A stretch of 64,000 bases of DNA. It comes from Gammaproteobacteria bacterium (GTDB lineage: Bacteria > Pseudomonadota > Gammaproteobacteria > Pseudomonadales > Pseudohongiellaceae). Of this stretch, positions 1-64,000 are shown in pieces. The notes below the pieces were generated by a model. The model had not been told where the DNA came from and did not search any database. It was given only the letters and a program-made list of their open reading frames with translations. Location of the stretch: contig JAURWS010000012.1 of assembly GCA_030654835.1 (NCBI GenBank), forward strand, positions 62,001 through 126,000, written 5' to 3'. Position 1 is the stretch's first letter. Every line of letters starts with the position of its first letter. The position numbers and the translations under genes are program-made.

Positions 1-455
1 TACAGTGCTCCGGCGCGGGCGGGCAGCCCGGCCAGCGCCAGCTTCACCGCCGCCAGCTCGGCGGCCGCCTTGCGCGACAGCCCCGCGTGCTCGATCAACG
101 GCAGGGCGATGTTCTCCAGCACCGTCAGTGACGAGAACAGGGCGCCGCGCTGAAACAGCACGCCGATGCGCCGCTCGAGGGCCGAACGCTGGTCTGGCGG
201 GAGCTGCAGCAGGTCCTGACCGAACAGGTTGACCTGCCCGGCGTTCGGCCTGTGCAGCCCGACGATGGAGCGCAGCAGCACGGATTTGCCACTGCCGGAG
301 CCGCCCACCACGCCGAGAATCTCGCCGCGATAGATGTCCAGATCGAGCCCTTCATGCACCACATTGCTGCCGAAGCGGTTGTTCAGCCCGCGCACCTCAA
401 TGATGGCCTCGCGCGTCGCCGGGCGCTGTTGTGTTGCACCGTTTGCGGTAGTCAC
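1..455 (-). CDS. ABC transporter ATP-binding protein, MlaF-like (partial, 3' end cut by window)
   Basis: This is the ATPase of an Mla/Mce-type phospholipid or organic-solvent-resistance ABC importer at the inner membrane. From a GTG at 455 I read about 151 residues before the window edge. They include a Walker A motif GGSGSGKS, a Q-loop region reading GVLFQRGALFSSLTVLENIA that is typical of MlaF, and the start of the helical domain. The signature motif, Walker B and C-terminus are missing. The GTG start overlaps the stop codon of the upstream permease by 4 bp (GTGA), which implies translational coupling. The frame is unambiguous, although no long ATG-initiated frame marks it. The family call is firm; the substrate is inferred from the permease type. 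Confidence 0.85.
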   Translation of the reverse strand, partial: MTTANGATQQRPATREAIIEVRGLNNRFGSNVVHEGLDLDIYRGEILGVVGGSGSGKSVLLRSIVGLHRPNAGQVNLFGQDLLQLPPDQRSALERRIGVLFQRGALFSSLTVLENIALPLIEHAGLSRKAAAELAAVKLALAGLPARAGAL

Positions 456-1585
456 CAGCCCATCTCCATGTAGAACAGCGCGGCCACGGCATCCAGAAGG
501 ATCACCGCGAAAATGGATTGTACTACGGCAGAGGTGGTGTGTTCGCCGACCGACTGTGCGCTGCCCTGCACTTTGAAGCCTTCAAGACAGCCAATAAGCG
601 CGATCACCAGCGCGAAAAAAGGCGCCTTGGCCAGGCCGAGCAAGATGTGGCGCAGGGGAATCTCCTGCACGATGCCGAGGAAGCGGGCGAAGCTGACATC
701 CAGCGTCAGCACGGACACCAGCGCACCACCGAGCATGCCGGCGATGACGGCGATGAAAGAGAGCAGCGGCAGCATGATGAGCAGGGCCAGCAGCCGTGGC
801 AGCACCAGCAGCTCGATGGGGCTCAGCCCCTGCACGCTGAGGGCGTCCAGTTCCTCATTCACCTTCATTGAGCCGATCTGCGCCGTGAAGGCGCTGGCGG
901 TGCGGCCAGCCAGCAGAATCGCCGCGAGCAGCACGCCGAGTTCGCGCATGAAGGCATAGCCCACCAGATCCACGGTGTAGATCGTGGCGCCGAAGTTGGC
1001 CAGCACGGTGGCACCGAGGAAGGCGACGACACAGCCCACCAGAAAATTCAGCAGAAAGATGATGGGCACGGCGTTGAGGCCGGTCTGGTGCATCTGCGCC
1101 ACCAGCGCGGTGGGCCGCCAGCGCCAGGGGCGGGGCAGCAGACGCACCAGTGTCAGCAGGGTCAGGCCGAGGAAGTTGAGGAACTGCTCCAGTTCGTGCC
1201 AGCCGCTGACGACCAGCTTGCCGAGCTTGGCCAGCCCATCGCTTGGGCGCTTGTGTGGCTGAGCGGTTTCACTCTCGCGCCCGGTCATGGCTGTCGCCAC
1301 AGCCAGCAGCAGCGCCTGCCGCTCGGCCGACAGTCCGCTGGCAGTGGGGATGAGGGCGTTCAGCCGCTCCGCCCCCAGCATGTGCAGCAGCAATGCCGCC
1401 CCGGCAGTGTCCAGCGCGCTCAGGCCGGTGGTATCGAGAGACTTTATCGACGCGTTGGTGATTGAGTTGACAGTCTGCGAGTGTAGATTGGCGTCGCGGG
1501 CAAGAAGCGTGTAGTGCTCCAATGTCCAGTCGCCATGCAACAGCAGGCGCGAGGAGCCGGAGTCGATGGTCAGCGTTGGGGTCAT
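452..1585 (-). CDS. MlaE/YrbE-type ABC transporter permease with N-terminal STAS-like domain
   Basis: This inner-membrane permease of an Mla-type lipid transporter partners with the ATPase encoded immediately downstream. The first ~100 residues form a STAS-like domain (TLTIDSGSSRLLLHGDW onward). The MlaE domain follows with about five hydrophobic segments and the family pattern GRTASAFTAQIGSMKVNEEL near the middle. The C-terminus ends YMEMGW. A longer frame reaches back to 1684, but the extra 33 residues look non-coding, and the ATG at 1585 starts directly on the STAS fold; this gives 377 aa. The gene diverges from aioB, leaving about 180 bp of shared upstream DNA. STAS-MlaE fusions are known in Proteobacteria. 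I see no mlaD, mlaC or mlaB here. Confidence 0.85.
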   Translation of the reverse strand: MTPTLTIDSGSSRLLLHGDWTLEHYTLLARDANLHSQTVNSITNASIKSLDTTGLSALDTAGAALLLHMLGAERLNALIPTASGLSAERQALLLAVATAMTGRESETAQPHKRPSDGLAKLGKLVVSGWHELEQFLNFLGLTLLTLVRLLPRPWRWRPTALVAQMHQTGLNAVPIIFLLNFLVGCVVAFLGATVLANFGATIYTVDLVGYAFMRELGVLLAAILLAGRTASAFTAQIGSMKVNEELDALSVQGLSPIELLVLPRLLALLIMLPLLSFIAVIAGMLGGALVSVLTLDVSFARFLGIVQEIPLRHILLGLAKAPFFALVIALIGCLEGFKVQGSAQSVGEHTTSAVVQSIFAVILLDAVAALFYMEMGW

Positions 1586-1649
1586 GCGGGCAATATACGG
1601 AGGGGGGTGGCGATGGTCAACCGCCGCCTCCCACCGGGTGGCGCTTGAA

Positions 1650-1678
1650 TTGACAGGCTGCTGGTGGCAGTCCATATT
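1650..1678 (+). promoter_or_regulatory. candidate sigma-70 promoter of the aioBA operon
   Basis: TTGACA (1650-1655), a 17-bp spacer and CATATT (1673-1678) lie 87 bp before the aioB start, in the divergent gap with the permease gene. The -35 box is perfect and the -10 box is 4 of 6. No sigma-54 element is visible, although some aio operons are known to use AioSR with sigma-54. Confidence 0.4.
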
Positions 1679-1764
1679 CAGCACAACTTTTACAGGCCGC
1701 TGTGCAGGTTTTCGGCAGTGGTTTTTACGCGGATTTTCATGCAGCGCTTAAATGGAGTAGGTAA

Positions 1765-2271
1765 ATGTCTCTGAGTAGACGCGATTTCTTCAAGGTCGGT
1801 GGCGTCGGTGCGCTGGCCGCGACTGTGGCACCCGGCACGTTGGCCCAGTCCGCAGCAGTGCCTGCCGGTGGCGCCGTATTGAGCCATCCGGCCACGCTGG
1901 TGGCAGAGATCAGCGGACTGCGGGTGAATCAGCCCGTCTCCTTCAATTACCCGGACAGCAGCTCGCCCTGCCAGCTGCTCAAGATGGGACGTGAGGTTCC
2001 CGGCGGGGTCGGACCTGAGGGTGACATCGTCGCCTACAGCATTCTCTGCCCGCACATGGGTTGCCCGACGCAGTATGACGGCGAGGCGCGCAGCTTCAAA
2101 TGTGGTTGTCACTTCAGTGTGTTTGATCCGGAGATGGAGGGGCAGCAGGTCTGTGGTCAGGCGACTCAGAACATGCCGCGCATCGAGCTGAACTTTGATG
2201 CCGCGCGCGGCACCGTTGAGGCGGTGGGTGTGCATGGTCTGATCTATGGTCGGCAGGCCAATACCCTTTAG
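1765..2271 (+). CDS. aioB: arsenite oxidase small subunit (Rieske 2Fe-2S protein)
   Basis: This is the electron-transfer subunit of periplasmic arsenite oxidase; it takes electrons from the AioA 3Fe-4S centre and passes them to cytochrome c or azurin. The N-terminus SRRDFFK followed by a hydrophobic Ala-rich stretch is a Tat signal, as expected because AioAB is exported folded. The Rieske ligands are Cys95, His97, Cys113 and His116. Cys100 and Cys115 sit where the Alcaligenes faecalis-type enzyme forms a disulfide that tunes redox potential, and the 18-residue spacing between ligand cysteines matches that type. The 168-aa length is normal. A ribosome site (GGAGTAGG) precedes the ATG, and aioA follows 23 bp downstream. 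No aioXSR genes are visible upstream. Confidence 0.95.
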
Positions 2272-2294
2272 CAGAATTCGCAGGAGTCACCCGC

Positions 2295-4733
2295 ATGTCG
2301 CGTATCAATGATCGCATCCCTCTGCCGCCGACCAGCGCGCAGACCACCAACCTGACCTGCCACTTCTGCATCGTCGGTTGTGGCTACAAGGTCCACAAAT
2401 GGCCGGAACATCAGGAAGGCGGCCGTGCGCCGCAAGACAACGCGCTGGGTCTGGATTTCACCCGCCAGCTCGCGCCGCTGCAGGTCTGCCTGTCCCCCGG
2501 CATGGTCAACACCATTCAGGACAACGACGGCAGCCGTCATCACATCATGATCGTCCCTGACAAGGACTGTGTGGTGAATCAGGGCCAGGCCTCCACGCGT
2601 GGGGGCATGCTCGGGCACCTCATGTACAACGGCAAAGGCCCTTCGGCCAGCCGCCTGATACAGCCGCTGCTGTATCGCGGAGCCAACTGGCGCGAAAGCC
2701 CTTGGGAACAGGCGCTGGCGCTCTACGCAGGGCTCACCAAGAAGATTCTCGACGAGGATGGCCCGGACGAGATCTATTTCAACCTCTTCGACCACGGTGG
2801 CGCTGGCGGCGGCTATGAAAATACCTGGGGCACTGGCAAGCTGATCTTCACCGGTCTGCAGACGCAGAAGGTGCGCATTCACAACCGCCCGGCGTATAAC
2901 TCCGAGTGTCACGCCACCCGCGACATGGGCATCAACGAGCTGAACAACAGCTACGAAGATGCGGAAGTGGCCGATGTGCTGTGGTCCATCGGCAACAACC
3001 CCTACGAGACGCAGACCAATTATTTTCTGGTGCACTGGATTCCCAATCTGCAGGGCGGCACTGTCAGCAAGAAACAGCAGTGGTTCCCCGGCGAGACCGT
3101 CGGCCGTGGCCGCGCGATCTTCGTCGACCCGCGTCGCACTACCTCGATTGCCATCGCCGAACAGGCAGCCGGTGCCGAGAATGTCCTGCATCTGGCGATC
3201 AATCCTGGCACCGACACGGCGCTGTTCAACGGACTGCTGACCTATGTGGCCGAGCAGGGCTGGCTGGACAGCGAGCTCATCGCCCAGCGCACCAATGGCT
3301 ACGAGCAGGCACTGAGTGCCAATCGCCTCAGTCTCGAAGATTGCACTGAAATCACTGGCGTGCCGGTGGCGCAGCTGATTCAGGCCGCCGAGTGGTCCTA
3401 CAAGCCCAAGGCCTCCGGCCACATGCCGCGCACCATGCATGCCTATGAGAAGGGCATCATCTGGGGCAACGACAATTACCGTATCCAGTCCGCGCTCGTG
3501 AATCTGGTGCTGGCCACCGGCAATGTCGGTGGGCGACGTGGCGCCGGTGTCGTGCGCATGGGCGGACATCAGGAAGGTTATGTGCGTCCGCCGTTCCCCG
3601 GTGGCCGGCCCGCGCCTTATGTCGATGGCGAGATCATCGCCGGACGCGGCAAGATCCTCACCACCTGGGCCTGCGATGCGTTCCGCAGTACCCACAACGC
3701 GCAGAATTACCGGGCGGCGGTGATTCGCCGCGCCAACATCGTTCGTGAGGCGATCGATCAGGCCCGCGGTGCCAGCACCGCTGAGCTGATCGATATCATT
3801 TATGACGCGGTCACCAACAAGGGCGGCCTGTTCGTGGTATCCATCGACATCTATCCGAAGCCCTTCGGCGAAGCAGGGCACATGATGCTGCCTGCCACCG
3901 TGCCCGGCGAGATGAACCTGACCTCGATGAACGGCGAGCGCCGTATGCGCCTCTCCGAAAAATTCATGGACGCGCCCGGCAGCGCGAAGCCGGACTGCCT
4001 GATTGCCGCCGACATCGCCAATGCACTCAAGTCGCTCTATGAACAGGACGGCAACAGCGCCATGGCCGCGCGCTTTGAGGGCTTCGAGTGGAGCAGCGAG
4101 GAAGACGCCTTCATGGACGGCTTCAACAGCAACGACAGCGACATGGTGACCTACGAGCGCCTGCGTGCCCTCGGCAACAATGGCGTGCAACTGCCGGTCA
4201 CTGGTTTGGAGAACGGACTTCTGGTTGGCACCGAGGTGACGTATACCGAGCGTTTCGACACCGAAGATGGCCGTGCGAAATTCCAGCCCTCGCCGTGGAA
4301 CGGCCTGCTGGCCGAGGCGCAGCAGCAGAAAGACAAGTATCCCTTCTGGGTCAACAATGGTCGCGTCAACGAGTTGTGGCAGACGCTCTACAACGACGAG
4401 CACGTCGAGTTCCGCACCAGCCGCTGGCCGATGACGCTGGTGGAGATTGGCGGCGAGGACGCGCAACGTCTCGGCATCAGCAGCGGTGACGTGGTGGAAC
4501 TGTTCAACGATTACGGCGCGACGCAAGGCATGGCACACGTGGAGCCGACCATCAAACCGGGCCAGGTGTTCATGCAGGCGATGGGCCGCAACGGTGTGAT
4601 GGGCGACCTGGCCACCACGGCGGTGGATCAGAATATCCTGCCCTATTACAAGGGCACCTGGGCGGACGTACGGCGTATCGGTGACATGGGGCTGAGCAGG
4701 ACGGTGACGTCCAAGCGGCGGCATTTCGTTTAA
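2295..4733 (+). CDS. aioA: arsenite oxidase large subunit (molybdopterin, 3Fe-4S)
   Basis: This is the catalytic subunit oxidising arsenite to arsenate in the periplasm, a DMSO-reductase-family enzyme with Mo-bis(pyranopterin guanine dinucleotide). The 812-aa length is close to the usual ~820-830. Cys22, Cys25 and Cys29 (TCHFCIVGC) are the 3Fe-4S ligands, with no fourth cysteine, as is typical for AioA. The segment [10 protein letters not shown] and the pair Arg421/His425 (RMGGHQEGY) match the arsenite-binding residues known from A. faecalis AioA by spacing. There is no Tat signal of its own; AioA is known to be exported with AioB. The ribosome site AGGAG sits just before the ATG. A methyltransferase-fold gene follows 43 bp after the stop. 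Confidence 0.96.
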
Positions 4734-4776
4734 ATTGAATATCAATAACAAAACAACCAACAAGGCGGAACTGCTC

Positions 4777-5496
4777 ATGCGTCACTATCGATATCTGTTG
4801 TCAACGCTGCTCCTGATAGTCACCTCTGCCTGTGCCGCACCGGCACCGACCGATGGTTTCTACACCATCGATCCTTCACGCAGCAATGGGGGCACCGGGC
4901 GCTTCTACATGGATCGGGAAATCTCCGATGTGATGGGGCACCTGGCGGCGGACTGGCTGGAGCGTCCGCAGCGCACCCACGAGGAGATGCCCGACGAGGT
5001 CGTCGCCAACATGGGCCTGAAGCCGACGGATGTGGTTGCCGACATCGGCGCCGGGTCCGGCTACTTCACCATCAGGATTGCCAGGCAGGTGCCGCAGGGC
5101 AGCGTGCTGGCCGTCGATATTCAGCCGGAGATGCTGGAGATTCTGGAGAACCGCCGTCGCGAAGAAGGGCTCGACAATATCAGCGGTGTGCTGGGCGAAA
5201 TCGATGACACCCACCTGCCGGCCAACTCCGTCGACGTCGCCTTTCTTGTCGACGCCTATCACGAGTTCTCGCATCCGCGCGAGATGCTGCAGAGCATCTA
5301 CGATTCGCTGAAGCCTGGTGGCCACCTGATCCTCGTCGAATACCGCGCCGAAGACCCGAACGTGCCGATTCGCACACTGCACAAGATGACGCAGCGGCAG
5401 GTGCGCCGCGAGATGAGTGTTCTGAATTTCGAATGGGAGAAGACGCTCGACTTCCTGCCCTGGCAGCACATGATGTTCTTCACCAAGCCGGAGTAA
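4777..5496 (+). CDS. class I SAM-dependent methyltransferase-fold protein with export/lipoprotein-type signal
   Basis: The protein has a Rossmann-type methyltransferase fold. Motif I reads VVADIGAGSGYFTIRIA, an acidic residue (VDIQPEML) ends strand 2, and motif IV-like DVAFLVDAYHEF and the post-motif SLKPGGHLILVEY follow. Before the fold is a signal sequence whose hydrophobic core ends TSAC, a weak lipobox. I chose the ATG at 4777, preceded by AAGGCGG; an in-frame TTG at 4735 would add 14 residues. The only cysteine is the putative lipobox one, so the catalytic cysteines of arsenite methyltransferase ArsM are absent and this is not ArsM. It follows aioA closely and is probably co-transcribed. 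Exported proteins with this fold exist (predicted methyltransferase families), but their substrate is unknown. Confidence 0.75.
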   Translation: MRHYRYLLSTLLLIVTSACAAPAPTDGFYTIDPSRSNGGTGRFYMDREISDVMGHLAADWLERPQRTHEEMPDEVVANMGLKPTDVVADIGAGSGYFTIRIARQVPQGSVLAVDIQPEMLEILENRRREEGLDNISGVLGEIDDTHLPANSVDVAFLVDAYHEFSHPREMLQSIYDSLKPGGHLILVEYRAEDPNVPIRTLHKMTQRQVRREMSVLNFEWEKTLDFLPWQHMMFFTKPE

Positions 5497-5517
5497 TCCG
5501 GCTGTCCCGATCTTGAC

Positions 5518-6105
5518 TCAACGCCGCCAGGTTTCGTAGAGCTGGCGCGCGGCAGGCTCGATCTTCGTGATCGAACTCTGCTGCGCTTGCGGCGTCAGCG
5601 CCTCCCATTCGTCGAAATGCTCCTCCGTGCCGTGCAGGCGAATGCAGTCCAGCGCCTCTTGCGCGTGTGCAGGCAAGTCGGACCAACCGCCCGCCGCCCT
5701 CACGCCGCGCAGATAACCGAAGCACCACTCCTCTGCGCTGAGGAGCTTGCCCTCATCCGCCCCCAACGTGGTTTCAATCTGATTGAAATGCGCGGCAAAT
5801 TCGTCGGGCCACCTGAGCATCACCGCCGCTGTATTGGTCAGATGCTGCAGCAGCAGATCGAGAAACCTCTCCAGCTCCTCCTCGCTCTGCCAGTCCGGCT
5901 GCAGGCTCTCTCCGCCCCAGAGTGCGGGATACCAGACGCTCATCGGCAGCATTTCCGGATGCGTGACGATGGCGGTCAGAAAGCCGTCCAGTTCCGAGAA
6001 ATCCAGCACGGACTCATCATTGCCGTATTCCAGCAGTTTGTCGGCGATGAATTTGCGCTCGCGGACGCTGAGTGATTCGGGGGTGTGATGAAGGGTGTGG
6101 TGCAT
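5518..6105 (-). CDS. UPF0149 (YecA-like) family protein
   Basis: A 195-aa soluble protein of the UPF0149/YecA family, recognised from the N-terminal pattern LDFSELDGFLTAIVTHPEML and the central EEWCFGYLRGV segment. Unlike E. coli YecA it has no C-terminal SEC-C zinc-binding tail; it ends TWRR. The function of the family is not established. It is convergent with the methyltransferase gene (21 bp between stops) and stands alone. The start ATG at 6105 gives MHHTLHHTPESLSVRERKF, with the UPF0149 match beginning about residue 15. Confidence 0.8.
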   Translation of the reverse strand: MHHTLHHTPESLSVRERKFIADKLLEYGNDESVLDFSELDGFLTAIVTHPEMLPMSVWYPALWGGESLQPDWQSEEELERFLDLLLQHLTNTAAVMLRWPDEFAAHFNQIETTLGADEGKLLSAEEWCFGYLRGVRAAGGWSDLPAHAQEALDCIRLHGTEEHFDEWEALTPQAQQSSITKIEPAARQLYETWRR

Positions 6106-6364
6106 GGCACAGGTTTCTCGTGTTCGTTGGGTTAGACGCGATCCTTGCCGTCGCGGTGATGCGAAGGATTCGCCCCGCGTGTCATTCCTATGAATTCCTG
6201 ATCAGTGGCGAGTTGAAAATCTACACTGGCCTATGCGGGAAGAGCAAGCGGTTGAACAGAACACTCGCGACATCGGGCGCCGCAACGCGCTCCGCAAGCG
6301 AAGTGTTTGCACTTTCTCGTATCGCTGTATACTGCGGCCTCTCCTTCCTTTAAAGGGAAATGTC

Positions 6365-8983
6365 GTGATCTCTGACCTTGTTGATCTTGTTGCTGACTGG
6401 TACTGGGAGTTGGACGCTGATCTGCGCTTCACGCAGCTCAAAACCCTGAACGGTATCAAGAACAGCGACTTCACTGCGCAACGCTGCCTGCATAAGCAAT
6501 TGTGGGAAACGGACTTCGAGGTACAGGTCGGCACGGACTGGGATGCTCAACGTCAATCGCTGGAACAGCACAAGCCCTTGCACGACCTGATTATTCACCG
6601 GCCTGTGCAAAGCGGTGAGGAGTGTTATCTCAGCCTCAGCGGCAAACCTGTGTTTGACAGTGCGCAGCAGTTCACCGGTTATCGTGGCATTGCCAAAGAC
6701 GTAAGCGCCTTCCAGCGCAACTATGAAAACCTCTCCCGCTTTCGCGAGGCCATGGATATGTGTGGTGATTCCATTTATCTCACCGACGTCTCGACCATGA
6801 CATTCCTCGACGTGAATACCACTGCGTCTGAAAAAATGGGGTACACGCGCGCCGAATTGCTGAAGATGGGGCCGGTCGATTTGTTGATGGCAGATCGTCA
6901 GTCATTGCAAAAGGGTTTCCAGGCAGTCATCGACGCCGGAGCGCAGGGTGTGAAACTGGAATCGACGGCGCTGTCCAAAACCGGTCAAAAATCTATCGCT
7001 GAAGTGCACCGGCGGCCCATGAAGGTGGGGAACCGCTGGATCATCGTCAGCATTGCGCGCGACGTGACCGCACGCAAGCGTGCTGAAAGCGCCGCTGTGC
7101 GCCTTGGGCGTATGTATGCAGCGCTCAGCGCCACGGAGGAGGCCATTCTGCGTACCCGTTCGCCTGCAGAGCTATTTCAGCGCGTGTGTGATGCGGCTGT
7201 CGACGGTGGAAAATTCCTGACGACTGCTGTCCTGCTTAAAAAACCGAACGACAAAAAACTGCATCTTACTGCGGGCAGTGGTCATGGCCTCGAAGTGCTG
7301 CAGACCACGGATATTTCCCTTGATGAGACACAGCCTTCTGGACGTGGCCTGGTCGGCACTGCCTGCCGTACCGGGAGGTCGCGTGTCAGCAATGATTATG
7401 CTCAAGACCCGGACACTACCCCCTGGCATGCCCTGGCACAGCAGATCGGTATTGCCGCAGCCACAGCGGTGCCTATTCGCCGAGGTCACGACACCATCGG
7501 CGCACTGCTGTTTTACTCAGATGAAAAATACGCATTCGATGCAGAGATCGTGGCGCTGCTGGAGCGCATGACAGAAAGCATGGTGTATGCGCTGGATAGC
7601 TTTGACCTGGAGGCTGAGCGCATCCGCAATCAGGAACATATTCACTACATTGCCACCCATGATTCCCTCACCAGCCTTCCCAATCGCGTGATGTTTCACG
7701 AGTTGCTGCACCATGCCGTGGAAAGCGGCAAGCGTTACGGCCGCAAGTTCGCTCTGTTCTTCCTCGACCTCGATCGATTCAAGTTCATTAATGATTCGCT
7801 GGGGCATGAGGCGGGCGATATTGTGCTGCAGGAAATGTCTGAACGCTTCAACGCCTGCTTGCGTGCCAGCGATGTGGTGGCCCGTCTCGGTGGTGATGAA
7901 TTTGTGATTCTGCTTAGCGAGATCAACACGACAAGACAAGTGACCGTTACGGCGAAGAAGCTACTTGCCGCCGCGATTAAACCGGTTAGAGCGCTTGGAC
8001 AGGATTGTCGAGTGACTGTCAGCATTGGCATCGCGTTATTCCCAAGGGATGGTGGTGATGAAACAACACTGATGAAGAACGCGGACATGGCGATGTACCT
8101 TGCCAAGGAAGAGGGGAGAAATAATTTCCACTTTTACTCCGCCGAGGTCAAGGCTCATTCACTGGAGCGCATGATGCTCGAAACCGGGTTGCGAAATGCT
8201 CTGCATCGCAACGAATTGTCGCTGCATTATCAGCCAAAAATGGACTCCAGGACTGGCCGAATCAACGGTGTCGAAGCGTTGCTGCGCTGGCATAGTCCGG
8301 AACTCGGTCAGGTATCACCGATGCAGTTGCTCCCGGTGGCGGAAGAGACCGGCCTGATTATCCCCATCGGTCGCTGGGTGCTGAAGACCGCGTGTGAACA
8401 GAACGTTGCCTGGCAGCGCGAGGGTCTGCCACCCATCTGTGTGGCGATCAATCTCTCGGTACGCCAGTTTGACGACCGTGATCTGCTGATCGATCTCGCA
8501 ACAGCTCTGCAGGACAGTGGCATGGCTCCCGAATTGCTCGAACTCGAGTTGACAGAAAGCATGGTGATGCGCGATGTAGAGCACGCCGTCACTCTGCTGA
8601 AAGCCATCAAAGACATGGGCATACGTCTCGCCATTGATGACTTCGGGACGGGCTATGCCTCTCTCTCGCAAATAAAGCGTTTTCCTATCGATACCTTGAA
8701 AGTGGATCGCTCTTTTGTGCGTCAGATTGGTCTCGATCCTGTTGACAGCACCTCCGAGAATACTGAAAACCGGTCAATTACCGATGCGATTCTTGCCATG
8801 GGTAAGACACTGAGCCTGACGGTGGTTGCTGAAGGCGTCGAGACACTGGAGCAGGAGCAATACCTGCGGCAGCACAACTGTGACGAAATGCAGGGCTACT
8901 ATTTCAGCCGACCGCTGACGGCCGGAGATTTTTCGGTAATGCTGCGAGAGAATGATGAATCAGGCAAGGGAGTAGCACTTTGA
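6365..8983 (+). CDS. PAS-PAS-GAF-GGDEF-EAL cyclic-di-GMP protein
   Basis: This is a bifunctional-type c-di-GMP turnover protein. Order: a PAS domain (DLVADWYWELDADLRF), a second PAS (SIYLTDVSTMTFLDVN, ending at an ITARKRAE-type linker), a GAF domain, a GGDEF domain with intact GGDEF at residues 509-513, and an EAL domain with EALLRW from residue 637. An RxxD inhibitory site (RASD) lies exactly five residues before GGDEF, so the cyclase half probably has product inhibition. No membrane segment is visible, so it is predicted cytosolic. The frame is open back to 6233, but the upstream 44 residues look like non-coding DNA; the GTG at 6365, preceded by AAAGGGAA, starts directly on the PAS domain (872 aa). 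The pirin gene overlaps its stop codon. Confidence 0.85.
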   Translation: MISDLVDLVADWYWELDADLRFTQLKTLNGIKNSDFTAQRCLHKQLWETDFEVQVGTDWDAQRQSLEQHKPLHDLIIHRPVQSGEECYLSLSGKPVFDSAQQFTGYRGIAKDVSAFQRNYENLSRFREAMDMCGDSIYLTDVSTMTFLDVNTTASEKMGYTRAELLKMGPVDLLMADRQSLQKGFQAVIDAGAQGVKLESTALSKTGQKSIAEVHRRPMKVGNRWIIVSIARDVTARKRAESAAVRLGRMYAALSATEEAILRTRSPAELFQRVCDAAVDGGKFLTTAVLLKKPNDKKLHLTAGSGHGLEVLQTTDISLDETQPSGRGLVGTACRTGRSRVSNDYAQDPDTTPWHALAQQIGIAAATAVPIRRGHDTIGALLFYSDEKYAFDAEIVALLERMTESMVYALDSFDLEAERIRNQEHIHYIATHDSLTSLPNRVMFHELLHHAVESGKRYGRKFALFFLDLDRFKFINDSLGHEAGDIVLQEMSERFNACLRASDVVARLGGDEFVILLSEINTTRQVTVTAKKLLAAAIKPVRALGQDCRVTVSIGIALFPRDGGDETTLMKNADMAMYLAKEEGRNNFHFYSAEVKAHSLERMMLETGLRNALHRNELSLHYQPKMDSRTGRINGVEALLRWHSPELGQVSPMQLLPVAEETGLIIPIGRWVLKTACEQNVAWQREGLPPICVAINLSVRQFDDRDLLIDLATALQDSGMAPELLELELTESMVMRDVEHAVTLLKAIKDMGIRLAIDDFGTGYASLSQIKRFPIDTLKVDRSFVRQIGLDPVDSTSENTENRSITDAILAMGKTLSLTVVAEGVETLEQEQYLRQHNCDEMQGYYFSRPLTAGDFSVMLRENDESGKGVAL

Positions 8984-9852
8984 GCAGTCTCATGCGGAGT
9001 GCTGAACTGGTGCTTATGCCACACGAGAAAGATCTGGGTGGTTTCAAGGTGCGGCGTCTGCTGCCATCGGTAAACCGCCAGATGGTCGGCCCCTGGATAT
9101 TCTTCGATCACATGGGACCCGCGCAGTTTCCCGCAGGGCAGGGCATCAGCGTGCGGCCGCATCCCCATATCGGTATCGCCACAGTCACGTATCTCTTCGA
9201 CGGTGAAATTCTGCATCGCGATTCGCTGGGGAGCCTGCAAGCCATTCGTCCGGGCGACGTCAACCTGATGGTCTGTGGCAGCGGCATCGTGCATTCCGAA
9301 CGCGAGCGTCCGCAGGTCACCGCCATTGATCACGCTTTGCACGGACTGCAGTTGTGGCTCGCGTTGCCGGAACGCGATGAGGAGGTGGAACCTTCCTTTC
9401 ATCACTATCCAGGCGCCTCGATTCCCGCGCTGCAAGTGGCAGGCGTGCCCGTCCGGGTGATGATGGGCAGCGCGTATGGTGCCACGTCGCCTGTGCGCAC
9501 ATTCTCTGAGACGCTGTATGTCGAGGCGCAGCTGCAGGCTGGGCAAACGCTCGTGCTGCCGCGGGCGGAAGAGCGCGCTGTCTATGTCGCCAGTGGCTCG
9601 TTAACGGCGCCCGACACGATATTGCCGGAGTATTCGATGACTATCTTCGCCAATCAGCCTGGCGTTGCGGTGACGGCCACTACAGCAGCGCGAATCGCCA
9701 TCGTGGGCGGTGCGCCAATCGGCCAATGCTTCATCGAGTGGAACTTCTTGTCGAGCCGCAAGGAGCGCATCGAGCAGGCGAAGCGCGACTGGACGGAAGG
9801 GCGTTTTACGAAAGTGGCAGGGGATGAGGTGGAGTTTATTCCGTTGCCGTGA
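8980..9852 (+). CDS. pirin family protein
   Basis: A bicupin pirin of 290 aa. The N-terminal cupin carries the metal-binding pattern with RPHPHIGIATVTYLFDGE and the later SGIVHSER, which hold the usual three His and one Glu ligands. Pirins are non-haem iron proteins; some bacterial members are quercetin dioxygenases or redox regulators, and the substrate here cannot be told. I keep the TTG start at 8980 because GGGAG lies about 8 bp before it, and it overlaps the upstream TGA stop (TTGA), suggesting coupled translation. The alternative ATG at 8992 would shorten it by four residues. It is convergent with hipA. Confidence 0.85.
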   Translation: MSSLMRSAELVLMPHEKDLGGFKVRRLLPSVNRQMVGPWIFFDHMGPAQFPAGQGISVRPHPHIGIATVTYLFDGEILHRDSLGSLQAIRPGDVNLMVCGSGIVHSERERPQVTAIDHALHGLQLWLALPERDEEVEPSFHHYPGASIPALQVAGVPVRVMMGSAYGATSPVRTFSETLYVEAQLQAGQTLVLPRAEERAVYVASGSLTAPDTILPEYSMTIFANQPGVAVTATTAARIAIVGGAPIGQCFIEWNFLSSRKERIEQAKRDWTEGRFTKVAGDEVEFIPLP

Positions 9853-9864
9853 GGGGCGAACGGC

Positions 9865-11073
9865 CTAAATTTTTTCGATCACCTCTTCCAGCAGCGTGAT
9901 GTCCAGCGGTGATACGCCTGCCTGCCGGAAGTGATCTCTCCATTCAGAGGCAATATGCGAGATTTCCTTGATGATGCTGCTGGCCTGCCCGGAAGACAGT
10001 CCAAAGGCGACGGCGGCGCTCTTCACGTTGCTCATGCTGCGTCGTCTTCCTTCTGCGCCAATCCCTAATGCGTGCTCCCGGTTTTGCGAGATGGTGGGTA
10101 CGATGTCAAAGGCAGGCGACAGACGCCAGCCAGGGTTGGCCGGGTTGTACAGACAACCATGGTTGCGGCCATGATCATCGATGTTCCCCATGATCACATT
10201 GAACACTATGCGCCGGTACAGTTGTTCGATGTCCGCAGACCAGTCTCTGGCGTGCGAGCGCAGGATCTTGCCAATCGCGACATAGCTGCAGGGGTCGTTG
10301 AATGCATTATCAAAAATTCGAATGCGATCGCGATTGAACAGGCTGTGAATGCTGATGTAGTGCAGCTGCTGGTTATTCACTCTGTCGAATCTCTCTATCA
10401 GAAACACATCACGTTCTCCGATGCGTCGAAGTGAGACATTGGGCACGTCAATCTTGCATAGCCGGGCCAGCTGGAGTGTCGCGAATTCGACCATGGGCAT
10501 GTTGACCAGATCCGCTGGCTTGCTGAATTTGGCGAGGTAATGCACGCCATTGTCCTGCAAGGTCACTTTTGGTCTGGCTCCGCCCATGGTGGTGGCTGGG
10601 ATCAGGATTTCCAGAAGCTTCGGGTCAATGCGCTGATTCAATGAAATTTTCTGGGAAGCCTCTTCGAGATCGGCGAGAAGCTCCATACCTGCGGCGGGCG
10701 TTGGTGATTTGGGGCGTGTGCGCGACAGTGAGAATTGCAGACAACCGACGCCGTGGCCGCTGGTGGCCACCAGCCTTTCCAACTCATTGGCCGGGCTGCG
10801 GGTGTGGCCCAGCAGCAGAACTCGGGTGCCCCAATCGTCTGGCGCAGCATCGCTGAACACGGGGAACACCTTGTTCTCATTGCGAGTCGTGATTTGACCG
10901 CTTGTCAGCTTGAGGTTTACGGGATCAAGCGCATAGGCCCAGGATTCCTCAAGCCACTGTTCGGAATAGGCGAAGGTGCCGGATGTGCGGGTAATTGCCA
11001 GTTTGCCTGCGAGCACAGGATTGCCAGCGGGGCTCTGTGCGAATACGTAAGCCTCGGTGATCGGACTGTTCAT
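9865..11073 (-). CDS. hipA: HipA-family serine/threonine kinase toxin
   Basis: This is the toxin of a type II HipBA module. Known HipA kinases phosphorylate glutamyl-tRNA synthetase and cause growth arrest; the target here is unproven. In the 402-aa chain I see the N-terminal HipA domain, a P-loop-like segment (MGGARPKVTL), the lysine region LAKFSKPAD, the catalytic loop MGNIDDHGRNHG and the metal-binding segment LSPAFDIVPT, so the kinase appears intact. The ATG overlaps the stop codon of the upstream hipB gene by 4 bp. The gene order hipB-hipA is the canonical one. It is convergent with the pirin gene. Confidence 0.88.
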   Translation of the reverse strand: MNSPITEAYVFAQSPAGNPVLAGKLAITRTSGTFAYSEQWLEESWAYALDPVNLKLTSGQITTRNENKVFPVFSDAAPDDWGTRVLLLGHTRSPANELERLVATSGHGVGCLQFSLSRTRPKSPTPAAGMELLADLEEASQKISLNQRIDPKLLEILIPATTMGGARPKVTLQDNGVHYLAKFSKPADLVNMPMVEFATLQLARLCKIDVPNVSLRRIGERDVFLIERFDRVNNQQLHYISIHSLFNRDRIRIFDNAFNDPCSYVAIGKILRSHARDWSADIEQLYRRIVFNVIMGNIDDHGRNHGCLYNPANPGWRLSPAFDIVPTISQNREHALGIGAEGRRRSMSNVKSAAVAFGLSSGQASSIIKEISHIASEWRDHFRQAGVSPLDITLLEEVIEKI

Positions 11074-11375
11074 CTCCGTATCCTCATGCTGGCCCGGAGC
11101 GCACGGCCCTCGCTGTCAAGGTGAGGGCCAGCGACATCGCGAAGCGTGTGAGTTAGCTCCAGCACGTCCAGCACAGCCAGTACCGCGCCAAAGGAGACGG
11201 TGAGGCTTGCGTTCTCGATTGCCTGATAGGTTGCCAGTGACATCAGACAACGACTGGCCATCTCCCGCTGACTGAACTTGCGCGCTTTGCGGGCTTCCGC
11301 AATATTGCCCGCCAGCACCTGGTAGTCGTCGATGGCATTGACCGATACGCTGGCCAGAAACTTCTTTCCGGACAT
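11070..11375 (-). CDS. hipB: HipB-like XRE-family antitoxin
   Basis: A 101-aa protein with a helix-turn-helix of the XRE/Cro type (AEARKARKFSQREMASRC, then SLATYQAIENASLTVSFG). It precedes and overlaps hipA, so it is the likely antitoxin and autorepressor. The basic C-terminus (ALRASMRIRR) may be a flexible tail, as in other HipB proteins. A strong inverted repeat lies 25-63 bp upstream of its start codon and is a good candidate for its operator. Confidence 0.85.
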   Translation of the reverse strand: MSGKKFLASVSVNAIDDYQVLAGNIAEARKARKFSQREMASRCLMSLATYQAIENASLTVSFGAVLAVLDVLELTHTLRDVAGPHLDSEGRALRASMRIRR

Positions 11376-11400
11376 CTTTCGCTGTCCTCAAAATGACATG

Positions 11401-11438
11401 GTATACCGATAATAACATGCGCTTTTGTATCGGTATAC
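11401..11438. promoter_or_regulatory. 11-bp inverted repeat, putative HipB operator
   Basis: GTATACCGATA at 11401-11411 is repeated exactly inverted as TATCGGTATAC at 11428-11438, separated by 16 bp of AT-rich DNA. It lies directly upstream of hipB, between it and the SNF2 gene end. HipB proteins are known to bind paired palindromic operators in their own promoter; each arm here also contains the palindrome GTATAC. The binding role is inferred from position and symmetry. Confidence 0.65.
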
Positions 11439-11442
11439 TATG

Positions 11443-14400
11443 CTATTTCAACAGGCTAAGCAGCGTTTCCTTGTCCACAGGCTGACCGACGGAGCCAGCC
11501 TCGTTGAACAGATTGTCGGCCAGCGCCTGCTTTTGCTGCTGCATCTGCTGAATGCGCTCTTCCACCGTGTCGGCGGCTACCAGTTTGTACACAAACACGG
11601 GTTTGTCCTGACCAATCCGGTGTGCGCGGTCGGTGGCCTGATTTTCCACCGCCGGGTTCCACCACGGATCCATGTGGATGACGACATCCGCTGCGGTGAG
11701 GTTGAGGCCGCTGCCTCCAGCCTTCAAGCTGATCAGGAATATGCGCACCGCGCCACTCTGAAACAGATCGATGGCCTCCTGGCGTTTGCGGGTTTGCCCC
11801 GTGAGTTTTGCGTAACCGATGTTCTGAATCTTCAACTCTTCTTCGATGAGAGCGAGCACTTCCGTAAATTGTGAAAAGATCAGAATGCTGCGACCTTCGT
11901 CCAGTAACTGGGGCAGGGTCTCATTGAGCCATTCCAGCTTGGCGTGCTCGCGGATGTTGGCCGCCTTTTCCAGTTTAACCAGACGCGGGTCGATGCAGGC
12001 CTGACGCAGTTTCAGCAACGCATCCAGAAACTGGATGTGGCTGCGCTGCATGCCCTGGCTGGTGACCAGATCGCGAATGCGCTTTTCCATACTCACGCGA
12101 ATGCTCTCGTACAGCGCACGCTGTTTGCCCTGCAATTCCACGTATTGCACGATTTCAGTCTTGGCGGGAAGTTCTTTGACCACCTGACTCTTGGTGCGCC
12201 TGAGCATAAAGGGGGCGACCCGGCGCGCCAGTGCCTGCTGGCGATCGTGATTGCCGCTTTTTTCTATCGGATTCCTGAATTGGTCTTGAAAGGTTTTGCG
12301 TCCGCTCAGCAGCCCCGGCAGCACAAAGTCCATCAGCGACCACAGCTCGCCGAGATGATTTTCCAGTGGTGTGCCTGTCAAACACAGGCGCATCTGACTG
12401 TTCAGGTTGCGCACATGCTGAGTAATTTTGGCCGTCGGGTTTTTGATCGCCTGAGCTTCATCCAGAATCAGCACACTGAAGGTGTGCTTCTCGTACTGTT
12501 TTCTGTCTCGCAACAACAACGGGTATGTGGTCAGCACGATATCGCTGCGCTTGATTTCCTTGAACGCAGACGCGCGGTCCGGGCCATGAATCAGCGTGAT
12601 CTTGAGGTCTGGTGTGAACCGCGCGGTCTCGTGCATCCAGTTTCCAGTCAGGCTGGTCGGCGCGACGATCAATGCTGGCTGAGTCAGCGCACCGCTATCT
12701 TTCAGATGTTGCAGGAAAGCCAGCGCCTGCAGCGTTTTGCCCAACCCCATATCGTCAGCGAGGATGCCGCCGAGACTGTAACGCTGCAAAAATGCAAGCC
12801 AGTTGAGACCATCCTGTTGATAGGGGCGCAGCTCTGCCTGAAGCTTCGGCGACACAGCGAGAGCTTCGATACCACTGAAGTCCTGCAGCTGCGTCAGCAG
12901 CGCTCTGGTCAATGGCGCTGCGCGATCGTCGAGATTCGGCAGGTCCTGCAACTGTGCGACTTGAAAGGCTGCAAGGCGGATGGGCTTGTTGAGTTGTTTG
13001 CGCGAGTAAAGCTCGGTGATCAGGTCGCGTATCGTGTTAAGCGGCGTGGTATCGACGCGCACCCATTCGCCGTCGACCGTCACCAGCATTTTTTCCGGCG
13101 TGCCACGGCTCAGCCACATTTCGACGATGGTGGCGGTGTTCAGCTGACGCCCTTCGCTCAGCGGCAATGTCAGGGCCAGCTCGAACCAATGGTTGGGTTG
13201 GTCGTGAATAGCAAAGTCGAATGCGGTATTGGTGACGTTCAGACTGAAATCATCAGCGCTGCGGATCTGCCAACCCGACTTCTCCAATTCTGGAATCTGA
13301 GTATCAATAAAGTGCTGCCAGAAAGGGACCAGCTCCTCGGCTGCGGCAGGCTCCGGAGACCATGCATATCGATGTTCGGCCAGTGGGTCAAACAGGGAGA
13401 GACCAAGTCCGTGCAAGTGTTCTTCGTACTCGGATTCCTGATGGTAATCCCGGTGGATCTGGTAATGCTTGCCATCAATCAGGCGCGGCTCGTATACGGT
13501 TTTCGCGCCAGCCACATAGGTGGGGGGGCATGACTCACTGCCATGGTCTCCACCATACTCGTAGTGCAGCAGCACGGCTGGCAGCCTGGCGTCCGGAAAC
13601 ACCTGAGCGAGCACCAGTGTCAGGCACGGAACCGGCTGATTGACTTCGATGAACTCGGGCACTTCAACGGGGACGGCCAGCTGATCCTGCTTGAATACCT
13701 GCCTGAGTTTCAACGCTACGTCGGAAATCTTGTCCAAGGGGACAGGTGGCATTTTTCGCAGGTGCGCGAATTGTTGTGCAGCAAGTGGCGTGATGAGTTC
13801 GCCGATTTCTGCGGACTCGATATCCAGATAGCACGGCGGAACCGTTTCAATCATCAACCATTGATTGCGACCTGTGATACAGGCTTGCAGCGCATAGTGG
13901 CTAGCAGTCTGGTCCCAATGCCATTGCACTGTCTCCGGTTTCGCTCGCGTTACCGGTCGCCCGGCGAGCAGGATTCGCCTGCTGTTCAGCATATGCTCCA
14001 ATGCCAGTCGTGTGGCTTCCCCACTCAGTTCACAAGTTGTGTATCCCGATACTCGCGGTAACAACTGCAATATGGTGAGGTCGAGTGGTTGCAGATGACG
14101 TGGGGTATTCCAGCGCAGGGAATAGTAATCAGGCATGTAATTTGTTAGCTGGCTCCACCTGCCGTCCTTCTTCAGGTAGGCCTTCTTCAGAGCTACGTGT
14201 ACCTGAGTTCTGACAACCACCAGTTCGTACAGCAGGTAGTGCTGGCCGGGAGTGAGCGTGTCTTCTGGTTTCGCGAGCGCTGTGGGTAATTCAGTCAACC
14301 AGGTTTCCAGTGCGGACGGTTCTTGCTTCTGCTTCTGTTTGGAAATGGTAATGGCACGGGCCATGGATGCCCCGGCGCTGTTTTCCTGCAGCCATTGCAA

Positions 14401-14649
14401 CGCGGCTGCAACGGCGTGTTTGCAGTCGCTGCCAATCGGGCAACTGCAGTCGCCAATCAGAATTCCGTTGTCCAGGCTCAGTTCCACGCGATAAGTGTTG
14501 CGGCCTGATCCTTTGACGTTGGCGATAAACCTGGATTGCTCCGGGTAATCCTGTTTGATCGTGGCGCGCCGCTGGTGGTAATACTGAACGCCACGGTTGA
14601 ACGTTGCCCCGGGGGCCATTTCCTTGATGTCGTTGATGTTGAAGTGCAT
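11443..14649 (-). CDS. SWIM zinc-finger SNF2-family helicase
   Basis: A 1068-aa DNA-dependent ATPase. A SWIM zinc finger lies near the N-terminus (Cys68, Cys70, Cys76, His78; DCSCPIGSDCKH). A long middle region precedes the SNF2 core: motif I DDMGLGKT, motif II LILDEAQAIKN, motif III LTGTPLENHLGELWSL, and the helicase C-terminal half with SLKAGGSGLNL and ATDRAHRIGQ. All ATPase motifs are intact. The frame is open to 14712, but the ATG at 14649 begins directly on the conserved N-terminus. Such HepA-type proteins are widespread in bacteria, and their exact role is poorly defined. hipB starts 68 bp after its stop, but has its own putative operator. Confidence 0.88.
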   Translation of the reverse strand: MHFNINDIKEMAPGATFNRGVQYYHQRRATIKQDYPEQSRFIANVKGSGRNTYRVELSLDNGILIGDCSCPIGSDCKHAVAAALQWLQENSAGASMARAITISKQKQKQEPSALETWLTELPTALAKPEDTLTPGQHYLLYELVVVRTQVHVALKKAYLKKDGRWSQLTNYMPDYYSLRWNTPRHLQPLDLTILQLLPRVSGYTTCELSGEATRLALEHMLNSRRILLAGRPVTRAKPETVQWHWDQTASHYALQACITGRNQWLMIETVPPCYLDIESAEIGELITPLAAQQFAHLRKMPPVPLDKISDVALKLRQVFKQDQLAVPVEVPEFIEVNQPVPCLTLVLAQVFPDARLPAVLLHYEYGGDHGSESCPPTYVAGAKTVYEPRLIDGKHYQIHRDYHQESEYEEHLHGLGLSLFDPLAEHRYAWSPEPAAAEELVPFWQHFIDTQIPELEKSGWQIRSADDFSLNVTNTAFDFAIHDQPNHWFELALTLPLSEGRQLNTATIVEMWLSRGTPEKMLVTVDGEWVRVDTTPLNTIRDLITELYSRKQLNKPIRLAAFQVAQLQDLPNLDDRAAPLTRALLTQLQDFSGIEALAVSPKLQAELRPYQQDGLNWLAFLQRYSLGGILADDMGLGKTLQALAFLQHLKDSGALTQPALIVAPTSLTGNWMHETARFTPDLKITLIHGPDRASAFKEIKRSDIVLTTYPLLLRDRKQYEKHTFSVLILDEAQAIKNPTAKITQHVRNLNSQMRLCLTGTPLENHLGELWSLMDFVLPGLLSGRKTFQDQFRNPIEKSGNHDRQQALARRVAPFMLRRTKSQVVKELPAKTEIVQYVELQGKQRALYESIRVSMEKRIRDLVTSQGMQRSHIQFLDALLKLRQACIDPRLVKLEKAANIREHAKLEWLNETLPQLLDEGRSILIFSQFTEVLALIEEELKIQNIGYAKLTGQTRKRQEAIDLFQSGAVRIFLISLKAGGSGLNLTAADVVIHMDPWWNPAVENQATDRAHRIGQDKPVFVYKLVAADTVEERIQQMQQQKQALADNLFNEAGSVGQPVDKETLLSLLK

Positions 14650-14722
14650 GGTGGCTTCTTGGTCTTGTGTCGAGGGTTGTCTGAGTTGGGGATGAGGTCG
14701 GGGAATATACAATAATCAGGAG

Positions 14723-14917
14723 GTGGCAGAGCTGATTTTTTGCGTATTTATCTTTGTAATGACAACGACGTTATGGGCAGTTAGGCTCTCTGGTGTCCGT
14801 ATCAAACGAGCTATCATCATAAATCGTACAAATTTTATTCTTGATGCAGCCCGCGCGGCGGCGGAAGAAGCCTTGTTTGATCAAGTGGTTTTGCCATGGT
14901 GTTCGGTGGTTGGATGA
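14723..14917 (+). pseudogene. possible remnant of a DUF1778 (TacA-like) antitoxin gene
   Basis: Between the SNF2 gene and the secreted-protein gene, a short open frame encodes RTNFILDAARAAAEEALFDQ (about 14839-14898). This resembles the core of DUF1778 ribbon-helix-helix antitoxins, which normally pair with GNAT toxins. The upstream part does not look like the family N-terminus and no toxin gene follows; the repeat element at 14931 begins instead. I treat it as a broken fragment. The similarity is from memory of the family pattern only. Confidence 0.35.
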
Positions 14918-14930
14918 TGGTTTGATTGAT

Positions 14931-15034
14931 GGGAAAAATGGCCGGAGTCTGAGAAAAACGTCCGGGAATGGCTTCTTTTTGGGAAAAATAGCCGCTGGGT
15001 TCGTCTGAGTTTGGTTCTTCAGGTCATTTTTCTC
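14931..15034. repeat. decayed copy of the multi-site GAGAAAAA-nnGCCG array
   Basis: Three 15-bp sites on the + strand start at 14931, 14951 and 14981 (for example GGGAAAAATGGCCGG and GAGAAAAACGTCCGG). The 20- and 30-bp spacing is the same as in the array at 17756. A degenerate inverted site sits at 15020-15034, exactly where the fourth site is expected. The DNA between sites is also similar, so the two are direct copies. The fifth and sixth sites are not recognisable, and the next gene's stop codon lies at 15054. Confidence 0.75.
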
Positions 15035-15053
15035 GCGGGCGGGCCTTTATGCC

Positions 15054-16076
15054 CTATGGGTACGCTCCCACAGGTTGCGGTGCCTCGCGGGCATCCTGCT
15101 CCTGTCGACGCGCACCAGCCAGCGCACCAATGATGGAATAGTTGCCTTCGTGGCAGGCATATTCGTACAGCTGAGTGCCTGCAGGCAGCGCCCGCAGCGG
15201 CACCTCTGCGGTCCAGGGCTGCGAGAAGCCCTCCGGGTCATTCACCGTCACCCGATAATTGATCTGCTGCGGCGATTCCAGGCTGAACCATTCCGTGGTG
15301 GTCAACGCGCCCGTGGAACCCCGGAACGACTGTTGCGGATGAATCTTGTCCGTAGTCACCACCAGCGTGTCCCCCTCCCAGTGTCCGACCGAGTCGCCCA
15401 TCCAGCGAAACATTCCTTGCAGCAGTGGTTCGTCGTCGATGCGGATGATGCGGGCGTCATTGACCATCTCGGTCATGATCATCAGATAGTCGGGCGTCTG
15501 CACGATCCGGTAATTGCTGTTGTAGGACATGGGCACCATGGGCGGGCCGGCAGGAGACAGCACCGACAACAGGCAGCGCTCCCCCACAGTGCGCAGCTCG
15601 GGGCCATCGAATTCGGCTACGCCCGGGCGGGCCAGCATCTGCGAACGCCAATCCCTCGGGCCACCTTCTGGAGGTGGCGGCAGGCGACCATTGGGAGGAT
15701 CGATGATCAGAGAAGTGCGAGCCTCGCCGTTGACGGTGACCACGCTGGTGTCGGGAAATTTCCAGTCTGCTTCCAGCCCGATGGGCGCGCCTTTTTCTGG
15801 TGGTGCGCGATCGGGGTCGATAGGCGCCGCCTCGCGCTCAATGCGGGCCGCAGTATTCACCACCTGCTGCGCAGCTTCCTCCGGGGTATACGCGCGCTTG
15901 TCACCCAAGGCCTCCGGGCGTTCCAGCGGGGTCTGGGTCTCGTTGGTCCACACTCCCTGAAAATTCGGCTTGCCGTCGGGCGTGCGGGGAATCTCGGCGG
16001 GTTGGGCGAGTGCTCCGGCATTCAGCGCGAGCAGGAGGGCGGATAGCATTGTGGCGGAAGGATTTGCTTTGAACAT
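15054..16076 (-). CDS. secreted protein of unknown function
   Basis: A 340-aa protein with a clear Sec signal peptide (start MFKANPSATMLSALLLALNA, cleavage likely after ALAQ). Recognisable features are the opening TPDGKPNFQGVWTN, a proline-rich segment (NGRLPPPPEGGPRDW), a repeated GHWEGDTLVVTT-type beta segment and the C-terminal YEYACHEGNYSIIGALAGAR. I have seen this combination in uncharacterised secreted proteins of Gammaproteobacteria but cannot assign a function. The frame is open to 16208; I chose the ATG at 16076 because the signal peptide begins there. It diverges from the CMD-repeat gene. Confidence 0.7.
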   Translation of the reverse strand: MFKANPSATMLSALLLALNAGALAQPAEIPRTPDGKPNFQGVWTNETQTPLERPEALGDKRAYTPEEAAQQVVNTAARIEREAAPIDPDRAPPEKGAPIGLEADWKFPDTSVVTVNGEARTSLIIDPPNGRLPPPPEGGPRDWRSQMLARPGVAEFDGPELRTVGERCLLSVLSPAGPPMVPMSYNSNYRIVQTPDYLMIMTEMVNDARIIRIDDEPLLQGMFRWMGDSVGHWEGDTLVVTTDKIHPQQSFRGSTGALTTTEWFSLESPQQINYRVTVNDPEGFSQPWTAEVPLRALPAGTQLYEYACHEGNYSIIGALAGARRQEQDAREAPQPVGAYP

Positions 16077-16311
16077 GAGGGCGGTGGCTCCGGATATCAC
16101 GACCTGCGAGTGTAACCGCGTGGGGCGTTGCGGCTGATGCGGCATAGTGTCGCGCGTCGGTGTGCCGCTGGCGTTGATATGCATCAAGCCTCCTTTCCTG
16201 GCTATCACTCTGGCGTGCTATTGTCGGCCGCATGCCAGGGAGCTGTTGCGTGGATGTCATGCGCATCGCCTCAGGCGGCATTCCGAACAATATGCAGACG
16301 GGAGGAAATCC

Positions 16312-17370
16312 ATGCCACATATGAAATTCCGAGTGACATCACTGCTGCGCGTCTGGTTGCTGGGCGCATTGTCGGTACTCTTCTTCGAGCCGTTCGGGTC
16401 GTTCGGGCTGTTCGGGCCTGCGGCTTTCGCGCAGCAGCCCCCGCCACCGCCAGGCGCCTATGACGCCGCCCCCTATCTGGGGCAGATACGCAACGACTAT
16501 GTTTATGGCGATATCTGGGAACGGCCCGGCCTGTCGCTGCGGGACCGCAGCATGATTACTGTCGCGGTGACCCAGGCTCTTAATGCGGCCAGTGAACTGC
16601 GCCTGCACATGGGGCGGGCGCTGGACAATGGCCTGACCGAGGGGGAGATCACGGAGATCATTGCGCAGGTGCAGTGGTATTTCAGTCTTCCCGCCGAGGT
16701 TGATGGCGCTGCCATCGCCGCCGAAGTGTTCACGCAGCGTGGGCTGCCCGAAAGTCCTGCCGGAGCGGCGTCCAGCCTCTCGGTCGAGCGTCCTGCCGCT
16801 ACAGGCCCTGCGCCATTTCCTGATAGCACGGCGCTCTCGCCCCGGGATCGCAGCCTGATCACCGTGGCCCTGAGCACCGCCTTGTACGCTTCCGGCACGC
16901 TGCGCGTGGAAGTCGAGCGGGCACTGGACAATGGCGTGACGCAAGACGAACTCGCCGAAGCCATCACCCATGTCACGTTCTATTCAGGCTTTCCCACCGG
17001 CGTGAATGCCGCGCGCGTCACGGCGGACGTTCTCGCGGCCAGAGGCCTGCCACTGGGTGACGGGCGTTTCCCTGCCGCGCCCTATCTGGAAGACTTGATC
17101 GACGGGCTGGTCTTTGGGGAAACCTGGACTCGTAGCCCCCTGTCTGCGCGCGAGCGCAGCCTGGCCACCATCGCCGTCACCCTCGCCAACTATCAGTCCG
17201 AGCAACTGCGCACCCACCTGGAACGGGGGCTGGACAATGGTCTGACCGTGCAGGAGATTGCCGAGTTGATCGCCCAGGTGACGCTCTATTCCGGATTTCC
17301 GAGCGGGCTCAATGGCTCGCGTATTTTCGGCGAGGTGCTGCGGGAGCGGGGCCTGGAAATGCCGAAGTGA
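16312..17370 (+). CDS. exported protein with three carboxymuconolactone decarboxylase (CMD)-like repeats
   Basis: A 352-aa protein with a signal peptide ending AFAQ, then a Pro-rich linker and three repeats of about 100 residues. Each carries LSxRxRSxxTxAxT, an (A/G)LDNGxTxxEI helix and a final YSGFP-type turn (residues ~45-140, ~165-245, ~255-345). CMD/AhpD-like folds normally form oligomers of single domains and are cytosolic. Only the middle repeat keeps the histidine typical of the family (ITHVTFYSGFP); the others have Gln at that position (IAQVQWYF, IAQVTLYS). An excellent ribosome site (GGAGG at 16301) fixes the ATG at 16312. Decarboxylase activity is doubtful. Confidence 0.8.
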   Translation: MPHMKFRVTSLLRVWLLGALSVLFFEPFGSFGLFGPAAFAQQPPPPPGAYDAAPYLGQIRNDYVYGDIWERPGLSLRDRSMITVAVTQALNAASELRLHMGRALDNGLTEGEITEIIAQVQWYFSLPAEVDGAAIAAEVFTQRGLPESPAGAASSLSVERPAATGPAPFPDSTALSPRDRSLITVALSTALYASGTLRVEVERALDNGVTQDELAEAITHVTFYSGFPTGVNAARVTADVLAARGLPLGDGRFPAAPYLEDLIDGLVFGETWTRSPLSARERSLATIAVTLANYQSEQLRTHLERGLDNGLTVQEIAELIAQVTLYSGFPSGLNGSRIFGEVLRERGLEMPK

Positions 17371-17439
17371 GGGGAAGGCGACGTTAGATCGGAATTCGCA
17401 GTGGCGAATTTCGTCGCTCAGATTCGCAGACCTCGCTGC

Positions 17440-17643
17440 TCAGGCGTCCATCGCATCGTCGGCCTGCTCGAAGAGAGACTGCTGTTCGGGAATCGAGATG
17501 CCATTGGCCTCGCAGTGCTTGCGGATCAGCACCTCGATCAGATTGGCGATAGAGCGGTGGTCCTGCAACGCGGCGATGCGGGCAGCTTCCTTGATGCGCG
17601 GGTCGATGCGCAGGTTGAGCGTGGCGGTTTTGGAGGGCGTCAT
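17440..17643 (-). CDS. small ribbon-helix-helix DNA-binding protein
   Basis: A 67-aa protein with the Arc/CopG-type pattern: a short beta strand TATLNLRIDP, helix 1 RIKEAARIAALQDH and helix 2 SIANLIEVLIRKHCEA. Such proteins are dimeric repressors or antitoxins that bind short repeated operator sites. There is no toxin gene beside it on the same strand. It is transcribed away from fic, and the six-site array occupies the gap between the two genes, so it is a candidate for the protein that reads the array (inference). The C-terminal tail is acidic. Confidence 0.7.
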   Translation of the reverse strand: MTPSKTATLNLRIDPRIKEAARIAALQDHRSIANLIEVLIRKHCEANGISIPEQQSLFEQADDAMDA

Positions 17644-17755
17644 GGTGTGGTGTTAAAAATAAAAACAATACTGGCACCTTTATGGAAAGGCGTATGCACC
17701 AGAAGAGCAGTAACCATCATCTGTTTCGTATCCGCTGGCAGTTGAGTTGATTTCA

Positions 17756-17909
17756 GAGAAAAATGGCCGGAGCCTGAGAAAAACAGCCGCGATTGGCTTT
17801 ATTTAGAGAAAAATAGCCGCTATGCTCGCTCGAGTTCGGAATATCCGGCTATTTTTCTCATAGAATTTGTTTTTCCGGATGTTTTTCTCAGACTCCGGCT
17901 GTTTTTCTC
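17756..17909. repeat. mirror-symmetric array of six 15-bp sites upstream of fic
   Basis: Sites with consensus GAGAAAAAYRGCCGS lie on the + strand at 17756-17770, 17776-17790 and 17806-17820, and on the - strand at 17845-17859, 17875-17889 and 17895-17909. Start-to-start spacing is 20 then 30 bp on the left, and 30 then 20 bp on the right. The start and end of each mirror pair sum to the same value, so the symmetry is exact. All spacings are multiples of about one helical turn. A -10-like CATAAT (17909-17914) touches the last site, 27 bp before the fic start. The array looks like a cooperative protein-binding region or the ends of a small mobile palindrome. Confidence 0.85.
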
Positions 17910-17940
17910 ATAATACCCTTGCCACACGGATAACGAGTTC

Positions 17941-19482
17941 ATGGCAATACCGCTAGGTTACAGCGAACTGATATCGCGCTATCAACTGCGAACTTTGCCG
18001 CTATGGCAGATCGCAAAGCTGGACGGCAGCATCAAGGGAAGAGAAATCCGTCAGCAGGGAGGGCAGCGCATCGAGCTGTTCGAGCCCAAATACCAACCAG
18101 AAGACTCATTGGCCGGGCACCTTCAATTTGCATTGCGCTATGAAGGCGTGAACCTCCAGGTCCTGGCACTGCTCTTTGAAGGTACCGGCGCGGAAGACCT
18201 GACCCAGTGGCTCACAACTAATCCCGAGTCGCGCTATGCGCGAATCGCCTGCTTCCTCTACGAGTGGTTAACAGCAAGGGAACTGCCAATGGCAGACCCG
18301 GTGTCGTCCCGTTCGCGTTATGTGCTCGCAGTCGACTCCGAAATACAATGCGTAGGCGCAGACGGCATCAAATCGCAGCGCTTCCGCGTCATCAACAATC
18401 TCCCTGGGCCCCGTGAATTCTGCCCCATGGTGTTTCGAACGGAATTTCTGAAGAAAAAGCAGGACCAAGATCTCAAAAATCTGACGATCGAAACACTGGC
18501 GCGCTACGATCAGGATCTTCTGCGTCGTGCAGCTGCCTACTTGTACATGAAGGAAACTCAGTCGTCCTTCGAAGTGGAGCGCGAGAAACCCACACCCCAG
18601 CGCGCTCAACGCTTTGCCGACTTGTTGCGGCAGGCAGACACCCGCGACGAGCTCAGCGAAGAGAGGCTGGTGGAACTGCAACAAGCAGTCGTCGACCCGA
18701 GATTTCATGAATTCACGTGGCGAACGCAACAGAACTGGGTTGGTAAAGATCTCGGCCACCGCCACCTGATCGACTTTGTTCCAGCGCGTCCCGAGCACCT
18801 GCCCAACCTGATGAATGGATTGCTACGCATGGCGTCCATGTTTCAGTCTCAGGAGCATTTGGCGCAAAAAGGCGCCAAAGAATATGCCCCGTTTGACCCA
18901 GTAGTTGCAGCTGCCGGTATTGCCTTCGGTTTCGTCTTCATTCACCCGTTCATGGATGGCAACGGCCGAATTCATCGTTACTTGATTCACGATGTGCTGG
19001 CCAAAGCCGGCTTCACACCAAGAGGATTGGTCCTGCCAGTATCACCAGTGATACTGGGGAATCTGGATGAATACATCAGTACGCTGGAACAATTCTCACG
19101 CCCTCTGAATCAGATGACCGACTACAATCCCGATGCACCGGAGATACCGGCCACCGGCAATGACTGCGTTTACTTCCAATACCCGGATCTGACGGTCCAA
19201 GTGGAATTCCTGTACACGGCGCTCGAGCGCACAGTAACGCACGATCTGCAAAAGGAAATCGATTTCCTGCTCGGCTTCGACCGGGCCAGCAAAGCATTGA
19301 ACGAACTACTCGACTGGCCTGCACACGACGTGGATATATTCATCCGGGTGGTGCAGGGTAACAACGGAAGACTTTCCAGCAACAAGCGCAAGAGTCATTT
19401 CGCCTGGATGAAGGAAGATGAAATTTTGCAGGCGGAAGTAGCTGTCCGAGAGGCTTTCGCTATGACATATACACATCGGTGA
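17941..19482 (+). CDS. Fic-domain protein (probable AMP/nucleotidyl transferase)
   Basis: A 513-aa protein with an intact Fic motif at residues 335-346, HPFMDGNGRIHR. It contains the catalytic His, the acidic metal ligand and the arginines, so it should transfer AMP or another nucleotide moiety to a target hydroxyl. The first ~100 residues form a conserved-looking domain (LGYSELISRYQLRTLPLWQI), and a helical C-terminal domain follows the Fic core. I do not see a clear (S/T)xxxE(G/N) inhibitory helix; the segment FALRYEG is the closest and lacks the Ser/Thr. The last ~10 residues run into an IS3 remnant on the opposite strand, so the original C-terminus may have been replaced. The promoter lies in or beside the six-site array. 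Confidence 0.88.
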   Translation: MAIPLGYSELISRYQLRTLPLWQIAKLDGSIKGREIRQQGGQRIELFEPKYQPEDSLAGHLQFALRYEGVNLQVLALLFEGTGAEDLTQWLTTNPESRYARIACFLYEWLTARELPMADPVSSRSRYVLAVDSEIQCVGADGIKSQRFRVINNLPGPREFCPMVFRTEFLKKKQDQDLKNLTIETLARYDQDLLRRAAAYLYMKETQSSFEVEREKPTPQRAQRFADLLRQADTRDELSEERLVELQQAVVDPRFHEFTWRTQQNWVGKDLGHRHLIDFVPARPEHLPNLMNGLLRMASMFQSQEHLAQKGAKEYAPFDPVVAAAGIAFGFVFIHPFMDGNGRIHRYLIHDVLAKAGFTPRGLVLPVSPVILGNLDEYISTLEQFSRPLNQMTDYNPDAPEIPATGNDCVYFQYPDLTVQVEFLYTALERTVTHDLQKEIDFLLGFDRASKALNELLDWPAHDVDIFIRVVQGNNGRLSSNKRKSHFAWMKEDEILQAEVAVREAFAMTYTHR

Positions 19483-19786
19483 TATCGGTAACCCATGTGG
19501 TGGCCGGCTCCTGCGCATTGAAATCACGCTCTAGCAGTTTCTCAACATCGGGCGGCGGTAATTCCGGCTTACCACGTTGCCCTCGGTTTCTCTTACGGGG
19601 CCAACCCTGAAGTCCATCGACTGCCATCAAGCGAGCATTGTGGTTCTTGCTGGCAGTTTCACCGTCCTCCATCAGATCTTCATGCATGCGAGGAGCAACT
19701 ACGGCACCCTGGCTATCTGCATGCATCAGCCAAATGCGGCCCAGTAGTCGCTCGTTATCAATTTGCCGGGCACTTGCAGGACATGG
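19460..19786 (-). pseudogene. IS3-family transposase (OrfB) remnant
   Basis: On the - strand, residues reading ERLLGRIWLMHADSQGA, then APRMHEDL, KPELPPPDV and WVTDITDVYMS follow the pattern of IS3-family OrfB. In that family a SPRMHEDL-type helix precedes the DDE core beginning WVTDITY. The frame is open from just below a TAA at 19787 down to a stop at 19457-19459. It therefore lacks both the N-terminus and nearly all of the catalytic DDE domain. Its end overlaps the 3' end of fic by 23 bp. No terminal inverted repeats are recognisable. Confidence 0.7.
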
Positions 19787-20126
19787 TTATTGCGCAATAC
19801 TAGCTCACTGCATGTTCTCTGAAACCCGGCGCTAAGGGCGACTGACTACAGTCGCCCATTGCCTATTACTGCATGCGATTTTGGGAGTCGGGCAAAATAT
19901 GGGCTTCAAGTTCGATGCGCTGCAATCGTCGACCGCTTAGCTCGATCAAGCCCTGATAGCGCTGCTCTCCTGTCGAAGTAAACTCAAACCCATAGCGTCT
20001 GCGTAATTGCAAAGACCCGAAGTCATTACGGTGCGGCCACACCTGTGGTTTAGTATAGGCCAGGAACACCGATATGAAACGCTTGCCAACTCCCATAATA
20101 AATCAAACAAAAAGTTGCAGACTCCT
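19787..20126. other. gap between IS remnant and amidohydrolase gene
   Basis: This 340-bp stretch holds no convincing gene. It probably contains remaining, unrecognisable IS-adjacent DNA and the promoter of the amidohydrolase gene. One short - strand frame (separate entry) is the only candidate coding sequence. Confidence 0.5.
19866..20096 (-). CDS. small open frame, possible gene fragment
   Basis: This 76-residue frame ends EAHILPDSQNRMQ. The segment YGFEFTSTGEQRYQGLIEL alternates like a beta-rich domain, so it may be the C-terminal piece of a lost gene. There is no recognisable family, and no ribosome site supports the start. It lies beside an IS remnant, where fragments are expected. Confidence 0.2.
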   Translation of the reverse strand: MGVGKRFISVFLAYTKPQVWPHRNDFGSLQLRRRYGFEFTSTGEQRYQGLIELSGRRLQRIELEAHILPDSQNRMQ

Positions 20127-21524
20127 ATGAAAAACCTCCTCAAGAATCACTCCATCAAAATAGCCGTGGTGTTGTCTTCGCTTGTGTTCGGCGCCCTCGG
20201 CCAATTGGTCATGGCCCAGAATCAGACTGTCGAGAATATCCTGTTGGAGCATCTGCGCGTGATTGTGGGTGACGGTGCCATACTGAGCGATGCCTCGGTA
20301 TTGTTGCGTGGCGATACGATCGTCGCCGTCGGCCCAACGACCGATATGCAGATTCCTGAAGGCACTCAACGACTGGATCTCAGCGGGAAAACCTTGCTGC
20401 CTGCCTTGATTGATGCACACGCCCATTTGGGCTATGAAGGTTTTAGTAGTTGGGGCGCGCAGAACTACAACCTGGATACTCTTGAAGATCATTTGAATCG
20501 CTATGCTTACTATGGGTTTGGGGCTGTCTTTTCTGCGGGTAGCGATCCAGACGCATTAGCCCTGCAACTACAAAGCTCGCAGGCAAGCGGCGAGATCGGC
20601 GGCGCACGACTGGTGTTTGCTGCAGGCATGGCGCCACCGGGCCAAGGGCCTAACAATCAATTCCTGGTCGAGGCGCTGCAAGTTGAGCGGCAAACGGGCA
20701 ACACCATCTTGCGCGGACTTGGCAGTCCCGACCAAGCTCGAAGTGCAGTTCAAGCCGTCGCGGCACTGCAAATTCCGTTTATCAAGCTGTGGGTTGATGA
20801 TCGTGGCGGTTCTCAGGAGAAATTGCAGCCGGAAATCTATCGGGCGGCAATTGGAGAGGCCAACCGCCTGGGCTTAGCCGCAGTGGTACATCAACAATTC
20901 GCGGGGGATATGCTCGATTTGATTGATGCGGGAACTCGTGGTTTTCTCCATGGCAGATTGGAGGAAGGATTTACAGCCGAGATTGCGACTGCCGCCAGGC
21001 AGCACGATGTCTTCATCGTCCCCAACCTGGGCTTGGCGGAACTGCGCAGAGAAGCGATCGGTGAAGATGAGTTTCTAGCGCAGACCTTGCCAGCAAGCGT
21101 AGCAGAACGCCTCTCAACTTCTACTCAGCGCCAGGCAATGCCAGAGAAAAATTTGCAGCTGGAACAAACCCTGCACAACAGTTTCGAAGCCATGCTGAGT
21201 GCGAATGTGGACGTAGTGCTTGGCACGGATGCTGGCGCTGTTCCCGACCATCCCTTTGGTTATACAGGGCATCGAGAACTCGAAATTTTTGTCAGACACG
21301 GCATGAGCACAGCACAGGCTATTTCCGCAGCAACCAGTGTCGCTGCCAGAGTGCTGGGCTTGAAAAATTCAGGACAAGTTAAACCAGGATTCCGCGCTGA
21401 CCTGTTGATACTCGATGCAAACCCTCTGGATGACATCCGCAATACGCGGAAGATTCACCAGGTGTATCTGAACGGCAAGTTGCTCAATCGCGAGGCGTTG
21501 GCTGCAGCTTTTACTGCGGAATAA
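20127..21524 (+). CDS. exported amidohydrolase family protein
   Basis: A 465-aa metal-dependent hydrolase related to imidazolonepropionase and dipeptidase-like amidohydrolases. A signal peptide spans residues 1-30 (ending VMA). The metal-binding HxH is His98/His100 (DAHAHLG). A lysine follows in FIKLWVDD, a histidine in VVHQQFAG and the late aspartate in GTDAGAVPDH. The C-terminal beta domain ends in RADLLILDANPL and VYLNGKLL. Substrate unknown; periplasmic action is expected. I chose the ATG at 20127 over an open upstream extension because the signal peptide starts there. The alpha/beta hydrolase gene follows 50 bp downstream and may be co-transcribed. Confidence 0.83.
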   Translation: MKNLLKNHSIKIAVVLSSLVFGALGQLVMAQNQTVENILLEHLRVIVGDGAILSDASVLLRGDTIVAVGPTTDMQIPEGTQRLDLSGKTLLPALIDAHAHLGYEGFSSWGAQNYNLDTLEDHLNRYAYYGFGAVFSAGSDPDALALQLQSSQASGEIGGARLVFAAGMAPPGQGPNNQFLVEALQVERQTGNTILRGLGSPDQARSAVQAVAALQIPFIKLWVDDRGGSQEKLQPEIYRAAIGEANRLGLAAVVHQQFAGDMLDLIDAGTRGFLHGRLEEGFTAEIATAARQHDVFIVPNLGLAELRREAIGEDEFLAQTLPASVAERLSTSTQRQAMPEKNLQLEQTLHNSFEAMLSANVDVVLGTDAGAVPDHPFGYTGHRELEIFVRHGMSTAQAISAATSVAARVLGLKNSGQVKPGFRADLLILDANPLDDIRNTRKIHQVYLNGKLLNREALAAAFTAE

Positions 21525-21574
21525 AATGCCAAATGAAAGTATCAATACAGGCATAACGAGTACGGATAAAGAAA

Positions 21575-22459
21575 ATGACCTCATCTACGATCGAGCAAAA
21601 AATTCGCGCACGCCTGCCCATAATCCGCATGATGCAGGTCTACATGCCATTGACGCTTATGCATTGGCTCGTCAAAAAGGGCGTGGAAACGCTTCAACTG
21701 CCCGCAGACATCTCGCGTCGCAGCGTAAATGCTGATGGTGTCGCGTGTGACTGGCTGCTTCCGGAAGGGGCATCGTCGGATCGAGTACTGCTCTATTTCC
21801 ATGGCGGCGGTTTTGTGATTCCGCAAACACCTAATCATCTGCTTTTAGGTGCCTATCTCGCACGTGAATCAGGTTTGCAAACGCTGATGGTGGATTATCG
21901 AGTTGCGCCACGCCATCCGTTTCCAGCACCACTTGATGACTGCGTAACAGCGTATCGATGGCTGCTGCAGCAGGGTTATGCTGCCAGGAATATCGTCATG
22001 GCTGGCGATTCGGCGGGGGGCAATCTCACATTGACGACATTGATGAAACTGCGCGACAGCGGGGATGCAATGCCTGCTGCCGTGGCCTGTCTCTCACCCA
22101 CGGGTGATCTCACAGCACGCGAGCCAGCTGCTGATGCTACCCACGACACACTTCTGCATCCCAAGGCACGCAAGTTCTATCGGGAGTCCTATGTGGGACA
22201 CAGTGATCCTCACAACCCTCTTATTTCGCCACTATACGGTGACTGGCACGGCTTACCTCCGCTGTTGATTCATGCTGGGGAGGAGGAAGTACTGAAAGAC
22301 GATGCCATCCGGATTCGAGACTGCGCTAGCGCCGCAGGCATCGAAGTCAATCTGGAGATCTATGAAAAAATGTGGCATGTCTGGCAGATAAATCTGGAGC
22401 TGCCACAGTCGATCGATTCTTTGAATAAGATCGCCGCGTTTCTAAAATCACACTGCTGA
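21575..22459 (+). CDS. alpha/beta hydrolase (HSL-like esterase/lipase)
   Basis: A 294-aa esterase of the hormone-sensitive-lipase type (alpha/beta hydrolase fold-3). The oxyanion-hole motif HGGG is at residues 76-79, the nucleophile elbow GDSAG at 144-148 (Ser146), an aspartate lies in EVLKDDAIRI and the catalytic histidine in KMWHVW near the C-terminus, so the triad is complete. No signal peptide is seen. It likely hydrolyses short acyl esters; the natural substrate is unknown. The upstream amidohydrolase on the same strand suggests a small catabolic pair. The ribosome site is weak (AAAGAAA). Confidence 0.85.
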   Translation: MTSSTIEQKIRARLPIIRMMQVYMPLTLMHWLVKKGVETLQLPADISRRSVNADGVACDWLLPEGASSDRVLLYFHGGGFVIPQTPNHLLLGAYLARESGLQTLMVDYRVAPRHPFPAPLDDCVTAYRWLLQQGYAARNIVMAGDSAGGNLTLTTLMKLRDSGDAMPAAVACLSPTGDLTAREPAADATHDTLLHPKARKFYRESYVGHSDPHNPLISPLYGDWHGLPPLLIHAGEEEVLKDDAIRIRDCASAAGIEVNLEIYEKMWHVWQINLELPQSIDSLNKIAAFLKSHC

Positions 22460-22634
22460 AATGGGGGTAGAACCCGGTTCTTGTTTAATAAATGCAGAGA
22501 TTGGGAATGCCTGGCGATACTAATTTCTATAGGTAGGAAATATCTATGATGGTGTTTATTTTGGTGCTTTTGTAAATTCCGCTGTAACTATATGTAATTA
22601 AAGGGTATTTTTTGCCATGGCAGGATTGTTTACA

Positions 22635-22684
22635 GTCTCGTCTCGTCTCAGACTCCAGTCTCCAGACTCCAGACTCCAGTCTCC
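22635..22684. repeat. short tandem repeats (GTCTC x3, then AGWCTCC x5)
   Basis: Three GTCTC units (22635-22649) are followed by five 7-bp units AGACTCC or AGTCTCC (22650-22684). They lie in a 280-bp non-coding gap between the esterase gene and the hsdR-like fragment. No other structure is evident in that gap. Confidence 0.85.
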
Positions 22685-22739
22685 AGCAATGCGTCGGCAC
22701 GTTTCTGCGGAAACGTTTTTCTGAATCTACCCATAGGCC

Positions 22740-23030
22740 TTGGCAGAGGTGACTGACGAAAACAAACTCACGTTTGCAACAGGCATTGCCACGCGCTTGA
22801 GTCAGGATGAGGAAGTGATGGCACAGGTTAGCAGCCATACACCCGATCAGGTGATGCACGGCATTTATCCGAAGCGCGTTGTGAATGCTGTGCTCGATGC
22901 GATGACGGAACAGGAAAAGATGTCACTGGAAGTGTTGGACAGTGAGGAGAAGACGCGCGCGTTTGCACTGCTGATTTTGAAGATGCTGACGGGTGGGTTT
23001 GGGGAAGTGATGCAAGCGCGACAGGAGTGA
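22740..23030 (+). pseudogene. probable C-terminal remnant of a type I restriction HsdR gene
   Basis: A 96-residue frame with a stop codon just upstream and only a TTG as possible start. Its helical content (ATRLSQDEEVMAQV, then TPDQVMHGIYPKRVVNAVLD) resembles the C-terminal helical domain of HsdR subunits, which binds the methylase core. No hsdM, hsdS or helicase part is present, so it would be a leftover. The assignment rests on pattern memory and could be wrong; an independent small gene is the alternative. Confidence 0.35.
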
Positions 23031-23049
23031 ACTTCTCGTTGCTGGAGAT

Positions 23050-23457
23050 TTAAATTTTTATCTGTTCAAACTTGCCTGGTTTAGTAAATCGCCAAGGCAC
23101 GCGGAACGCCGCTCCACCACTTATTTGCTCTGCTTGCCGGATTATCGCCGGCCACCATCGCACAAGGTTGTGAGCCTTGGACCAGTACTGTTCCTTGGAC
23201 CACTGTTTGGCCAAACAGAAAATTGGCAGTCCACATTCCCTGAAGGCCTTTTTCTCCAGATTGCCTTTACGGAAATGATCCTGCGAGATTACGACCCAGT
23301 CGCCTTCTGTTTGTAATGCACCGATCCAATCTATATCACTGGTATTCGCAGCGAATTTCTCTCTAAGCGGGAGTACTTGATGGCCGTCCTTCTCAGACAA
23401 TGCGTGCAGTGCCCGCGCAAATGGGGGTGGCAGATTATTGTCTACGAGGAACTTCAC
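23050..23457 (-). CDS. DUF5615 PIN-like protein, probable toxin nuclease
   Basis: A 135-aa protein beginning MKFLVDNNLPPPFARALHAL, the hallmark N-terminus of PIN-like DUF5615 proteins. Conserved acidic residues follow (TSDIDWIGALQ, then VVISQDHF), consistent with a metal-dependent RNase. It overlaps the preceding DUF433 gene by 4 bp, the order in which DUF433/DUF5615 toxin-antitoxin pairs usually occur. The length is normal to slightly long, with a ~25-residue C-terminal extension. Confidence 0.75.
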   Translation of the reverse strand: MKFLVDNNLPPPFARALHALSEKDGHQVLPLREKFAANTSDIDWIGALQTEGDWVVISQDHFRKGNLEKKAFRECGLPIFCLAKQWSKEQYWSKAHNLVRWWPAIIRQAEQISGGAAFRVPWRFTKPGKFEQIKI

Positions 23458-24188
23458 GCAGCGTTACCAAGTTCAAATTCTATGGCTGCCTTTACTGCTT
23501 GAACCGTTACTTCAAACAACTGTGCGACTCTCTTGCTGTCCATCTCTTCGGCTTTGTAGGCCATGAAAAGTGCTTCAGTGTCCACGCCAGTTTCCGCTAA
23601 TGACGGTTTGCCAAAATTTCGTGTCGGGTCCAGCACTACGCCCTTCTTTCGACCCATTGGATACCAGCGCAAGGCTGCACCTTCTGCGGTGTAATCAATG
23701 CCTTCGTATAACGCCGGGCCGATGACTTGTTTGAACGCATATTGGCGCTTTACCAAATCCAACAAACTCTCGTCACCGGTCTCCTGATGGATAGTTGCGA
23801 AGATGCTGCGTCCGTCAGTTTGAAATCGTCGGCAGGTAAATGGATAAGTCTGATTGAATTGTTCACGAGAATGTTCAGACGCACGCCGGATAGTCTGCAA
23901 ACTGACACCATGTTTGCGAAATGCGGCGACAAAACGGATCTCAAGAAGGTCATTGAAGCTCAGAGCCTTCTCGTCCTCTTCAGCCAGCTCGGCACGCCAC
24001 AAACCAGGGTGCGTGGATCCCTTCACGTTGTATCCGAAGAGCCAGCGATTTATATCAGCTGCACGAATGCCGGTATAAGCCGCGACATCGCCGATGGTGT
24101 AGATGCCAACGCCGAGTAAATTGGAAAGAGTGTTGGAGTTTCCGCTCACGGATGCTGTTCTCTTCAAAGTGGTCGCGAGTGAGTTCAT
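23454..24188 (-). CDS. DUF433 protein with N-terminal MerR-like helix-turn-helix, probable antitoxin
   Basis: A 244-aa protein. Residues ~28-55 (YTIGDVAAYTGIRAADINRW) resemble a MerR/excisionase-type winged helix. A central region (LSFNDLLEIRFVAAFRKHGV) follows. The C-terminal DUF433 domain has the phrase DPTRNFGKPSLAETGVDTEA, then a second helix-turn-helix-like segment (SKRVAQLFEVTVQAVKAAIEFE). DUF433 proteins are known antitoxin partners of PIN-like DUF5615 toxins; the gene overlaps its partner by 4 bp. It probably represses its own promoter. Many DUF433 proteins are under 100 aa, so this is the long form. Confidence 0.75.
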   Translation of the reverse strand: MNSLATTLKRTASVSGNSNTLSNLLGVGIYTIGDVAAYTGIRAADINRWLFGYNVKGSTHPGLWRAELAEEDEKALSFNDLLEIRFVAAFRKHGVSLQTIRRASEHSREQFNQTYPFTCRRFQTDGRSIFATIHQETGDESLLDLVKRQYAFKQVIGPALYEGIDYTAEGAALRWYPMGRKKGVVLDPTRNFGKPSLAETGVDTEALFMAYKAEEMDSKRVAQLFEVTVQAVKAAIEFELGNAA

Positions 24189-24260
24189 TGTTACGATAAC
24201 TTCATGCGCTACACAAGGTTTAGCACTAGCTTCTCAGAACTTCAAGTTGCTCAATGAAAT

Positions 24261-24337
24261 TGGTGCCCCGGGCAGGATTTGAACCTGCGACCTGTCCCTT
24301 AGGAGGGGACCGCGCTATCCAGCTGTGCCACCGGAGC
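24261..24337 (-). tRNA. tRNA-Arg (anticodon CCT)
   Basis: A full cloverleaf can be folded. The acceptor stem pairs GCTCCGG with CCGGGGC, the anticodon stem pairs GTCCC with GGGAC around loop CTCCTAA (anticodon CCT), and the T arm is GCAGG-TTCAAAT-CCTGC. CCA is encoded. The D stem has one mismatch. Reading is on the - strand. It lies beside an accessory region and could act as an integration target, but no duplicated tRNA end is seen. Confidence 0.95.
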
Positions 24338-24421
24338 ATGGGTGGAGGTACTGCGAAAAGTCTGGCTGTCTGGACAGGGCGCGGAGTATAGCACGGCAAA
24401 TTGGGTGGGGAGGAGGGGAGT

Positions 24422-24488
24422 TGTGGGAGCGGGCCTGCCCGCGATTAACCTCTGTACGCGTTCGATCGCGGGCAGGCCCGCTCCCACA
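24422..24488. repeat. REP-like palindrome
   Basis: A perfect 24-bp inverted repeat (TGTGGGAGCGGGCCTGCCCG at the left arm start, arms 24422-24445 and 24465-24488) surrounds a 19-bp loop. Each arm is itself a partial hairpin (GCGGGC...GCCCGC). The arm sequence closely matches the REP elements known from Pseudomonas species. It sits between the tRNA and the AP2-like gene. Confidence 0.85.
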
Positions 24489-24525
24489 GGGTTAGGTCAA
24501 AGAGTTAAGGTTTTACAGGTCAGGG

Positions 24526-24963
24526 TCAGGCGCTGATCTTGTTGTTTTCCACTTCGGCGCGGCGGCGCTGGATGGCCATGGTGCGGGCCTTCTTGTCGCC
24601 GTACTTGTTGATGGAGAAATAGGCATTGCGCTGGCGGCGCACGCCGTCGGTGTTTTCCTGCCAGGTGGCGACCCAGGCGTGATCGCTCTCGGAGTAGCTG
24701 ACGCCGATTTCACCGGAGGAATTCAAGGGGGAGACTTTGCGCGGGCTGAATTTGGTGAAAGGCCAGTTTTCGCCGTAGATCTTCTTGCCTTCTTCGTCGC
24801 GCTTTTTCATCGCGGCCTTGATGGCCTTGTCCTTGCCGCCATATTTCTTGAAGGGGAAGGATTCCTGGAAGCTTTTGTTGTCGTATTTGATACGCACCCA
24901 GGCGCAATTGGTGCCGCGGGACTCAATGATGCTGATGTGATGAAGCGGATCCAGTTTCTTCAC
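24526..24963 (-). CDS. AP2-like domain protein
   Basis: A 145-aa basic protein with two related segments. The first is WVRIKYDNKSFQESFPFKKY, then GGKDKAIKAAMKKRDE. The second is IGVSYSESDHAWVATWQEN, then YFSINKYGDKKARTMAIQRR. This three-strand-plus-helix pattern is typical of bacterial and phage AP2-like DNA-binding domains. There is no nuclease domain. The role is unknown; DNA binding is inferred from the fold pattern. It stands alone, with the REP-like palindrome just after its stop codon. Confidence 0.6.
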   Translation of the reverse strand: MKKLDPLHHISIIESRGTNCAWVRIKYDNKSFQESFPFKKYGGKDKAIKAAMKKRDEEGKKIYGENWPFTKFSPRKVSPLNSSGEIGVSYSESDHAWVATWQENTDGVRRQRNAYFSINKYGDKKARTMAIQRRRAEVENNKISA

Positions 24964-25045
24964 AAAACTCTCTCCTTGGATTCAAAGTCACGATTAACGT
25001 ATTGGTGCCGTACTCACTCTTGCAGTTCAGTCTTGTAACCCAGGC

Positions 25046-25285
25046 CTACAGGCGCTCGCCCATGTGACAGGCCATATGTTGAATCACGCCCGGTTTCTGA
25101 CAGGCGATCTTCGCAATCTTGTATTCGTAATCTTTCGCTGCCGGGTCCAGGCCTACCGCTTCGCCTATGGCCGCACTCATGTCAGCCTCAGCAGCCTGCC
25201 GGGTTAGATAAGGCCCGGAGATGTTCACCTGCAACGTCGGTTCATTGGGCGCCGTAGCGACAATGTAAAAATTTTCTGCGTTCAT
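25046..25285 (-). CDS. small conserved-looking protein of unknown function
   Basis: A 79-aa soluble protein (MNAENFYIVATAPNEPTLQV onward, ending QHMACHMGERL). It has two beta-like segments and a helix with Ala-rich GEAVGLDPAAKDYEYKI. I do not recognise a family. Coding is supported by a clean frame and the absence of a better overlapping frame. It sits between the AP2-like gene and the arsenosugar operon, on the opposite strand. Confidence 0.45.
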   Translation of the reverse strand: MNAENFYIVATAPNEPTLQVNISGPYLTRQAAEADMSAAIGEAVGLDPAAKDYEYKIAKIACQKPGVIQHMACHMGERL

Positions 25286-25595
25286 TGCTTCTAATGTGCT
25301 GATCGCGACGGGGTTCAGGGCTTGTGCCGTCGGGTGTGGCAGTCTCCATATGAGAGGCCACGGGATCAGTTGCTTTCTCCTTCGAAATTGAGAACGGGAA
25401 TGTGCCTGTTTTCTTCCCCGCTTGTCCCGAAATATCTCCTTGACATGGCCTGCATTATCCTGCTTTCAACTGGATGTTGATAGCCCTAAATAGGGAAGAA
25501 AGCACCGGAAGCTGTAATTTAGTGGGCGCTGGCATAAAATCGGCGCCGTGCAGGTCTTTTTGGCAGATATCCATTTCTTCATTTGCGAGTGCTTC
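25286..25595. other. divergent intergenic region before arsS
   Basis: This 310-bp region holds no gene. It contains a TTGACA at about 25440 without a matching -10, a short palindrome CCCTAAATAGGG near 25485 and GGGCGCTGGCATAAAATCGG just before the arsS start region. It probably carries the operon promoter, but I cannot define it. Confidence 0.4.
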
Positions 25596-26585
25596 ATGCT
25601 TGATACACGTCCTCTCCTGATTCAAACCGACGCCGGCCCGGCAGTGACCTCGGATTTTCCCCGGTTGCGGCGCAGTGGGGTGACGACTGTGCAGGTGAAT
25701 CTGGGCTATCTGTGCAACCTCAGCTGTACCCACTGCCACGTCAACGCGGGACCGAAACGCACGGAATTGATGGATGCCGCGACGGTAGAGCTGGTGCTGG
25801 ACTATCTGCGCCTGCATGGCATCCGCACGTTGGATATGACTGGCGGCGCCCCCGAGATGAATCCGCATTTCCGCCATCTGGTGACGCAGGCGCGCCTGCT
25901 GGGGGTGGAGGTCATCGATCGCTGCAACTTGACGATTCTGGGCGAGCCTGGCTATGAGGACATGGCGGAGTTTCTGGCGCAGCAGCAGGTGGTGATTACG
26001 GCCTCGCTGCCCTGTTATCTGGAGCAGAACGTCGAGAAGCAGCGCGGCAAGGGTGTATATGGCGAGAGCATTCGCGCGCTCAAACGTCTCAACGCGCTGG
26101 GCTACGGGCGCGACCCGGCGCTGCAGCTGAATCTGGTCTACAACCCCGACGGCCTGAGCCTGCCACCCGCTCAGGACGGGTTGGAGGCGACCTACAAGCG
26201 TGAGCTGTTCACCACCCATAGCGTTGTCTTCAATCAGTTGTTCACGATTACCAACATGCCCATCAGCCGCTTCGGCGGGATGTTGCTGGCCAAGGGCTGG
26301 TATCAGAAATATATGGATATCCTGCGCCACAACTATTCGGCGGCGAACCTGGCGACGGTGATGTGCAGGACGCTGATCAGCGTCGACTATCAGGGCTTCG
26401 TCTACGATTGCGACTTCAACCAGATGCTGCAGTTGCCGCTGATCGTCAGCGACCGCGCGCCGCGTCCGCACCTGGCGGACATCTTGCGGCAGGATCTTGC
26501 CGGTAACCCCATCGCCACAGCCGATCATTGCTATGGCTGCACGGCCGGGCAGGGCAGCAGCTGTGGCGGCGCGCTCAGTGACTGA
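25596..26585 (+). CDS. arsS: arsenosugar biosynthesis radical SAM protein ArsS
   Basis: A 329-aa radical SAM enzyme of the ArsS/DUF3641 type, thought to transfer the 5'-deoxyadenosyl group to dimethylarsenite to form the arsenosugar precursor. The 4Fe-4S motif is Cys40-x3-Cys44-x2-Cys47 (CNLSCTHC). The family signature VYNPDGLSLPPAQ follows, then a C-terminal cysteine set (MCRTLISV, YDCDFNQM, HCYGCTAGQGSSCGG). Residues before ATG 25596 are open in frame but look non-coding. The next gene starts inside its 3' end. ArsS normally acts on ArsM product, yet no arsM is visible nearby. Confidence 0.88.
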   Translation: MLDTRPLLIQTDAGPAVTSDFPRLRRSGVTTVQVNLGYLCNLSCTHCHVNAGPKRTELMDAATVELVLDYLRLHGIRTLDMTGGAPEMNPHFRHLVTQARLLGVEVIDRCNLTILGEPGYEDMAEFLAQQQVVITASLPCYLEQNVEKQRGKGVYGESIRALKRLNALGYGRDPALQLNLVYNPDGLSLPPAQDGLEATYKRELFTTHSVVFNQLFTITNMPISRFGGMLLAKGWYQKYMDILRHNYSAANLATVMCRTLISVDYQGFVYDCDFNQMLQLPLIVSDRAPRPHLADILRQDLAGNPIATADHCYGCTAGQGSSCGGALSD

Positions 26586-27306
26586 TTCCCGGTTGTGCCC
26601 CCGCATCAGCATCATTATCCCCGTGTTGAATGAAGAGGACGCTCTGCGGCGTCATCTCCCGCTCCCACAAGGCGATTTGCAGGCGCAGGGGCGCTATGAG
26701 GTCATCGTCGTCGATGGCGGCAGCCGTGACGGGAGTCGGGTGGCCTGCGAGGGGCTGGTCGACCACTTCATCACCAGCGCGCCGGGCCGTGCACGACAGA
26801 TGAATGCCGGGGCGACGGTGGCCAGCGGCGAGATCCTGCTGTTCCTGCATATCGATACGCTGCTTCCGGACGACGCGCTGACGCTGATTCAGCAGCAGTT
26901 CTCCCGTCTCACTGCGTTGTGGGGCCGCTTCGATGTCCGTCTGAGCGGTACGCGTCCAGCGTTTCGCTGTATCGAGTACTTCATGAATCTGCGCTCCCGC
27001 GTCTCCGGTGTGGCCACCGGCGATCAGGCGATCTTTGTGCGGCGGTCGGTGTTCGAGCGGGTCGGCGGTTTTCCGGATTTGCCGTTGATGGAGGATGTGG
27101 CGCTCAGCAAGACCTTGCGGCGTCTCGCGTCACCCGTCTGCCTGCGCGCCAGAGTCGTCACTTCCAGTCGACGCTGGGAGCAGCATGGTGTGGCGCGCAC
27201 CGTGTTGCTCATGTGGTGGCTGCGACTGCTGTATGTACTGGGGGTTGCCCCCGCCACGTTGCACGCCAGGTACTACAAGAAATACCACAAGAAGAAAATT
27301 AACTAA
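26578..27306 (+). CDS. family 2 glycosyltransferase of the arsenosugar cluster (TIGR04283-type)
   Basis: A 242-aa GT-A glycosyltransferase. The N-terminus ISIIIPVLNEEDALRRHL and the nucleotide-binding VIVVDGGSRDGS are clear, with a DxD-like HIDTLLPDD. The C-terminal FPDLPLMEDVALSKTLRR matches the TIGR04283 group that accompanies arsS. I start it at the GTG at 26578, which overlaps arsS by 8 bp; an upstream extension to 26497 is only arsS in another frame. The C-terminus has a basic, membrane-associating tail (ARYYKKYHKKKIN). It probably attaches a sugar moiety in arsenosugar or arsenolipid synthesis (inference from context). Confidence 0.82.
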   Translation: MTDSRLCPRISIIIPVLNEEDALRRHLPLPQGDLQAQGRYEVIVVDGGSRDGSRVACEGLVDHFITSAPGRARQMNAGATVASGEILLFLHIDTLLPDDALTLIQQQFSRLTALWGRFDVRLSGTRPAFRCIEYFMNLRSRVSGVATGDQAIFVRRSVFERVGGFPDLPLMEDVALSKTLRRLASPVCLRARVVTSSRRWEQHGVARTVLLMWWLRLLYVLGVAPATLHARYYKKYHKKKIN

Positions 27307-27319
27307 GTGAAGCATCCAG

Positions 27320-28069
27320 TTGAATAGTAAAGATAAAAAAGAATACGAATTCTCCTCGTCCGTGCTCGCGGTATTCGCCAGGGAGCCACGCCTGGGCGAA
27401 GTGAAGACGCGTCTGCAACCCCTGCTGGGCGCTGAACGGGCGCTGGAGCTGCACGAGGCGCTGATCTGTTACGTGTTCGGCAACCTGCAGGGCGCACGGC
27501 TGTGTGCGGCCGAGTTTTGGGTGGCGGCGTCGCCTTCCTCTTCTAATCAATATTCTCGTGAACTGTTTCTATCACTTTGTAATGAAAAGGATATTTATAT
27601 TCAAGAAGGTGCGGATCTTGGCGCCCGCATGCGTCATGCTGTGGAGCACGCCTGGTCCCGTGCCGCCCGTGTGGAGAGTGTGATTCTGGTGGGAGCGGAC
27701 TGTCCGTCGGTAGATGCGGAGTACTTGCGCCAGGCACTGGCACTGTTGGAAGGCGGCGAATCGGTGGTGATCGGCCCGGCCGACGATGGTGGCTATGTGC
27801 TGGTGGCCTTGCGAAAGGGGCCTCGCAATGCGGCGCTCTGCGATGCGCTGTTCGGCGCAGTCCCAAGCGGCGCTGGGCTACTTGGTGGTCTGCCAGCTGA
27901 GGTGCCTGACGAGTTGCCCTGGGGAACCGAGCGTGTGCTAGACGTGACCCGCGACAGACTGCGTCGGGCCGAGCTGACGTGGGTTGAACTGGCTCCCCGC
28001 TGGGACGTTGATCGTCCGGAAGATTTGCCTCGCCTGGCGACGCTGCGGCCGCCATTTCCAGTCATTTGA
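27320..28069 (+). CDS. DUF2064 glycosyltransferase-like protein of the arsenosugar cluster (TIGR04282-type)
   Basis: A 249-aa nucleotidyl/glycosyl-transferase-fold protein. The hallmark FAREPRLGEVKTRLQPLLG is at residues ~19-37. VGADCPSVDAEYLRQAL and IGPADDGGYVLVAL form the nucleotide-binding core, and DVDRPEDLPRL is near the C-terminus. It starts with a TTG at 27320, 13 bp after the preceding gene; no ATG is available before the conserved core. The segment 27540-27610 is noticeably AT-rich compared with its surroundings. Third gene of the arsS operon. Confidence 0.82.
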   Translation: MNSKDKKEYEFSSSVLAVFAREPRLGEVKTRLQPLLGAERALELHEALICYVFGNLQGARLCAAEFWVAASPSSSNQYSRELFLSLCNEKDIYIQEGADLGARMRHAVEHAWSRAARVESVILVGADCPSVDAEYLRQALALLEGGESVVIGPADDGGYVLVALRKGPRNAALCDALFGAVPSGAGLLGGLPAEVPDELPWGTERVLDVTRDRLRRAELTWVELAPRWDVDRPEDLPRLATLRPPFPVI

Positions 28070-28078
28070 TGGCTGGTA

Positions 28079-28792
28079 TCACGCCATGCCCTCACGCTGC
28101 AAGAAGGTGACGAAGCGGCTGATGATCAGCTGGGTCGGGCGTTGCAGGTCGGCGAAGCGGCAGCCACAAATAGTCAGGTCGCGCGCCTTGTTGTATTCGT
28201 AATAGACAATCTCCGCACGGCACTCCAGATTCTGTTCCTGCGCCTGAATGCGAATCACAGCGTTGAAGCGCTCATTGGCTAGCAGCTCCGGGGCGATCTC
28301 GCCGGGGAAGGACACGCGGATGCCGGTCGCCGACATATTGATGATCTTGCCGTGCAGGCCCTGTTCGCGCTCGTCGTTGTTATAGGTGGCCACTGCCATC
28401 ATGCTGCCGGGTACCATGGCCCGAAAGGCATCGCGGCGCTGCAGATACAGCAGCTTGGGCGGGAAGGGGATCAGGTAGTAGAGGCCGGAATCGTCGCTGA
28501 GTGTGCGCAAAGACTTCAGATCCTTGGCGTGCACCTTGATGCCGTTGATGCTGGCGCGAATGCTGAAAGTAGTGCCTTCTTCGACCTTGCGGTGACCGTC
28601 GCGCGGGGTGACCTCGTCGAGCAGGAACACGCGCTCCTTCAGATTGGCTTCCAGCACCATCGTGTTATAGAGCTGCGCGCCGTTATCAAACTGCACGTTG
28701 ACGCTGCTGCGCTCCGTTTGGAGAGCGCGCAGTACGCCGAATATGTCGCCCGCACTTTGGTAATAGCGGTCTTGGCTGTCGTTATTCGCCAT
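28079..28792 (-). CDS. ycgR: YcgR-type flagellar brake protein (PilZ)
   Basis: A 237-aa protein with the N-terminal YcgR domain and a C-terminal PilZ domain that binds cyclic-di-GMP. The motifs are RRDAFR (RxxxR) and NMSATG ((D/N)xSxxG). Known YcgR proteins bind the flagellar motor when c-di-GMP is high and slow swimming. It lies downstream of flgN on the same strand (18 bp), as in Pseudomonas. It links the flagellar cluster to c-di-GMP, which the GGDEF/EAL protein at 6.4 kb may help set. Confidence 0.88.
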   Translation of the reverse strand: MANNDSQDRYYQSAGDIFGVLRALQTERSSVNVQFDNGAQLYNTMVLEANLKERVFLLDEVTPRDGHRKVEEGTTFSIRASINGIKVHAKDLKSLRTLSDDSGLYYLIPFPPKLLYLQRRDAFRAMVPGSMMAVATYNNDEREQGLHGKIINMSATGIRVSFPGEIAPELLANERFNAVIRIQAQEQNLECRAEIVYYEYNKARDLTICGCRFADLQRPTQLIISRFVTFLQREGMA

Positions 28793-28810
28793 GTGTGCTT
28801 CTGGTGGTTG

Positions 28811-29272
28811 TCAGGCCTTTGCCAAGGCTCTTGTTTCGCTGGTCTTGTTGGTGCTGCCCGCGCTGGTGTAGAGGCTGGATTGTGTCCCCTTGCCGCGCAG
28901 TATATCGAGCACGTGTCGAGTATTCAGCCTGCTGCGATGCACAATGGCGCCGTTGATGTTGGTCAGTGCGGCACACTGGGCAATCTGTTCCCGCAGTTGA
29001 TCGTACAGGGTGACGCCACGCGGGGATTCCGAGCAAAACCGCCGCATGCCCTTGTTGTCCGCCGGATAGCCGTGTTGTGCCAGCAATTTGCGACGGGCCT
29101 CGTCGTTCTGTTCGATGGACGCCAGTACTTCAGCCTTTTCGATCAAGGTTCTGCTGAGTGCGCCGATATCCCTGGCCTCAAGCTGTGTACGTTCGGCGCG
29201 CAGCAAGTTCTCAAGATCGACGGTATTTTGCAAGTCTTTTTCCAGCAATTCGTGCAGGGTCAGATCAGCCAT
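28811..29272 (-). CDS. flgN: FlgN export chaperone
   Basis: A 153-aa largely helical protein with the FlgN pattern (LHELLEKDLQNTVDLENLLRAE, then EKAEVLASIEQNDEARRKLL). FlgN escorts the hook-filament junction proteins FlgK and FlgL to the export gate; here its clients are unusual because FlgK is 1224 aa. A ribosome site (TGGAG) precedes the ATG. flgM lies upstream, separated by 187 bp with no recognisable gene. Confidence 0.82.
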   Translation of the reverse strand: MADLTLHELLEKDLQNTVDLENLLRAERTQLEARDIGALSRTLIEKAEVLASIEQNDEARRKLLAQHGYPADNKGMRRFCSESPRGVTLYDQLREQIAQCAALTNINGAIVHRSRLNTRHVLDILRGKGTQSSLYTSAGSTNKTSETRALAKA

Positions 29273-29459
29273 GGTTCACTCCAGTGCCGGGTATTCGCGG
29301 CAGTGAAAACGCAAAAACAGCACTCGCGCCAGCGGCGTCGAGTCCTGTCGGTCAATCTGGCGATCTGATTTTTAGGCAGATGCCAGCGGCGCTGCCGAAC
29401 TGCAGGTCTGGCGAACCAGGCGAGCGAATTCAGTCAGCTGTCCAGAGCGGGGTTCCTGT

Positions 29460-29774
29460 TCAGAACTCCGCTTCGAATCCGAGAATCTTGTCAGCGATTC
29501 GGTCGGGATTGATCTGGTACTGGCCGTTGGCGATCTGGGTGCGGAGCTCGGTCACCCGGACCTTGTCCACATCGGGGAGTTGGCTGATATGAGCCTCAAG
29601 ACCCTGCAAATCAATCGCCTGCGAGCTGATGTGCACGGTATCACTGCTGCCGGACACTGACGCTCTGTGCGAACTTGCCGAGCTGATGGAGACGGGCGAA
29701 GCGCCGTTCGTACCAGCCGTGCGGTTCTCGTTCGGAGTCGGTGTTGCGTTGCTGCCAATAGTGCTTACAGTCAT
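29460..29774 (-). CDS. flgM: anti-sigma-28 factor FlgM
   Basis: A 104-aa small protein. The disordered Ser/Thr/Asn-rich N-terminus is followed by the conserved sigma-28-binding C-terminus (DVDKVRVTELRTQIANGQYQ, then PDRIADKIL). It holds FliA inactive until the hook is complete, when it is exported. Its own promoter is a good sigma-28 match (next entry), giving the usual feedback. Confidence 0.9.
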   Translation of the reverse strand: MTVSTIGSNATPTPNENRTAGTNGASPVSISSASSHRASVSGSSDTVHISSQAIDLQGLEAHISQLPDVDKVRVTELRTQIANGQYQINPDRIADKILGFEAEF

Positions 29775-29829
29775 GACATTTACCTTGATTTACTGGGTAT
29801 TTTAAGCGTTCGAGCTGCTTACCCTGATG

Positions 29830-29856
29830 TTTACGACCAATAACAAAATAACTTTA
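29830..29856 (-). promoter_or_regulatory. sigma-28 promoter of flgM
   Basis: On the - strand TAAA (29856-29853), a 15-bp spacer and GTCGTAAA (29837-29830) match the FliA consensus TAAA-N15-GCCGATAA with two mismatches. It is 56 bp from the flgM start. Confidence 0.65.
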
Positions 29857-29865
29857 GTAAAACCT

Positions 29866-29889
29866 GTCAAAAAACGCTGGTTTTTTGAC
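29866..29889. terminator. 10-bp perfect hairpin between flgA and flgM
   Basis: GTCAAAAAAC and GTTTTTTGAC pair perfectly around a 4-base loop. It lies 27 bp after the flgA stop and just upstream of the flgM promoter. The T run is inside the stem, so it could end flgA transcription weakly or in either direction. Confidence 0.5.
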
Positions 29890-29915
29890 GCCGAGCTGAA
29901 AACTGTTATGTGGCT

Positions 29916-30755
29916 CTAGAAAACCACGTCCGCCTGCCCCGGTCCCGTCACCACCGCGCGGACCACGATATCCGAATTACTGTTGCGCACCGGGATCTGG
30001 GCACCCAGCTCGCCGTTCTGCATCGCGACGCCCTGCTGTCGGATAGTCACCGTGCCGGACTTCGCGCTCATCACTACCGTGTCGCCTCGTTTGACGAGCA
30101 AAGGCGGGGCTAATGCTTCGCGGCCGATGACTGTATTGGCGGGCAGGGCGCGTTTCACCTCCATGCCGATCGCCAGTGTGCTGTCCTGCAGATAGGACTG
30201 CCGCAGTGTCGACAGATCGGCCTCTGCCAGCTCGACGTCGGTGGCGCCAACCACGTCACCACGGGCTAACGGCCGCGTGCTCATCAGCACTGGGGCAAAG
30301 ACCCGCACCAGCACCGGCACGTATTTCGACCAGGGCGTGCTGTCCTGACACTCCACGCGCACATTCACCCGCCCGACAGCGGCCTGATTCTGCCCACTCT
30401 GCTGGCCAAGCTGTGTCTGCAGAGGCAGGTCACAGGCCGGAATAGGCAGGCGCGGATCGATACTACTGACCACTATTTCGACGCGCCGCTCAGTGGTCGA
30501 AGGGCCATGGAAGTCTTCGATAAAACTCTGCACTGCCTCGCGAATCTGCTGATGTCCGCTGGCGCCGCCGGGCTGCGCCTGGGCGCCTCCAAGGCTGGTT
30601 GTCAGGATGCCGACCGTCAGTGCGGCCTTCAGCAGCCTGCTTGCAAGGCGCAGCGGCAGGTGGACTTTCTCACAGCCCCGCAGGCAGCACCGCGCCTGGC
30701 GGTGCTCACGCCAAACGGCTGGCTGGTTGTGACCTGGGGGTAAAGCGCTGCTCAT
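29916..30755 (-). CDS. flgA: FlgA, P-ring assembly chaperone
   Basis: A 279-aa periplasmic protein needed for FlgI P-ring formation. The signal sequence sits unusually far in (RLASRLLKAALTVGILTTSL, residues ~39-60), preceded by ~38 residues rich in Cys, Arg and His. The SAF-domain part (RPLARGDVVGATDVELAEAD) and the C-terminal GDTVVMSAKSGTVTIRQQGV are typical. I use the ATG at 30755; a TTG at 30785 is possible, and the true start could be closer to the signal peptide. It is divergent from cheV. Confidence 0.85.
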   Translation of the reverse strand: MSSALPPGHNQPAVWREHRQARCCLRGCEKVHLPLRLASRLLKAALTVGILTTSLGGAQAQPGGASGHQQIREAVQSFIEDFHGPSTTERRVEIVVSSIDPRLPIPACDLPLQTQLGQQSGQNQAAVGRVNVRVECQDSTPWSKYVPVLVRVFAPVLMSTRPLARGDVVGATDVELAEADLSTLRQSYLQDSTLAIGMEVKRALPANTVIGREALAPPLLVKRGDTVVMSAKSGTVTIRQQGVAMQNGELGAQIPVRNSNSDIVVRAVVTGPGQADVVF

Positions 30756-31044
30756 TGCTGCCGACTCTCTATCTATTAACGACAAGTTATTAACTGCGAG
30801 TTGATTACTACGGGTTGCCTGTAGGCTTCATGGTCACGGCGCTGTTTAGTCAATTTTCCAGCGCGGACGTGTCTCCGGGTTGTCTCTGACGAGTAACGAA
30901 GCAATATGCGTGCCGTATTGCGGCGGCAAAGGATGGATTTATTTACCGCCAGCACTTCAGAAATGTTCAGGTGTAGACGATAAATTGATCAGACCCCGGG
31001 AGTCCCCAGACTCCTTCAACCAACAACATGATGCGGAGATCGAC

Positions 31045-31995
31045 ATGGCTGGCTTAATGGAGTCAGTAAACCAGCGGACCCAACTGGTCGGGCAGAACCG
31101 GCTGGAGTTGCTGCTGTTCAAGCTGGCGAGCAATCAGGTGTATGGGATCAACGTGTTCAAGGTTAAGGAAGTGTTGCAGTGTCCGCACCTGACAGTGTTG
31201 CCGCGCAGCAGCTCGGTGGTGCGTGGTGTGGCCCATATTCGCGGGCGGACCATCTCCGTGCTGGATCTGAGTATCGCCACCGGACATCGCCCGATTGCCA
31301 ATGTGGATGATGGTTTCATCATCATCACCGAGTACAACGACGTGACCCAGGGCTTCCTGGTCAGCTCGGTGGAGCGCATTGTCAACATGAACTGGGAAGC
31401 GATTCATCCGCCACCCAAGGGATCCGGCAAGGACAACTACCTGACGGCAGTGACGCAGGTAGAAAATCGTCTGGTAGAGATACTGGACGTGGAGCGGATT
31501 CTGGCGGAAGTGTCGCCGCCGCCCCGGGACCTGAGTGCAGAGATCATTCAGGACAGCAGGACGATGCAGGCCGAGACTGCGCTGCAGCACGTGCTGATCG
31601 TTGACGATTCCAGTGTGGCCCGCAATCAGGTGCGCCGCTGCTGTGAGGCGGTAGGGGTGCAGACCACGCTCCTCAATGATGGCCGCCAGGCGCACAACCA
31701 CCTGCTCGACATGCTGGAGGAGGGGCGTGACCCTCTTCAGCATTACTCGCTCATCATTTCCGATATCGAAATGCCGGAGATGGACGGTTACACGCTGACG
31801 GCGTCGATCCGTGCCAACCCGCGACTGGCGGGCATGCATGTGTTGCTGCACACGTCGTTGAGCGGTGTTTTCAACCGGGCAATGGTGGAAAAGGTAGGGG
31901 CGAATGACTTCCTCGCCAAATTCCATCCCGATGAGCTGGCTCTGCGCGTGCTGGCGCAAATCAGCAAGCGGTCGCAGGTTGCGCTCCAGGGTTAG
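31045..31995 (+). CDS. cheV: chemotaxis protein CheV
   Basis: A 316-aa coupling protein: an N-terminal CheW-like domain (LLFKLASNQVYGINVFKVKE, then RGRTISVLDL) and a C-terminal receiver domain with phospho-acceptor Asp240 (IISDIEMPEMDG) and LHTSLSG. It links receptors to CheA and adapts the signal. The ATG at 31045 has a GCGGAGAT ribosome site; the frame is open for 55 codons upstream but these do not resemble CheV. cheR follows 15 bp downstream. Confidence 0.9.
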   Translation: MAGLMESVNQRTQLVGQNRLELLLFKLASNQVYGINVFKVKEVLQCPHLTVLPRSSSVVRGVAHIRGRTISVLDLSIATGHRPIANVDDGFIIITEYNDVTQGFLVSSVERIVNMNWEAIHPPPKGSGKDNYLTAVTQVENRLVEILDVERILAEVSPPPRDLSAEIIQDSRTMQAETALQHVLIVDDSSVARNQVRRCCEAVGVQTTLLNDGRQAHNHLLDMLEEGRDPLQHYSLIISDIEMPEMDGYTLTASIRANPRLAGMHVLLHTSLSGVFNRAMVEKVGANDFLAKFHPDELALRVLAQISKRSQVALQG

Positions 31996-32010
31996 TTGGT
32001 ATGAAAGGCT

Positions 32011-32868
32011 ATGGCATATTCGACTGAAGACGGTTTCCAGATTACGCAGGAGGACTACCAGCAGTTTCAGGCATTCCTGCAGGACGCCTGCGGCATTGTG
32101 CTGGGCGACAACAAGCAGTATCTGGTGGCCAATCGCATGCGCAGGATTCTGGATGAGTTGCAGATCAACTCGCTCGGCCTGCTGGTGCAGCGCATCGGGC
32201 AGAACCCCCGCAGCGGTCTGAAAGAAAGCGTCATCAACGCGATGACCACCAACGAGACCTTTTGGTTTCGTGACGCGCTCCCGTTCGACGCCCTGCGCGA
32301 CGTGATCCTGCCGCAACTGCTGGCGGATGGCGTGCCGGAGCCTTTGCGGCTGTGGTCTGCCGCCTGTTCCTCTGGACAGGAGCCCTACTCCCTGAGCATG
32401 ATCATCGAGGAGTTCAAGCGCAAATATCCGGCGGCGTTGCGGCGCGAGCCGAGTATCGTCGCAACCGACATCTCGTCTGCCGTGCTCAATGCCGCTCGTC
32501 AGGGCAGCTATGATCGACTGAGTCTCCGCCGTGGGCTGAGCGATGGCCGTCTGGCACAGTTCTTCGACGAGAACGCTGACCGGCGCTATAGCATCAAGCC
32601 CGCGATTGCCGCCCGGGTGGACTTCCGGTTTTTGAACCTGCTCGACAGCTTCGCCGTGCTCGGTACCTTCGATGTGGTGTTCTGCCGCAACGTACTCATC
32701 TATTTCTCTGCCGCGCGCAAGCAGGACATCCTGCGCCGCATCCGCGCGACCTTGCGGCCGGGAGGATGCCTGGCGCTTGGTGCCTCCGAATCACTGCCTA
32801 TCGACCTGAAGTCGCTCTACCAGATCGAGCGTGCTGACAATGGCTCGACTTTCTATCGGGCAAGCTGA
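32011..32868 (+). CDS. cheR: chemotaxis methyltransferase CheR
   Basis: A 285-aa SAM-dependent glutamate methyltransferase for chemoreceptors. The N-terminal helical domain (FLQDACGIVLGDNKQYLVANR) precedes the SAM-binding core with LWSAACSSGQEPYSLSM and the late VVFCRNVLIYFSAARKQDIL. It follows cheV and precedes flgB, the arrangement known from Pseudomonas. Confidence 0.92.
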   Translation: MAYSTEDGFQITQEDYQQFQAFLQDACGIVLGDNKQYLVANRMRRILDELQINSLGLLVQRIGQNPRSGLKESVINAMTTNETFWFRDALPFDALRDVILPQLLADGVPEPLRLWSAACSSGQEPYSLSMIIEEFKRKYPAALRREPSIVATDISSAVLNAARQGSYDRLSLRRGLSDGRLAQFFDENADRRYSIKPAIAARVDFRFLNLLDSFAVLGTFDVVFCRNVLIYFSAARKQDILRRIRATLRPGGCLALGASESLPIDLKSLYQIERADNGSTFYRAS

Positions 32869-33026
32869 CCCTTTCCAGCTGATTCGTCGCATCTGACCGG
32901 CGCCCGCTGGTCTTGTGCTGTCACCTTGCCGCCTACAGCGGAAATGCCTTGCCGATTGCCCCTGCGATTTCCATCTGCAGCGCATCCTTAAAATCTAACC
33001 CAATGAAATAAAAGACTAATTTTAAT

Positions 33027-33042
33027 TGGCATAAGTATTGCT
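33027..33042 (+). promoter_or_regulatory. sigma-54 promoter of the flgB operon
   Basis: TGGCAT-AAGTA-TTGCT matches the -24/-12 consensus TGGCAC-N5-TTGCW with one mismatch and exact spacing. It lies 46 bp before the flgB start. FleQ, encoded in this window, is the expected activator. Confidence 0.8.
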
Positions 33043-33087
33043 CCTTCCCGTACACAAGCAAGTCGGGACCTTATACGGAGCAAGATC

Positions 33088-33522
33088 ATGACCATCAACT
33101 TCAGCAACGCCCTCGGTGTCCACGAACAGGCGCTCCTGTTGCGCGACCAGCGCTCCACGATTCTGGCCAGCAATATCGCCAACACCGACACCCCCGGCTA
33201 CAAGGCGCGCGACTTCGATTTCGCCAGCGTGCTGCGCGACCGTATGGGAATGGGGGCCGAGGAGGGACTGGCAGGCAGCGGTTCCGCCCCACGGCTGGCG
33301 CTGCAGACCAGCAGTGCAGGTCACATCCGCAATGATATCTCCACGTTCTCCGACGACGACCTCCTGTATCGCTCCCCCGCGCAGCCCTCTCTGGATGGCA
33401 ACACCGTGGACGAGCAGCTCGAAAATGCTGCTTTCGCCCGCAATGCGCTGGAGCATCAGGCCAGTTTCCAGTTTCTCAACGGCAAGTTCACCGGCTTGAT
33501 CAAAGCCCTGCGAGGAGAGTAA
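33088..33522 (+). CDS. flgB: flagellar proximal rod protein FlgB
   Basis: A 144-aa rod protein with the axial-family N-terminus (LASNIANTDTPGYKARDFDF) and a C-terminal heptad-type helix (FQFLNGKFTGLIKALRGE). First gene after the sigma-54 promoter; ribosome site GGAG before the ATG. flgC begins 4 bp after its stop. Confidence 0.93.
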   Translation: MTINFSNALGVHEQALLLRDQRSTILASNIANTDTPGYKARDFDFASVLRDRMGMGAEEGLAGSGSAPRLALQTSSAGHIRNDISTFSDDDLLYRSPAQPSLDGNTVDEQLENAAFARNALEHQASFQFLNGKFTGLIKALRGE

Positions 33523-33526
33523 TTCC

Positions 33527-33976
33527 ATGAGCCTGATGAGCATTTTCGATATCTCCGGTTCCGCCATGAGTGCCCAGAGCATTCGCCTGAACGCCACTGC
33601 CAGCAACATGGCCAATGCCAACAGCGCCGCAGGCAGTGCCGATGCGGTGTACAAAGCACGCTACCCGGTGTTCTCCGCCGTGCAGTCTGCGCTGGCCGGT
33701 GGCGGTGCCGTCGATCCCTTCGCCATGCAGGCGGCCGACAGCGGCAAAGGCGTGCAGGTGCTGGGCATGATGGAGTCCGCGGCGCCACTGCAGCCGCGCT
33801 ATGAGCCGGAGCACCCGCTGGCCGATGCCGATGGCTATGTGTTCTATCCGAACGTCAATGTCGTGGAAGAGATGACCAACATGATCTCCTCCTCGCGCTC
33901 GTTCCAGGCCAATGTCGATGTCATGAGCGCCGCCCGCACGATGATGCAGCGCGTGCTGTCACTGGGGCAGATGTAG
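33527..33976 (+). CDS. flgC: flagellar proximal rod protein FlgC
   Basis: A 149-aa rod protein with the N-terminal SAMSAQSIRLNATASNMANA and C-terminal YPNVNVVEEMTNMISSSRSF, both diagnostic for FlgC. Normal length. It follows flgB with 4 bp between; flgD follows after 71 bp. Confidence 0.93.
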   Translation: MSLMSIFDISGSAMSAQSIRLNATASNMANANSAAGSADAVYKARYPVFSAVQSALAGGGAVDPFAMQAADSGKGVQVLGMMESAAPLQPRYEPEHPLADADGYVFYPNVNVVEEMTNMISSSRSFQANVDVMSAARTMMQRVLSLGQM

Positions 33977-34047
33977 TTCAAAAATTTAGTTCTTCCAATT
34001 TAGTTCCTTGAATACCGCAAGACCGACCGGGCCGACAGGAGGCCGAT

Positions 34048-34731
34048 ATGAGCGAAATAGGTGACAACAGCGCGTTGAGCAAAGTCCTGGCGGACTACTC
34101 CCTTGCCGATCGTGGCAAGGAGACGGCCAAGAACAACGACATGGGCCGCAGTGAGTTCCTCAAGCTGCTGGTCGCGCAGTTGGAGAATCAGGACCCGACC
34201 AAGCCACAGGAGAACGGTGAATTCGTTTCCCAGCTCGCCCAGTTCTCGTCCCTGGAAGAGCAGCAGAAGATGTCGACCAGCTTCACCGATTTCTCGACCT
34301 CGTTCCAGTCGACTCAGCATCTGCAGGCCACGTCGCTGGTTGGACGTCCGGTGCATGTGCTGAGTGATGTCACTGCATTGACCGAAACGGGCGGGGTCAG
34401 CGTGATTGCCGATATTCCGCACGTCACCGGGAACGCGCAACTCAATGTCTTCAACAGCAACGGTTCGAAGATTGACAGCTTCGAACTGGGGCCGCAGGCG
34501 GAGGGGCGTGCCGAGTTCCTGTGGACAGGCTTCGATGCCAACGACCAGCGCTTCCCGCCGGGCATGTACTCCTTCAGTGTGGAAGTGCCCGAGGATGGCA
34601 AGAACAAAGCACTGCCGATTTTCCTGAGCGCCAACGTCAACAGCGTCACCATCGAGCCCGGTGGTGGCCTGACGCTGAATCTGGCAGGCGTAGGCCCGAC
34701 GCCGCTTGCCGATGTGGTTCAGATTAACTAA
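34048..34731 (+). CDS. flgD: hook cap protein FlgD
   Basis: A 227-aa hook-capping scaffold. The N-terminal region FLKLLVAQLENQDPTKPQEN is the family signature; the central FlgD Ig-like part (FNSNGSKIDSFELGPQAEGR) and the FlgD Tudor-like C-terminus follow. It has normal size, although the hook subunit it assembles (FlgE) is nearly three times the usual length. Confidence 0.93.
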   Translation: MSEIGDNSALSKVLADYSLADRGKETAKNNDMGRSEFLKLLVAQLENQDPTKPQENGEFVSQLAQFSSLEEQQKMSTSFTDFSTSFQSTQHLQATSLVGRPVHVLSDVTALTETGGVSVIADIPHVTGNAQLNVFNSNGSKIDSFELGPQAEGRAEFLWTGFDANDQRFPPGMYSFSVEVPEDGKNKALPIFLSANVNSVTIEPGGGLTLNLAGVGPTPLADVVQIN

Positions 34732-34825
34732 AAGACAATATTTTCAAATAGATAAACGATAAATGTTAAGTATCACGTGACAAATAATTTAATGACTTTC
34801 AATCCCGAGTGGATGAGGTGACAAC

Positions 34826-37800
34826 ATGAGTTTCAACATTGGTTTGAGCGCCCTGAATGCGGCGCAGGAAGAGATTGCGGTAACCGGTAACAACATCGCC
34901 AACGCCAGTACCAATGGCTTCAAGTCGTCCCGTGCCGAGTTTGCGGATGTCTATGCGGCGACGGTGGGGGGCGGCGGCTCCCGACAGCAGGGCGGCGGTG
35001 TGGGTCTGCAGGAGATTGCGCAGAACTTCGCCCAGGGCAACATTTCATTCACCGACAACACCCTGGACCTGGCGATCAACGGCGGTGGCTTCTTCATCCT
35101 GCGCGGTGAGTCGGGCAACGTCTTTACCCGGGCTGGCGCGTTTGGCACGGATCATAACGGCAACATTGTCAACAGCATGGGCGAGAAGCTGCAAGGATTT
35201 GCTGCTACTTCGGAAGGCAAAGCAGCAGGTGGTGGTCCCTTGAGCGATCTGGTGGTGACCACCGGTTCCATTCCTCCCCAGGCGACAACACTGGTGGCGA
35301 GCGCCATCAACCTCAATGCGGCGGCAGCACCGTCATCCATCATTGGCAGCAAGGTGATCTCCAACGGTGGCATCTCGGGCGTGCCTCAGCTGGGCGTTCG
35401 CATCGCCCGTGAGGCGGAGATTGCCGGCAAGATTTCCACCACTGGCACAGACTTCTCCGGCACCACCGCCGCGAGCACCGTGGGCAGCGTCAATATTCAG
35501 AACGGTCTGGATTTCGACACCGCTGGTGGCGCGCAGGGCTTCTCCATCAGCGTCAACGGCGGCCCCTACGTCGCCATCGATCTGAGCACTCTGGACACCG
35601 CCACTGCTGAAGAGGTGCGGGACCATGTGCAGGCACAGCTGGATGCGGCGCCCGGTCTGGCCACTCCGGACAACGTGTTGGTCACCGTCGAGAACAACCG
35701 GCTGATTCTGACCACTGCCGCTGAAGGCGACTCCGCGCGCATCAACATCAATGCGGTGCAGGGATTGGCGTCCAGCATCGTGGCCGCGACCGACGTACAT
35801 GGCAAGACCGCGCCGCCCACTGGCTTGACCATCACGCTTGACGGCGTCAGCCGTGACATCGTCATTGAAGGCGATTTCAGCAACACCGGGGCGGCGGCAC
35901 TGGCCCTGGGCGGTGGTGCCGGTTCCGGCAATGAGGCCCTGGAAGACTTCATTCAGGGCGAAATCAACTCCAGCGCCGGGCTGCTGGGCAAGATCGATGT
36001 GTCGATCGACAATCTGGGCAACTTCAATTTCAAGACGACCACCCCCGGCAATCAGAACCTGACCATCGATCCAATCGTGACGACGGCGGGCAGTGTCAAT
36101 TTCAATCAGATCGTCGAGTTCTCCACCTCACGACGCACCGGCTCACTGGATCTGGACAACCTCAATTTCCTTGACCCCAATTTCACCAGCTTCACCCTCT
36201 CCGTGGGGGACGAGACGCTGCAGATCGAACTGATAGAAGATTATCGTGCCGCAGGTGGAGCAGCGGCCAACCTGGGTGAATACTCAGACTCTGGTCTTGA
36301 GGCCCTGGAAGACGAGATTCAGAGTCAGATCAACCAGTCGTCACTTCCCGGCGCTGTGAAGGTATCGATCGCGGCCAACGGTCAGTTCGTCTTCGAGATC
36401 ACCGATTCATCCGAGTATGTGTTGAAGGTCGAGTCTGACAGCCTGCCTGCGAGCTCGCAGGGCGGCCTGGATGTCAGCAACGGGTACGACTTCGCCACCA
36501 CGCCTTACACCTTTACGGTTTCCTACGAAATCGATGGGGAACCGGCGGTGGTCTCCGGCCCCATCACTCTGGACACGGACTACGAGACCGGCACCGCGCT
36601 GGTGGATGCCCTGCAGAACCTGATCAATACCGAGATGGGCTTCACTCCCGGCAACATCAAGGTGGTGGTGGGCATGGACCCGCTGACCGGTGAATTGACG
36701 ATCAAGACCGAAGATACCGGGCCGGATTCGTTCCTGTCGGTGCTGATCAGCGACCCGGCTGTGGTGCCTTCGCCTTCCGTGATCGGTGATACCAGCGCGC
36801 TGGTCGATCAGCGCGCTGCGGGGTCAGGCCCTGGCCTGGACTTCGGTGCTGTGGCGACCTTCTCCGGCAGCGAATTTGACAATACGGGTCTGGTCGCGGT
36901 CTCCAACGGTTACACTAAGGAGATCATCGACGTCATCGACAATCTGGGGAATCGGCAGCAGATCACCGTGCCTGCCGGGGCCTCCGCCAACGCCGTTGCT
37001 GCCCTGTTCTCCAATGTTCCCGGTATTGCGGCCAAGGCTACGACGGTCGCCTATATCACCGGCACCAACAGCGGTGACCCGGAAAACAAAGGGTCTGTCG
37101 ATCCGTATGTCGACCCCAACCTGCCGTTGCGATTTGCCATCAATGGCCTGAACTTTGAGTCGACCCAGGTGCAGCCCTCTGATCGCTACACGGATCTGGC
37201 CAACCAGATCAATGCCTCCGCCGGCAACCTGACGGCGAAGATCGTCGCCAATGCCGACGGCGACCCGATTCTGGAAGTCACCGAGAACAATGGTCTCGAC
37301 CTGGTCTTCAGTGGCGGCACGGACGGGCGCGGCTCCATCACCGTGACCGGCTCCACACGCAACCTGACCACCGGCGTCCATGAGATTGCCGTCAACTCCG
37401 CGAGCACACAGATCGACAACCTCGCCAACCTCAACAATGACGCCATCGTCATCGGTGGGGTGGTGGACTTCACCCTGGATGAGAATGTCACCATGCAGGA
37501 TGCGCGCAAGCTTCCGAACGGGGCAGACATCCAGGTGACCCAGAGCAGCATCTTCGGCAATATCGATGAGGTAGACGCCCTGCAGGGCACCAAGTTTGAG
37601 CTCAATACCTTCGATCCCGAGGATGCCAACACCTACTATCGATCCACGGCGATCGCGGTGTTCGACAGCCTCGGTAACCAGCACACACTCACCCAGTTTT
37701 TCGTGAAGGAGCGGCCCACCGAATTGAATCCGGATGGCAGCCTGTGGAGTGTGTACTTCCAGATCGACGGCAAGGACATCGGCTACGATCCCGGCTCGAC

Positions 37801-38413
37801 AGATGAGGGGGCCTCAATGGCCAAAGCCAACCTGCGCTTTGCCGCCAATGGCATGTATGACATCACGCAGGAACCAATCTACATCACCAACTGGACACCG
37901 CTGGACTCTTCCGGGCAGCCGGCCGGAGCGGGCCCGGTGCCGGGTGATCACACGGTGGCCGAGCTGACCACCAACTCCAACTTCAAGATCGATCTGACCA
38001 AGCTGACGCAGTTCGGCGGTGACTTCGCCGTGCAGTCCAACACCCAGAACGGGTTTGCCAAGGGGCAGCTGACCGGCCTGGAAATCGACACTCGCGGACT
38101 GATGTCTGCGCGCTTCTCGAACGGGCAGTCGAAGATCCTCGGCGAGGTGGCTTTGGCGGATTTCGCCGATCCATCGAAGCTGGCCAACATAGGTGGCACG
38201 CGCTTTGCAAAAACAGCAGAGTCAGGTGAAGGAACCCCCAGTGGTGCCGGCACCGCCGGTCTGGGCGCGATCCAGTCGGGCGCCCTGGAAGACTCGAATG
38301 TGGACCTCTCGGAACAGCTGGTACAGCTGATCGTGTCGCAGAGAAACTTCCAGGCCGCCGCGCAGATCATCGAGTCTACCGACTCCGCGACACAAACGAT
38401 CATCAACCTGTAA
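34826..38413 (+). CDS. flgE: giant hook protein FlgE with repeated beta modules
   Basis: The hook subunit, 1195 aa against about 400-450 in most bacteria. The N-terminal D0 part (NIGLSALNAAQEEIAVTGNN) and C-terminal part (LVQLIVSQRNFQAAAQIIES) are standard, as is the FlgE/F/G-like stretch FAQGNISFTDNTLDLAINGG. The extra ~700 residues contain at least four copies of a ~90-residue module (about residues 222-312, 333-415, 440-535, 546-642) with the pattern FxxSVNG, then LxxxIxxxIN, then a strand ending in SxIxIT. Related modules occur in FlgK and FliD of this window. The frame is continuous, with no sign of frameshift. A thicker or decorated hook surface is expected. Confidence 0.93.
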   Translation: MSFNIGLSALNAAQEEIAVTGNNIANASTNGFKSSRAEFADVYAATVGGGGSRQQGGGVGLQEIAQNFAQGNISFTDNTLDLAINGGGFFILRGESGNVFTRAGAFGTDHNGNIVNSMGEKLQGFAATSEGKAAGGGPLSDLVVTTGSIPPQATTLVASAINLNAAAAPSSIIGSKVISNGGISGVPQLGVRIAREAEIAGKISTTGTDFSGTTAASTVGSVNIQNGLDFDTAGGAQGFSISVNGGPYVAIDLSTLDTATAEEVRDHVQAQLDAAPGLATPDNVLVTVENNRLILTTAAEGDSARININAVQGLASSIVAATDVHGKTAPPTGLTITLDGVSRDIVIEGDFSNTGAAALALGGGAGSGNEALEDFIQGEINSSAGLLGKIDVSIDNLGNFNFKTTTPGNQNLTIDPIVTTAGSVNFNQIVEFSTSRRTGSLDLDNLNFLDPNFTSFTLSVGDETLQIELIEDYRAAGGAAANLGEYSDSGLEALEDEIQSQINQSSLPGAVKVSIAANGQFVFEITDSSEYVLKVESDSLPASSQGGLDVSNGYDFATTPYTFTVSYEIDGEPAVVSGPITLDTDYETGTALVDALQNLINTEMGFTPGNIKVVVGMDPLTGELTIKTEDTGPDSFLSVLISDPAVVPSPSVIGDTSALVDQRAAGSGPGLDFGAVATFSGSEFDNTGLVAVSNGYTKEIIDVIDNLGNRQQITVPAGASANAVAALFSNVPGIAAKATTVAYITGTNSGDPENKGSVDPYVDPNLPLRFAINGLNFESTQVQPSDRYTDLANQINASAGNLTAKIVANADGDPILEVTENNGLDLVFSGGTDGRGSITVTGSTRNLTTGVHEIAVNSASTQIDNLANLNNDAIVIGGVVDFTLDENVTMQDARKLPNGADIQVTQSSIFGNIDEVDALQGTKFELNTFDPEDANTYYRSTAIAVFDSLGNQHTLTQFFVKERPTELNPDGSLWSVYFQIDGKDIGYDPGSTDEGASMAKANLRFAANGMYDITQEPIYITNWTPLDSSGQPAGAGPVPGDHTVAELTTNSNFKIDLTKLTQFGGDFAVQSNTQNGFAKGQLTGLEIDTRGLMSARFSNGQSKILGEVALADFADPSKLANIGGTRFAKTAESGEGTPSGAGTAGLGAIQSGALEDSNVDLSEQLVQLIVSQRNFQAAAQIIESTDSATQTIINL

Positions 38414-38469
38414 TCCCAGTCTTCAGTTCCTGATGCCTGGGATCACTAAACAGGCAACAGGAGCAGAAG

Positions 38470-39210
38470 ATGGATAAAGCACTCTATGTCGGCATGAGCG
38501 CCGCCACGCAGACCATGGTCGCGCAGGCGGTGCATGCCAATAACCTGGCCAATGCGAGCACGGCCGGTTTTCGCGCCGATCTCGCCCAGGCCAGCGCGCT
38601 GCCGGTGACGGGGGATGGGTTCGAGACCCGCGCCTACACCCGCGTCGACAATCCTGCCACGGACTTCACCAGTGGCCCCATGCGCCAGACCGGCAACGAT
38701 CTGGATATCGCCGTCAACGGCGAGGGCTGGATCGCGGTCCAGGCCGCCGACGGCAGTGAGGCCTACACCCGTGCCGGCGAGCTGAAGCTGACGCCATTCG
38801 GCGAGTTGCAGACCGGAAGTGGCTTGCCGGTATTGGGCAATAACGGTCCCATCGCCTTGCCGCCCTTCGAGAAACTCGAGATCGGTGCTGACGGCACGCT
38901 CTCCATTCGTGAACTCGGTCAGGGGCCGGAGGTCATCTCCGCGCTCGACCGCATCAAACTCGTCAACCCCCGCAATCAGGACCTCGTCAAGGGCGCCGAT
39001 GGCCTGTTCCGTCGCCGTGATGGCGCGCCGGAAGAGGCAGACGGCAATGTGCGCGTGAGTTCCGGGTTCGTCGAGGGCAGCAATGTCAATGTCGTCGACG
39101 CCATGGTGGAGATGATCAGCCTGACCCGCAGCTATGAGATGAGTATCAAGATGATGCAGACGGCGCAGCAGAACTCCGAAATCTCGGCACAGCTGTTGCA
39201 AGTGCAGTAA
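38470..39210 (+). CDS. flgF: flagellar proximal rod protein FlgF
   Basis: A 246-aa rod protein (ALYVGMSAATQTMVAQAVHA at the start, TRSYEMSIKMMQTAQQNSEI at the end). Normal length. An ACAGGAGC ribosome site precedes the ATG. It begins a second run of genes after flgE, 56 bp downstream; no separate promoter is recognised. Confidence 0.93.
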   Translation: MDKALYVGMSAATQTMVAQAVHANNLANASTAGFRADLAQASALPVTGDGFETRAYTRVDNPATDFTSGPMRQTGNDLDIAVNGEGWIAVQAADGSEAYTRAGELKLTPFGELQTGSGLPVLGNNGPIALPPFEKLEIGADGTLSIRELGQGPEVISALDRIKLVNPRNQDLVKGADGLFRRRDGAPEEADGNVRVSSGFVEGSNVNVVDAMVEMISLTRSYEMSIKMMQTAQQNSEISAQLLQVQ

Positions 39211-39274
39211 CAGGTCGATTAATCGAGAGTCAATACAGGCCCGGAAAGTCGGGCCCCGGCACAGGAAAAACATC

Positions 39275-40060
39275 ATGCACGCAGCACTCTACGTATCGAA
39301 AACCGGACTCGCGGCTCAGGACAAACAACTGACCAGCCTCTCCAACAACCTCTCCAACGTGGGCACCAACGGCTTCAAGCGCGACCGCGTGGTATTCGAG
39401 GATCTGCTGTATCAGATCTATCGTCAGCCAGGCGCCGCCTCGACGCAGGATACCGAGCTGCCCTCCGGGCTGCAGATCGGTACCGGTGTCCGCGCTGTCG
39501 GCACCCAGAAGATCTTTTCCCAGGGCGCCCTGAAGAATACCGAGGAGCAGCTGGACGTGGCGATCAACGGTCGCGGCTTCTTCCAGATCCAGATGCCGGA
39601 TGGCTCTGCCGCCTACACGCGGGACGGGCAGTTCCACCTGAGTGCAGAAGGTGAGCTGGTGAATGCCTCGGGCCTGACGCTCAACCCGGGCATCAACATT
39701 CCGACCAATGCCAGCACCATTACCATCGGCACCGATGGCACGGTCAGCGCGATGATCTCCGGTGAGACGGCGCCGACTCAAGTCGGCACCCTGCCGCTGG
39801 TGGACTTCGTGAACCCGGCCGGCCTGCAGGCCATGGGTGGCAACCTGTTCCGTGAGACAGCCTCCAGCGGCAGCCCGCAGGAGACGACACCCGGTCAGAA
39901 TGGCGTGGGCGTGCTGGTGCAGGGCTCGCTGGAAAATTCCAACGTCGAGGTGGTGGAGGAGCTGGTCAACATGATCACGACGCAACGCGCCTACGAACTG
40001 AATTCACGCGTGATTTCCACCGCAGACCAGATGTTGCAGTTCATCAGCCAGAATCTTTGA
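39275..40060 (+). CDS. flgG: flagellar distal rod protein FlgG
   Basis: A 261-aa distal rod protein with N-terminal LYVSKTGLAAQDKQLTSLSN, the typical FSQGALKNTEEQLDVAINGR motif and C-terminal TQRAYELNSRVISTADQMLQ. Normal length, so only hook, junction, cap and filament subunits are enlarged and not the rod. Confidence 0.94.
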   Translation: MHAALYVSKTGLAAQDKQLTSLSNNLSNVGTNGFKRDRVVFEDLLYQIYRQPGAASTQDTELPSGLQIGTGVRAVGTQKIFSQGALKNTEEQLDVAINGRGFFQIQMPDGSAAYTRDGQFHLSAEGELVNASGLTLNPGINIPTNASTITIGTDGTVSAMISGETAPTQVGTLPLVDFVNPAGLQAMGGNLFRETASSGSPQETTPGQNGVGVLVQGSLENSNVEVVEELVNMITTQRAYELNSRVISTADQMLQFISQNL

Positions 40061-40100
40061 TGTGTTTTCCGCGCCGTTAGCCGCGCACTGAGAGGTCAAT

Positions 40101-40793
40101 ATGAAAGCCAACAACATCCACACTACTGTTAGTCTGCTGGGCCTCTGTCTGCTGATCGTCGGCTGTGCCGTGCAACCGGTGGCGCTGCCTGAGCCCAACG
40201 ACCCGCGCTTTGCCCCGGTGCTGACGCAGAGTGTGGCGCCGCTGCCACAGGCAACTGGCTCGATCTATTCGGTCCGCAGCGCCGTTGACCTCTACCAGCG
40301 CCGTGCGCACCGGGTAGGGGACGTGCTGACCATCGCGTTGAACGAGGCGACTTCGGCCAGAAAGTCCTCCGGCACCTCTCTTAGTCGCGAGAACCAGTTG
40401 ACGGTCAACGACGCCACCGTGCTGGGTAATGGCTTCCTCGGCACTGGCCTGAATCTGGCCAGCAATGCCTCCAACGCTCTGGATTTCGCAGGCACTGGCG
40501 AGAGTGACCAGAGCAACCAGCTGACTGGCAGCATCACCGTCACGGTCGCCAATGTGCTGCCCAACGGCTTGCTGGAGGTACGCGGCGAGAAGTGGCTGCA
40601 GCTGAACCGGGGCAACGAATTCATTCGCATCAGTGGGCTGGTACGCAAGGAAGACATTTCGCCGGACAACACGATTTTGTCCACCCGCGTCGCCGATGTG
40701 CGCATCGCCTACAGCGGCACCGGCACCTTGGCCGACACCAACGAGGCAGGCTGGCTGACGCAGTTCTTCGTCGGCAACCTGTGGCCTTTCTAA
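40101..40793 (+). CDS. flgH: flagellar L-ring lipoprotein FlgH
   Basis: A 230-aa outer-membrane L-ring subunit. The signal peptide ends in lipobox IVGC (acylated Cys ~23). The motifs [31 protein letters not shown]-like and [20 protein letters not shown] are typical of FlgH. The C-terminus [13 protein letters not shown] is conserved. Gene order FGHI is maintained. Confidence 0.93.
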
Positions 40794-40833
40794 GAGTATT
40801 TTCCAGAAAAATTTCCCAGAGCAGGAACACGAC

Positions 40834-41973
40834 ATGTTGACGACCATCAGAAAGACCACGACCAATCCGCTCATCGCCTTGCTGCTGACGGTGGCGCTGA
40901 ATGCCAGCGTGTGGGTGGCTCCGGCCAGCGCCGATCGTCTCAAGGACATTACCAACCTGCAGGGCGTGCAGGCCAACCAGCTGGTCGGCGTCGGTCTGGT
41001 GACGGGGCTGGATGGCACGGGCGACCAGACCACCCAGGCGCCGTTCACGGCAGAATCCTTCCGCGCCTACCTGAACCAGTTTGGCATTCCCTTGCCACCG
41101 GGCGAGAACTTCCAACTCTCCAACGTTGCGGTAGTGTCGGTGCAGGCGGAACTGCCCGCGTTTACCAAACCGGGGCAGACCATCGATATCACGGTGTCTT
41201 CTCTGGCCAACGCCGAGAGTCTGCGCGGCGGCAGCCTGGAGCGCACCTTCCTGCAAGGCGTTGACGGCGAGGTCTATGCCATCGCGCAGGGCAACCTGAT
41301 CGTGGGCGGCCTCGGGGTTGGCACCGCCGACGGTTCCAGTGTCACCATCAACGTGCCGAGCGTGGGCCGCATCCCGGGTGGGGCGACCACGGTGCGTGAG
41401 GTGCTGACGGCTTTCGGCGATGGCGACAGCGTGACCTTCAATCTCAAGCGTGCCGACTTCACCACGGCGCAGCGTGTCTCGCAGGCCATCAACATGTTCC
41501 TGGGAGAGGGCACGGCCAATGCGATTGACGCGGTGTCCATCAGGGTGTCGGCGCCACTGGATGCGCAGACACGGGTTGCCTTCGTCTCGGAGCTGGAAAA
41601 TATCGAGGTGGAGCAGGGGGCGGCGGTGGCGCGGGTGATCGTCAATTCGCGCACCGGCACCATCGTCATCGGCGAGCATGTGCGGGTCGCGCCCGCTGCG
41701 GTGACGCATGGCAGCCTGACTGTGACTATCTCCGAGAGCTTCGAAGTCAGCCAGCCCAATGCCTTTGCCGAGGGCGACACGGTGGTCACGCCGGAGTCCG
41801 ACTTGACGGTGGCGCAGGAGAGCAATCGGATGTTCCTGTTCGACACCGGGACGACGCTGTCCGAGATCGTGCAGGCTATCAACGCTGTGGGCGCGGCGCC
41901 CGGCGACCTGGCGGCGATCCTGGAGGCGCTCAAGCAATCCGGGTCTCTGAAGGCCGATCTGATCGTGATCTGA
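40834..41973 (+). CDS. flgI: flagellar P-ring protein FlgI
   Basis: A 379-aa periplasmic P-ring subunit. The signal peptide ends APASA; the mature protein begins [20 protein letters not shown], the family signature, and [12 protein letters not shown]-like and [18 protein letters not shown]-like segments follow. Normal length. FlgA (29.9 kb) is its assembly chaperone. Confidence 0.94.
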
Positions 41974-42035
41974 TTTTTTGTTCCTTCTCCAGCGGCATCC
42001 ACAAATTCTCTCCCAATCCCATCTTCAACCCCATC

Positions 42036-42068
42036 GACGAGTGCCAGATCAGGTTTCTGGCACTCGTC
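42036..42068. terminator. strong 13-bp hairpin between flgI and flgJ
   Basis: GACGAGTGCCAGA (42036-42048) pairs perfectly with TCTGGCACTCGTC (42056-42068) around a 7-base loop. Only a weak T run follows, so it may be an attenuator or mRNA stabiliser instead of a full terminator. It lies in the 230-bp non-coding stretch before flgJ. Confidence 0.6.
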
Positions 42069-42206
42069 TTGCTACATCCTTGTAAACGGCCTTCTGGAGG
42101 CGTTTGCCGCCTGAAACCTGGCGCCAACGGCAAGAATTGACCTCCAAGCGGCAACCGGTGTCGGCCAATGCTGTCGCCCCTGACTGATGAGAAAGAGCTG
42201 CTGAAC

Positions 42207-43127
42207 ATGGTAAGTCGCGTAGAGAATCCCAACGTCTACACAGACCTCTCCGGCCTGAATGCGATCTCGCAACTGGGCCGGGAGAACACGCCTGCGGCGC
42301 TGCGTCAGGTGGCGCAACAGTTCGAGTCGCTGTTCCTGAACATCATGCTCAAGGCCATGCGCGACAGCACCAAGTCCTTCGGCGAAGGCAATTTCCTCAA
42401 CAGCAACGAGATGGAGTTCCACCAGCAGAATTTTGACAATCAGCTGAGCCTGCACCTGAGCCAGAGCGCCGGGCTCGGGCTTGCCGACGTCCTCTACGAA
42501 CAAATGCTGGACCAGTTTGGCCTCGACGCCCCAGCCACCGAACCCCCTCGTGGGTCTGACCCGCGCAAGCCGTTGATTGGTTTGAGGATTGAGGGGGAAG
42601 GGGGGCGTGGAATGCGGGCTGCAGAGGAGCAAAGCATCGATTCACCTCAGGAATTTGTGCGTCGACTCTATCCGTTGGCCGAGCGGGCGGCCGAGCGCAT
42701 TGGCGTGGATCCGCGCATGCTGCTGGCCCAGTCGGCGCTGGAAACCGGTTGGGGTCGACGAATGGTTGCCCGACCCGACGGCGCCAGTACTCACAACCTG
42801 TTCGGCATCAAGGCGGATGAACGCTGGAGCGGAGCGCGCGCCAGCGTCAATACCACCGAGTATGAAGATGGCGTGGTGCGCCTGGAGAAGGCGGCCTTCC
42901 GCTCCTACGACTCCTTCGAGGACAGCTTCAACGACTATGTGGATTTCCTGGAGGGCAATCCGCGTTACCGCGAAGCGCTCGACAATAGCCATGACGCCGA
43001 ATCCTTCGCCCGTCATCTGCAGGAAGCAGGCTATGCGACAGACCCGGTGTATGCCCGCAAGCTCACCCGGGTAATGCACAGCAACACCATGCAGATGGGC
43101 TTGCGCCATCTTGAAGGAAAGAGGTGA
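42207..43127 (+). CDS. flgJ: FlgJ, rod-assembly protein with muramidase domain
   Basis: A 306-aa dual-domain FlgJ. The N-terminal rod-capping part (AAL RQVAQQFESLFLNIMLKA) is followed by a Gly-rich linker and a C-terminal peptidoglycan hydrolase domain with catalytic Glu in SALETGWGRRM and the THNLFGIKADERW motif. It cuts a path through the cell wall for the rod. I chose ATG 42207 over an earlier in-frame codon at 42168 because the homology begins there. flgK starts 5 bp after the stop. Confidence 0.92.
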   Translation: MVSRVENPNVYTDLSGLNAISQLGRENTPAALRQVAQQFESLFLNIMLKAMRDSTKSFGEGNFLNSNEMEFHQQNFDNQLSLHLSQSAGLGLADVLYEQMLDQFGLDAPATEPPRGSDPRKPLIGLRIEGEGGRGMRAAEEQSIDSPQEFVRRLYPLAERAAERIGVDPRMLLAQSALETGWGRRMVARPDGASTHNLFGIKADERWSGARASVNTTEYEDGVVRLEKAAFRSYDSFEDSFNDYVDFLEGNPRYREALDNSHDAESFARHLQEAGYATDPVYARKLTRVMHSNTMQMGLRHLEGKR

Positions 43128-43132
43128 TCTGA

Positions 43133-46100
43133 ATGGCTGGATTGATTACCACCGCAATCTCCGGACTCAAGCTGAGCCAGCTGGCGCTGTCGATCTCTGG
43201 ACAGAACATCGTCAACGCCAACACCGATGGCTACAGTCGGCAGTCCATCTCCGCCGTCACCAGCACGGCGATGAAGACCGGCGCGGGCTTCGTCGGCACG
43301 GGCGTCACCGTCACCGACATTTTTCGCAACACCGAGCAGTATCTGGTGGACCAGGTCAGCCGCGACATCTCCGTGCTGGCCGATTTCGATGCCTATCTCT
43401 CGAACATCAACCAGACTGACAACCTGCTCGCCAGCCCGTCCAGCAGCCTCTCCAGCAGCATGAACAACTTCTTCGACGCGCTCAACGAATCGTCGAACGA
43501 CCCGGCCTCACTGCTCGGACGTCAGCTGATGCTGACCCAGACCAACATGCTGACGCAGAACTTCAAGAGTCTGGAGTCCAAACTGCTCAGCCAGAATCTC
43601 GCCATCAACAAACAGTTCGACAGCCTCGCTGCCAACGTCACCACCATCGCGAAAGAGATTGCCCTGCTCAACGACGCCATCGGCAACTCGGTCGGCGCGA
43701 CCATCGGCAAATACCCCAACGATCTGCTCGATCGCCGGGATGTGCTGGTGCGCGATCTCTCCAAATTTGTCGAAGTGGCCGTGGTGGCGCAGGGTGACCA
43801 GACCATCGATGTCTTCATCGGCGAGGGGCAGGGCCTGGTCATCGGCCCGACGCCGAGTGAAGTGGTGTCCATCCCCGGGCCGATGAAACCGGATCGCAAG
43901 GAGATCGCCTTCAAGGTCAACGGCGAAACCCGTGTGGTGACCAATCAGCTGACCGGCGGCGAGCTGGGCGGGCTGGTGCGTTTCCGCAAGGAAGCCCTGG
44001 AGCCCGCGCTGGCCTCGCTGGGGCGCATTGCTTTGGCGTTGTCCGACGGCATCAACAAGCAGCAGCATCTGGGCATCGATCTGGAAGGCAATCTGGGGCA
44101 CTCGATCTTCACCGATATCAATGACCCGATACTGGTAAAGAACCGCGTGCGTGGTGACGTCAACAATGCCGCGCCCAGCGATCGTCAGCTCTCTGTCACC
44201 ATCGACGACGTCAGCCAGTTGACGACCAGCAACTATGAGCTGAAGTTTCCCGGCCCGGGACAGCAGTACTCCGTGCTGCGCGAGGCCGATGGCAAGCTCG
44301 TGGCACAAGGGGTGCTCGGCGACAAGCTGCCGCACAAGATCGAGATCGATGGCTTCACCATCAACCTGACCGCCGGATCGTTCCAGGCTGGCGACAAGTT
44401 TCAGATCGAGCCGACTACCAAGGGCGCGAGCGACATCAAGGTGTTGATCACCCGACCCGAGGCCTTTGCCTTCGCCTCGCCGGTACGCACCCAGACCAGT
44501 GTCGGCAACCAGGGCGGGGCGTTCATCCTGCCCGGCAATGTCACCGATATTGGCACGGCCGCGTTTACCACGGTGCCCGGAGAGCTGAGTCCGCCGATCC
44601 TTATCCGCTTCACTTCGCCGACGACCTATGATGTGCTCGATTACTCTGATCCGGCCAACCCCGTGTCCTTGCGCCCGCCGCTGAACAACCAGCGCTTCTC
44701 GCCAGGGGTGGTCAATGACGTGTTCCCGGATGATCCCGGTGGCACATCGGTCAGTACGCTAGGCAGCGGTGCGGCCAGAGCCAATCTCGGCCTTCTTAAC
44801 AATGGCTATCAGCAGGAGATGGTGACCTTGCTCACCACAGATCCCGTCAACGGCTATGTCACGGAGACGCGCGTTCAGATCAATCAGAATCAGACGGCTA
44901 GGCAGGTAGCCCAGCAGCTGTCCGGCCTCAAGGGCGTCAGCGCGAGCGCCGCCACACGCATGCAGTTGTCCGAGTTCACTACCGATGGCAGCGGCACCCC
45001 GCTGACGCTCACCCTCAACGGGGTTGACCTGACTGACCCGCGCGTGATTCTGGAAGGGGCGTTGGTGCCGGAGCTGGTTCCCGATCCGCTGACGGCCGAT
45101 TTCCTGCGTGACCGTATCAACAGCAACAAGGCGCTGACGACCATGGGCATCTTCGCCGAGAGCGATGGCGAACGGCTCACCGTGCGGTCGACCACAGGGC
45201 TCGATCTGCAGGTGAAAGTCAGCGGCAATGCGGGCGATTCGTTGCTGGTTCGCGATGGCGACCTGCGCTCCATCGTGGGCGACAAGAACCTGAATGCGGG
45301 AGTCAATATCGCGGTCAATTCCAGCTTCGGCATCGACATGGGTTTCGGTACGACCACGGTGGCACTGACGCCAGGGGACTACGCCGCTCGCGATGTGCTG
45401 CGTGCTGTGCAGAAAGATGTCGACAACGCCATGGGCGCCGGTGTGGTGAAGGTCAGCATGAACGCCGCCGGCTTCATCGAGATGCGCTCAGCGCGCAGCG
45501 AGCGCACCCTTGTGGTCAGCGGCATTACCGGGGGTGATCCGCTGGGCATCGAGCCCCTGCGCATCACCGGCCCGGATCGCGGCGCCTCGCCGGCGGTGTA
45601 TGCCAGCGGTGTAGATGCCCGCGACGCCTTTGACTTCACTGCACAGAACGGGAATTTCATATTGAGCGTCGACGATTCCTACTCGGATTCGATCACGCTG
45701 AATCAAAGTTTCGCGGCCGGTGATGGCAGTGCACTGGTTACCGACATTCAGGCGCAGATTGACGCTTCCGTCGGCGCCACTGGTTTGAACGGACGGGTAA
45801 CCGTGGATCTGGATGACAACGGAGTGCTGCGTTTTACCACCGTCAGTGAGGGCGCAGACTCTGCGATCAGCATTACCGCTGGCGCCTTGGTGCAGGATCT
45901 GGTGGTCACCGGCTCGGCGGCAGGTGAGCAGACCTCGGGTTCCAACGCGCTGCTCACGGGCAATGTCAGCATTACTGCCGGTTTCGATTTCGATGCCAAT
46001 GGCCCGCATCAGTTTGAAGTCGCCGTCAACGGCGAGGACAGCGTTCTCGTTACTCTGACCGGCACTGCGGCAGACTCCGGTGAAGTGGTAGACCTGATCG

Positions 46101-46807
46101 GGAATGCGATCAACGCCGCGCTGGCGACCGAAGGTTTTGATCCGGTCACTGTGGGTGTTGATGGTTCAGGGAAACTGACCATAGCGTCACAAGCTTATGG
46201 GCGCGACTCGCAGATTGCGATCAGTGAAGTACAGGGGACATATGGCGCGCTGTTTCAAGGCGTCAGCCGCGGCGTGGCGACGACCAGCGATTTCACGATC
46301 GGCGGTACGGTTGATGTGCAGCTGGCGGCCAACACCCGCCTGCTATCCGATCGCAGCAATGGCCTGTTTGGAATGGCACCTGTCGCTCAGAGCAACTTCA
46401 TGGGCTATCAGGTCAGCATCAACAGCGGCCAGGGGGCCAGCGGGGCACCCAAGGCCGGTGACACTTTTCTGGTCAGCTACAACACCGACGGCTCTGCCGA
46501 CAATCGCAATGGCGCGGCGATGCTGTCTCTGAACAACGACCTGACGCTTTCCAACGGCAATCTTACCTATCAGGGCGCCTATGGTCAGCTGGTGGAGAAT
46601 ATGGGCATCCTGACCAGTCAGGGGCGCTTGAGCCAGGCCGCCAGCGAGACCTTGTTGCGACAGTCGATGTCGGCCCTGCAGTCGGTGGCAGGTGTGAACA
46701 TGGACGAGGAGGCGGCGCGCCTCATTCAATTCGAACAACACTACAACGCGTCGGCCCGCCTGATCTCCATGGCCAAGGAAATGTTCGATGCGCTGCTGTC
46801 TTTATAA
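43133..46807 (+). CDS. flgK: giant hook-filament junction protein FlgK
   Basis: Junction protein HAP1, 1224 aa against about 550-680 usually. The N-terminus (LITTAISGLKLSQLALSISG) and C-terminus (GVNMDEEAARLIQFEQHYNA) are standard. The middle carries inserted beta-rich modules; two clear copies (about residues 831-920 and 945-1036) share the pattern GFDFDANGPHQFEVAVNG / IDASVGATGLNGRVTVDL / SAISITAG with modules in FlgE and FliD. The frame is uninterrupted. Its last 16 bp are duplicated immediately after the stop (separate entry). Confidence 0.93.
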   Translation: MAGLITTAISGLKLSQLALSISGQNIVNANTDGYSRQSISAVTSTAMKTGAGFVGTGVTVTDIFRNTEQYLVDQVSRDISVLADFDAYLSNINQTDNLLASPSSSLSSSMNNFFDALNESSNDPASLLGRQLMLTQTNMLTQNFKSLESKLLSQNLAINKQFDSLAANVTTIAKEIALLNDAIGNSVGATIGKYPNDLLDRRDVLVRDLSKFVEVAVVAQGDQTIDVFIGEGQGLVIGPTPSEVVSIPGPMKPDRKEIAFKVNGETRVVTNQLTGGELGGLVRFRKEALEPALASLGRIALALSDGINKQQHLGIDLEGNLGHSIFTDINDPILVKNRVRGDVNNAAPSDRQLSVTIDDVSQLTTSNYELKFPGPGQQYSVLREADGKLVAQGVLGDKLPHKIEIDGFTINLTAGSFQAGDKFQIEPTTKGASDIKVLITRPEAFAFASPVRTQTSVGNQGGAFILPGNVTDIGTAAFTTVPGELSPPILIRFTSPTTYDVLDYSDPANPVSLRPPLNNQRFSPGVVNDVFPDDPGGTSVSTLGSGAARANLGLLNNGYQQEMVTLLTTDPVNGYVTETRVQINQNQTARQVAQQLSGLKGVSASAATRMQLSEFTTDGSGTPLTLTLNGVDLTDPRVILEGALVPELVPDPLTADFLRDRINSNKALTTMGIFAESDGERLTVRSTTGLDLQVKVSGNAGDSLLVRDGDLRSIVGDKNLNAGVNIAVNSSFGIDMGFGTTTVALTPGDYAARDVLRAVQKDVDNAMGAGVVKVSMNAAGFIEMRSARSERTLVVSGITGGDPLGIEPLRITGPDRGASPAVYASGVDARDAFDFTAQNGNFILSVDDSYSDSITLNQSFAAGDGSALVTDIQAQIDASVGATGLNGRVTVDLDDNGVLRFTTVSEGADSAISITAGALVQDLVVTGSAAGEQTSGSNALLTGNVSITAGFDFDANGPHQFEVAVNGEDSVLVTLTGTAADSGEVVDLIGNAINAALATEGFDPVTVGVDGSGKLTIASQAYGRDSQIAISEVQGTYGALFQGVSRGVATTSDFTIGGTVDVQLAANTRLLSDRSNGLFGMAPVAQSNFMGYQVSINSGQGASGAPKAGDTFLVSYNTDGSADNRNGAAMLSLNNDLTLSNGNLTYQGAYGQLVENMGILTSQGRLSQAASETLLRQSMSALQSVAGVNMDEEAARLIQFEQHYNASARLISMAKEMFDALLSL

Positions 46808-46823
46808 GCTGCTGTCTTTATAA
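46792..46823. repeat. 16-bp exact tandem duplication at the flgK stop codon
   Basis: GCTGCTGTCTTTATAA occurs twice without a gap (46792-46807 and 46808-46823). The first copy contains the flgK stop; the second sits in the spacer before flgL. A recent slippage event is the likely cause; it does not alter FlgK. Confidence 0.95.
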
Positions 46824-46841
46824 AAGAGTGAGGTAAGGGAT

Positions 46842-48086
46842 ATGGGTCTACGACTCTCGACAATGCAAATGCACGCCACCGGTCTGGCCGGCATGCTTGA
46901 CCTGCAGAAGGCGGTCAGCAGGACGCAGGAGCAGATTGCGGGCAACAAACGGGTGCTGACCCCTGGCGATGATCCCATTGCCAGTACCCGCATTCTGGCC
47001 CTGAATCAGGAACTGGCGCTCAACGATCAATACAACAGCAATCTGGAGACGCTGACCAACCGCCTGCAACGCGAAGAGGTCGCTGTCTCCGGTGTCAGCG
47101 ATCTGGTGTTGCGGGCGCAGGAACTGGTGACTCAGGCGGGCAACGGCGCCCTCAACAAGGAGCAGCGTGGCTTCATCGCCATCGAGATGCAGAGTCTGGT
47201 GAAATCGATGGCACAGATGATGAACAGTCGCGATGCCAGTGGCGAATTCATCTTCGCTGGCTACCAGGGCAAGTCCGAACCGTTCGTGCTTGGCGACGAT
47301 GGCCGCTATCGTTATGTCGGCGATGAGGGGCAACGTTCCATCCAGATCGCGTCGGCCACCTCGGTGGCTTCCAGCGACTCCGGCAAGGAAGTGTTCGTCG
47401 ACGTCAAGAGTGTGGTCAACACGGTGGTGGGGCATGCCAACGGTGGCAATCATGGTGTGCCTCCCGCCATCATCGGCGGCGAGCGCATTGTCGATCATGA
47501 AGCGTTCGCCGAGTTTTACCCGGAGGATGTCATCATCGAGTTTCGTCCGCTGGACGAAGTGGAGCCAGCGCTGTTGACCTACAACATCAAGCAGTCCTCC
47601 GATGGGCGCATCCTCAAGGAGAACCAGCCTTACCTGTCGGGCGAGCTGATCGAGTTCGGCGGAGCGGGTGTGCGGATTTCCGGGGAGCCCGCCGTCGGCG
47701 ATACCTTCATTGTGGAATCCAGCAACAAGAAGGGCCTGCTGACCAATCTGGAAGACTTCATCGTCTCTTTGAAAGACCTCAGTGACAGTGCCACCGACAA
47801 GCAGGAACTAGCGCAGCAGGTCGCCAACACGCTCGGCAATCTGAACAACGCACAGACGACTCTGCTGGAGACGCGCAGCTCTGTGGGAGCGCGGCTTAAT
47901 CTGGTGGAGGCCAGCCGCAGCAACAACGCGGAGTTTGAGCTGGTGATCAAGTCGGCGTTGTCGGAGATCGCGGATCTGGACTACGCGAAGGCGATCAGTC
48001 AGTTGAGTCAGGAGAGTTTCATTCTGGAGGCTGCGCAGGCGAGCTTCGCGAGGGTCAGCAAGCTATCGATCTTCAAGTATATATAG
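46842..48086 (+). CDS. flgL: hook-filament junction protein FlgL
   Basis: Junction protein HAP3 of 414 aa, a normal length. N-terminus MGLRLSTMQMHATGLAGMLD with the flagellin-like helix (TQEQIAGNKRVLTPGDDPIA) and C-terminus ELVIKSALSEIADLDYAKAI are diagnostic. It is the last gene of the flg run and, unlike FlgK and FliD, carries no added modules. Confidence 0.93.
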   Translation: MGLRLSTMQMHATGLAGMLDLQKAVSRTQEQIAGNKRVLTPGDDPIASTRILALNQELALNDQYNSNLETLTNRLQREEVAVSGVSDLVLRAQELVTQAGNGALNKEQRGFIAIEMQSLVKSMAQMMNSRDASGEFIFAGYQGKSEPFVLGDDGRYRYVGDEGQRSIQIASATSVASSDSGKEVFVDVKSVVNTVVGHANGGNHGVPPAIIGGERIVDHEAFAEFYPEDVIIEFRPLDEVEPALLTYNIKQSSDGRILKENQPYLSGELIEFGGAGVRISGEPAVGDTFIVESSNKKGLLTNLEDFIVSLKDLSDSATDKQELAQQVANTLGNLNNAQTTLLETRSSVGARLNLVEASRSNNAEFELVIKSALSEIADLDYAKAISQLSQESFILEAAQASFARVSKLSIFKYI

Positions 48087-48121
48087 AGGGGCTGGCCTGG
48101 CAGCCTGTGCCATCACTGCAG

Positions 48122-48451
48122 CTACTTTGACAGACTGGCTGTATAGGCCGACAAACCATTTCTTCCTTTCTGCAGCTTGAGAATTTCTTTCGCGAGAAGC
48201 TGCTTGTTATTGCTCGTCAATTCCAATACGCCGCCGTCAATATCTTTGAGTTTCTCAATGCGAGCGATTTTTTCCGTTACTTGCAGCGAGAGGGTTGTAT
48301 CCTCGAAAAAGGAGTGCAGCAAAATCTCTCTTGCTTCGATGGCGATTTTCAGTGAATTCCAATCGCGTTTTTCCGCATATTCCCGCATCTGCGTGGAGAG
48401 ACTCAGTATTTCCTGCCACTGCCTCTCCTGCTGTTCCCGACTGTCTTTCAT
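48122..48451 (-). CDS. FliT-like flagellar chaperone candidate
   Basis: A 109-aa helical protein on the strand opposite to its neighbours. The layout resembles FliT: an early aromatic-rich helix (QQERQWQEILSLSTQMREYA), a WNSLKIAIEAREILL segment, a middle pair of helices and a C-terminal LSAYTASL. FliT proteins bind FliD and regulate class II flagellar genes. Similarity is structural and weak, and the position between flgL and fliC is unusual. It is more AT-rich than the neighbouring genes. Confidence 0.55.
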   Translation of the reverse strand: MKDSREQQERQWQEILSLSTQMREYAEKRDWNSLKIAIEAREILLHSFFEDTTLSLQVTEKIARIEKLKDIDGGVLELTSNNKQLLAKEILKLQKGRNGLSAYTASLSK

Positions 48452-48578
48452 GACATTCTCTTCATATTTTCAAAAATAAATTAATGCTTTTTCGAACAAG
48501 GCCGATAGGGTTTCATCTCGGGTATTTGCAATATTTTCAATTGTCTGCAGCAAAACGACAAAATTTGAACTGATCCAC

Positions 48579-48605
48579 TAAAGCTTTGATTGGTCGTGTC
48601 GTTAA
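48579..48605 (+). promoter_or_regulatory. sigma-28 promoter of fliC
   Basis: TAAA (48579-48582), a 15-bp spacer and GTCGTTAA (48598-48605) match TAAA-N15-GCCGATAA with two mismatches. The flagellin ATG is 85 bp downstream. Confidence 0.75.
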
Positions 48606-48689
48606 CCCTGATAACGCATAGGGGTGAGCAACAATATTTCTCTTCGATATGCGGCTCAGTTTAACGTGTCCAACCAGGAGTATCAAAGA

Positions 48690-50846
48690 ATGGCTCAAGT
48701 AATCAATACCAATATCGCATCGCTCAATGCTCAGCGTAATTTGAACAGTTCTCAGGCCGGTAGCAACCAGGCTTTGGAACGCCTCTCTTCAGGTTTGCGC
48801 ATCAACAGTGCAAAAGACGACGCAGCAGGTCTCGCAATTTCCACGCGCTTCCAGTCCCAGATCAAGGGTCTGAATGTCGCAGTGCGCAATGCCGGTGACG
48901 GTGTGTCTCTAGCGCAAACAGCTGAAGGTTCTCTGGGCTCCATGACAGACGGCCTGCAGCGTATCCGTGAGCTGGCCGTACAGTCTGCCAACGCCACCAA
49001 CAGTGACGTTGACCGTCAGGCACTCCAAGACGAAGTTGGTCAGCTGGTTGCGGAAATCACCCGTCTGGGCGAACAGACCAAGTTCAACGGCATCAATCTG
49101 CTGGATGGGTCGCTGTCCACGCAACTGCAGGTTGGCGCCAACGTTGGTGAGTCTGTGAGCTTCAGCATCGGCAAACTGACTTCTGACAACATCGGTACTG
49201 CCAAGAATGGTGGCGTGTCTGCAGTCGGCAGCAGCACCGCCCTGGGGTCGGGTGATCTGAGCATCAATGGCGTCGCGATCCGCGCCTCCAGCTCAGCGGA
49301 TGACGCTGCGTCAACCGCCAATGCCGCTGCCAGCGCAATCTCCAAGGTAGCTGCCATCAACGCATCCAGCGCTGAAACTGGTGTGACTGCCATAGTCAAC
49401 ACCAATACTGTTGCCGGTAGCGACATGACTGCTGCTGCCGCTTCTGGCTCCATCACCATCAATGGCACGGCGATTTCTGTGACCACTACCGGTGATGCCT
49501 CCAGCAGCCGTACTGCAGTCGTGGAAGCGATCAACGCCAAGAGTGCACAGACCGGCGTAACGGCCACTGACACTGGTGATGACGACAAGGGTGTGACGCT
49601 GACCGCAGCCGATGGCCGCAACATCACTACCTCGTTTACCACTCTGACGGCAGCTTCTACTGGTATCGCCGCCGCAGCGACTTACACCGGCGGCTATACC
49701 CTGGTGGCAGACAGCGATGTCAGCACGATCACCGTGACTGGTGGTGATGGCACCGCAGGCTCCAGCATTACCAACTCCGGTCTGGCCGCTGGCACCTACA
49801 CCGCAGGCACTGCTGCAACGACTTCCACTGCGCAGACTGTTGCCAGTGGCGGTACCGCCAACACGTTGACCACCGGTGACCTGGTGATCAACGGTGTGGC
49901 AATCGGAGCCTCTGTGGCGGTTGACGATACAGCCTCTGACGTGAGTGCAACCTCCGGCAGCAAGGCAGCCAGCGGTATCTCCATCGCTGCAGTCATCAAC
50001 CGCAGCACTGACGACACTGGTGTCACTGCCACAGTCAATGCCACCACGGTGGTCGGTGGTACAGCCGCCAACGTTGACGCCGCGACAGCCACTGTTGGCC
50101 ATACCTCAGACTTGTACATCAACGGCACTAACGTGGGCACAATGACTGCTACTGCTGATCAGGCGACTGACATTGCGACCACAGTGGATTTGATCAACGC
50201 TTCCGAGGGCACTACTGGGGTGACTGCTACCTACAACGGCGGCTCCATCACGTTGAACGCAGCGGATGGCCGCAACGTTTCTGTAGCGGTAGACAAAGCT
50301 GCAGCGAGTACAGCTGTCGGTGCGTACTTCGGTCTGGACGCCAGCGTGGCTGGTATTGGTCAGAGCGACTTCGCAGTGGCAGGCACCTACGCCAACACTG
50401 CTGAGACCACCTCCTCTACTGTAACCCTGACCTCTGCCAGTGAGTTTACTGTGTCAGCAGGCGTCAATGGCAACACTGGACTGGCTGGTGTTGGTCTGGA
50501 AGTCGGCAGCTTCGGTGGCGCCACCAAGGGTCAGTACGTGAAGGACATCGACATCTCTACCCTCGACGGTGCCAACACCGCGATCGTGGCGATCGACAAT
50601 GCCCTGGCGAGCGTGAGCTCAGAGCGCTCCAAGCTCGGTGCGATTCAGAACCGACTGGAATCCACGATCTCCAACCTGGCGGTAGTGTCCGAAAACCTGA
50701 CAGCAGCAAACTCACGAATTCAGGATGCTGACTTCGCGCAGGAAGCCGCTTCACTGTCCAGAAGCAAGATTCTGCAGCAAGCAGGTATCTCGATTCTGTC
50801 ACAGGCTAACGCCGCACCGCAGCAAGTACTGTCTCTGCTGCAGTAA
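48690..50846 (+). CDS. fliC: flagellin FliC, enlarged with repeated variable region
   Basis: Filament subunit of 718 aa, larger than most (~280-500). The D0/D1 N-terminus (QVINTNIASLNAQRNLNSSQ, LERLSSGLRINSAKDDAAG) and the C-terminus (ADFAQEAASLSRSKILQQAG) are fully conserved. The middle (~residues 180-620) is rich in Thr, Ala, Ser and Gly and contains at least four flagellin-IN-type motifs ending TGVTA (AAINASSAETGVTA, EAINAKSAQTGVTA, VINRSTDDTGVTA, LINASEGTTGVTA). I start it at ATG 48690 after GGAGTATC; the frame runs open from 48624 but the extra residues are not flagellin. Only one flagellin gene is in the window. Confidence 0.95.
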   Translation: MAQVINTNIASLNAQRNLNSSQAGSNQALERLSSGLRINSAKDDAAGLAISTRFQSQIKGLNVAVRNAGDGVSLAQTAEGSLGSMTDGLQRIRELAVQSANATNSDVDRQALQDEVGQLVAEITRLGEQTKFNGINLLDGSLSTQLQVGANVGESVSFSIGKLTSDNIGTAKNGGVSAVGSSTALGSGDLSINGVAIRASSSADDAASTANAAASAISKVAAINASSAETGVTAIVNTNTVAGSDMTAAAASGSITINGTAISVTTTGDASSSRTAVVEAINAKSAQTGVTATDTGDDDKGVTLTAADGRNITTSFTTLTAASTGIAAAATYTGGYTLVADSDVSTITVTGGDGTAGSSITNSGLAAGTYTAGTAATTSTAQTVASGGTANTLTTGDLVINGVAIGASVAVDDTASDVSATSGSKAASGISIAAVINRSTDDTGVTATVNATTVVGGTAANVDAATATVGHTSDLYINGTNVGTMTATADQATDIATTVDLINASEGTTGVTATYNGGSITLNAADGRNVSVAVDKAAASTAVGAYFGLDASVAGIGQSDFAVAGTYANTAETTSSTVTLTSASEFTVSAGVNGNTGLAGVGLEVGSFGGATKGQYVKDIDISTLDGANTAIVAIDNALASVSSERSKLGAIQNRLESTISNLAVVSENLTAANSRIQDADFAQEAASLSRSKILQQAGISILSQANAAPQQVLSLLQ

Positions 50847-50857
50847 CAGGGGTAACC

Positions 50858-50904
50858 CCGCTCTGGACTCCGGCTTGTGCCAGAGTACCGGAGCGGTTTT
50901 TTTT
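50858..50904 (+). terminator. rho-independent terminator after fliC
   Basis: CCGCTCTGG (50858-50866) pairs with CCGGAGCGG (50888-50896), with one G-T pair, and is followed by eight T residues (50897-50904). It begins 12 bp after the flagellin stop. Confidence 0.8.
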
Positions 50905-50955
50905 GCTTTGGGTTGGTCGAACGTAAGTCAATGAGACTTGTTCTGGAGGCGTACC

Positions 50956-51384
50956 TTGACTGATATCAGTATTACAAGATTCCTGCCGACCCTCGCCCGG
51001 GACAAAGTGAGTTCGGTGCAGGCCGGACGCAGCGAGGAAGAGCATCATCGTGCCCCGCACGAGTATGTCTTTCACGATGACAGTGCCGAACAAGGAGAAG
51101 AGCGCGAGGGATTCGCCAACGATAACAGCGGGCCTGGAGCACGTGAGCGCCAGGCCAGCGACAAGCAGTTGGAGGCAGCGGTAGCGCGCCTTAACGACTA
51201 CGTACAGACAGTGCAGCGCGACATCATCTTTGGCATCGATTCGGGTACGTCGGAACCATCGGTGACAGTTGTGGATCGCAAGTCTCGCAAAATGGTTCGG
51301 CAGTTCGGTGGTAAAGAGGCGTTGGAGATGGCGCGCAAGGTCGAAGCACAGGAGCCGTTGTCACTCTTTAAGGCGCAAGTGTGA
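50956..51384 (+). CDS. flaG: FlaG family protein
   Basis: A 142-aa FlaG-type protein, involved in filament length control in known cases. The C-terminal half has the FlaG pattern (ARLNDYVQTVQRDIIFGID, then VTVVDRKSRKMVRQFGGKEA). A TTG at 50956 is preceded by GGAGG with a normal 6-bp spacing, so I take it as the start. Between fliC and fliD, FlaG is in its usual place, but the MOSC gene interrupts the run on the other strand. Confidence 0.8.
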   Translation: MTDISITRFLPTLARDKVSSVQAGRSEEEHHRAPHEYVFHDDSAEQGEEREGFANDNSGPGARERQASDKQLEAAVARLNDYVQTVQRDIIFGIDSGTSEPSVTVVDRKSRKMVRQFGGKEALEMARKVEAQEPLSLFKAQV

Positions 51385-51489
51385 TTTAGAGAAGAGCGTG
51401 ATTTGTTTTTGACCGCTTTCATCAGAATTGCTGCCAGCAAGAGACATCGATACAGTAAACCTCAATGCAAAGGATTTTTCGGGTGCGCC

Positions 51490-51981
51490 TCAGGGTGTGC
51501 CCTTTTTTTTGCCTTCGATAGCCAGCGCGAAAATATCCCCGACCTGCAGCTCTCCGCTGCTGAGCACTGCGGCACGCAGCCCGGCGCGATGCACCATGTG
51601 CGGCAGCACCAATGACGTGACCCGGCGGGCCAGACTGCTGCACGGTTCGCACAATTCTATCCCCTCGAATTCGACAGTACCGAGACGAAAGCGCTGACCT
51701 GCCAATGCGTTGAGGTTCACGCCATGCGTGATGATGTTGCGCCGTAAATCACCATAGCCGAGTGTCAGACCGCATGCTTGATTGAAGGTGTCGATGGCCT
51801 CGGCCTCAATCAGTGTCACCTCGGTCGCCCGCTCCTGCAGGGGACGGTCCAGGAAACTCGCCTGCGTGTTGCAGTAGCGATCGCCGACGATACCTGCACC
51901 GGCCTGCATCGACACGCGGCTCTGGCTTCGGGGTGCCGCTGCTCGTTGTGGAGCGGTAAAAATGGCGAGTACGTTTGACAT
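51490..51981 (-). CDS. MOSC domain protein
   Basis: A 163-aa MOSC-domain protein with the conserved cysteine region (FEGIELCEPCSSLARRV) and the early GIVGDRYC and TLIEAEAIDTF segments. MOSC proteins bind or transfer sulfur or the molybdenum cofactor. It is unrelated to flagella and inserted against the direction of the cluster. I chose ATG 51981 (MSNVLAIFTAPQ); 12 more in-frame residues lie upstream. It could serve the molybdoenzyme AioA, but that is speculation. Confidence 0.75.
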   Translation of the reverse strand: MSNVLAIFTAPQRAAAPRSQSRVSMQAGAGIVGDRYCNTQASFLDRPLQERATEVTLIEAEAIDTFNQACGLTLGYGDLRRNIITHGVNLNALAGQRFRLGTVEFEGIELCEPCSSLARRVTSLVLPHMVHRAGLRAAVLSSGELQVGDIFALAIEGKKKGTP

Positions 51982-52191
51982 GGTGCTGCTGGTCCTGCGT
52001 GTCGGTAGTCGATTCATGTGGCCTGGAAGGTAATGCAGTTCCCGGCGCCGCGCAAGTCACCTGCATGAACGGCAAGCTTTTGCCTGCGCGGGCAATTCTC
52101 TGCTGCAATGATGATCAAGATCACTGCCGTATTGCCGATATTTCCCATATGCCGAGGCGAATTTGCCTGCATTCAACAGGACGCAGTCGAC

Positions 52192-52207
52192 TGGCACATA
52201 AATTGAA
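52192..52207 (+). promoter_or_regulatory. candidate sigma-54 promoter of fliD
   Basis: TGGCAC-ATAAA-TTGAA matches TGGCAC-N5-TTGCW except that the conserved C of the -12 box is A. It lies 64 bp before the fliD ATG. fliD is sigma-54-dependent in Pseudomonas. Confidence 0.5.
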
Positions 52208-52270
52208 TTGCACTCTGTGAAATGGGGCAGACGCAGTCGCTTTCCGCGTGCGTGAATTCAGGAGCAGTGC

Positions 52271-55200
52271 ATGGCATCAATACAATCACTCGGAGTAGGG
52301 TCGGGATTGCTGACGAGTGAACTCGTCGAGACTATCCTGTCCGCCGAGCGCGCCCCCATGGAGAACCGACTCAACCTGAAGCAGGCCGTGGCCGAGGCGA
52401 AAATCTCTGCGTTCGGTGAACTGAAGACCTCATTAAGCAGCTTCGATACCGCGCTGAGCTCCTTGGCAATGCCAGCGACTTTCAACGCGAACCAGGTCAC
52501 CAGCAGCAGTGATACTGCCATAGCGGGGACGGCGAGCAGTGTGGCCGTGGCTGGAACCTATACGGTTTCCGTATCCCAGCTGGCACAATCGCATTCGATC
52601 GCCAGTTCCGCCTATGCTGCCGTGACGAGCACCGTCGGCACCGGCACGCTGACGTTTCGCTTTGGCACCACGACGTTCGATCTGAATGATGCCTACGAAA
52701 GTTTTACGCTCAACACCGCCGCCCTGTCGCGCAGCATCACTATCGACTCCACCAACAATACCCTGGCGGGCATTCGGGACGCCGTCAACACTGCCGACTT
52801 CGGCGTGCAGGCCAGCATCGTCGATGATGGGTCTGGTTATCGCATGGTCTTCCGCTCAGAGGAGAGTGGCGAGAATAGCAGTCTGGAAGTGGTGGCAAGT
52901 GGCGTCACTGGTTTGAGGGCACTCAATTACAGTCTCGCCAGTCAGAGTGCGACGCTCAATGCCGTGACGGCGACGGGCGCAACGAATCTCTCGGGAGGCG
53001 GTGGCCTCGCGACTGCTAATCAAACCTTCGGGCTCAGTTACATGGGCACCGCCATGGAGGTCACTGTCGCCGCCAATGCCGCTACTGACACGACTGGTGA
53101 GGCACTAACAGCCATTCAGACGGCGCTCGATGCGCAACTGGTGCTCAATGGCTTTGCGGCGGGCGATGTGCTGGCGGTGGGCGGCGGCGATCTGCTGAGT
53201 TTCGAGACGGTGGACACCGGCTATGCGACGACTCTGGAGGTGCTCTCCGCTGGTAGTGCTGCAACTGTGACAGGCGGCACCGTGCTCTCCGCTGGCTTCG
53301 ATTTTTCCGCCAATAACGCGACCTTCAGCATCGCGGTCGATGGTGGTCTGGCCCAGGCTATTACGTTGAACACGTTGACTGCCTCGCGTGCCGCTACCGT
53401 GGATCTGATCAATCAGGCACTTGTGACGGCGGGACTCGGCAGCAATGTCGCGGCAAGCCTGGACGGGAGTAACGCACTGGTTTTCACGCGCCTCAGCAGT
53501 GGCAGCAGCGGCAGCATTGCCATCACCGCAGTCGACGTCTCGGGCACGGCAGGCTCGACAGAACTCGGGCTGACGGCGACCTCGGCCAGTGGACTGGATG
53601 GCTTCGGTCTCGATACTGCAGAGGGCGAGGTGACTGGCTCCGATCGCATGGAGCAGACTATCGCCGCTCTCGATGCAGAGTTTACAGTGAACGGTCTGGC
53701 GGTGACTCGTGCCAGCAATTCCGTGACCGGCGTCATCGCAGGGACCACGCTGACGCTGAAGACGGTGACGGCGTCTCCGGTGACTGTCGCGGTGGCCAAG
53801 GATGCGACCACGATCTCGGACAAACTGCAGAGCTTTACCGATTCCTATAACGAACTGAAGGCCATCTCGGACGCGCTGACAGCCTTCAACCCCAGTGCCG
53901 GAGAAAACGGACAGGGCAGTTTGCTGATCGGCGACTCAACACTGCGCATGGTGATGGCGGAGATCAATTCCGTCCTGCGTTCAGCGGTCTCCGGGCTCAC
54001 CGGTAATGTCCGTTCCCTGAGTGAAATCGGCATCTCTACAGATCAAAACAACGGTTACCTGCTGGAGTTCGATGCGGACATCTTTGCCGAAAAATTTGCC
54101 TCCAATGCCAGTGATATCCTGGCCCTGTTCGCCACGGCGGGTACGACGACGGACAGCGATCTCAGCTACACGAGTTCGACCTCCTTGACACAGTCCGGGA
54201 CCTATGACATTGCCATCACCCAGATGGCCACGACCGGAAGTTACAGTGCTCATCAGGTCGCTGCGCTTGGCGCCGGGAATATTGTCATCGATGCTGACAA
54301 CGATGGCTTTACCATCAATCTCAATGGCACTTCGGCGGCCGTGACCTTGACACAGGGCACCTATGCCACCGCCGATGCCCTGGCCGAACAGATTCAGATC
54401 GCCATCAACAGCGCTTCCGCGCTGGCGACGGCCAACCAATCCGTCTCTGTCACCTTTGATGCGGGCCAAAATCGCTTTGTATTCAGTTCCAATAGGTATG
54501 GGGCCAACTCTGCCATCAGCTTCACGGCCACGGATGCCGCGATTGCCGATACGCTCGGTCTTACGCAGGCGACCCAGGGGCCTTACGAGGGCAACGCACT
54601 GGGCGCGCTGGCTACAGCGACGGGACTTTCCAGTGAAAATTTCAGTACGGCGGTGACGCTCAACGCCGACACGAGTTTCAAGATCGCCATCAATGGTGTC
54701 AGCAGTAACCTGATCACTGTGCCGGGTAGCAGTGGCAGTCCGCAGGTCTACAACACCCCGGACGCATTGATAGCAGCGGTCAACGCGCAGTTGCTCGCCG
54801 ACCCCTTGTTTCAGTCGGACGCCGCTATCACTGCCTCTGGCGACGTGCTGGCGGCGGGCTATGATTTCTCGCTGGACAATCGCTCGTTCAGTGTCAGCCT
54901 CAATGGCGGTGGTAGCAGTGTCGCCGTGCTGGTGGACGGTAATGCCAATCTGGTCTCCTTTGGTGGAGAGACACCCGGCACGCTCGCCAACTCTCTGGCG
55001 GCAGTGCAGGCGGGAATCGATGCGACGGCACTGAACGGGTTGGTGGAGGCGCGTCTCAATGGCAGTAATCAGCTCTATTTTGCCACAGTGGCAACGGGCA
55101 GTGCCGCGCAGATAATGTTGACTGCGGATGATTTCAATATTGGCAGTTCCAATACCACGGGAGACGATGCCGAAGTCGTTACCGTCAGCTATTCCTATGA

Positions 55201-56152
55201 TGCGGATCTGCAGTTCGGTCAATTGAGCTTTGCATCTTCGAGCCTCGCCGATGAAGTGGAATTTTCCGATGTCAGCACCAATGCCGGTAGCAAGCTGGGT
55301 CTGTTTGATGGCCTCAATCCAGTGACGACGGCGACCACTGGCCTCGATGTGGAAGGCACCATCAACGGCATCGAAGCGACGGGCAACGGGCAATATCTGC
55401 GCGCCAATACGGGCAATGTGCCGGCCCGTCCCGGCTTCTATCTCAACACTGCTTATGGAGATCTCTCGGCCAGCACCCTCTCGGATTCCTTCAAAGTGAC
55501 GGTGGACGGCGTCGAGTCCGACGCCATCAGCCTCGGTGTGCTGGGCAACGTCAATCCCACCGTGGTGGCCTCGGGCATGCAGACAGCCATCAACAACAGC
55601 CCTGCACTACTGGCTGCCGGTGTCGAAGTGGTCGTCGAATATGATCCAGCCAGTGGTGGTTTTGGCATCATCTCGGCGAGCACGGGCGCCTCGTCGAGTG
55701 TGCGTGTCACGGAGTTGAACGGAAATGCGGGTTCGATTCTTGGTTTTGCGATTGGATTTGGCGACCAGGGTGCCATCGGCGTTGATGCCTCCGGGGAGCC
55801 GGATCCCTCCAGTGGCATTCGCCTGTTGATCAGTGGCGGCGGTATCGGTGACCGTGGCTCAGTCAGTTATATCAAAGGAGTCGCAGATCGCCTGGCGACT
55901 TTGCTGGATGGCTATCTGGAAACCGACGGGATTTTCGCGGCACGCACCGATGCGTTGAATCTGGAGTTGGAAGACATCGCCGAAAAGCGCGTGCAACTGG
56001 ATGAGCGCATCGAGCGCTCGGAGGCGCGCTTGCGTACCTCGTTTCTCGCGAACGACAAGATCATCAACATGCTCAACTCAACCGCTGATTTCCTCACCTC
56101 GCAGTTGTCGCTGCTGGAAGATCTGTCGAGTGCGACTATGGGCAAAAAATAA
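52271..56152 (+). CDS. fliD: giant filament cap protein FliD
   Basis: Filament cap HAP2 of 1293 aa against about 450-680 usually. The N-terminus (IQSLGVGSGLLTSELVETIL) and the C-terminal coiled coil (AEKRVQLDERIERSEARLRT, ending STADFLTSQLSLLEDLSSAT) are typical. Between them are classical flagellin-IN segments and at least five ~90-residue modules (about residues 243-335, 338-427, 668-758, 860-957 and 1064-1150) with patterns such as AGFDFSANNATFSIAVDG and AGYDFSLDNRSFSVSLNG. They are strikingly similar to modules in FlgK and FlgE. The frame is continuous. Ribosome site GGAG precedes the ATG; fliS follows after 55 bp. Confidence 0.93.
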   Translation: MASIQSLGVGSGLLTSELVETILSAERAPMENRLNLKQAVAEAKISAFGELKTSLSSFDTALSSLAMPATFNANQVTSSSDTAIAGTASSVAVAGTYTVSVSQLAQSHSIASSAYAAVTSTVGTGTLTFRFGTTTFDLNDAYESFTLNTAALSRSITIDSTNNTLAGIRDAVNTADFGVQASIVDDGSGYRMVFRSEESGENSSLEVVASGVTGLRALNYSLASQSATLNAVTATGATNLSGGGGLATANQTFGLSYMGTAMEVTVAANAATDTTGEALTAIQTALDAQLVLNGFAAGDVLAVGGGDLLSFETVDTGYATTLEVLSAGSAATVTGGTVLSAGFDFSANNATFSIAVDGGLAQAITLNTLTASRAATVDLINQALVTAGLGSNVAASLDGSNALVFTRLSSGSSGSIAITAVDVSGTAGSTELGLTATSASGLDGFGLDTAEGEVTGSDRMEQTIAALDAEFTVNGLAVTRASNSVTGVIAGTTLTLKTVTASPVTVAVAKDATTISDKLQSFTDSYNELKAISDALTAFNPSAGENGQGSLLIGDSTLRMVMAEINSVLRSAVSGLTGNVRSLSEIGISTDQNNGYLLEFDADIFAEKFASNASDILALFATAGTTTDSDLSYTSSTSLTQSGTYDIAITQMATTGSYSAHQVAALGAGNIVIDADNDGFTINLNGTSAAVTLTQGTYATADALAEQIQIAINSASALATANQSVSVTFDAGQNRFVFSSNRYGANSAISFTATDAAIADTLGLTQATQGPYEGNALGALATATGLSSENFSTAVTLNADTSFKIAINGVSSNLITVPGSSGSPQVYNTPDALIAAVNAQLLADPLFQSDAAITASGDVLAAGYDFSLDNRSFSVSLNGGGSSVAVLVDGNANLVSFGGETPGTLANSLAAVQAGIDATALNGLVEARLNGSNQLYFATVATGSAAQIMLTADDFNIGSSNTTGDDAEVVTVSYSYDADLQFGQLSFASSSLADEVEFSDVSTNAGSKLGLFDGLNPVTTATTGLDVEGTINGIEATGNGQYLRANTGNVPARPGFYLNTAYGDLSASTLSDSFKVTVDGVESDAISLGVLGNVNPTVVASGMQTAINNSPALLAAGVEVVVEYDPASGGFGIISASTGASSSVRVTELNGNAGSILGFAIGFGDQGAIGVDASGEPDPSSGIRLLISGGGIGDRGSVSYIKGVADRLATLLDGYLETDGIFAARTDALNLELEDIAEKRVQLDERIERSEARLRTSFLANDKIINMLNSTADFLTSQLSLLEDLSSATMGKK

Positions 56153-56207
56153 TCAAAATCAGCAGTTAGACATCACGCCATTTCTACGCAAATCATTGGA
56201 GAATTTT

Positions 56208-56615
56208 ATGTACGCCAGACAATCTGCTCTCGCACAGTACCGCAAGATCGATACAGAGAGTGCTCTCGAAGGGGCCAGCCCTCATCGGCTTATCCAGATG
56301 CTGATGAACGGTGCACTGGATCGTATGCTGCAGGCCAAGGGCGCCTTGCAGCGCCGCGACATTGCCACGAAGGGGCTGATGCTGGGCAAAGCCATTTCCA
56401 TTATTTCCGGCCTGCAGGCGAGTCTGGACAAGGAGGCCAGTGCTTCGATCACCGGAGATCTCGACAGTCTCTACGACTACATGCAGAGACGTCTGCTGGA
56501 GGCGAATCTCAGGAATGATGTGGCGATTGTCGATGAGGTCGCGTCTCTGCTGATCACTGTGAAATCTGCGTGGGACAACATAGACCCGTCCGCAGGGGCA
56601 GTTCCAGGGATATGA
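56208..56615 (+). CDS. fliS: flagellin export chaperone FliS
   Basis: A 135-aa four-helix chaperone of flagellin. The N-terminus YARQSALAQYRKIDTESALE and the segment SPHRLIQMLMNGALDRMLQA are diagnostic. TTGGAGAA precedes the ATG at 56208; a longer frame upstream merely overlaps fliD. It follows fliD as in Pseudomonas; no second chaperone gene follows it on this strand. Confidence 0.93.
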   Translation: MYARQSALAQYRKIDTESALEGASPHRLIQMLMNGALDRMLQAKGALQRRDIATKGLMLGKAISIISGLQASLDKEASASITGDLDSLYDYMQRRLLEANLRNDVAIVDEVASLLITVKSAWDNIDPSAGAVPGI

Positions 56616-56655
56616 ACATCCAATGCAGTGCCAAGGCGTACCGCCCAGCTTTGAA

Positions 56656-56684
56656 TTGACTAATACCATCTCGCATTGTCTAAT
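56656..56684 (+). promoter_or_regulatory. sigma-70 promoter of fleQ
   Basis: TTGACT (56656-56661), a 17-bp spacer and TCTAAT (56679-56684), each one base from consensus. It lies about 60 bp before the fleQ start, consistent with FleQ being at the top of the hierarchy and not sigma-54-dependent itself. Confidence 0.65.
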
Positions 56685-56742
56685 TGCCTCGCCTTGAAAA
56701 GAGCAGAAGCATCAGTCAGTTTGTGAGTTGGGAAAGGTCAAT

Positions 56743-58209
56743 TTGAATATCGCCGATCATGGGAAAATCCTGCTAATTGATGACGATAAAAAATCCAGCC
56801 ACGATTTGACTGTGGTACTGGGTTTTCTCGGCGAACGAGTGGCGGTAGCTGGCAGCCGCAGTTGGCGCAAAGTAATTCAGGAAGAATTCAGATCATCGGA
56901 AAGTGTGCAGCTCGCAATGATCGGCGCACACACTGACGATCTGCTCGCCCAACTCATCACCGAGGTGAAGAACTGGGAGCCGGGCGTCCCTCTCGTATTG
57001 CTCGGCACTGAAGACCGCTTCAGCAATCTGCCTGACGAATTGCGTGGAATGATTACGGCTACATTGCCGTTGCCTCTGACTTATCAACCTCTTCTCGATG
57101 CCCTGCACAAAGCGCAGGTTTACCATCAACACTACAACCGCCTGCGTGATATTGGTGGTGTGCGTGACTACAACATGTTCCGCAGTCTGGTGGGCAGCAG
57201 TGCCGAAGTGCAACGCATCCGCCAGATCATGGGGCAGGTGGCCGACAAGGAAGTAACGGTGCTGATTACCGGCGAGTCGGGCACCGGCAAGGAAGTGGTC
57301 GCGCGCAATCTGCACATGAATTCCCGCCGTTCCGGCAAGCCTTTTGTCCCGATCAATTGTGGTGCGATTCCTCCGGAGCTGCTGGAGAGCGAACTGTTCG
57401 GTCACGAGAAGGGCGCCTTCACCGGAGCCATCGCGACGCGCGTCGGGCGCTTCGAACTGGCGGAAGGTGGCACGCTGTTTCTCGATGAAATAGGCGACAT
57501 GCCACTGCCCATGCAGGTCAAGCTGTTGCGTGTGCTGCAGGAGCATTGTTATGAGCGTGTCGGTGGCACGCGCACCATTCACACTGACGTGCGAATCTTC
57601 GCCGCCACCCACAAGAATCTGGAGACGATGATCGAGGCCGGTACCTTTCGGCAGGATCTGTATTACCGCGTCAATGTGTTTCCTATCGAGATGCCGGCCC
57701 TGCGCGAGCGCGCCGATGACATTCCATTTCTACTCAACGAACTGATCAGCCGTCTGGAGCACGAGAAGCGCGGCTCCGTGCGTTTCAACAGCAGCGCGAT
57801 AGCCTCGATGTGTCGGCATCCGTGGCCGGGTAACGTCCGCGAGTTGGCCAATCTGGTGGAGCGCATGGCCATTCTGCACCCGCATGGCATCGTGGGTGTG
57901 CACGATCTGCCGCCGAAGTTCCGCCATCTGGACGAAGAGGAAATTGTCTCGATGGAGAGTCTGCCGGTCTTGCAGGCGCCGCCACCCAGCGATCCCAGAG
58001 CTGGCTCTCCGCAGGCGCTGCTGCCGCTGAATGGATTGGATCTCAAGGAGTATCTTGCCAATCTTGAAAAGGATCTGATCGAGCAGGCGTTGAACGACAG
58101 CGGTGGCGTCGTGGCACGCGCCGCCGATCGCCTGAATATCCGCCGCACGACGCTGGTCGAGAAGATGCGCAAGTACGACATGCAGCGCAAGGTGGATGAC
58201 GACGAGTGA
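56743..58209 (+). CDS. fleQ: flagellar master regulator FleQ (sigma-54 activator)
   Basis: A 488-aa enhancer-binding protein with an atypical receiver-like N-terminus ([20 protein letters not shown]) and a complete AAA+ domain. Walker A is GESGTGKE (residues 177-184), the sigma-54 contact loop GAFTGA is at 224-229, and Walker B is [14 protein letters not shown] Fis-type helix-turn-helix ends the chain ([20 protein letters not shown]). In Pseudomonas FleQ it also binds c-di-GMP. I start at the TTG at 56743, after GGAAAGG; another TTG at 56728 would add five residues. It should act on the sigma-54 promoters at 33.0 and 52.2 kb. Confidence 0.93.
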
Positions 58210-58251
58210 CGTGGATCGTCTCGTAGTTGGTGTTGCGAGTCGTCGTGTCAA

Positions 58252-59046
58252 TCAGAGCCCCGTCAGCGGCTCACCATCGACTGTCGCAGATTCCAGAGAG
58301 AGCTCGGTGGTGCGAGAGCCGTTGATCTGTTCCAACCGCACCAGCATGTAATCCCAGTCTTTTGCCAGCCAGACGGTGGTTTTTCTATCGCTGTCGGGTT
58401 CGCGTATGCGCTCGATGCGCACGGTGTTCAGATTGCCTGCCGCCGTGCTCAGCACTTCTTCGGCGGCGACCCGATACAGGTGGACGTCGATGTCCTCGGC
58501 GTCGATGATGTTGTAGCTGACCTCGTTCAGACCGCGTTCGCTGATGTCCCTGCCAAGGCGGGTGCTGTAGCTGAGTTTGTCCATGATGCCGTGCTGCAGC
58601 GGCAGGCTCCAGGACTCATCGTCGTGCGAACTCTGCGCAACATTGTTGCTCCAGTCGAAGTCGACCCGCTCACTGCGATCGCTGATGCCGGTCTGCTCAT
58701 AACTGTATTGCAGCGGGGTGAGATCACTGGATTGCCAGAGGAACTGGCTGGTTTCGGTGACGCTGCCGACCGCAGCGCCGAACAGGGTCAGTGTCAGGCT
58801 GTTCTGCAGCTGATAGACATCGCCTTCGACAATCTGCAGCGAGCGGTAGGCAGTAGCGCTAAGCCCCATGGCCCGTGCTTCATAGCGTGCTTCGTAGGTC
58901 TTCAGGGTGGGGGTGGTTGCAGCGGCGGCGACGGGTTCGGCAGCCATGCTGAAGGGCGCCAGAGTGGGCATGGTTAGTAACACGCCCGCCACCAGAGTTT
59001 TCATCACGCGGTCCATCATCACATCGGTGTTCATGAGGCTCTTCAT
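58252..59046 (-). CDS. DUF3108 exported protein
   Basis: A 264-aa protein with a signal peptide (MKTLVAGVLLTMPTLAPFSM, cleavage near MAA) and a DUF3108 domain (YEARYEARAMGLSATAYRSL, then LSYSTRLGRDI). DUF3108 proteins are periplasmic, of unknown function, and frequently follow purN in Gammaproteobacteria, as here. Its ATG overlaps the purN stop codon (ATGA). Several in-frame ATGs make the exact start uncertain by up to 15 residues. Confidence 0.8.
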   Translation of the reverse strand: MKSLMNTDVMMDRVMKTLVAGVLLTMPTLAPFSMAAEPVAAAATTPTLKTYEARYEARAMGLSATAYRSLQIVEGDVYQLQNSLTLTLFGAAVGSVTETSQFLWQSSDLTPLQYSYEQTGISDRSERVDFDWSNNVAQSSHDDESWSLPLQHGIMDKLSYSTRLGRDISERGLNEVSYNIIDAEDIDVHLYRVAAEEVLSTAAGNLNTVRIERIREPDSDRKTTVWLAKDWDYMLVRLEQINGSRTTELSLESATVDGEPLTGL

Positions 59047-59705
59047 GATAAATACTCCCGGATACCGCAGTTGCCCAGCCGTTCGCCGTCGAGCCAGGCG
59101 CCATTGTCACGCATCTGCAGCCGTCCAGCCGCAAACCAGCTGACGGCCTTAGGGTAGATGACATGCTCCTGCTTTGCTACCCGAGAAGCGAGTACATCGC
59201 GGGTGTCATCCTGCAGAACTGGCACGACAGCCTGCAGCACCACCGGTCCGCCATCGAGCTCCTCGGTGACGAAATGTACACTGACGCCGTGCTGCTTCTC
59301 GCCAGCTTCGATGACACGTTCATGCGTATGAGTGCCACGGTAATCCGGCAACAGCGAAGGGTGAATGTTCAACACGCGGCCCGCATAGTGCTGAACGAAC
59401 TCCGCGCTGAGGATGCGCATGAAACCCGCCAGCACCACCAGTTGCGGGGCGAAGGCATCGATCTCCTGCATCAGGCGCTGATCGAACGACTGCCGATCCG
59501 GGTATTGCTTGTGATCTATCACGAGCGTCGGAATGCGGGCCTTGGCGGCGCGCTGCAGTCCGAACGCATCGGCCTTGTTGCTGATCACGGCGCTGATCGT
59601 ATAGCCGCCGCTGGTCTTATCGCCGTCGCTGGCATCGATCAAGGCCTGCAGATTGCTGCCATTGCCCGAGATCAGCACGACAATCGTGCAGGCCGCCGTG
59701 CTCAT
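59043..59705 (-). CDS. purN: phosphoribosylglycinamide formyltransferase
   Basis: GAR transformylase of 220 aa, using 10-formyl-THF in purine synthesis step 3. N-terminus [18 protein letters not shown] binds the phosphate; the catalytic Asn/His/Asp set lies in [28 protein letters not shown] and [17 protein letters not shown] (positions approximate). It overlaps purM by 4 bp upstream and DUF3108 by 4 bp downstream, a tight three-gene operon. Confidence 0.95.
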
Positions 59706-60769
59706 CGCACCTGGCCTTCCAGCACGACAGGAGTTGCTCCGGCGTCTGCGCTGCGGATATAGCCCAGTTCAAAGGCGCCTTTATTGTGTTTGTTGAGAAT
59801 TGCCAGTGCCTTCTCGCAGTCTGCGGCCGGGACGCAGACGATCATGCCGACGCCGCAGTTGAAAGTGCGGACCATCTCGGATTCCTTGATGTTCCCTTGC
59901 TTCTGCAGCCACTTGAATATTTCCGGGCGCTGCCAGGCGCTCATGTTGATGACGGCCTGGGCATTGTCCGGCAGGACGCGGGGCAGATTCTCGACGATGC
60001 CGCCACCGGTGATATGGGCGAGGGCGTGGACGGTGACGTGGCCCTTGAGCGCCTGAATGGCCTTGACGTAGATTTCGGTGGGCGTCAGCAGCACTTCACC
60101 GATGCTCTTGCCGCCGAAGTCCGCACTTAGCGGCGTGCCGCTGACTTCCAGCACCTTGCGAATCAGGGAATAGCCATTGGAGTGCGGGCCGGAAGAGGCC
60201 ATGCCGATCAGCTTGTCACCGGGTTTGACGAGATCGTTCTCGATGATCTCGTCCTTCTCGACGATGCCGACGGCGAAGCCTGCCAGGTCATAGTCCTCTT
60301 TCTTGTACATGCCGGGCATTTCCGCTGTCTCGCCGCCGATCAAGGAGCAGCCTGACTGCAGGCAACCCTCGCCGATGCCTTCCACGACCTGTGCTGCTTC
60401 GTCGACATTCAGACCTCCGGTGGCGTAGTAGTCGAGGAAGAACAAGGGCTCGGCACCGCAGACGATCAAGTCGTTTACACACATGGCCACCAGATCAATG
60501 CCGATGGTGTCATGCTTGCCTGTCTCAATAGCCAGTTTCAGCTTGGTGCCGACGCCATCGGTGGCGGAAACCAGCACCGGGCGGCGATAACCGGCCGGGA
60601 TTTCGCACAGCGCGCCAAAACCACCCAGGCCGGAGAGCACCTCCGGGCGGCGGGTCTTCTGGGTGACGGTCTTGATCTTTTCGACCAGGGCGTCGCCTGC
60701 GTCGATGTCGACTCCGGCGTCTTTGTAGCTGAGTGAAGGGGTGCTGTTGTGGCTGGTGTTCTGTGTCAT
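59702..60769 (-). CDS. purM: phosphoribosylformylglycinamidine cyclo-ligase (AIR synthetase)
   Basis: AIR synthetase of 355 aa, step 5 of purine synthesis. Signature segments are [51 protein letters not shown] and [17 protein letters not shown]. Standard length. First gene of the purM-purN-DUF3108 operon; it diverges from the DUF2066 gene. Confidence 0.96.
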
Positions 60770-60888
60770 TGGCAGGGCGTCCGTATGGATGTCTTGGAGG
60801 CCGCGATTCTACCAGCTGAGAGCCTTTCCGGGTACTTTCCCGACGAACTTAAATCGCTGCCGTGTCAAAGAATGAGGGATCGGGTATC

Positions 60889-61983
60889 ATGCGCGGCATG
60901 AAATTCTTACCGTTAATCAACATGTTTGCTGTTTCCGCGACGCTGGTTCTCTGGCTGCTGAGTGCACCCAATGCCAATGGTCTGGTCGTGGATGGCCTGT
61001 ATGTGCAAGAGATTGCCGTTGCCGATCAGGGCGACGCCGAGCGTCTGCGTGCCTATCGAGAAGGGCTGACCGAGGTCATTCTCAAGGTCACTGGTGAAGA
61101 ACGCTGGCTGCAAAGTGGTGATGTCACGCGAGGGCTGCGAGACGCGCAGAGCTATGTGCAGGAAGTGACCTACCGGACCAGTTCTGCAGGCTCGGCGCCG
61201 CAGACCTTCATTCGAGTGATTTTTGATCGCACATTGGTCGACAGGATGCTCACCACGGCGGGCATCCCCGTGTGGGATCGCAATCGGCCCTCCGTATTGC
61301 TGTGGCTGACGGTGCAGGGTGCAGATGGCCAGCGGGAGTTGCTCGGTTCGGACTCGGAGCACCCTGTGCTGGATCTGATCAGAGAGTTTTCCCTTGAGCG
61401 CGGGGTGCCGATTCTGCTGCCGCTCATGGACGTGGAGGATCGTCGCAATCTGCCAGTCGATGTCGCCTGGAGCCTGAATGAGCAGGCCATCCGCAAAGCC
61501 AGTGCCCGCTATGGAGCGGACAGCGTCCTCAGCGGGCGCGTGTTGCAGTCGCCTGCGGGCGATCTCGTGGGCCTGTGGCAGTTTTTGTTCAGGGAGAGGG
61601 TGGAGACTTTCGACAGCTTCGAGCGCGATCTCGCGGTTTATACCGACAGCGCCTTCAATCGGGTGACCGCAGTACTGGCGACGCATTTTGCCCTGGCCCG
61701 CCAGGCCTCGACGCAGTCTGATCAGCGCATCACCTTGCGAGTAGAGGGAGTCGACGACGTCACGGCGTATGTCGACCTGCTGGCTTACTTGCAGACTCTC
61801 TCCGTTGTGCAATCCGTATCCGCTTCATTGCTTGACGGCACCAGCCTGGAGCTGGATGTGCAGCTGTCCGGCAGTACTTACCTGTTTACGGAATTCCTCA
61901 GTCTTGGTCGCGATCTGGTGCCCGACCAGCTACCAGCGACCGATGCTCCCGAGAGCGTTCTGCATTATCGCTGGGTGCGTTGA
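60889..61983 (+). CDS. DUF2066 exported protein
   Basis: A 364-aa protein with a signal peptide (LINMFAVSATLVLWLLSAPN) and the DUF2066 pattern (AYREGLTEVILKVTGEERWL, RASARYGADSVLSGRV-like). Function unknown. In Pseudomonas and relatives the gene lies between purM and hda exactly as here, which supports the call. The ATG at 60889 follows GAGGGATCGG; 60898 is an alternative. hda starts 3 bp after its stop. Confidence 0.82.
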   Translation: MRGMKFLPLINMFAVSATLVLWLLSAPNANGLVVDGLYVQEIAVADQGDAERLRAYREGLTEVILKVTGEERWLQSGDVTRGLRDAQSYVQEVTYRTSSAGSAPQTFIRVIFDRTLVDRMLTTAGIPVWDRNRPSVLLWLTVQGADGQRELLGSDSEHPVLDLIREFSLERGVPILLPLMDVEDRRNLPVDVAWSLNEQAIRKASARYGADSVLSGRVLQSPAGDLVGLWQFLFRERVETFDSFERDLAVYTDSAFNRVTAVLATHFALARQASTQSDQRITLRVEGVDDVTAYVDLLAYLQTLSVVQSVSASLLDGTSLELDVQLSGSTYLFTEFLSLGRDLVPDQLPATDAPESVLHYRWVR

Positions 61984-61986
61984 AGT

Positions 61987-62714
61987 ATGTCGCGGCAAGC
62001 CCCTCGCCAGTTATCGCTCGGCATCAGGCTTGATGATTCGGCGACCTTTGAGAATTTTTTCGTCTCCGAACCTAACCGTCAGCTTGTGGAGCATTTGCGC
62101 CAGTCTCTTGGCGATCCGCACCAACCTCACCAACAGTACAATTATCTCTGGGGTCCGGAAGGCGCCGGAAGCACACATCTTCTGCAGGCGCTGTGTCACC
62201 AGGCTGATGACCGTCAGCAGTCCGCGTTCTACATTCCGCTGGCCAATTTCCATGAATACAGCCCGACGATCTTCGAGGGTCTGGAGTCGTTGGCACTGGT
62301 GTGTCTGGACGATGTGCAGGCAATCGCCGGGGATGCCGAGTGGGAGCTGGCGCTTTTCAATCTCTTCAATCGTCTGCGGGAGAGCGGCACGTGCCTCTGT
62401 ATCGCGGCGAAGATGAATCCCCGACAGCTGCCCTTGGCCTTGCCTGATTTGTTGTCGCGACTGCTTTCGGGGGTGATCTTTTCATTGCAGCCGCTGGAGG
62501 ATGCCGACAAGATCCGCGCCCTGCAGTTGCGGGCGCGGCAGCGTGGTTTTGAAATCAACGAGGAAGTGGCCAATTACGTTCTGCAGCGTAACGACAGGGG
62601 CATGAGTAATCTCTTCGGTCTGCTGGAGCGCCTCGATCAGCACTCTCTGGAGACCAAGCGTCGCATCACCATTCCCCTGGTGCGCGAGCTGATGGGTTGG
62701 TCGGCAGCGGGCGC

Positions 62715-62733
<19 letters not shown>
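61987..62733 (+). CDS. hda: DnaA inactivator Hda
   Basis: A 248-aa DnaA-related AAA+ protein that stimulates DnaA-ATP hydrolysis with the sliding clamp. The clamp-binding N-terminus APRQLSLGIRL, the region YNYLWGPEGAGSTHLLQALC (Walker A) and CLDDVQAIAGD (Walker B) are clear; the sensor region RLLSGVIFSLQPLEDADKIR follows. Normal length. Its 3' end overlaps the convergent DUF2069 gene by 19 bp. Confidence 0.92.
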
Positions 62734-63753
<1,020 letters not shown>

Positions 63754-63822
63754 TCATTCTCCTGGCGATGCGTAGGGCTTCTGTCTGATCTGGCGCTGGC
63801 ATTGTAACCGGTATCGCGAGTG

Positions 63823-64000
63823 TCATTCAGCCGATTTTCTTGTCGTCACCTTGCTGGTGCTGTGAGAATCGGAGTCGAGGTCGATAAAGCGCACATCGCC
63901 CATCTCCTGCTGCAGCAACGTGTCGGCCTCTTTCAACAGCCGCAGGACCTTCTTGCGAGAGAGACAGGAGCCTGGTGTGGAGGTGTCGCGAGTGAAGTGT
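63823..64000 (-). CDS. partial unknown protein (C-terminal 58 residues)
   Basis: The frame is open from the window edge to a TGA at 63823-63825. Residues read GSCLSRKKVLRLLKEADTLL, then DVRFIDLDSDS and a basic Ser/Thr-rich tail. It lies upstream of wrbA on the same strand. I do not recognise the family; the rest lies outside the window. Confidence 0.45.
   Translation of the reverse strand, partial: HFTRDTSTPGSCLSRKKVLRLLKEADTLLQQEMGDVRFIDLDSDSHSTSKVTTRKSAE

Follow-up and report, generated by a model that had tools for sequence, protein, structure and literature searches.

Within the 64,000 nucleotides analysed here (the window; genome G000), an array of short mirror-image sites stands before a fic gene, and about 2.8 kb upstream lies a second, incomplete array. 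The question is what this half-copy belonged to and how it came to its present place. The earlier note had called it a decayed direct copy and had offered two origins: either the enclosed genes inserted between the copies, or the half-copy is the scar of a second fic locus.

The intact array consists of six 14-bp sites, three on each strand, with start-to-start steps of 20, 30, 40, 30, and 20 bp, and all six fall into this register. It spans 154 bp and ends 31 bp before the start of fic (17909 to 17941); as defined from the relatives, such an array has a fic start codon some 30–50 bp beyond it. The Fic protein matches the PADLOC profile PDC-S24 over residues 3–508 (555.8 bits) and Pfam PF02661 (E = 1.1e-14) and carries the Fic motif HPFMDGNGR at residues 335–343. 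In PADLOC, PDC-S24 is a candidate phage-defence family only, and a literature search found no paper naming it. Pfam gives the Fic domain alone, and no HTH family was recognised in the protein. Its structure model is poor (mean pLDDT 47). No relatives of the protein were found on viral contigs. Two eukaryotic microRNA models from Rfam covered the intact array at scores far below their gathering scores and were ascribed to the inverted repeat. The array is probably the operator of the PDC-S24-type Fic family.

Between 13.5 and 19.5 kb, the longest direct repeat is formed by 14911–15034 and 17736–17859, with 92 of 124 positions identical (74%) at an offset of 2825, which bears out the direct copies about 2.8 kb apart that the earlier note had seen. 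The sites it had listed at 14931, 14951, and 14981, with 20- and 30-bp spacing, repeat the steps of the intact array with one mismatch each, and the degenerate fourth site that it had placed at 15020 lies on the minus strand at 15021–15034, with two mismatches. The offsets 0, 20, 50, and 90 (steps 20, 30, and 40) are exactly those of the intact sites at 17756, 17776, 17806, and 17846. All four remaining sites are thus in register, and sites 5 and 6 are missing. The claimed common inter-site sequence is also real, as 31 of the 48 spacer positions are identical; the best other place in the window, on either strand, reaches 25.

When the intact 124-mer was slid along the window, the mean was 30.6 identities (sd 4.9), and position 14911 scored 92. 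The next scores were 58, where the intact array overlaps itself, and 57 at 6759. The latter place was rejected as a further copy; it falls within a coding gene, where the in-register positions carry no sites (6–12 mismatches). The gapped alignment of the two copies scores 137, compared with a maximum of 59 in 200 shuffles. With up to three mismatches, the site motif occurs at 27 places in the window (14.7 expected, at most 23 in 100 shuffles). Places with no or one mismatch are confined to the two arrays, site 4 of the half-copy has two mismatches, and three two-mismatch places lie outside both arrays. Single sites with one mismatch occur seven times elsewhere in G000 and twice in the backward control, and they were treated as chance.

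Table 1 Features of the half-array locus and of the intact fic operator region (window coordinates)
Feature	Position	Strand	Remarks
SWIM/SNF2 helicase gene	11443..14649	-	upstream region now holds the half-copy
Segment where three relatives have a GGDEF gene	14693..15088		G012 homology stops at 14692, restarts at 15089
Possible TacA1-like antitoxin gene fragment	14822..14893	+	Pfam PF08681, E = 0.0066, 16.8 bits, curated cut-off 21
Half-copy of fic operator array, sites 1–4	14911..15034	+	92/124 identical to 17736–17859
Half-copy site 1	14931..14944	+	GGGAAAAATGGCCG, 1 mismatch to GAGAAAAAYRGCCG
Half-copy site 2	14951..14964	+	GAGAAAAACGTCCG, 1 mismatch to GAGAAAAAYRGCCG
Half-copy site 3	14981..14994	+	GGGAAAAATAGCCG, 1 mismatch to GAGAAAAAYRGCCG
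Half-copy site 4, inverted	15021..15034	-	GAGAAAAATGACCT, 2 mismatches to GAGAAAAAYRGCCG; end abuts the REP-like repeat
REP-like dispersed repeat	15033..15074	+	GCGGGCGGGCCTTTATGCCCTnTGGGTACGCTCCCACAGG; includes stop codon of secreted-protein gene
Secreted-protein gene, enclosed	15054..16208	-	last codons and stop within the REP-like repeat
Carboxymuconolactone decarboxylase (CMD)-repeat gene, enclosed	16324..17370	+	
Remnant, last 11 codons of RHH partner gene	17422..17454	-	E = 5e-4
Ribbon-helix-helix (RHH)-like small gene (name from the earlier note)	17440..17643	-	94% DNA match over 17454–17652 in G009 and G010
Remnant, last 22 codons and stop of DrmD-like SNF2 helicase gene	17682..17750	+	82% over 22 residues, E = 6e-12
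Intact six-site inverted array	17756..17909	+	layout common to relatives
Intact array sites	17756, 17776, 17806	+	
Intact array sites	17846, 17876, 17896	-	
Fic gene, 513 aa	17941..19482	+	PADLOC family PDC-S24

The clear damage to the half-copy is the loss of its right end. To this extent the word “decayed” is apt; as regards the sites themselves it is not, since the arrays of intact relatives hold sites with at least as many mismatches. The right end is abrupt: beyond site 4, 13 of the next 50 positions match the intact array. The left edge fades at about 14899–14911, and 12 of the first 20 positions match. To the left of 14929 alone, the match was not significant in the gapped alignment, nor was the match of the left flank to the helicase tail. 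The left neighbour is the TacA1-like fragment, a short open frame with a Pfam score below the curated cut-off; the half-copy sits among fragments.

The right neighbour is a repeat which we take to be of the REP/BIME type. Like such repeats, it is short and dispersed, has GCTCCCAC/GTGGGAGC-like ends, and is present in many copies in the genus. In each of G000, G009, G010, and G012 (seven candidates scored per genome), several further places match at 90–98%, and weaker or fewer matches are found in G002 and G008. Copies in the genus often have an inverted partner to their left, whereas the window copy is a single unit without one: a loose left-arm word precedes 11 of the 16 copies that were read (the window's included), and none was seen beside the window copy.

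How tightly is such an array tied to fic? Fic relatives of at least 60% identity occur in G007, G016, and G020 (among 57 genomes) and on the genome contigs L047, L048, and L049. Five of the six, all full-length and 63–68% identical (G007, G016, L047, L048, L049), have an array of the same layout before fic; in G020, fic is truncated and no sites were seen. These arrays, the starts of which were placed by eye, are mirror images with the same steps within 1–3 bases. Six of six sites have at most two mismatches in the window and in L048, four in G007, and two each in G016, L047, and L049. Eight tblastn queries were run (Fic in two versions, helicase, methyltransferase, restriction enzyme, RHH, RHH partner, and MazG), and only Fic adjoins the array in all of L047, L048, L049, L050, and L051.

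Among more distant Fic loci the picture is mixed. A 10-mer repeat measure was positive (at most 2 of 60 shuffles reach the count) at 9 of 20 loci, the window included, and negative at 11; it found no upstream repeat array at 9 of the 14 more distant loci and also missed the array of G016. Hence, the association of array and fic is firm for close relatives only. It is suggestive for others, such as the distant relatives L110, L111, L112, and L113, in which a different, TTTTCGA-type repeat occurs several times before the gene; these are perhaps other operators of the same design. A two-site pattern was found in 1 of 390 genomes of the order (G000 only) and in 3 of 14 genomes of the genus (G000, G007, G011), and a central-pair pattern in 1 of 369 genomes of the class (G000 only). 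As both patterns are strict and miss the array of G016, these counts exclude close copies only. No description of such a Fic operator array was recognised in the literature, where coverage of subscription journals is thin, and nothing relevant was found on relic operators.

The history of the locus can be read from relatives. In G010, a single contig carries a mazG-like gene (on the opposite strand), the RHH gene, its partner gene, the GGDEF gene, and SNF2. G009 has the same order on two contigs, with GGDEF cut by the contig ends, and also the amidohydrolase gene that is found to the right of fic in the window. The G012 contig starts in the secreted-protein gene and continues with GGDEF and SNF2. 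No array is present at the locus in any of these three genomes, and GGDEF occupies the position of the half-array in all of them. From the break in the G012 homology, GGDEF was likely replaced in the window lineage by a 396-bp segment with the half-array. The homology to G009 stops to the left of fic at 17652 and resumes at 19817, and the mazG-like gene lies there. Hence, the fic block stands where mazG stood, and mazG appears to have been replaced by it in the window lineage. By the same comparison, the RHH gene predates both arrays at this locus.

Two remnants remain from these changes. The partner gene follows RHH in G007, G009, and G010, and the DrmD-like helicase gene stands whole before array and fic in G007, whereas the window retains 11 and 22 codons of them, respectively. 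These remnants attest to repeated partial deletion.

Several side observations were made in the neighbourhood. In G007, contig C31 (L050, 5018–18638) carries in a row RHH, its partner, the DrmD-like SNF2 helicase, a six-site array, the PDC-S24 Fic, a type III methyltransferase, a type III restriction enzyme, and a putative integrase; this looks like a defence cassette that includes Fic. Over 15089–15281, the secreted-protein gene end matches G012 contig C3 (1–193) at 193 of 193 positions, although SNF2 next door is only 92% identical; a recent exchange or a contig artefact is possible. Beside SNF2, a HipA-like gene and an HTH partner gene (9865–11375) likely form a toxin-antitoxin pair. A tRNA-Arg(CCT) gene lies at 24261–24337, a few kb to the right of fic, and a G006 contig with a relative of the CMD-repeat gene ends in an identical 43-bp stretch (window 24258–24300). 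The tRNA region may be an integration hotspot.

We favour a relic operator as the reading of the half-array, left as a scar when another fic locus was lost, and give this reading about an even chance of being correct. To the right of the half-copy, no fic follows; what lies there is the REP-like repeat and a gene read from the opposite strand. Therefore, we class it as a relic and not as a complete member of the operator family. In the proposed scheme, the intact array is most likely autoregulatory: Fic dimers would bind the mirror-image 14-bp sites, all on one face of the helix, and repress fic. A second fic locus would have replaced GGDEF upstream of SNF2, and the half-copy would come from the left side of its operator. 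This locus would then have been lost by deletion, whose end point, or that of a subsequent join, would lie at site 4, against the REP-like repeat. Since the window Fic shows no recognised HTH and its structure model is poor, Fic is inferred as the binder. The former fic to the right of the half-array and the order of events are inferences too.

Signs of decay at fic loci support the scar. The helicase gene is cut to 22 codons in the window, fic is truncated in G020, and in L047 a stretch of 30 residues from the helicase N-terminus survives. A further orphan array is found in G011, where contig C96 carries two perfect sites 20 bp apart at 13631–13664 (about 5632–5665 of L165). Their spacer, GAGTCT, is that of the half-copy; a third site is poor (7 mismatches), and there are no further ones. 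The pair stands directly before a gene that is acetyltransferase-like from reading its translation. No PDC-S24-type Fic was found in G011 (best Fic match E = 1.1e-4). As two independent half-arrays now stand without fic, relics of this kind appear to recur. On the other side, no convincing coding remnant of fic, helicase, methyltransferase, or restriction enzyme was found beside the half-copy (best E 0.04), so the second fic locus of the earlier note stands as the best reading but is unproven. The lack of a recognised HTH in Fic, and of an upstream repeat array at 9 of the 14 more distant loci, weighs against this reading as well.

The main rival, a local partial duplication, is unlikely but plausible. 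In that case, as this unstable locus was rearranged, the left-hand portion of the intact array, together with a short piece of the helicase tail, would have been copied 2.8 kb upstream and would then have drifted. The direct orientation, the short distance, and the spacer match favour a local copy and count against the scar: at 31/48, the window pair is the best match of all arrays compared, as either window array matches the others at no more than 23/48, and the best match involving another genome is 26/48 (G016 and L047). The gapped alignment runs a few bases into the helicase tail, although this extension by itself is not significant. The age of the copies fits badly. Of the 48 spacer positions, 17 differ between the two arrays (Jukes-Cantor 0.48, 95% interval 0.26–0.84), more than the synonymous distance of SNF2 between G000 and G012 (0.247), while the relatives suggest that the half-copy arrived after these two genomes split. 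A half-array that arrived after the split would have differed from the intact array already, and this speaks for a separate fic locus rather than a local copy. The margin is small, as the clock rests on 48 positions with an interval that barely clears 0.247, and the argument could fail if whole stretches were imported.

It is quite unlikely that the arrays are operators of another protein and not of Fic. The lack of a recognised HTH in Fic would agree with this, and a chromosomally unlinked regulator would fit as well, but of the eight proteins sought, only Fic adjoins the array in all of L047 to L051.

It is very doubtful that the half-copy works as a second operator at which bound Fic controls SNF2, with the G011 pair doing likewise for the acetyltransferase-like gene. 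Sites 1–3 are each one position off the consensus, as are sites of relatives, and the G011 pair is perfect and directly before a gene. Between the two copies, the sites diverge less than the spacers (7/56 vs. 17/48, p = 0.009). Selection on one or both arrays would produce such a difference, and so would selection on the intact array alone. The start of the SNF2 gene, on the minus strand, is far from the half-copy (about 280 bp), and the mirror half of the array is lost. A single promoter-like match was seen near the half-copy; it lies on the plus strand and is no better than shuffles (1, mean 0.8).

That an inserted composite segment is bounded by the two copies, or that the enclosed genes inserted between them, is scarcely credible and was rejected on the evidence of the relatives. 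Direct repeats do surround three genes, but RHH is native to the locus in the array-free G009 and G010, GGDEF adjoins the end of the secreted-protein gene in G012, and none of the three genomes has the empty site that the earlier note had proposed to look for, in which 14.93 kb would run into 17.76 kb. Since RHH is present in G009 and G010 and GGDEF occupies the half-array position, the enclosed genes did not come in together between two copies. The arrangements of the relatives argue that RHH, the secreted-protein and CMD genes, the half-array, and the fic parts were gained or lost in separate steps.

Fic proteins are known mostly as AMPylating enzymes. CccR from Yersinia pseudotuberculosis is a regulator with a Fic domain and a C-terminal HTH, which represses its own gene via two inverted 10-bp boxes 26 bp apart (PMC9755527). 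The window fic resembles it in having inverted-repeat boxes before its own gene, and the central pair of the intact array, with sites taken as 14 bp, is also 26 bp apart. The differences are that in CccR a single pair of 10-bp boxes (46 nt) is protected, whereas the window has six 14-bp sites over 154 bp in steps of fixed 10-bp multiples, and that the box sequences differ. Binding is demonstrated for CccR (PMC9755527), while the window sites are putative and the window Fic has no recognised HTH.

As a long shot, orphan half-arrays may still be live. The PDC-S24 Fic would then be a DNA-binding regulator of a small regulon, or the arrays would be recurrent joining points for cassette swaps. If the latter is true, fic-linked defence cassettes are swapped in and out and leave a half-array behind, once in G000 and separately in G011. 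Under the preferred reading as scars, relic half-arrays would provide a footprint for counting past gains and losses of fic loci in genomes that now lack the gene. The half-copy draws attention to an unusually regular switch region common to related Fic genes. If a defence-candidate Fic is indeed controlled by a conserved, strictly phased six-site mirror-image operator, direct tests of this control, and perhaps of the trigger of Fic, would become possible.
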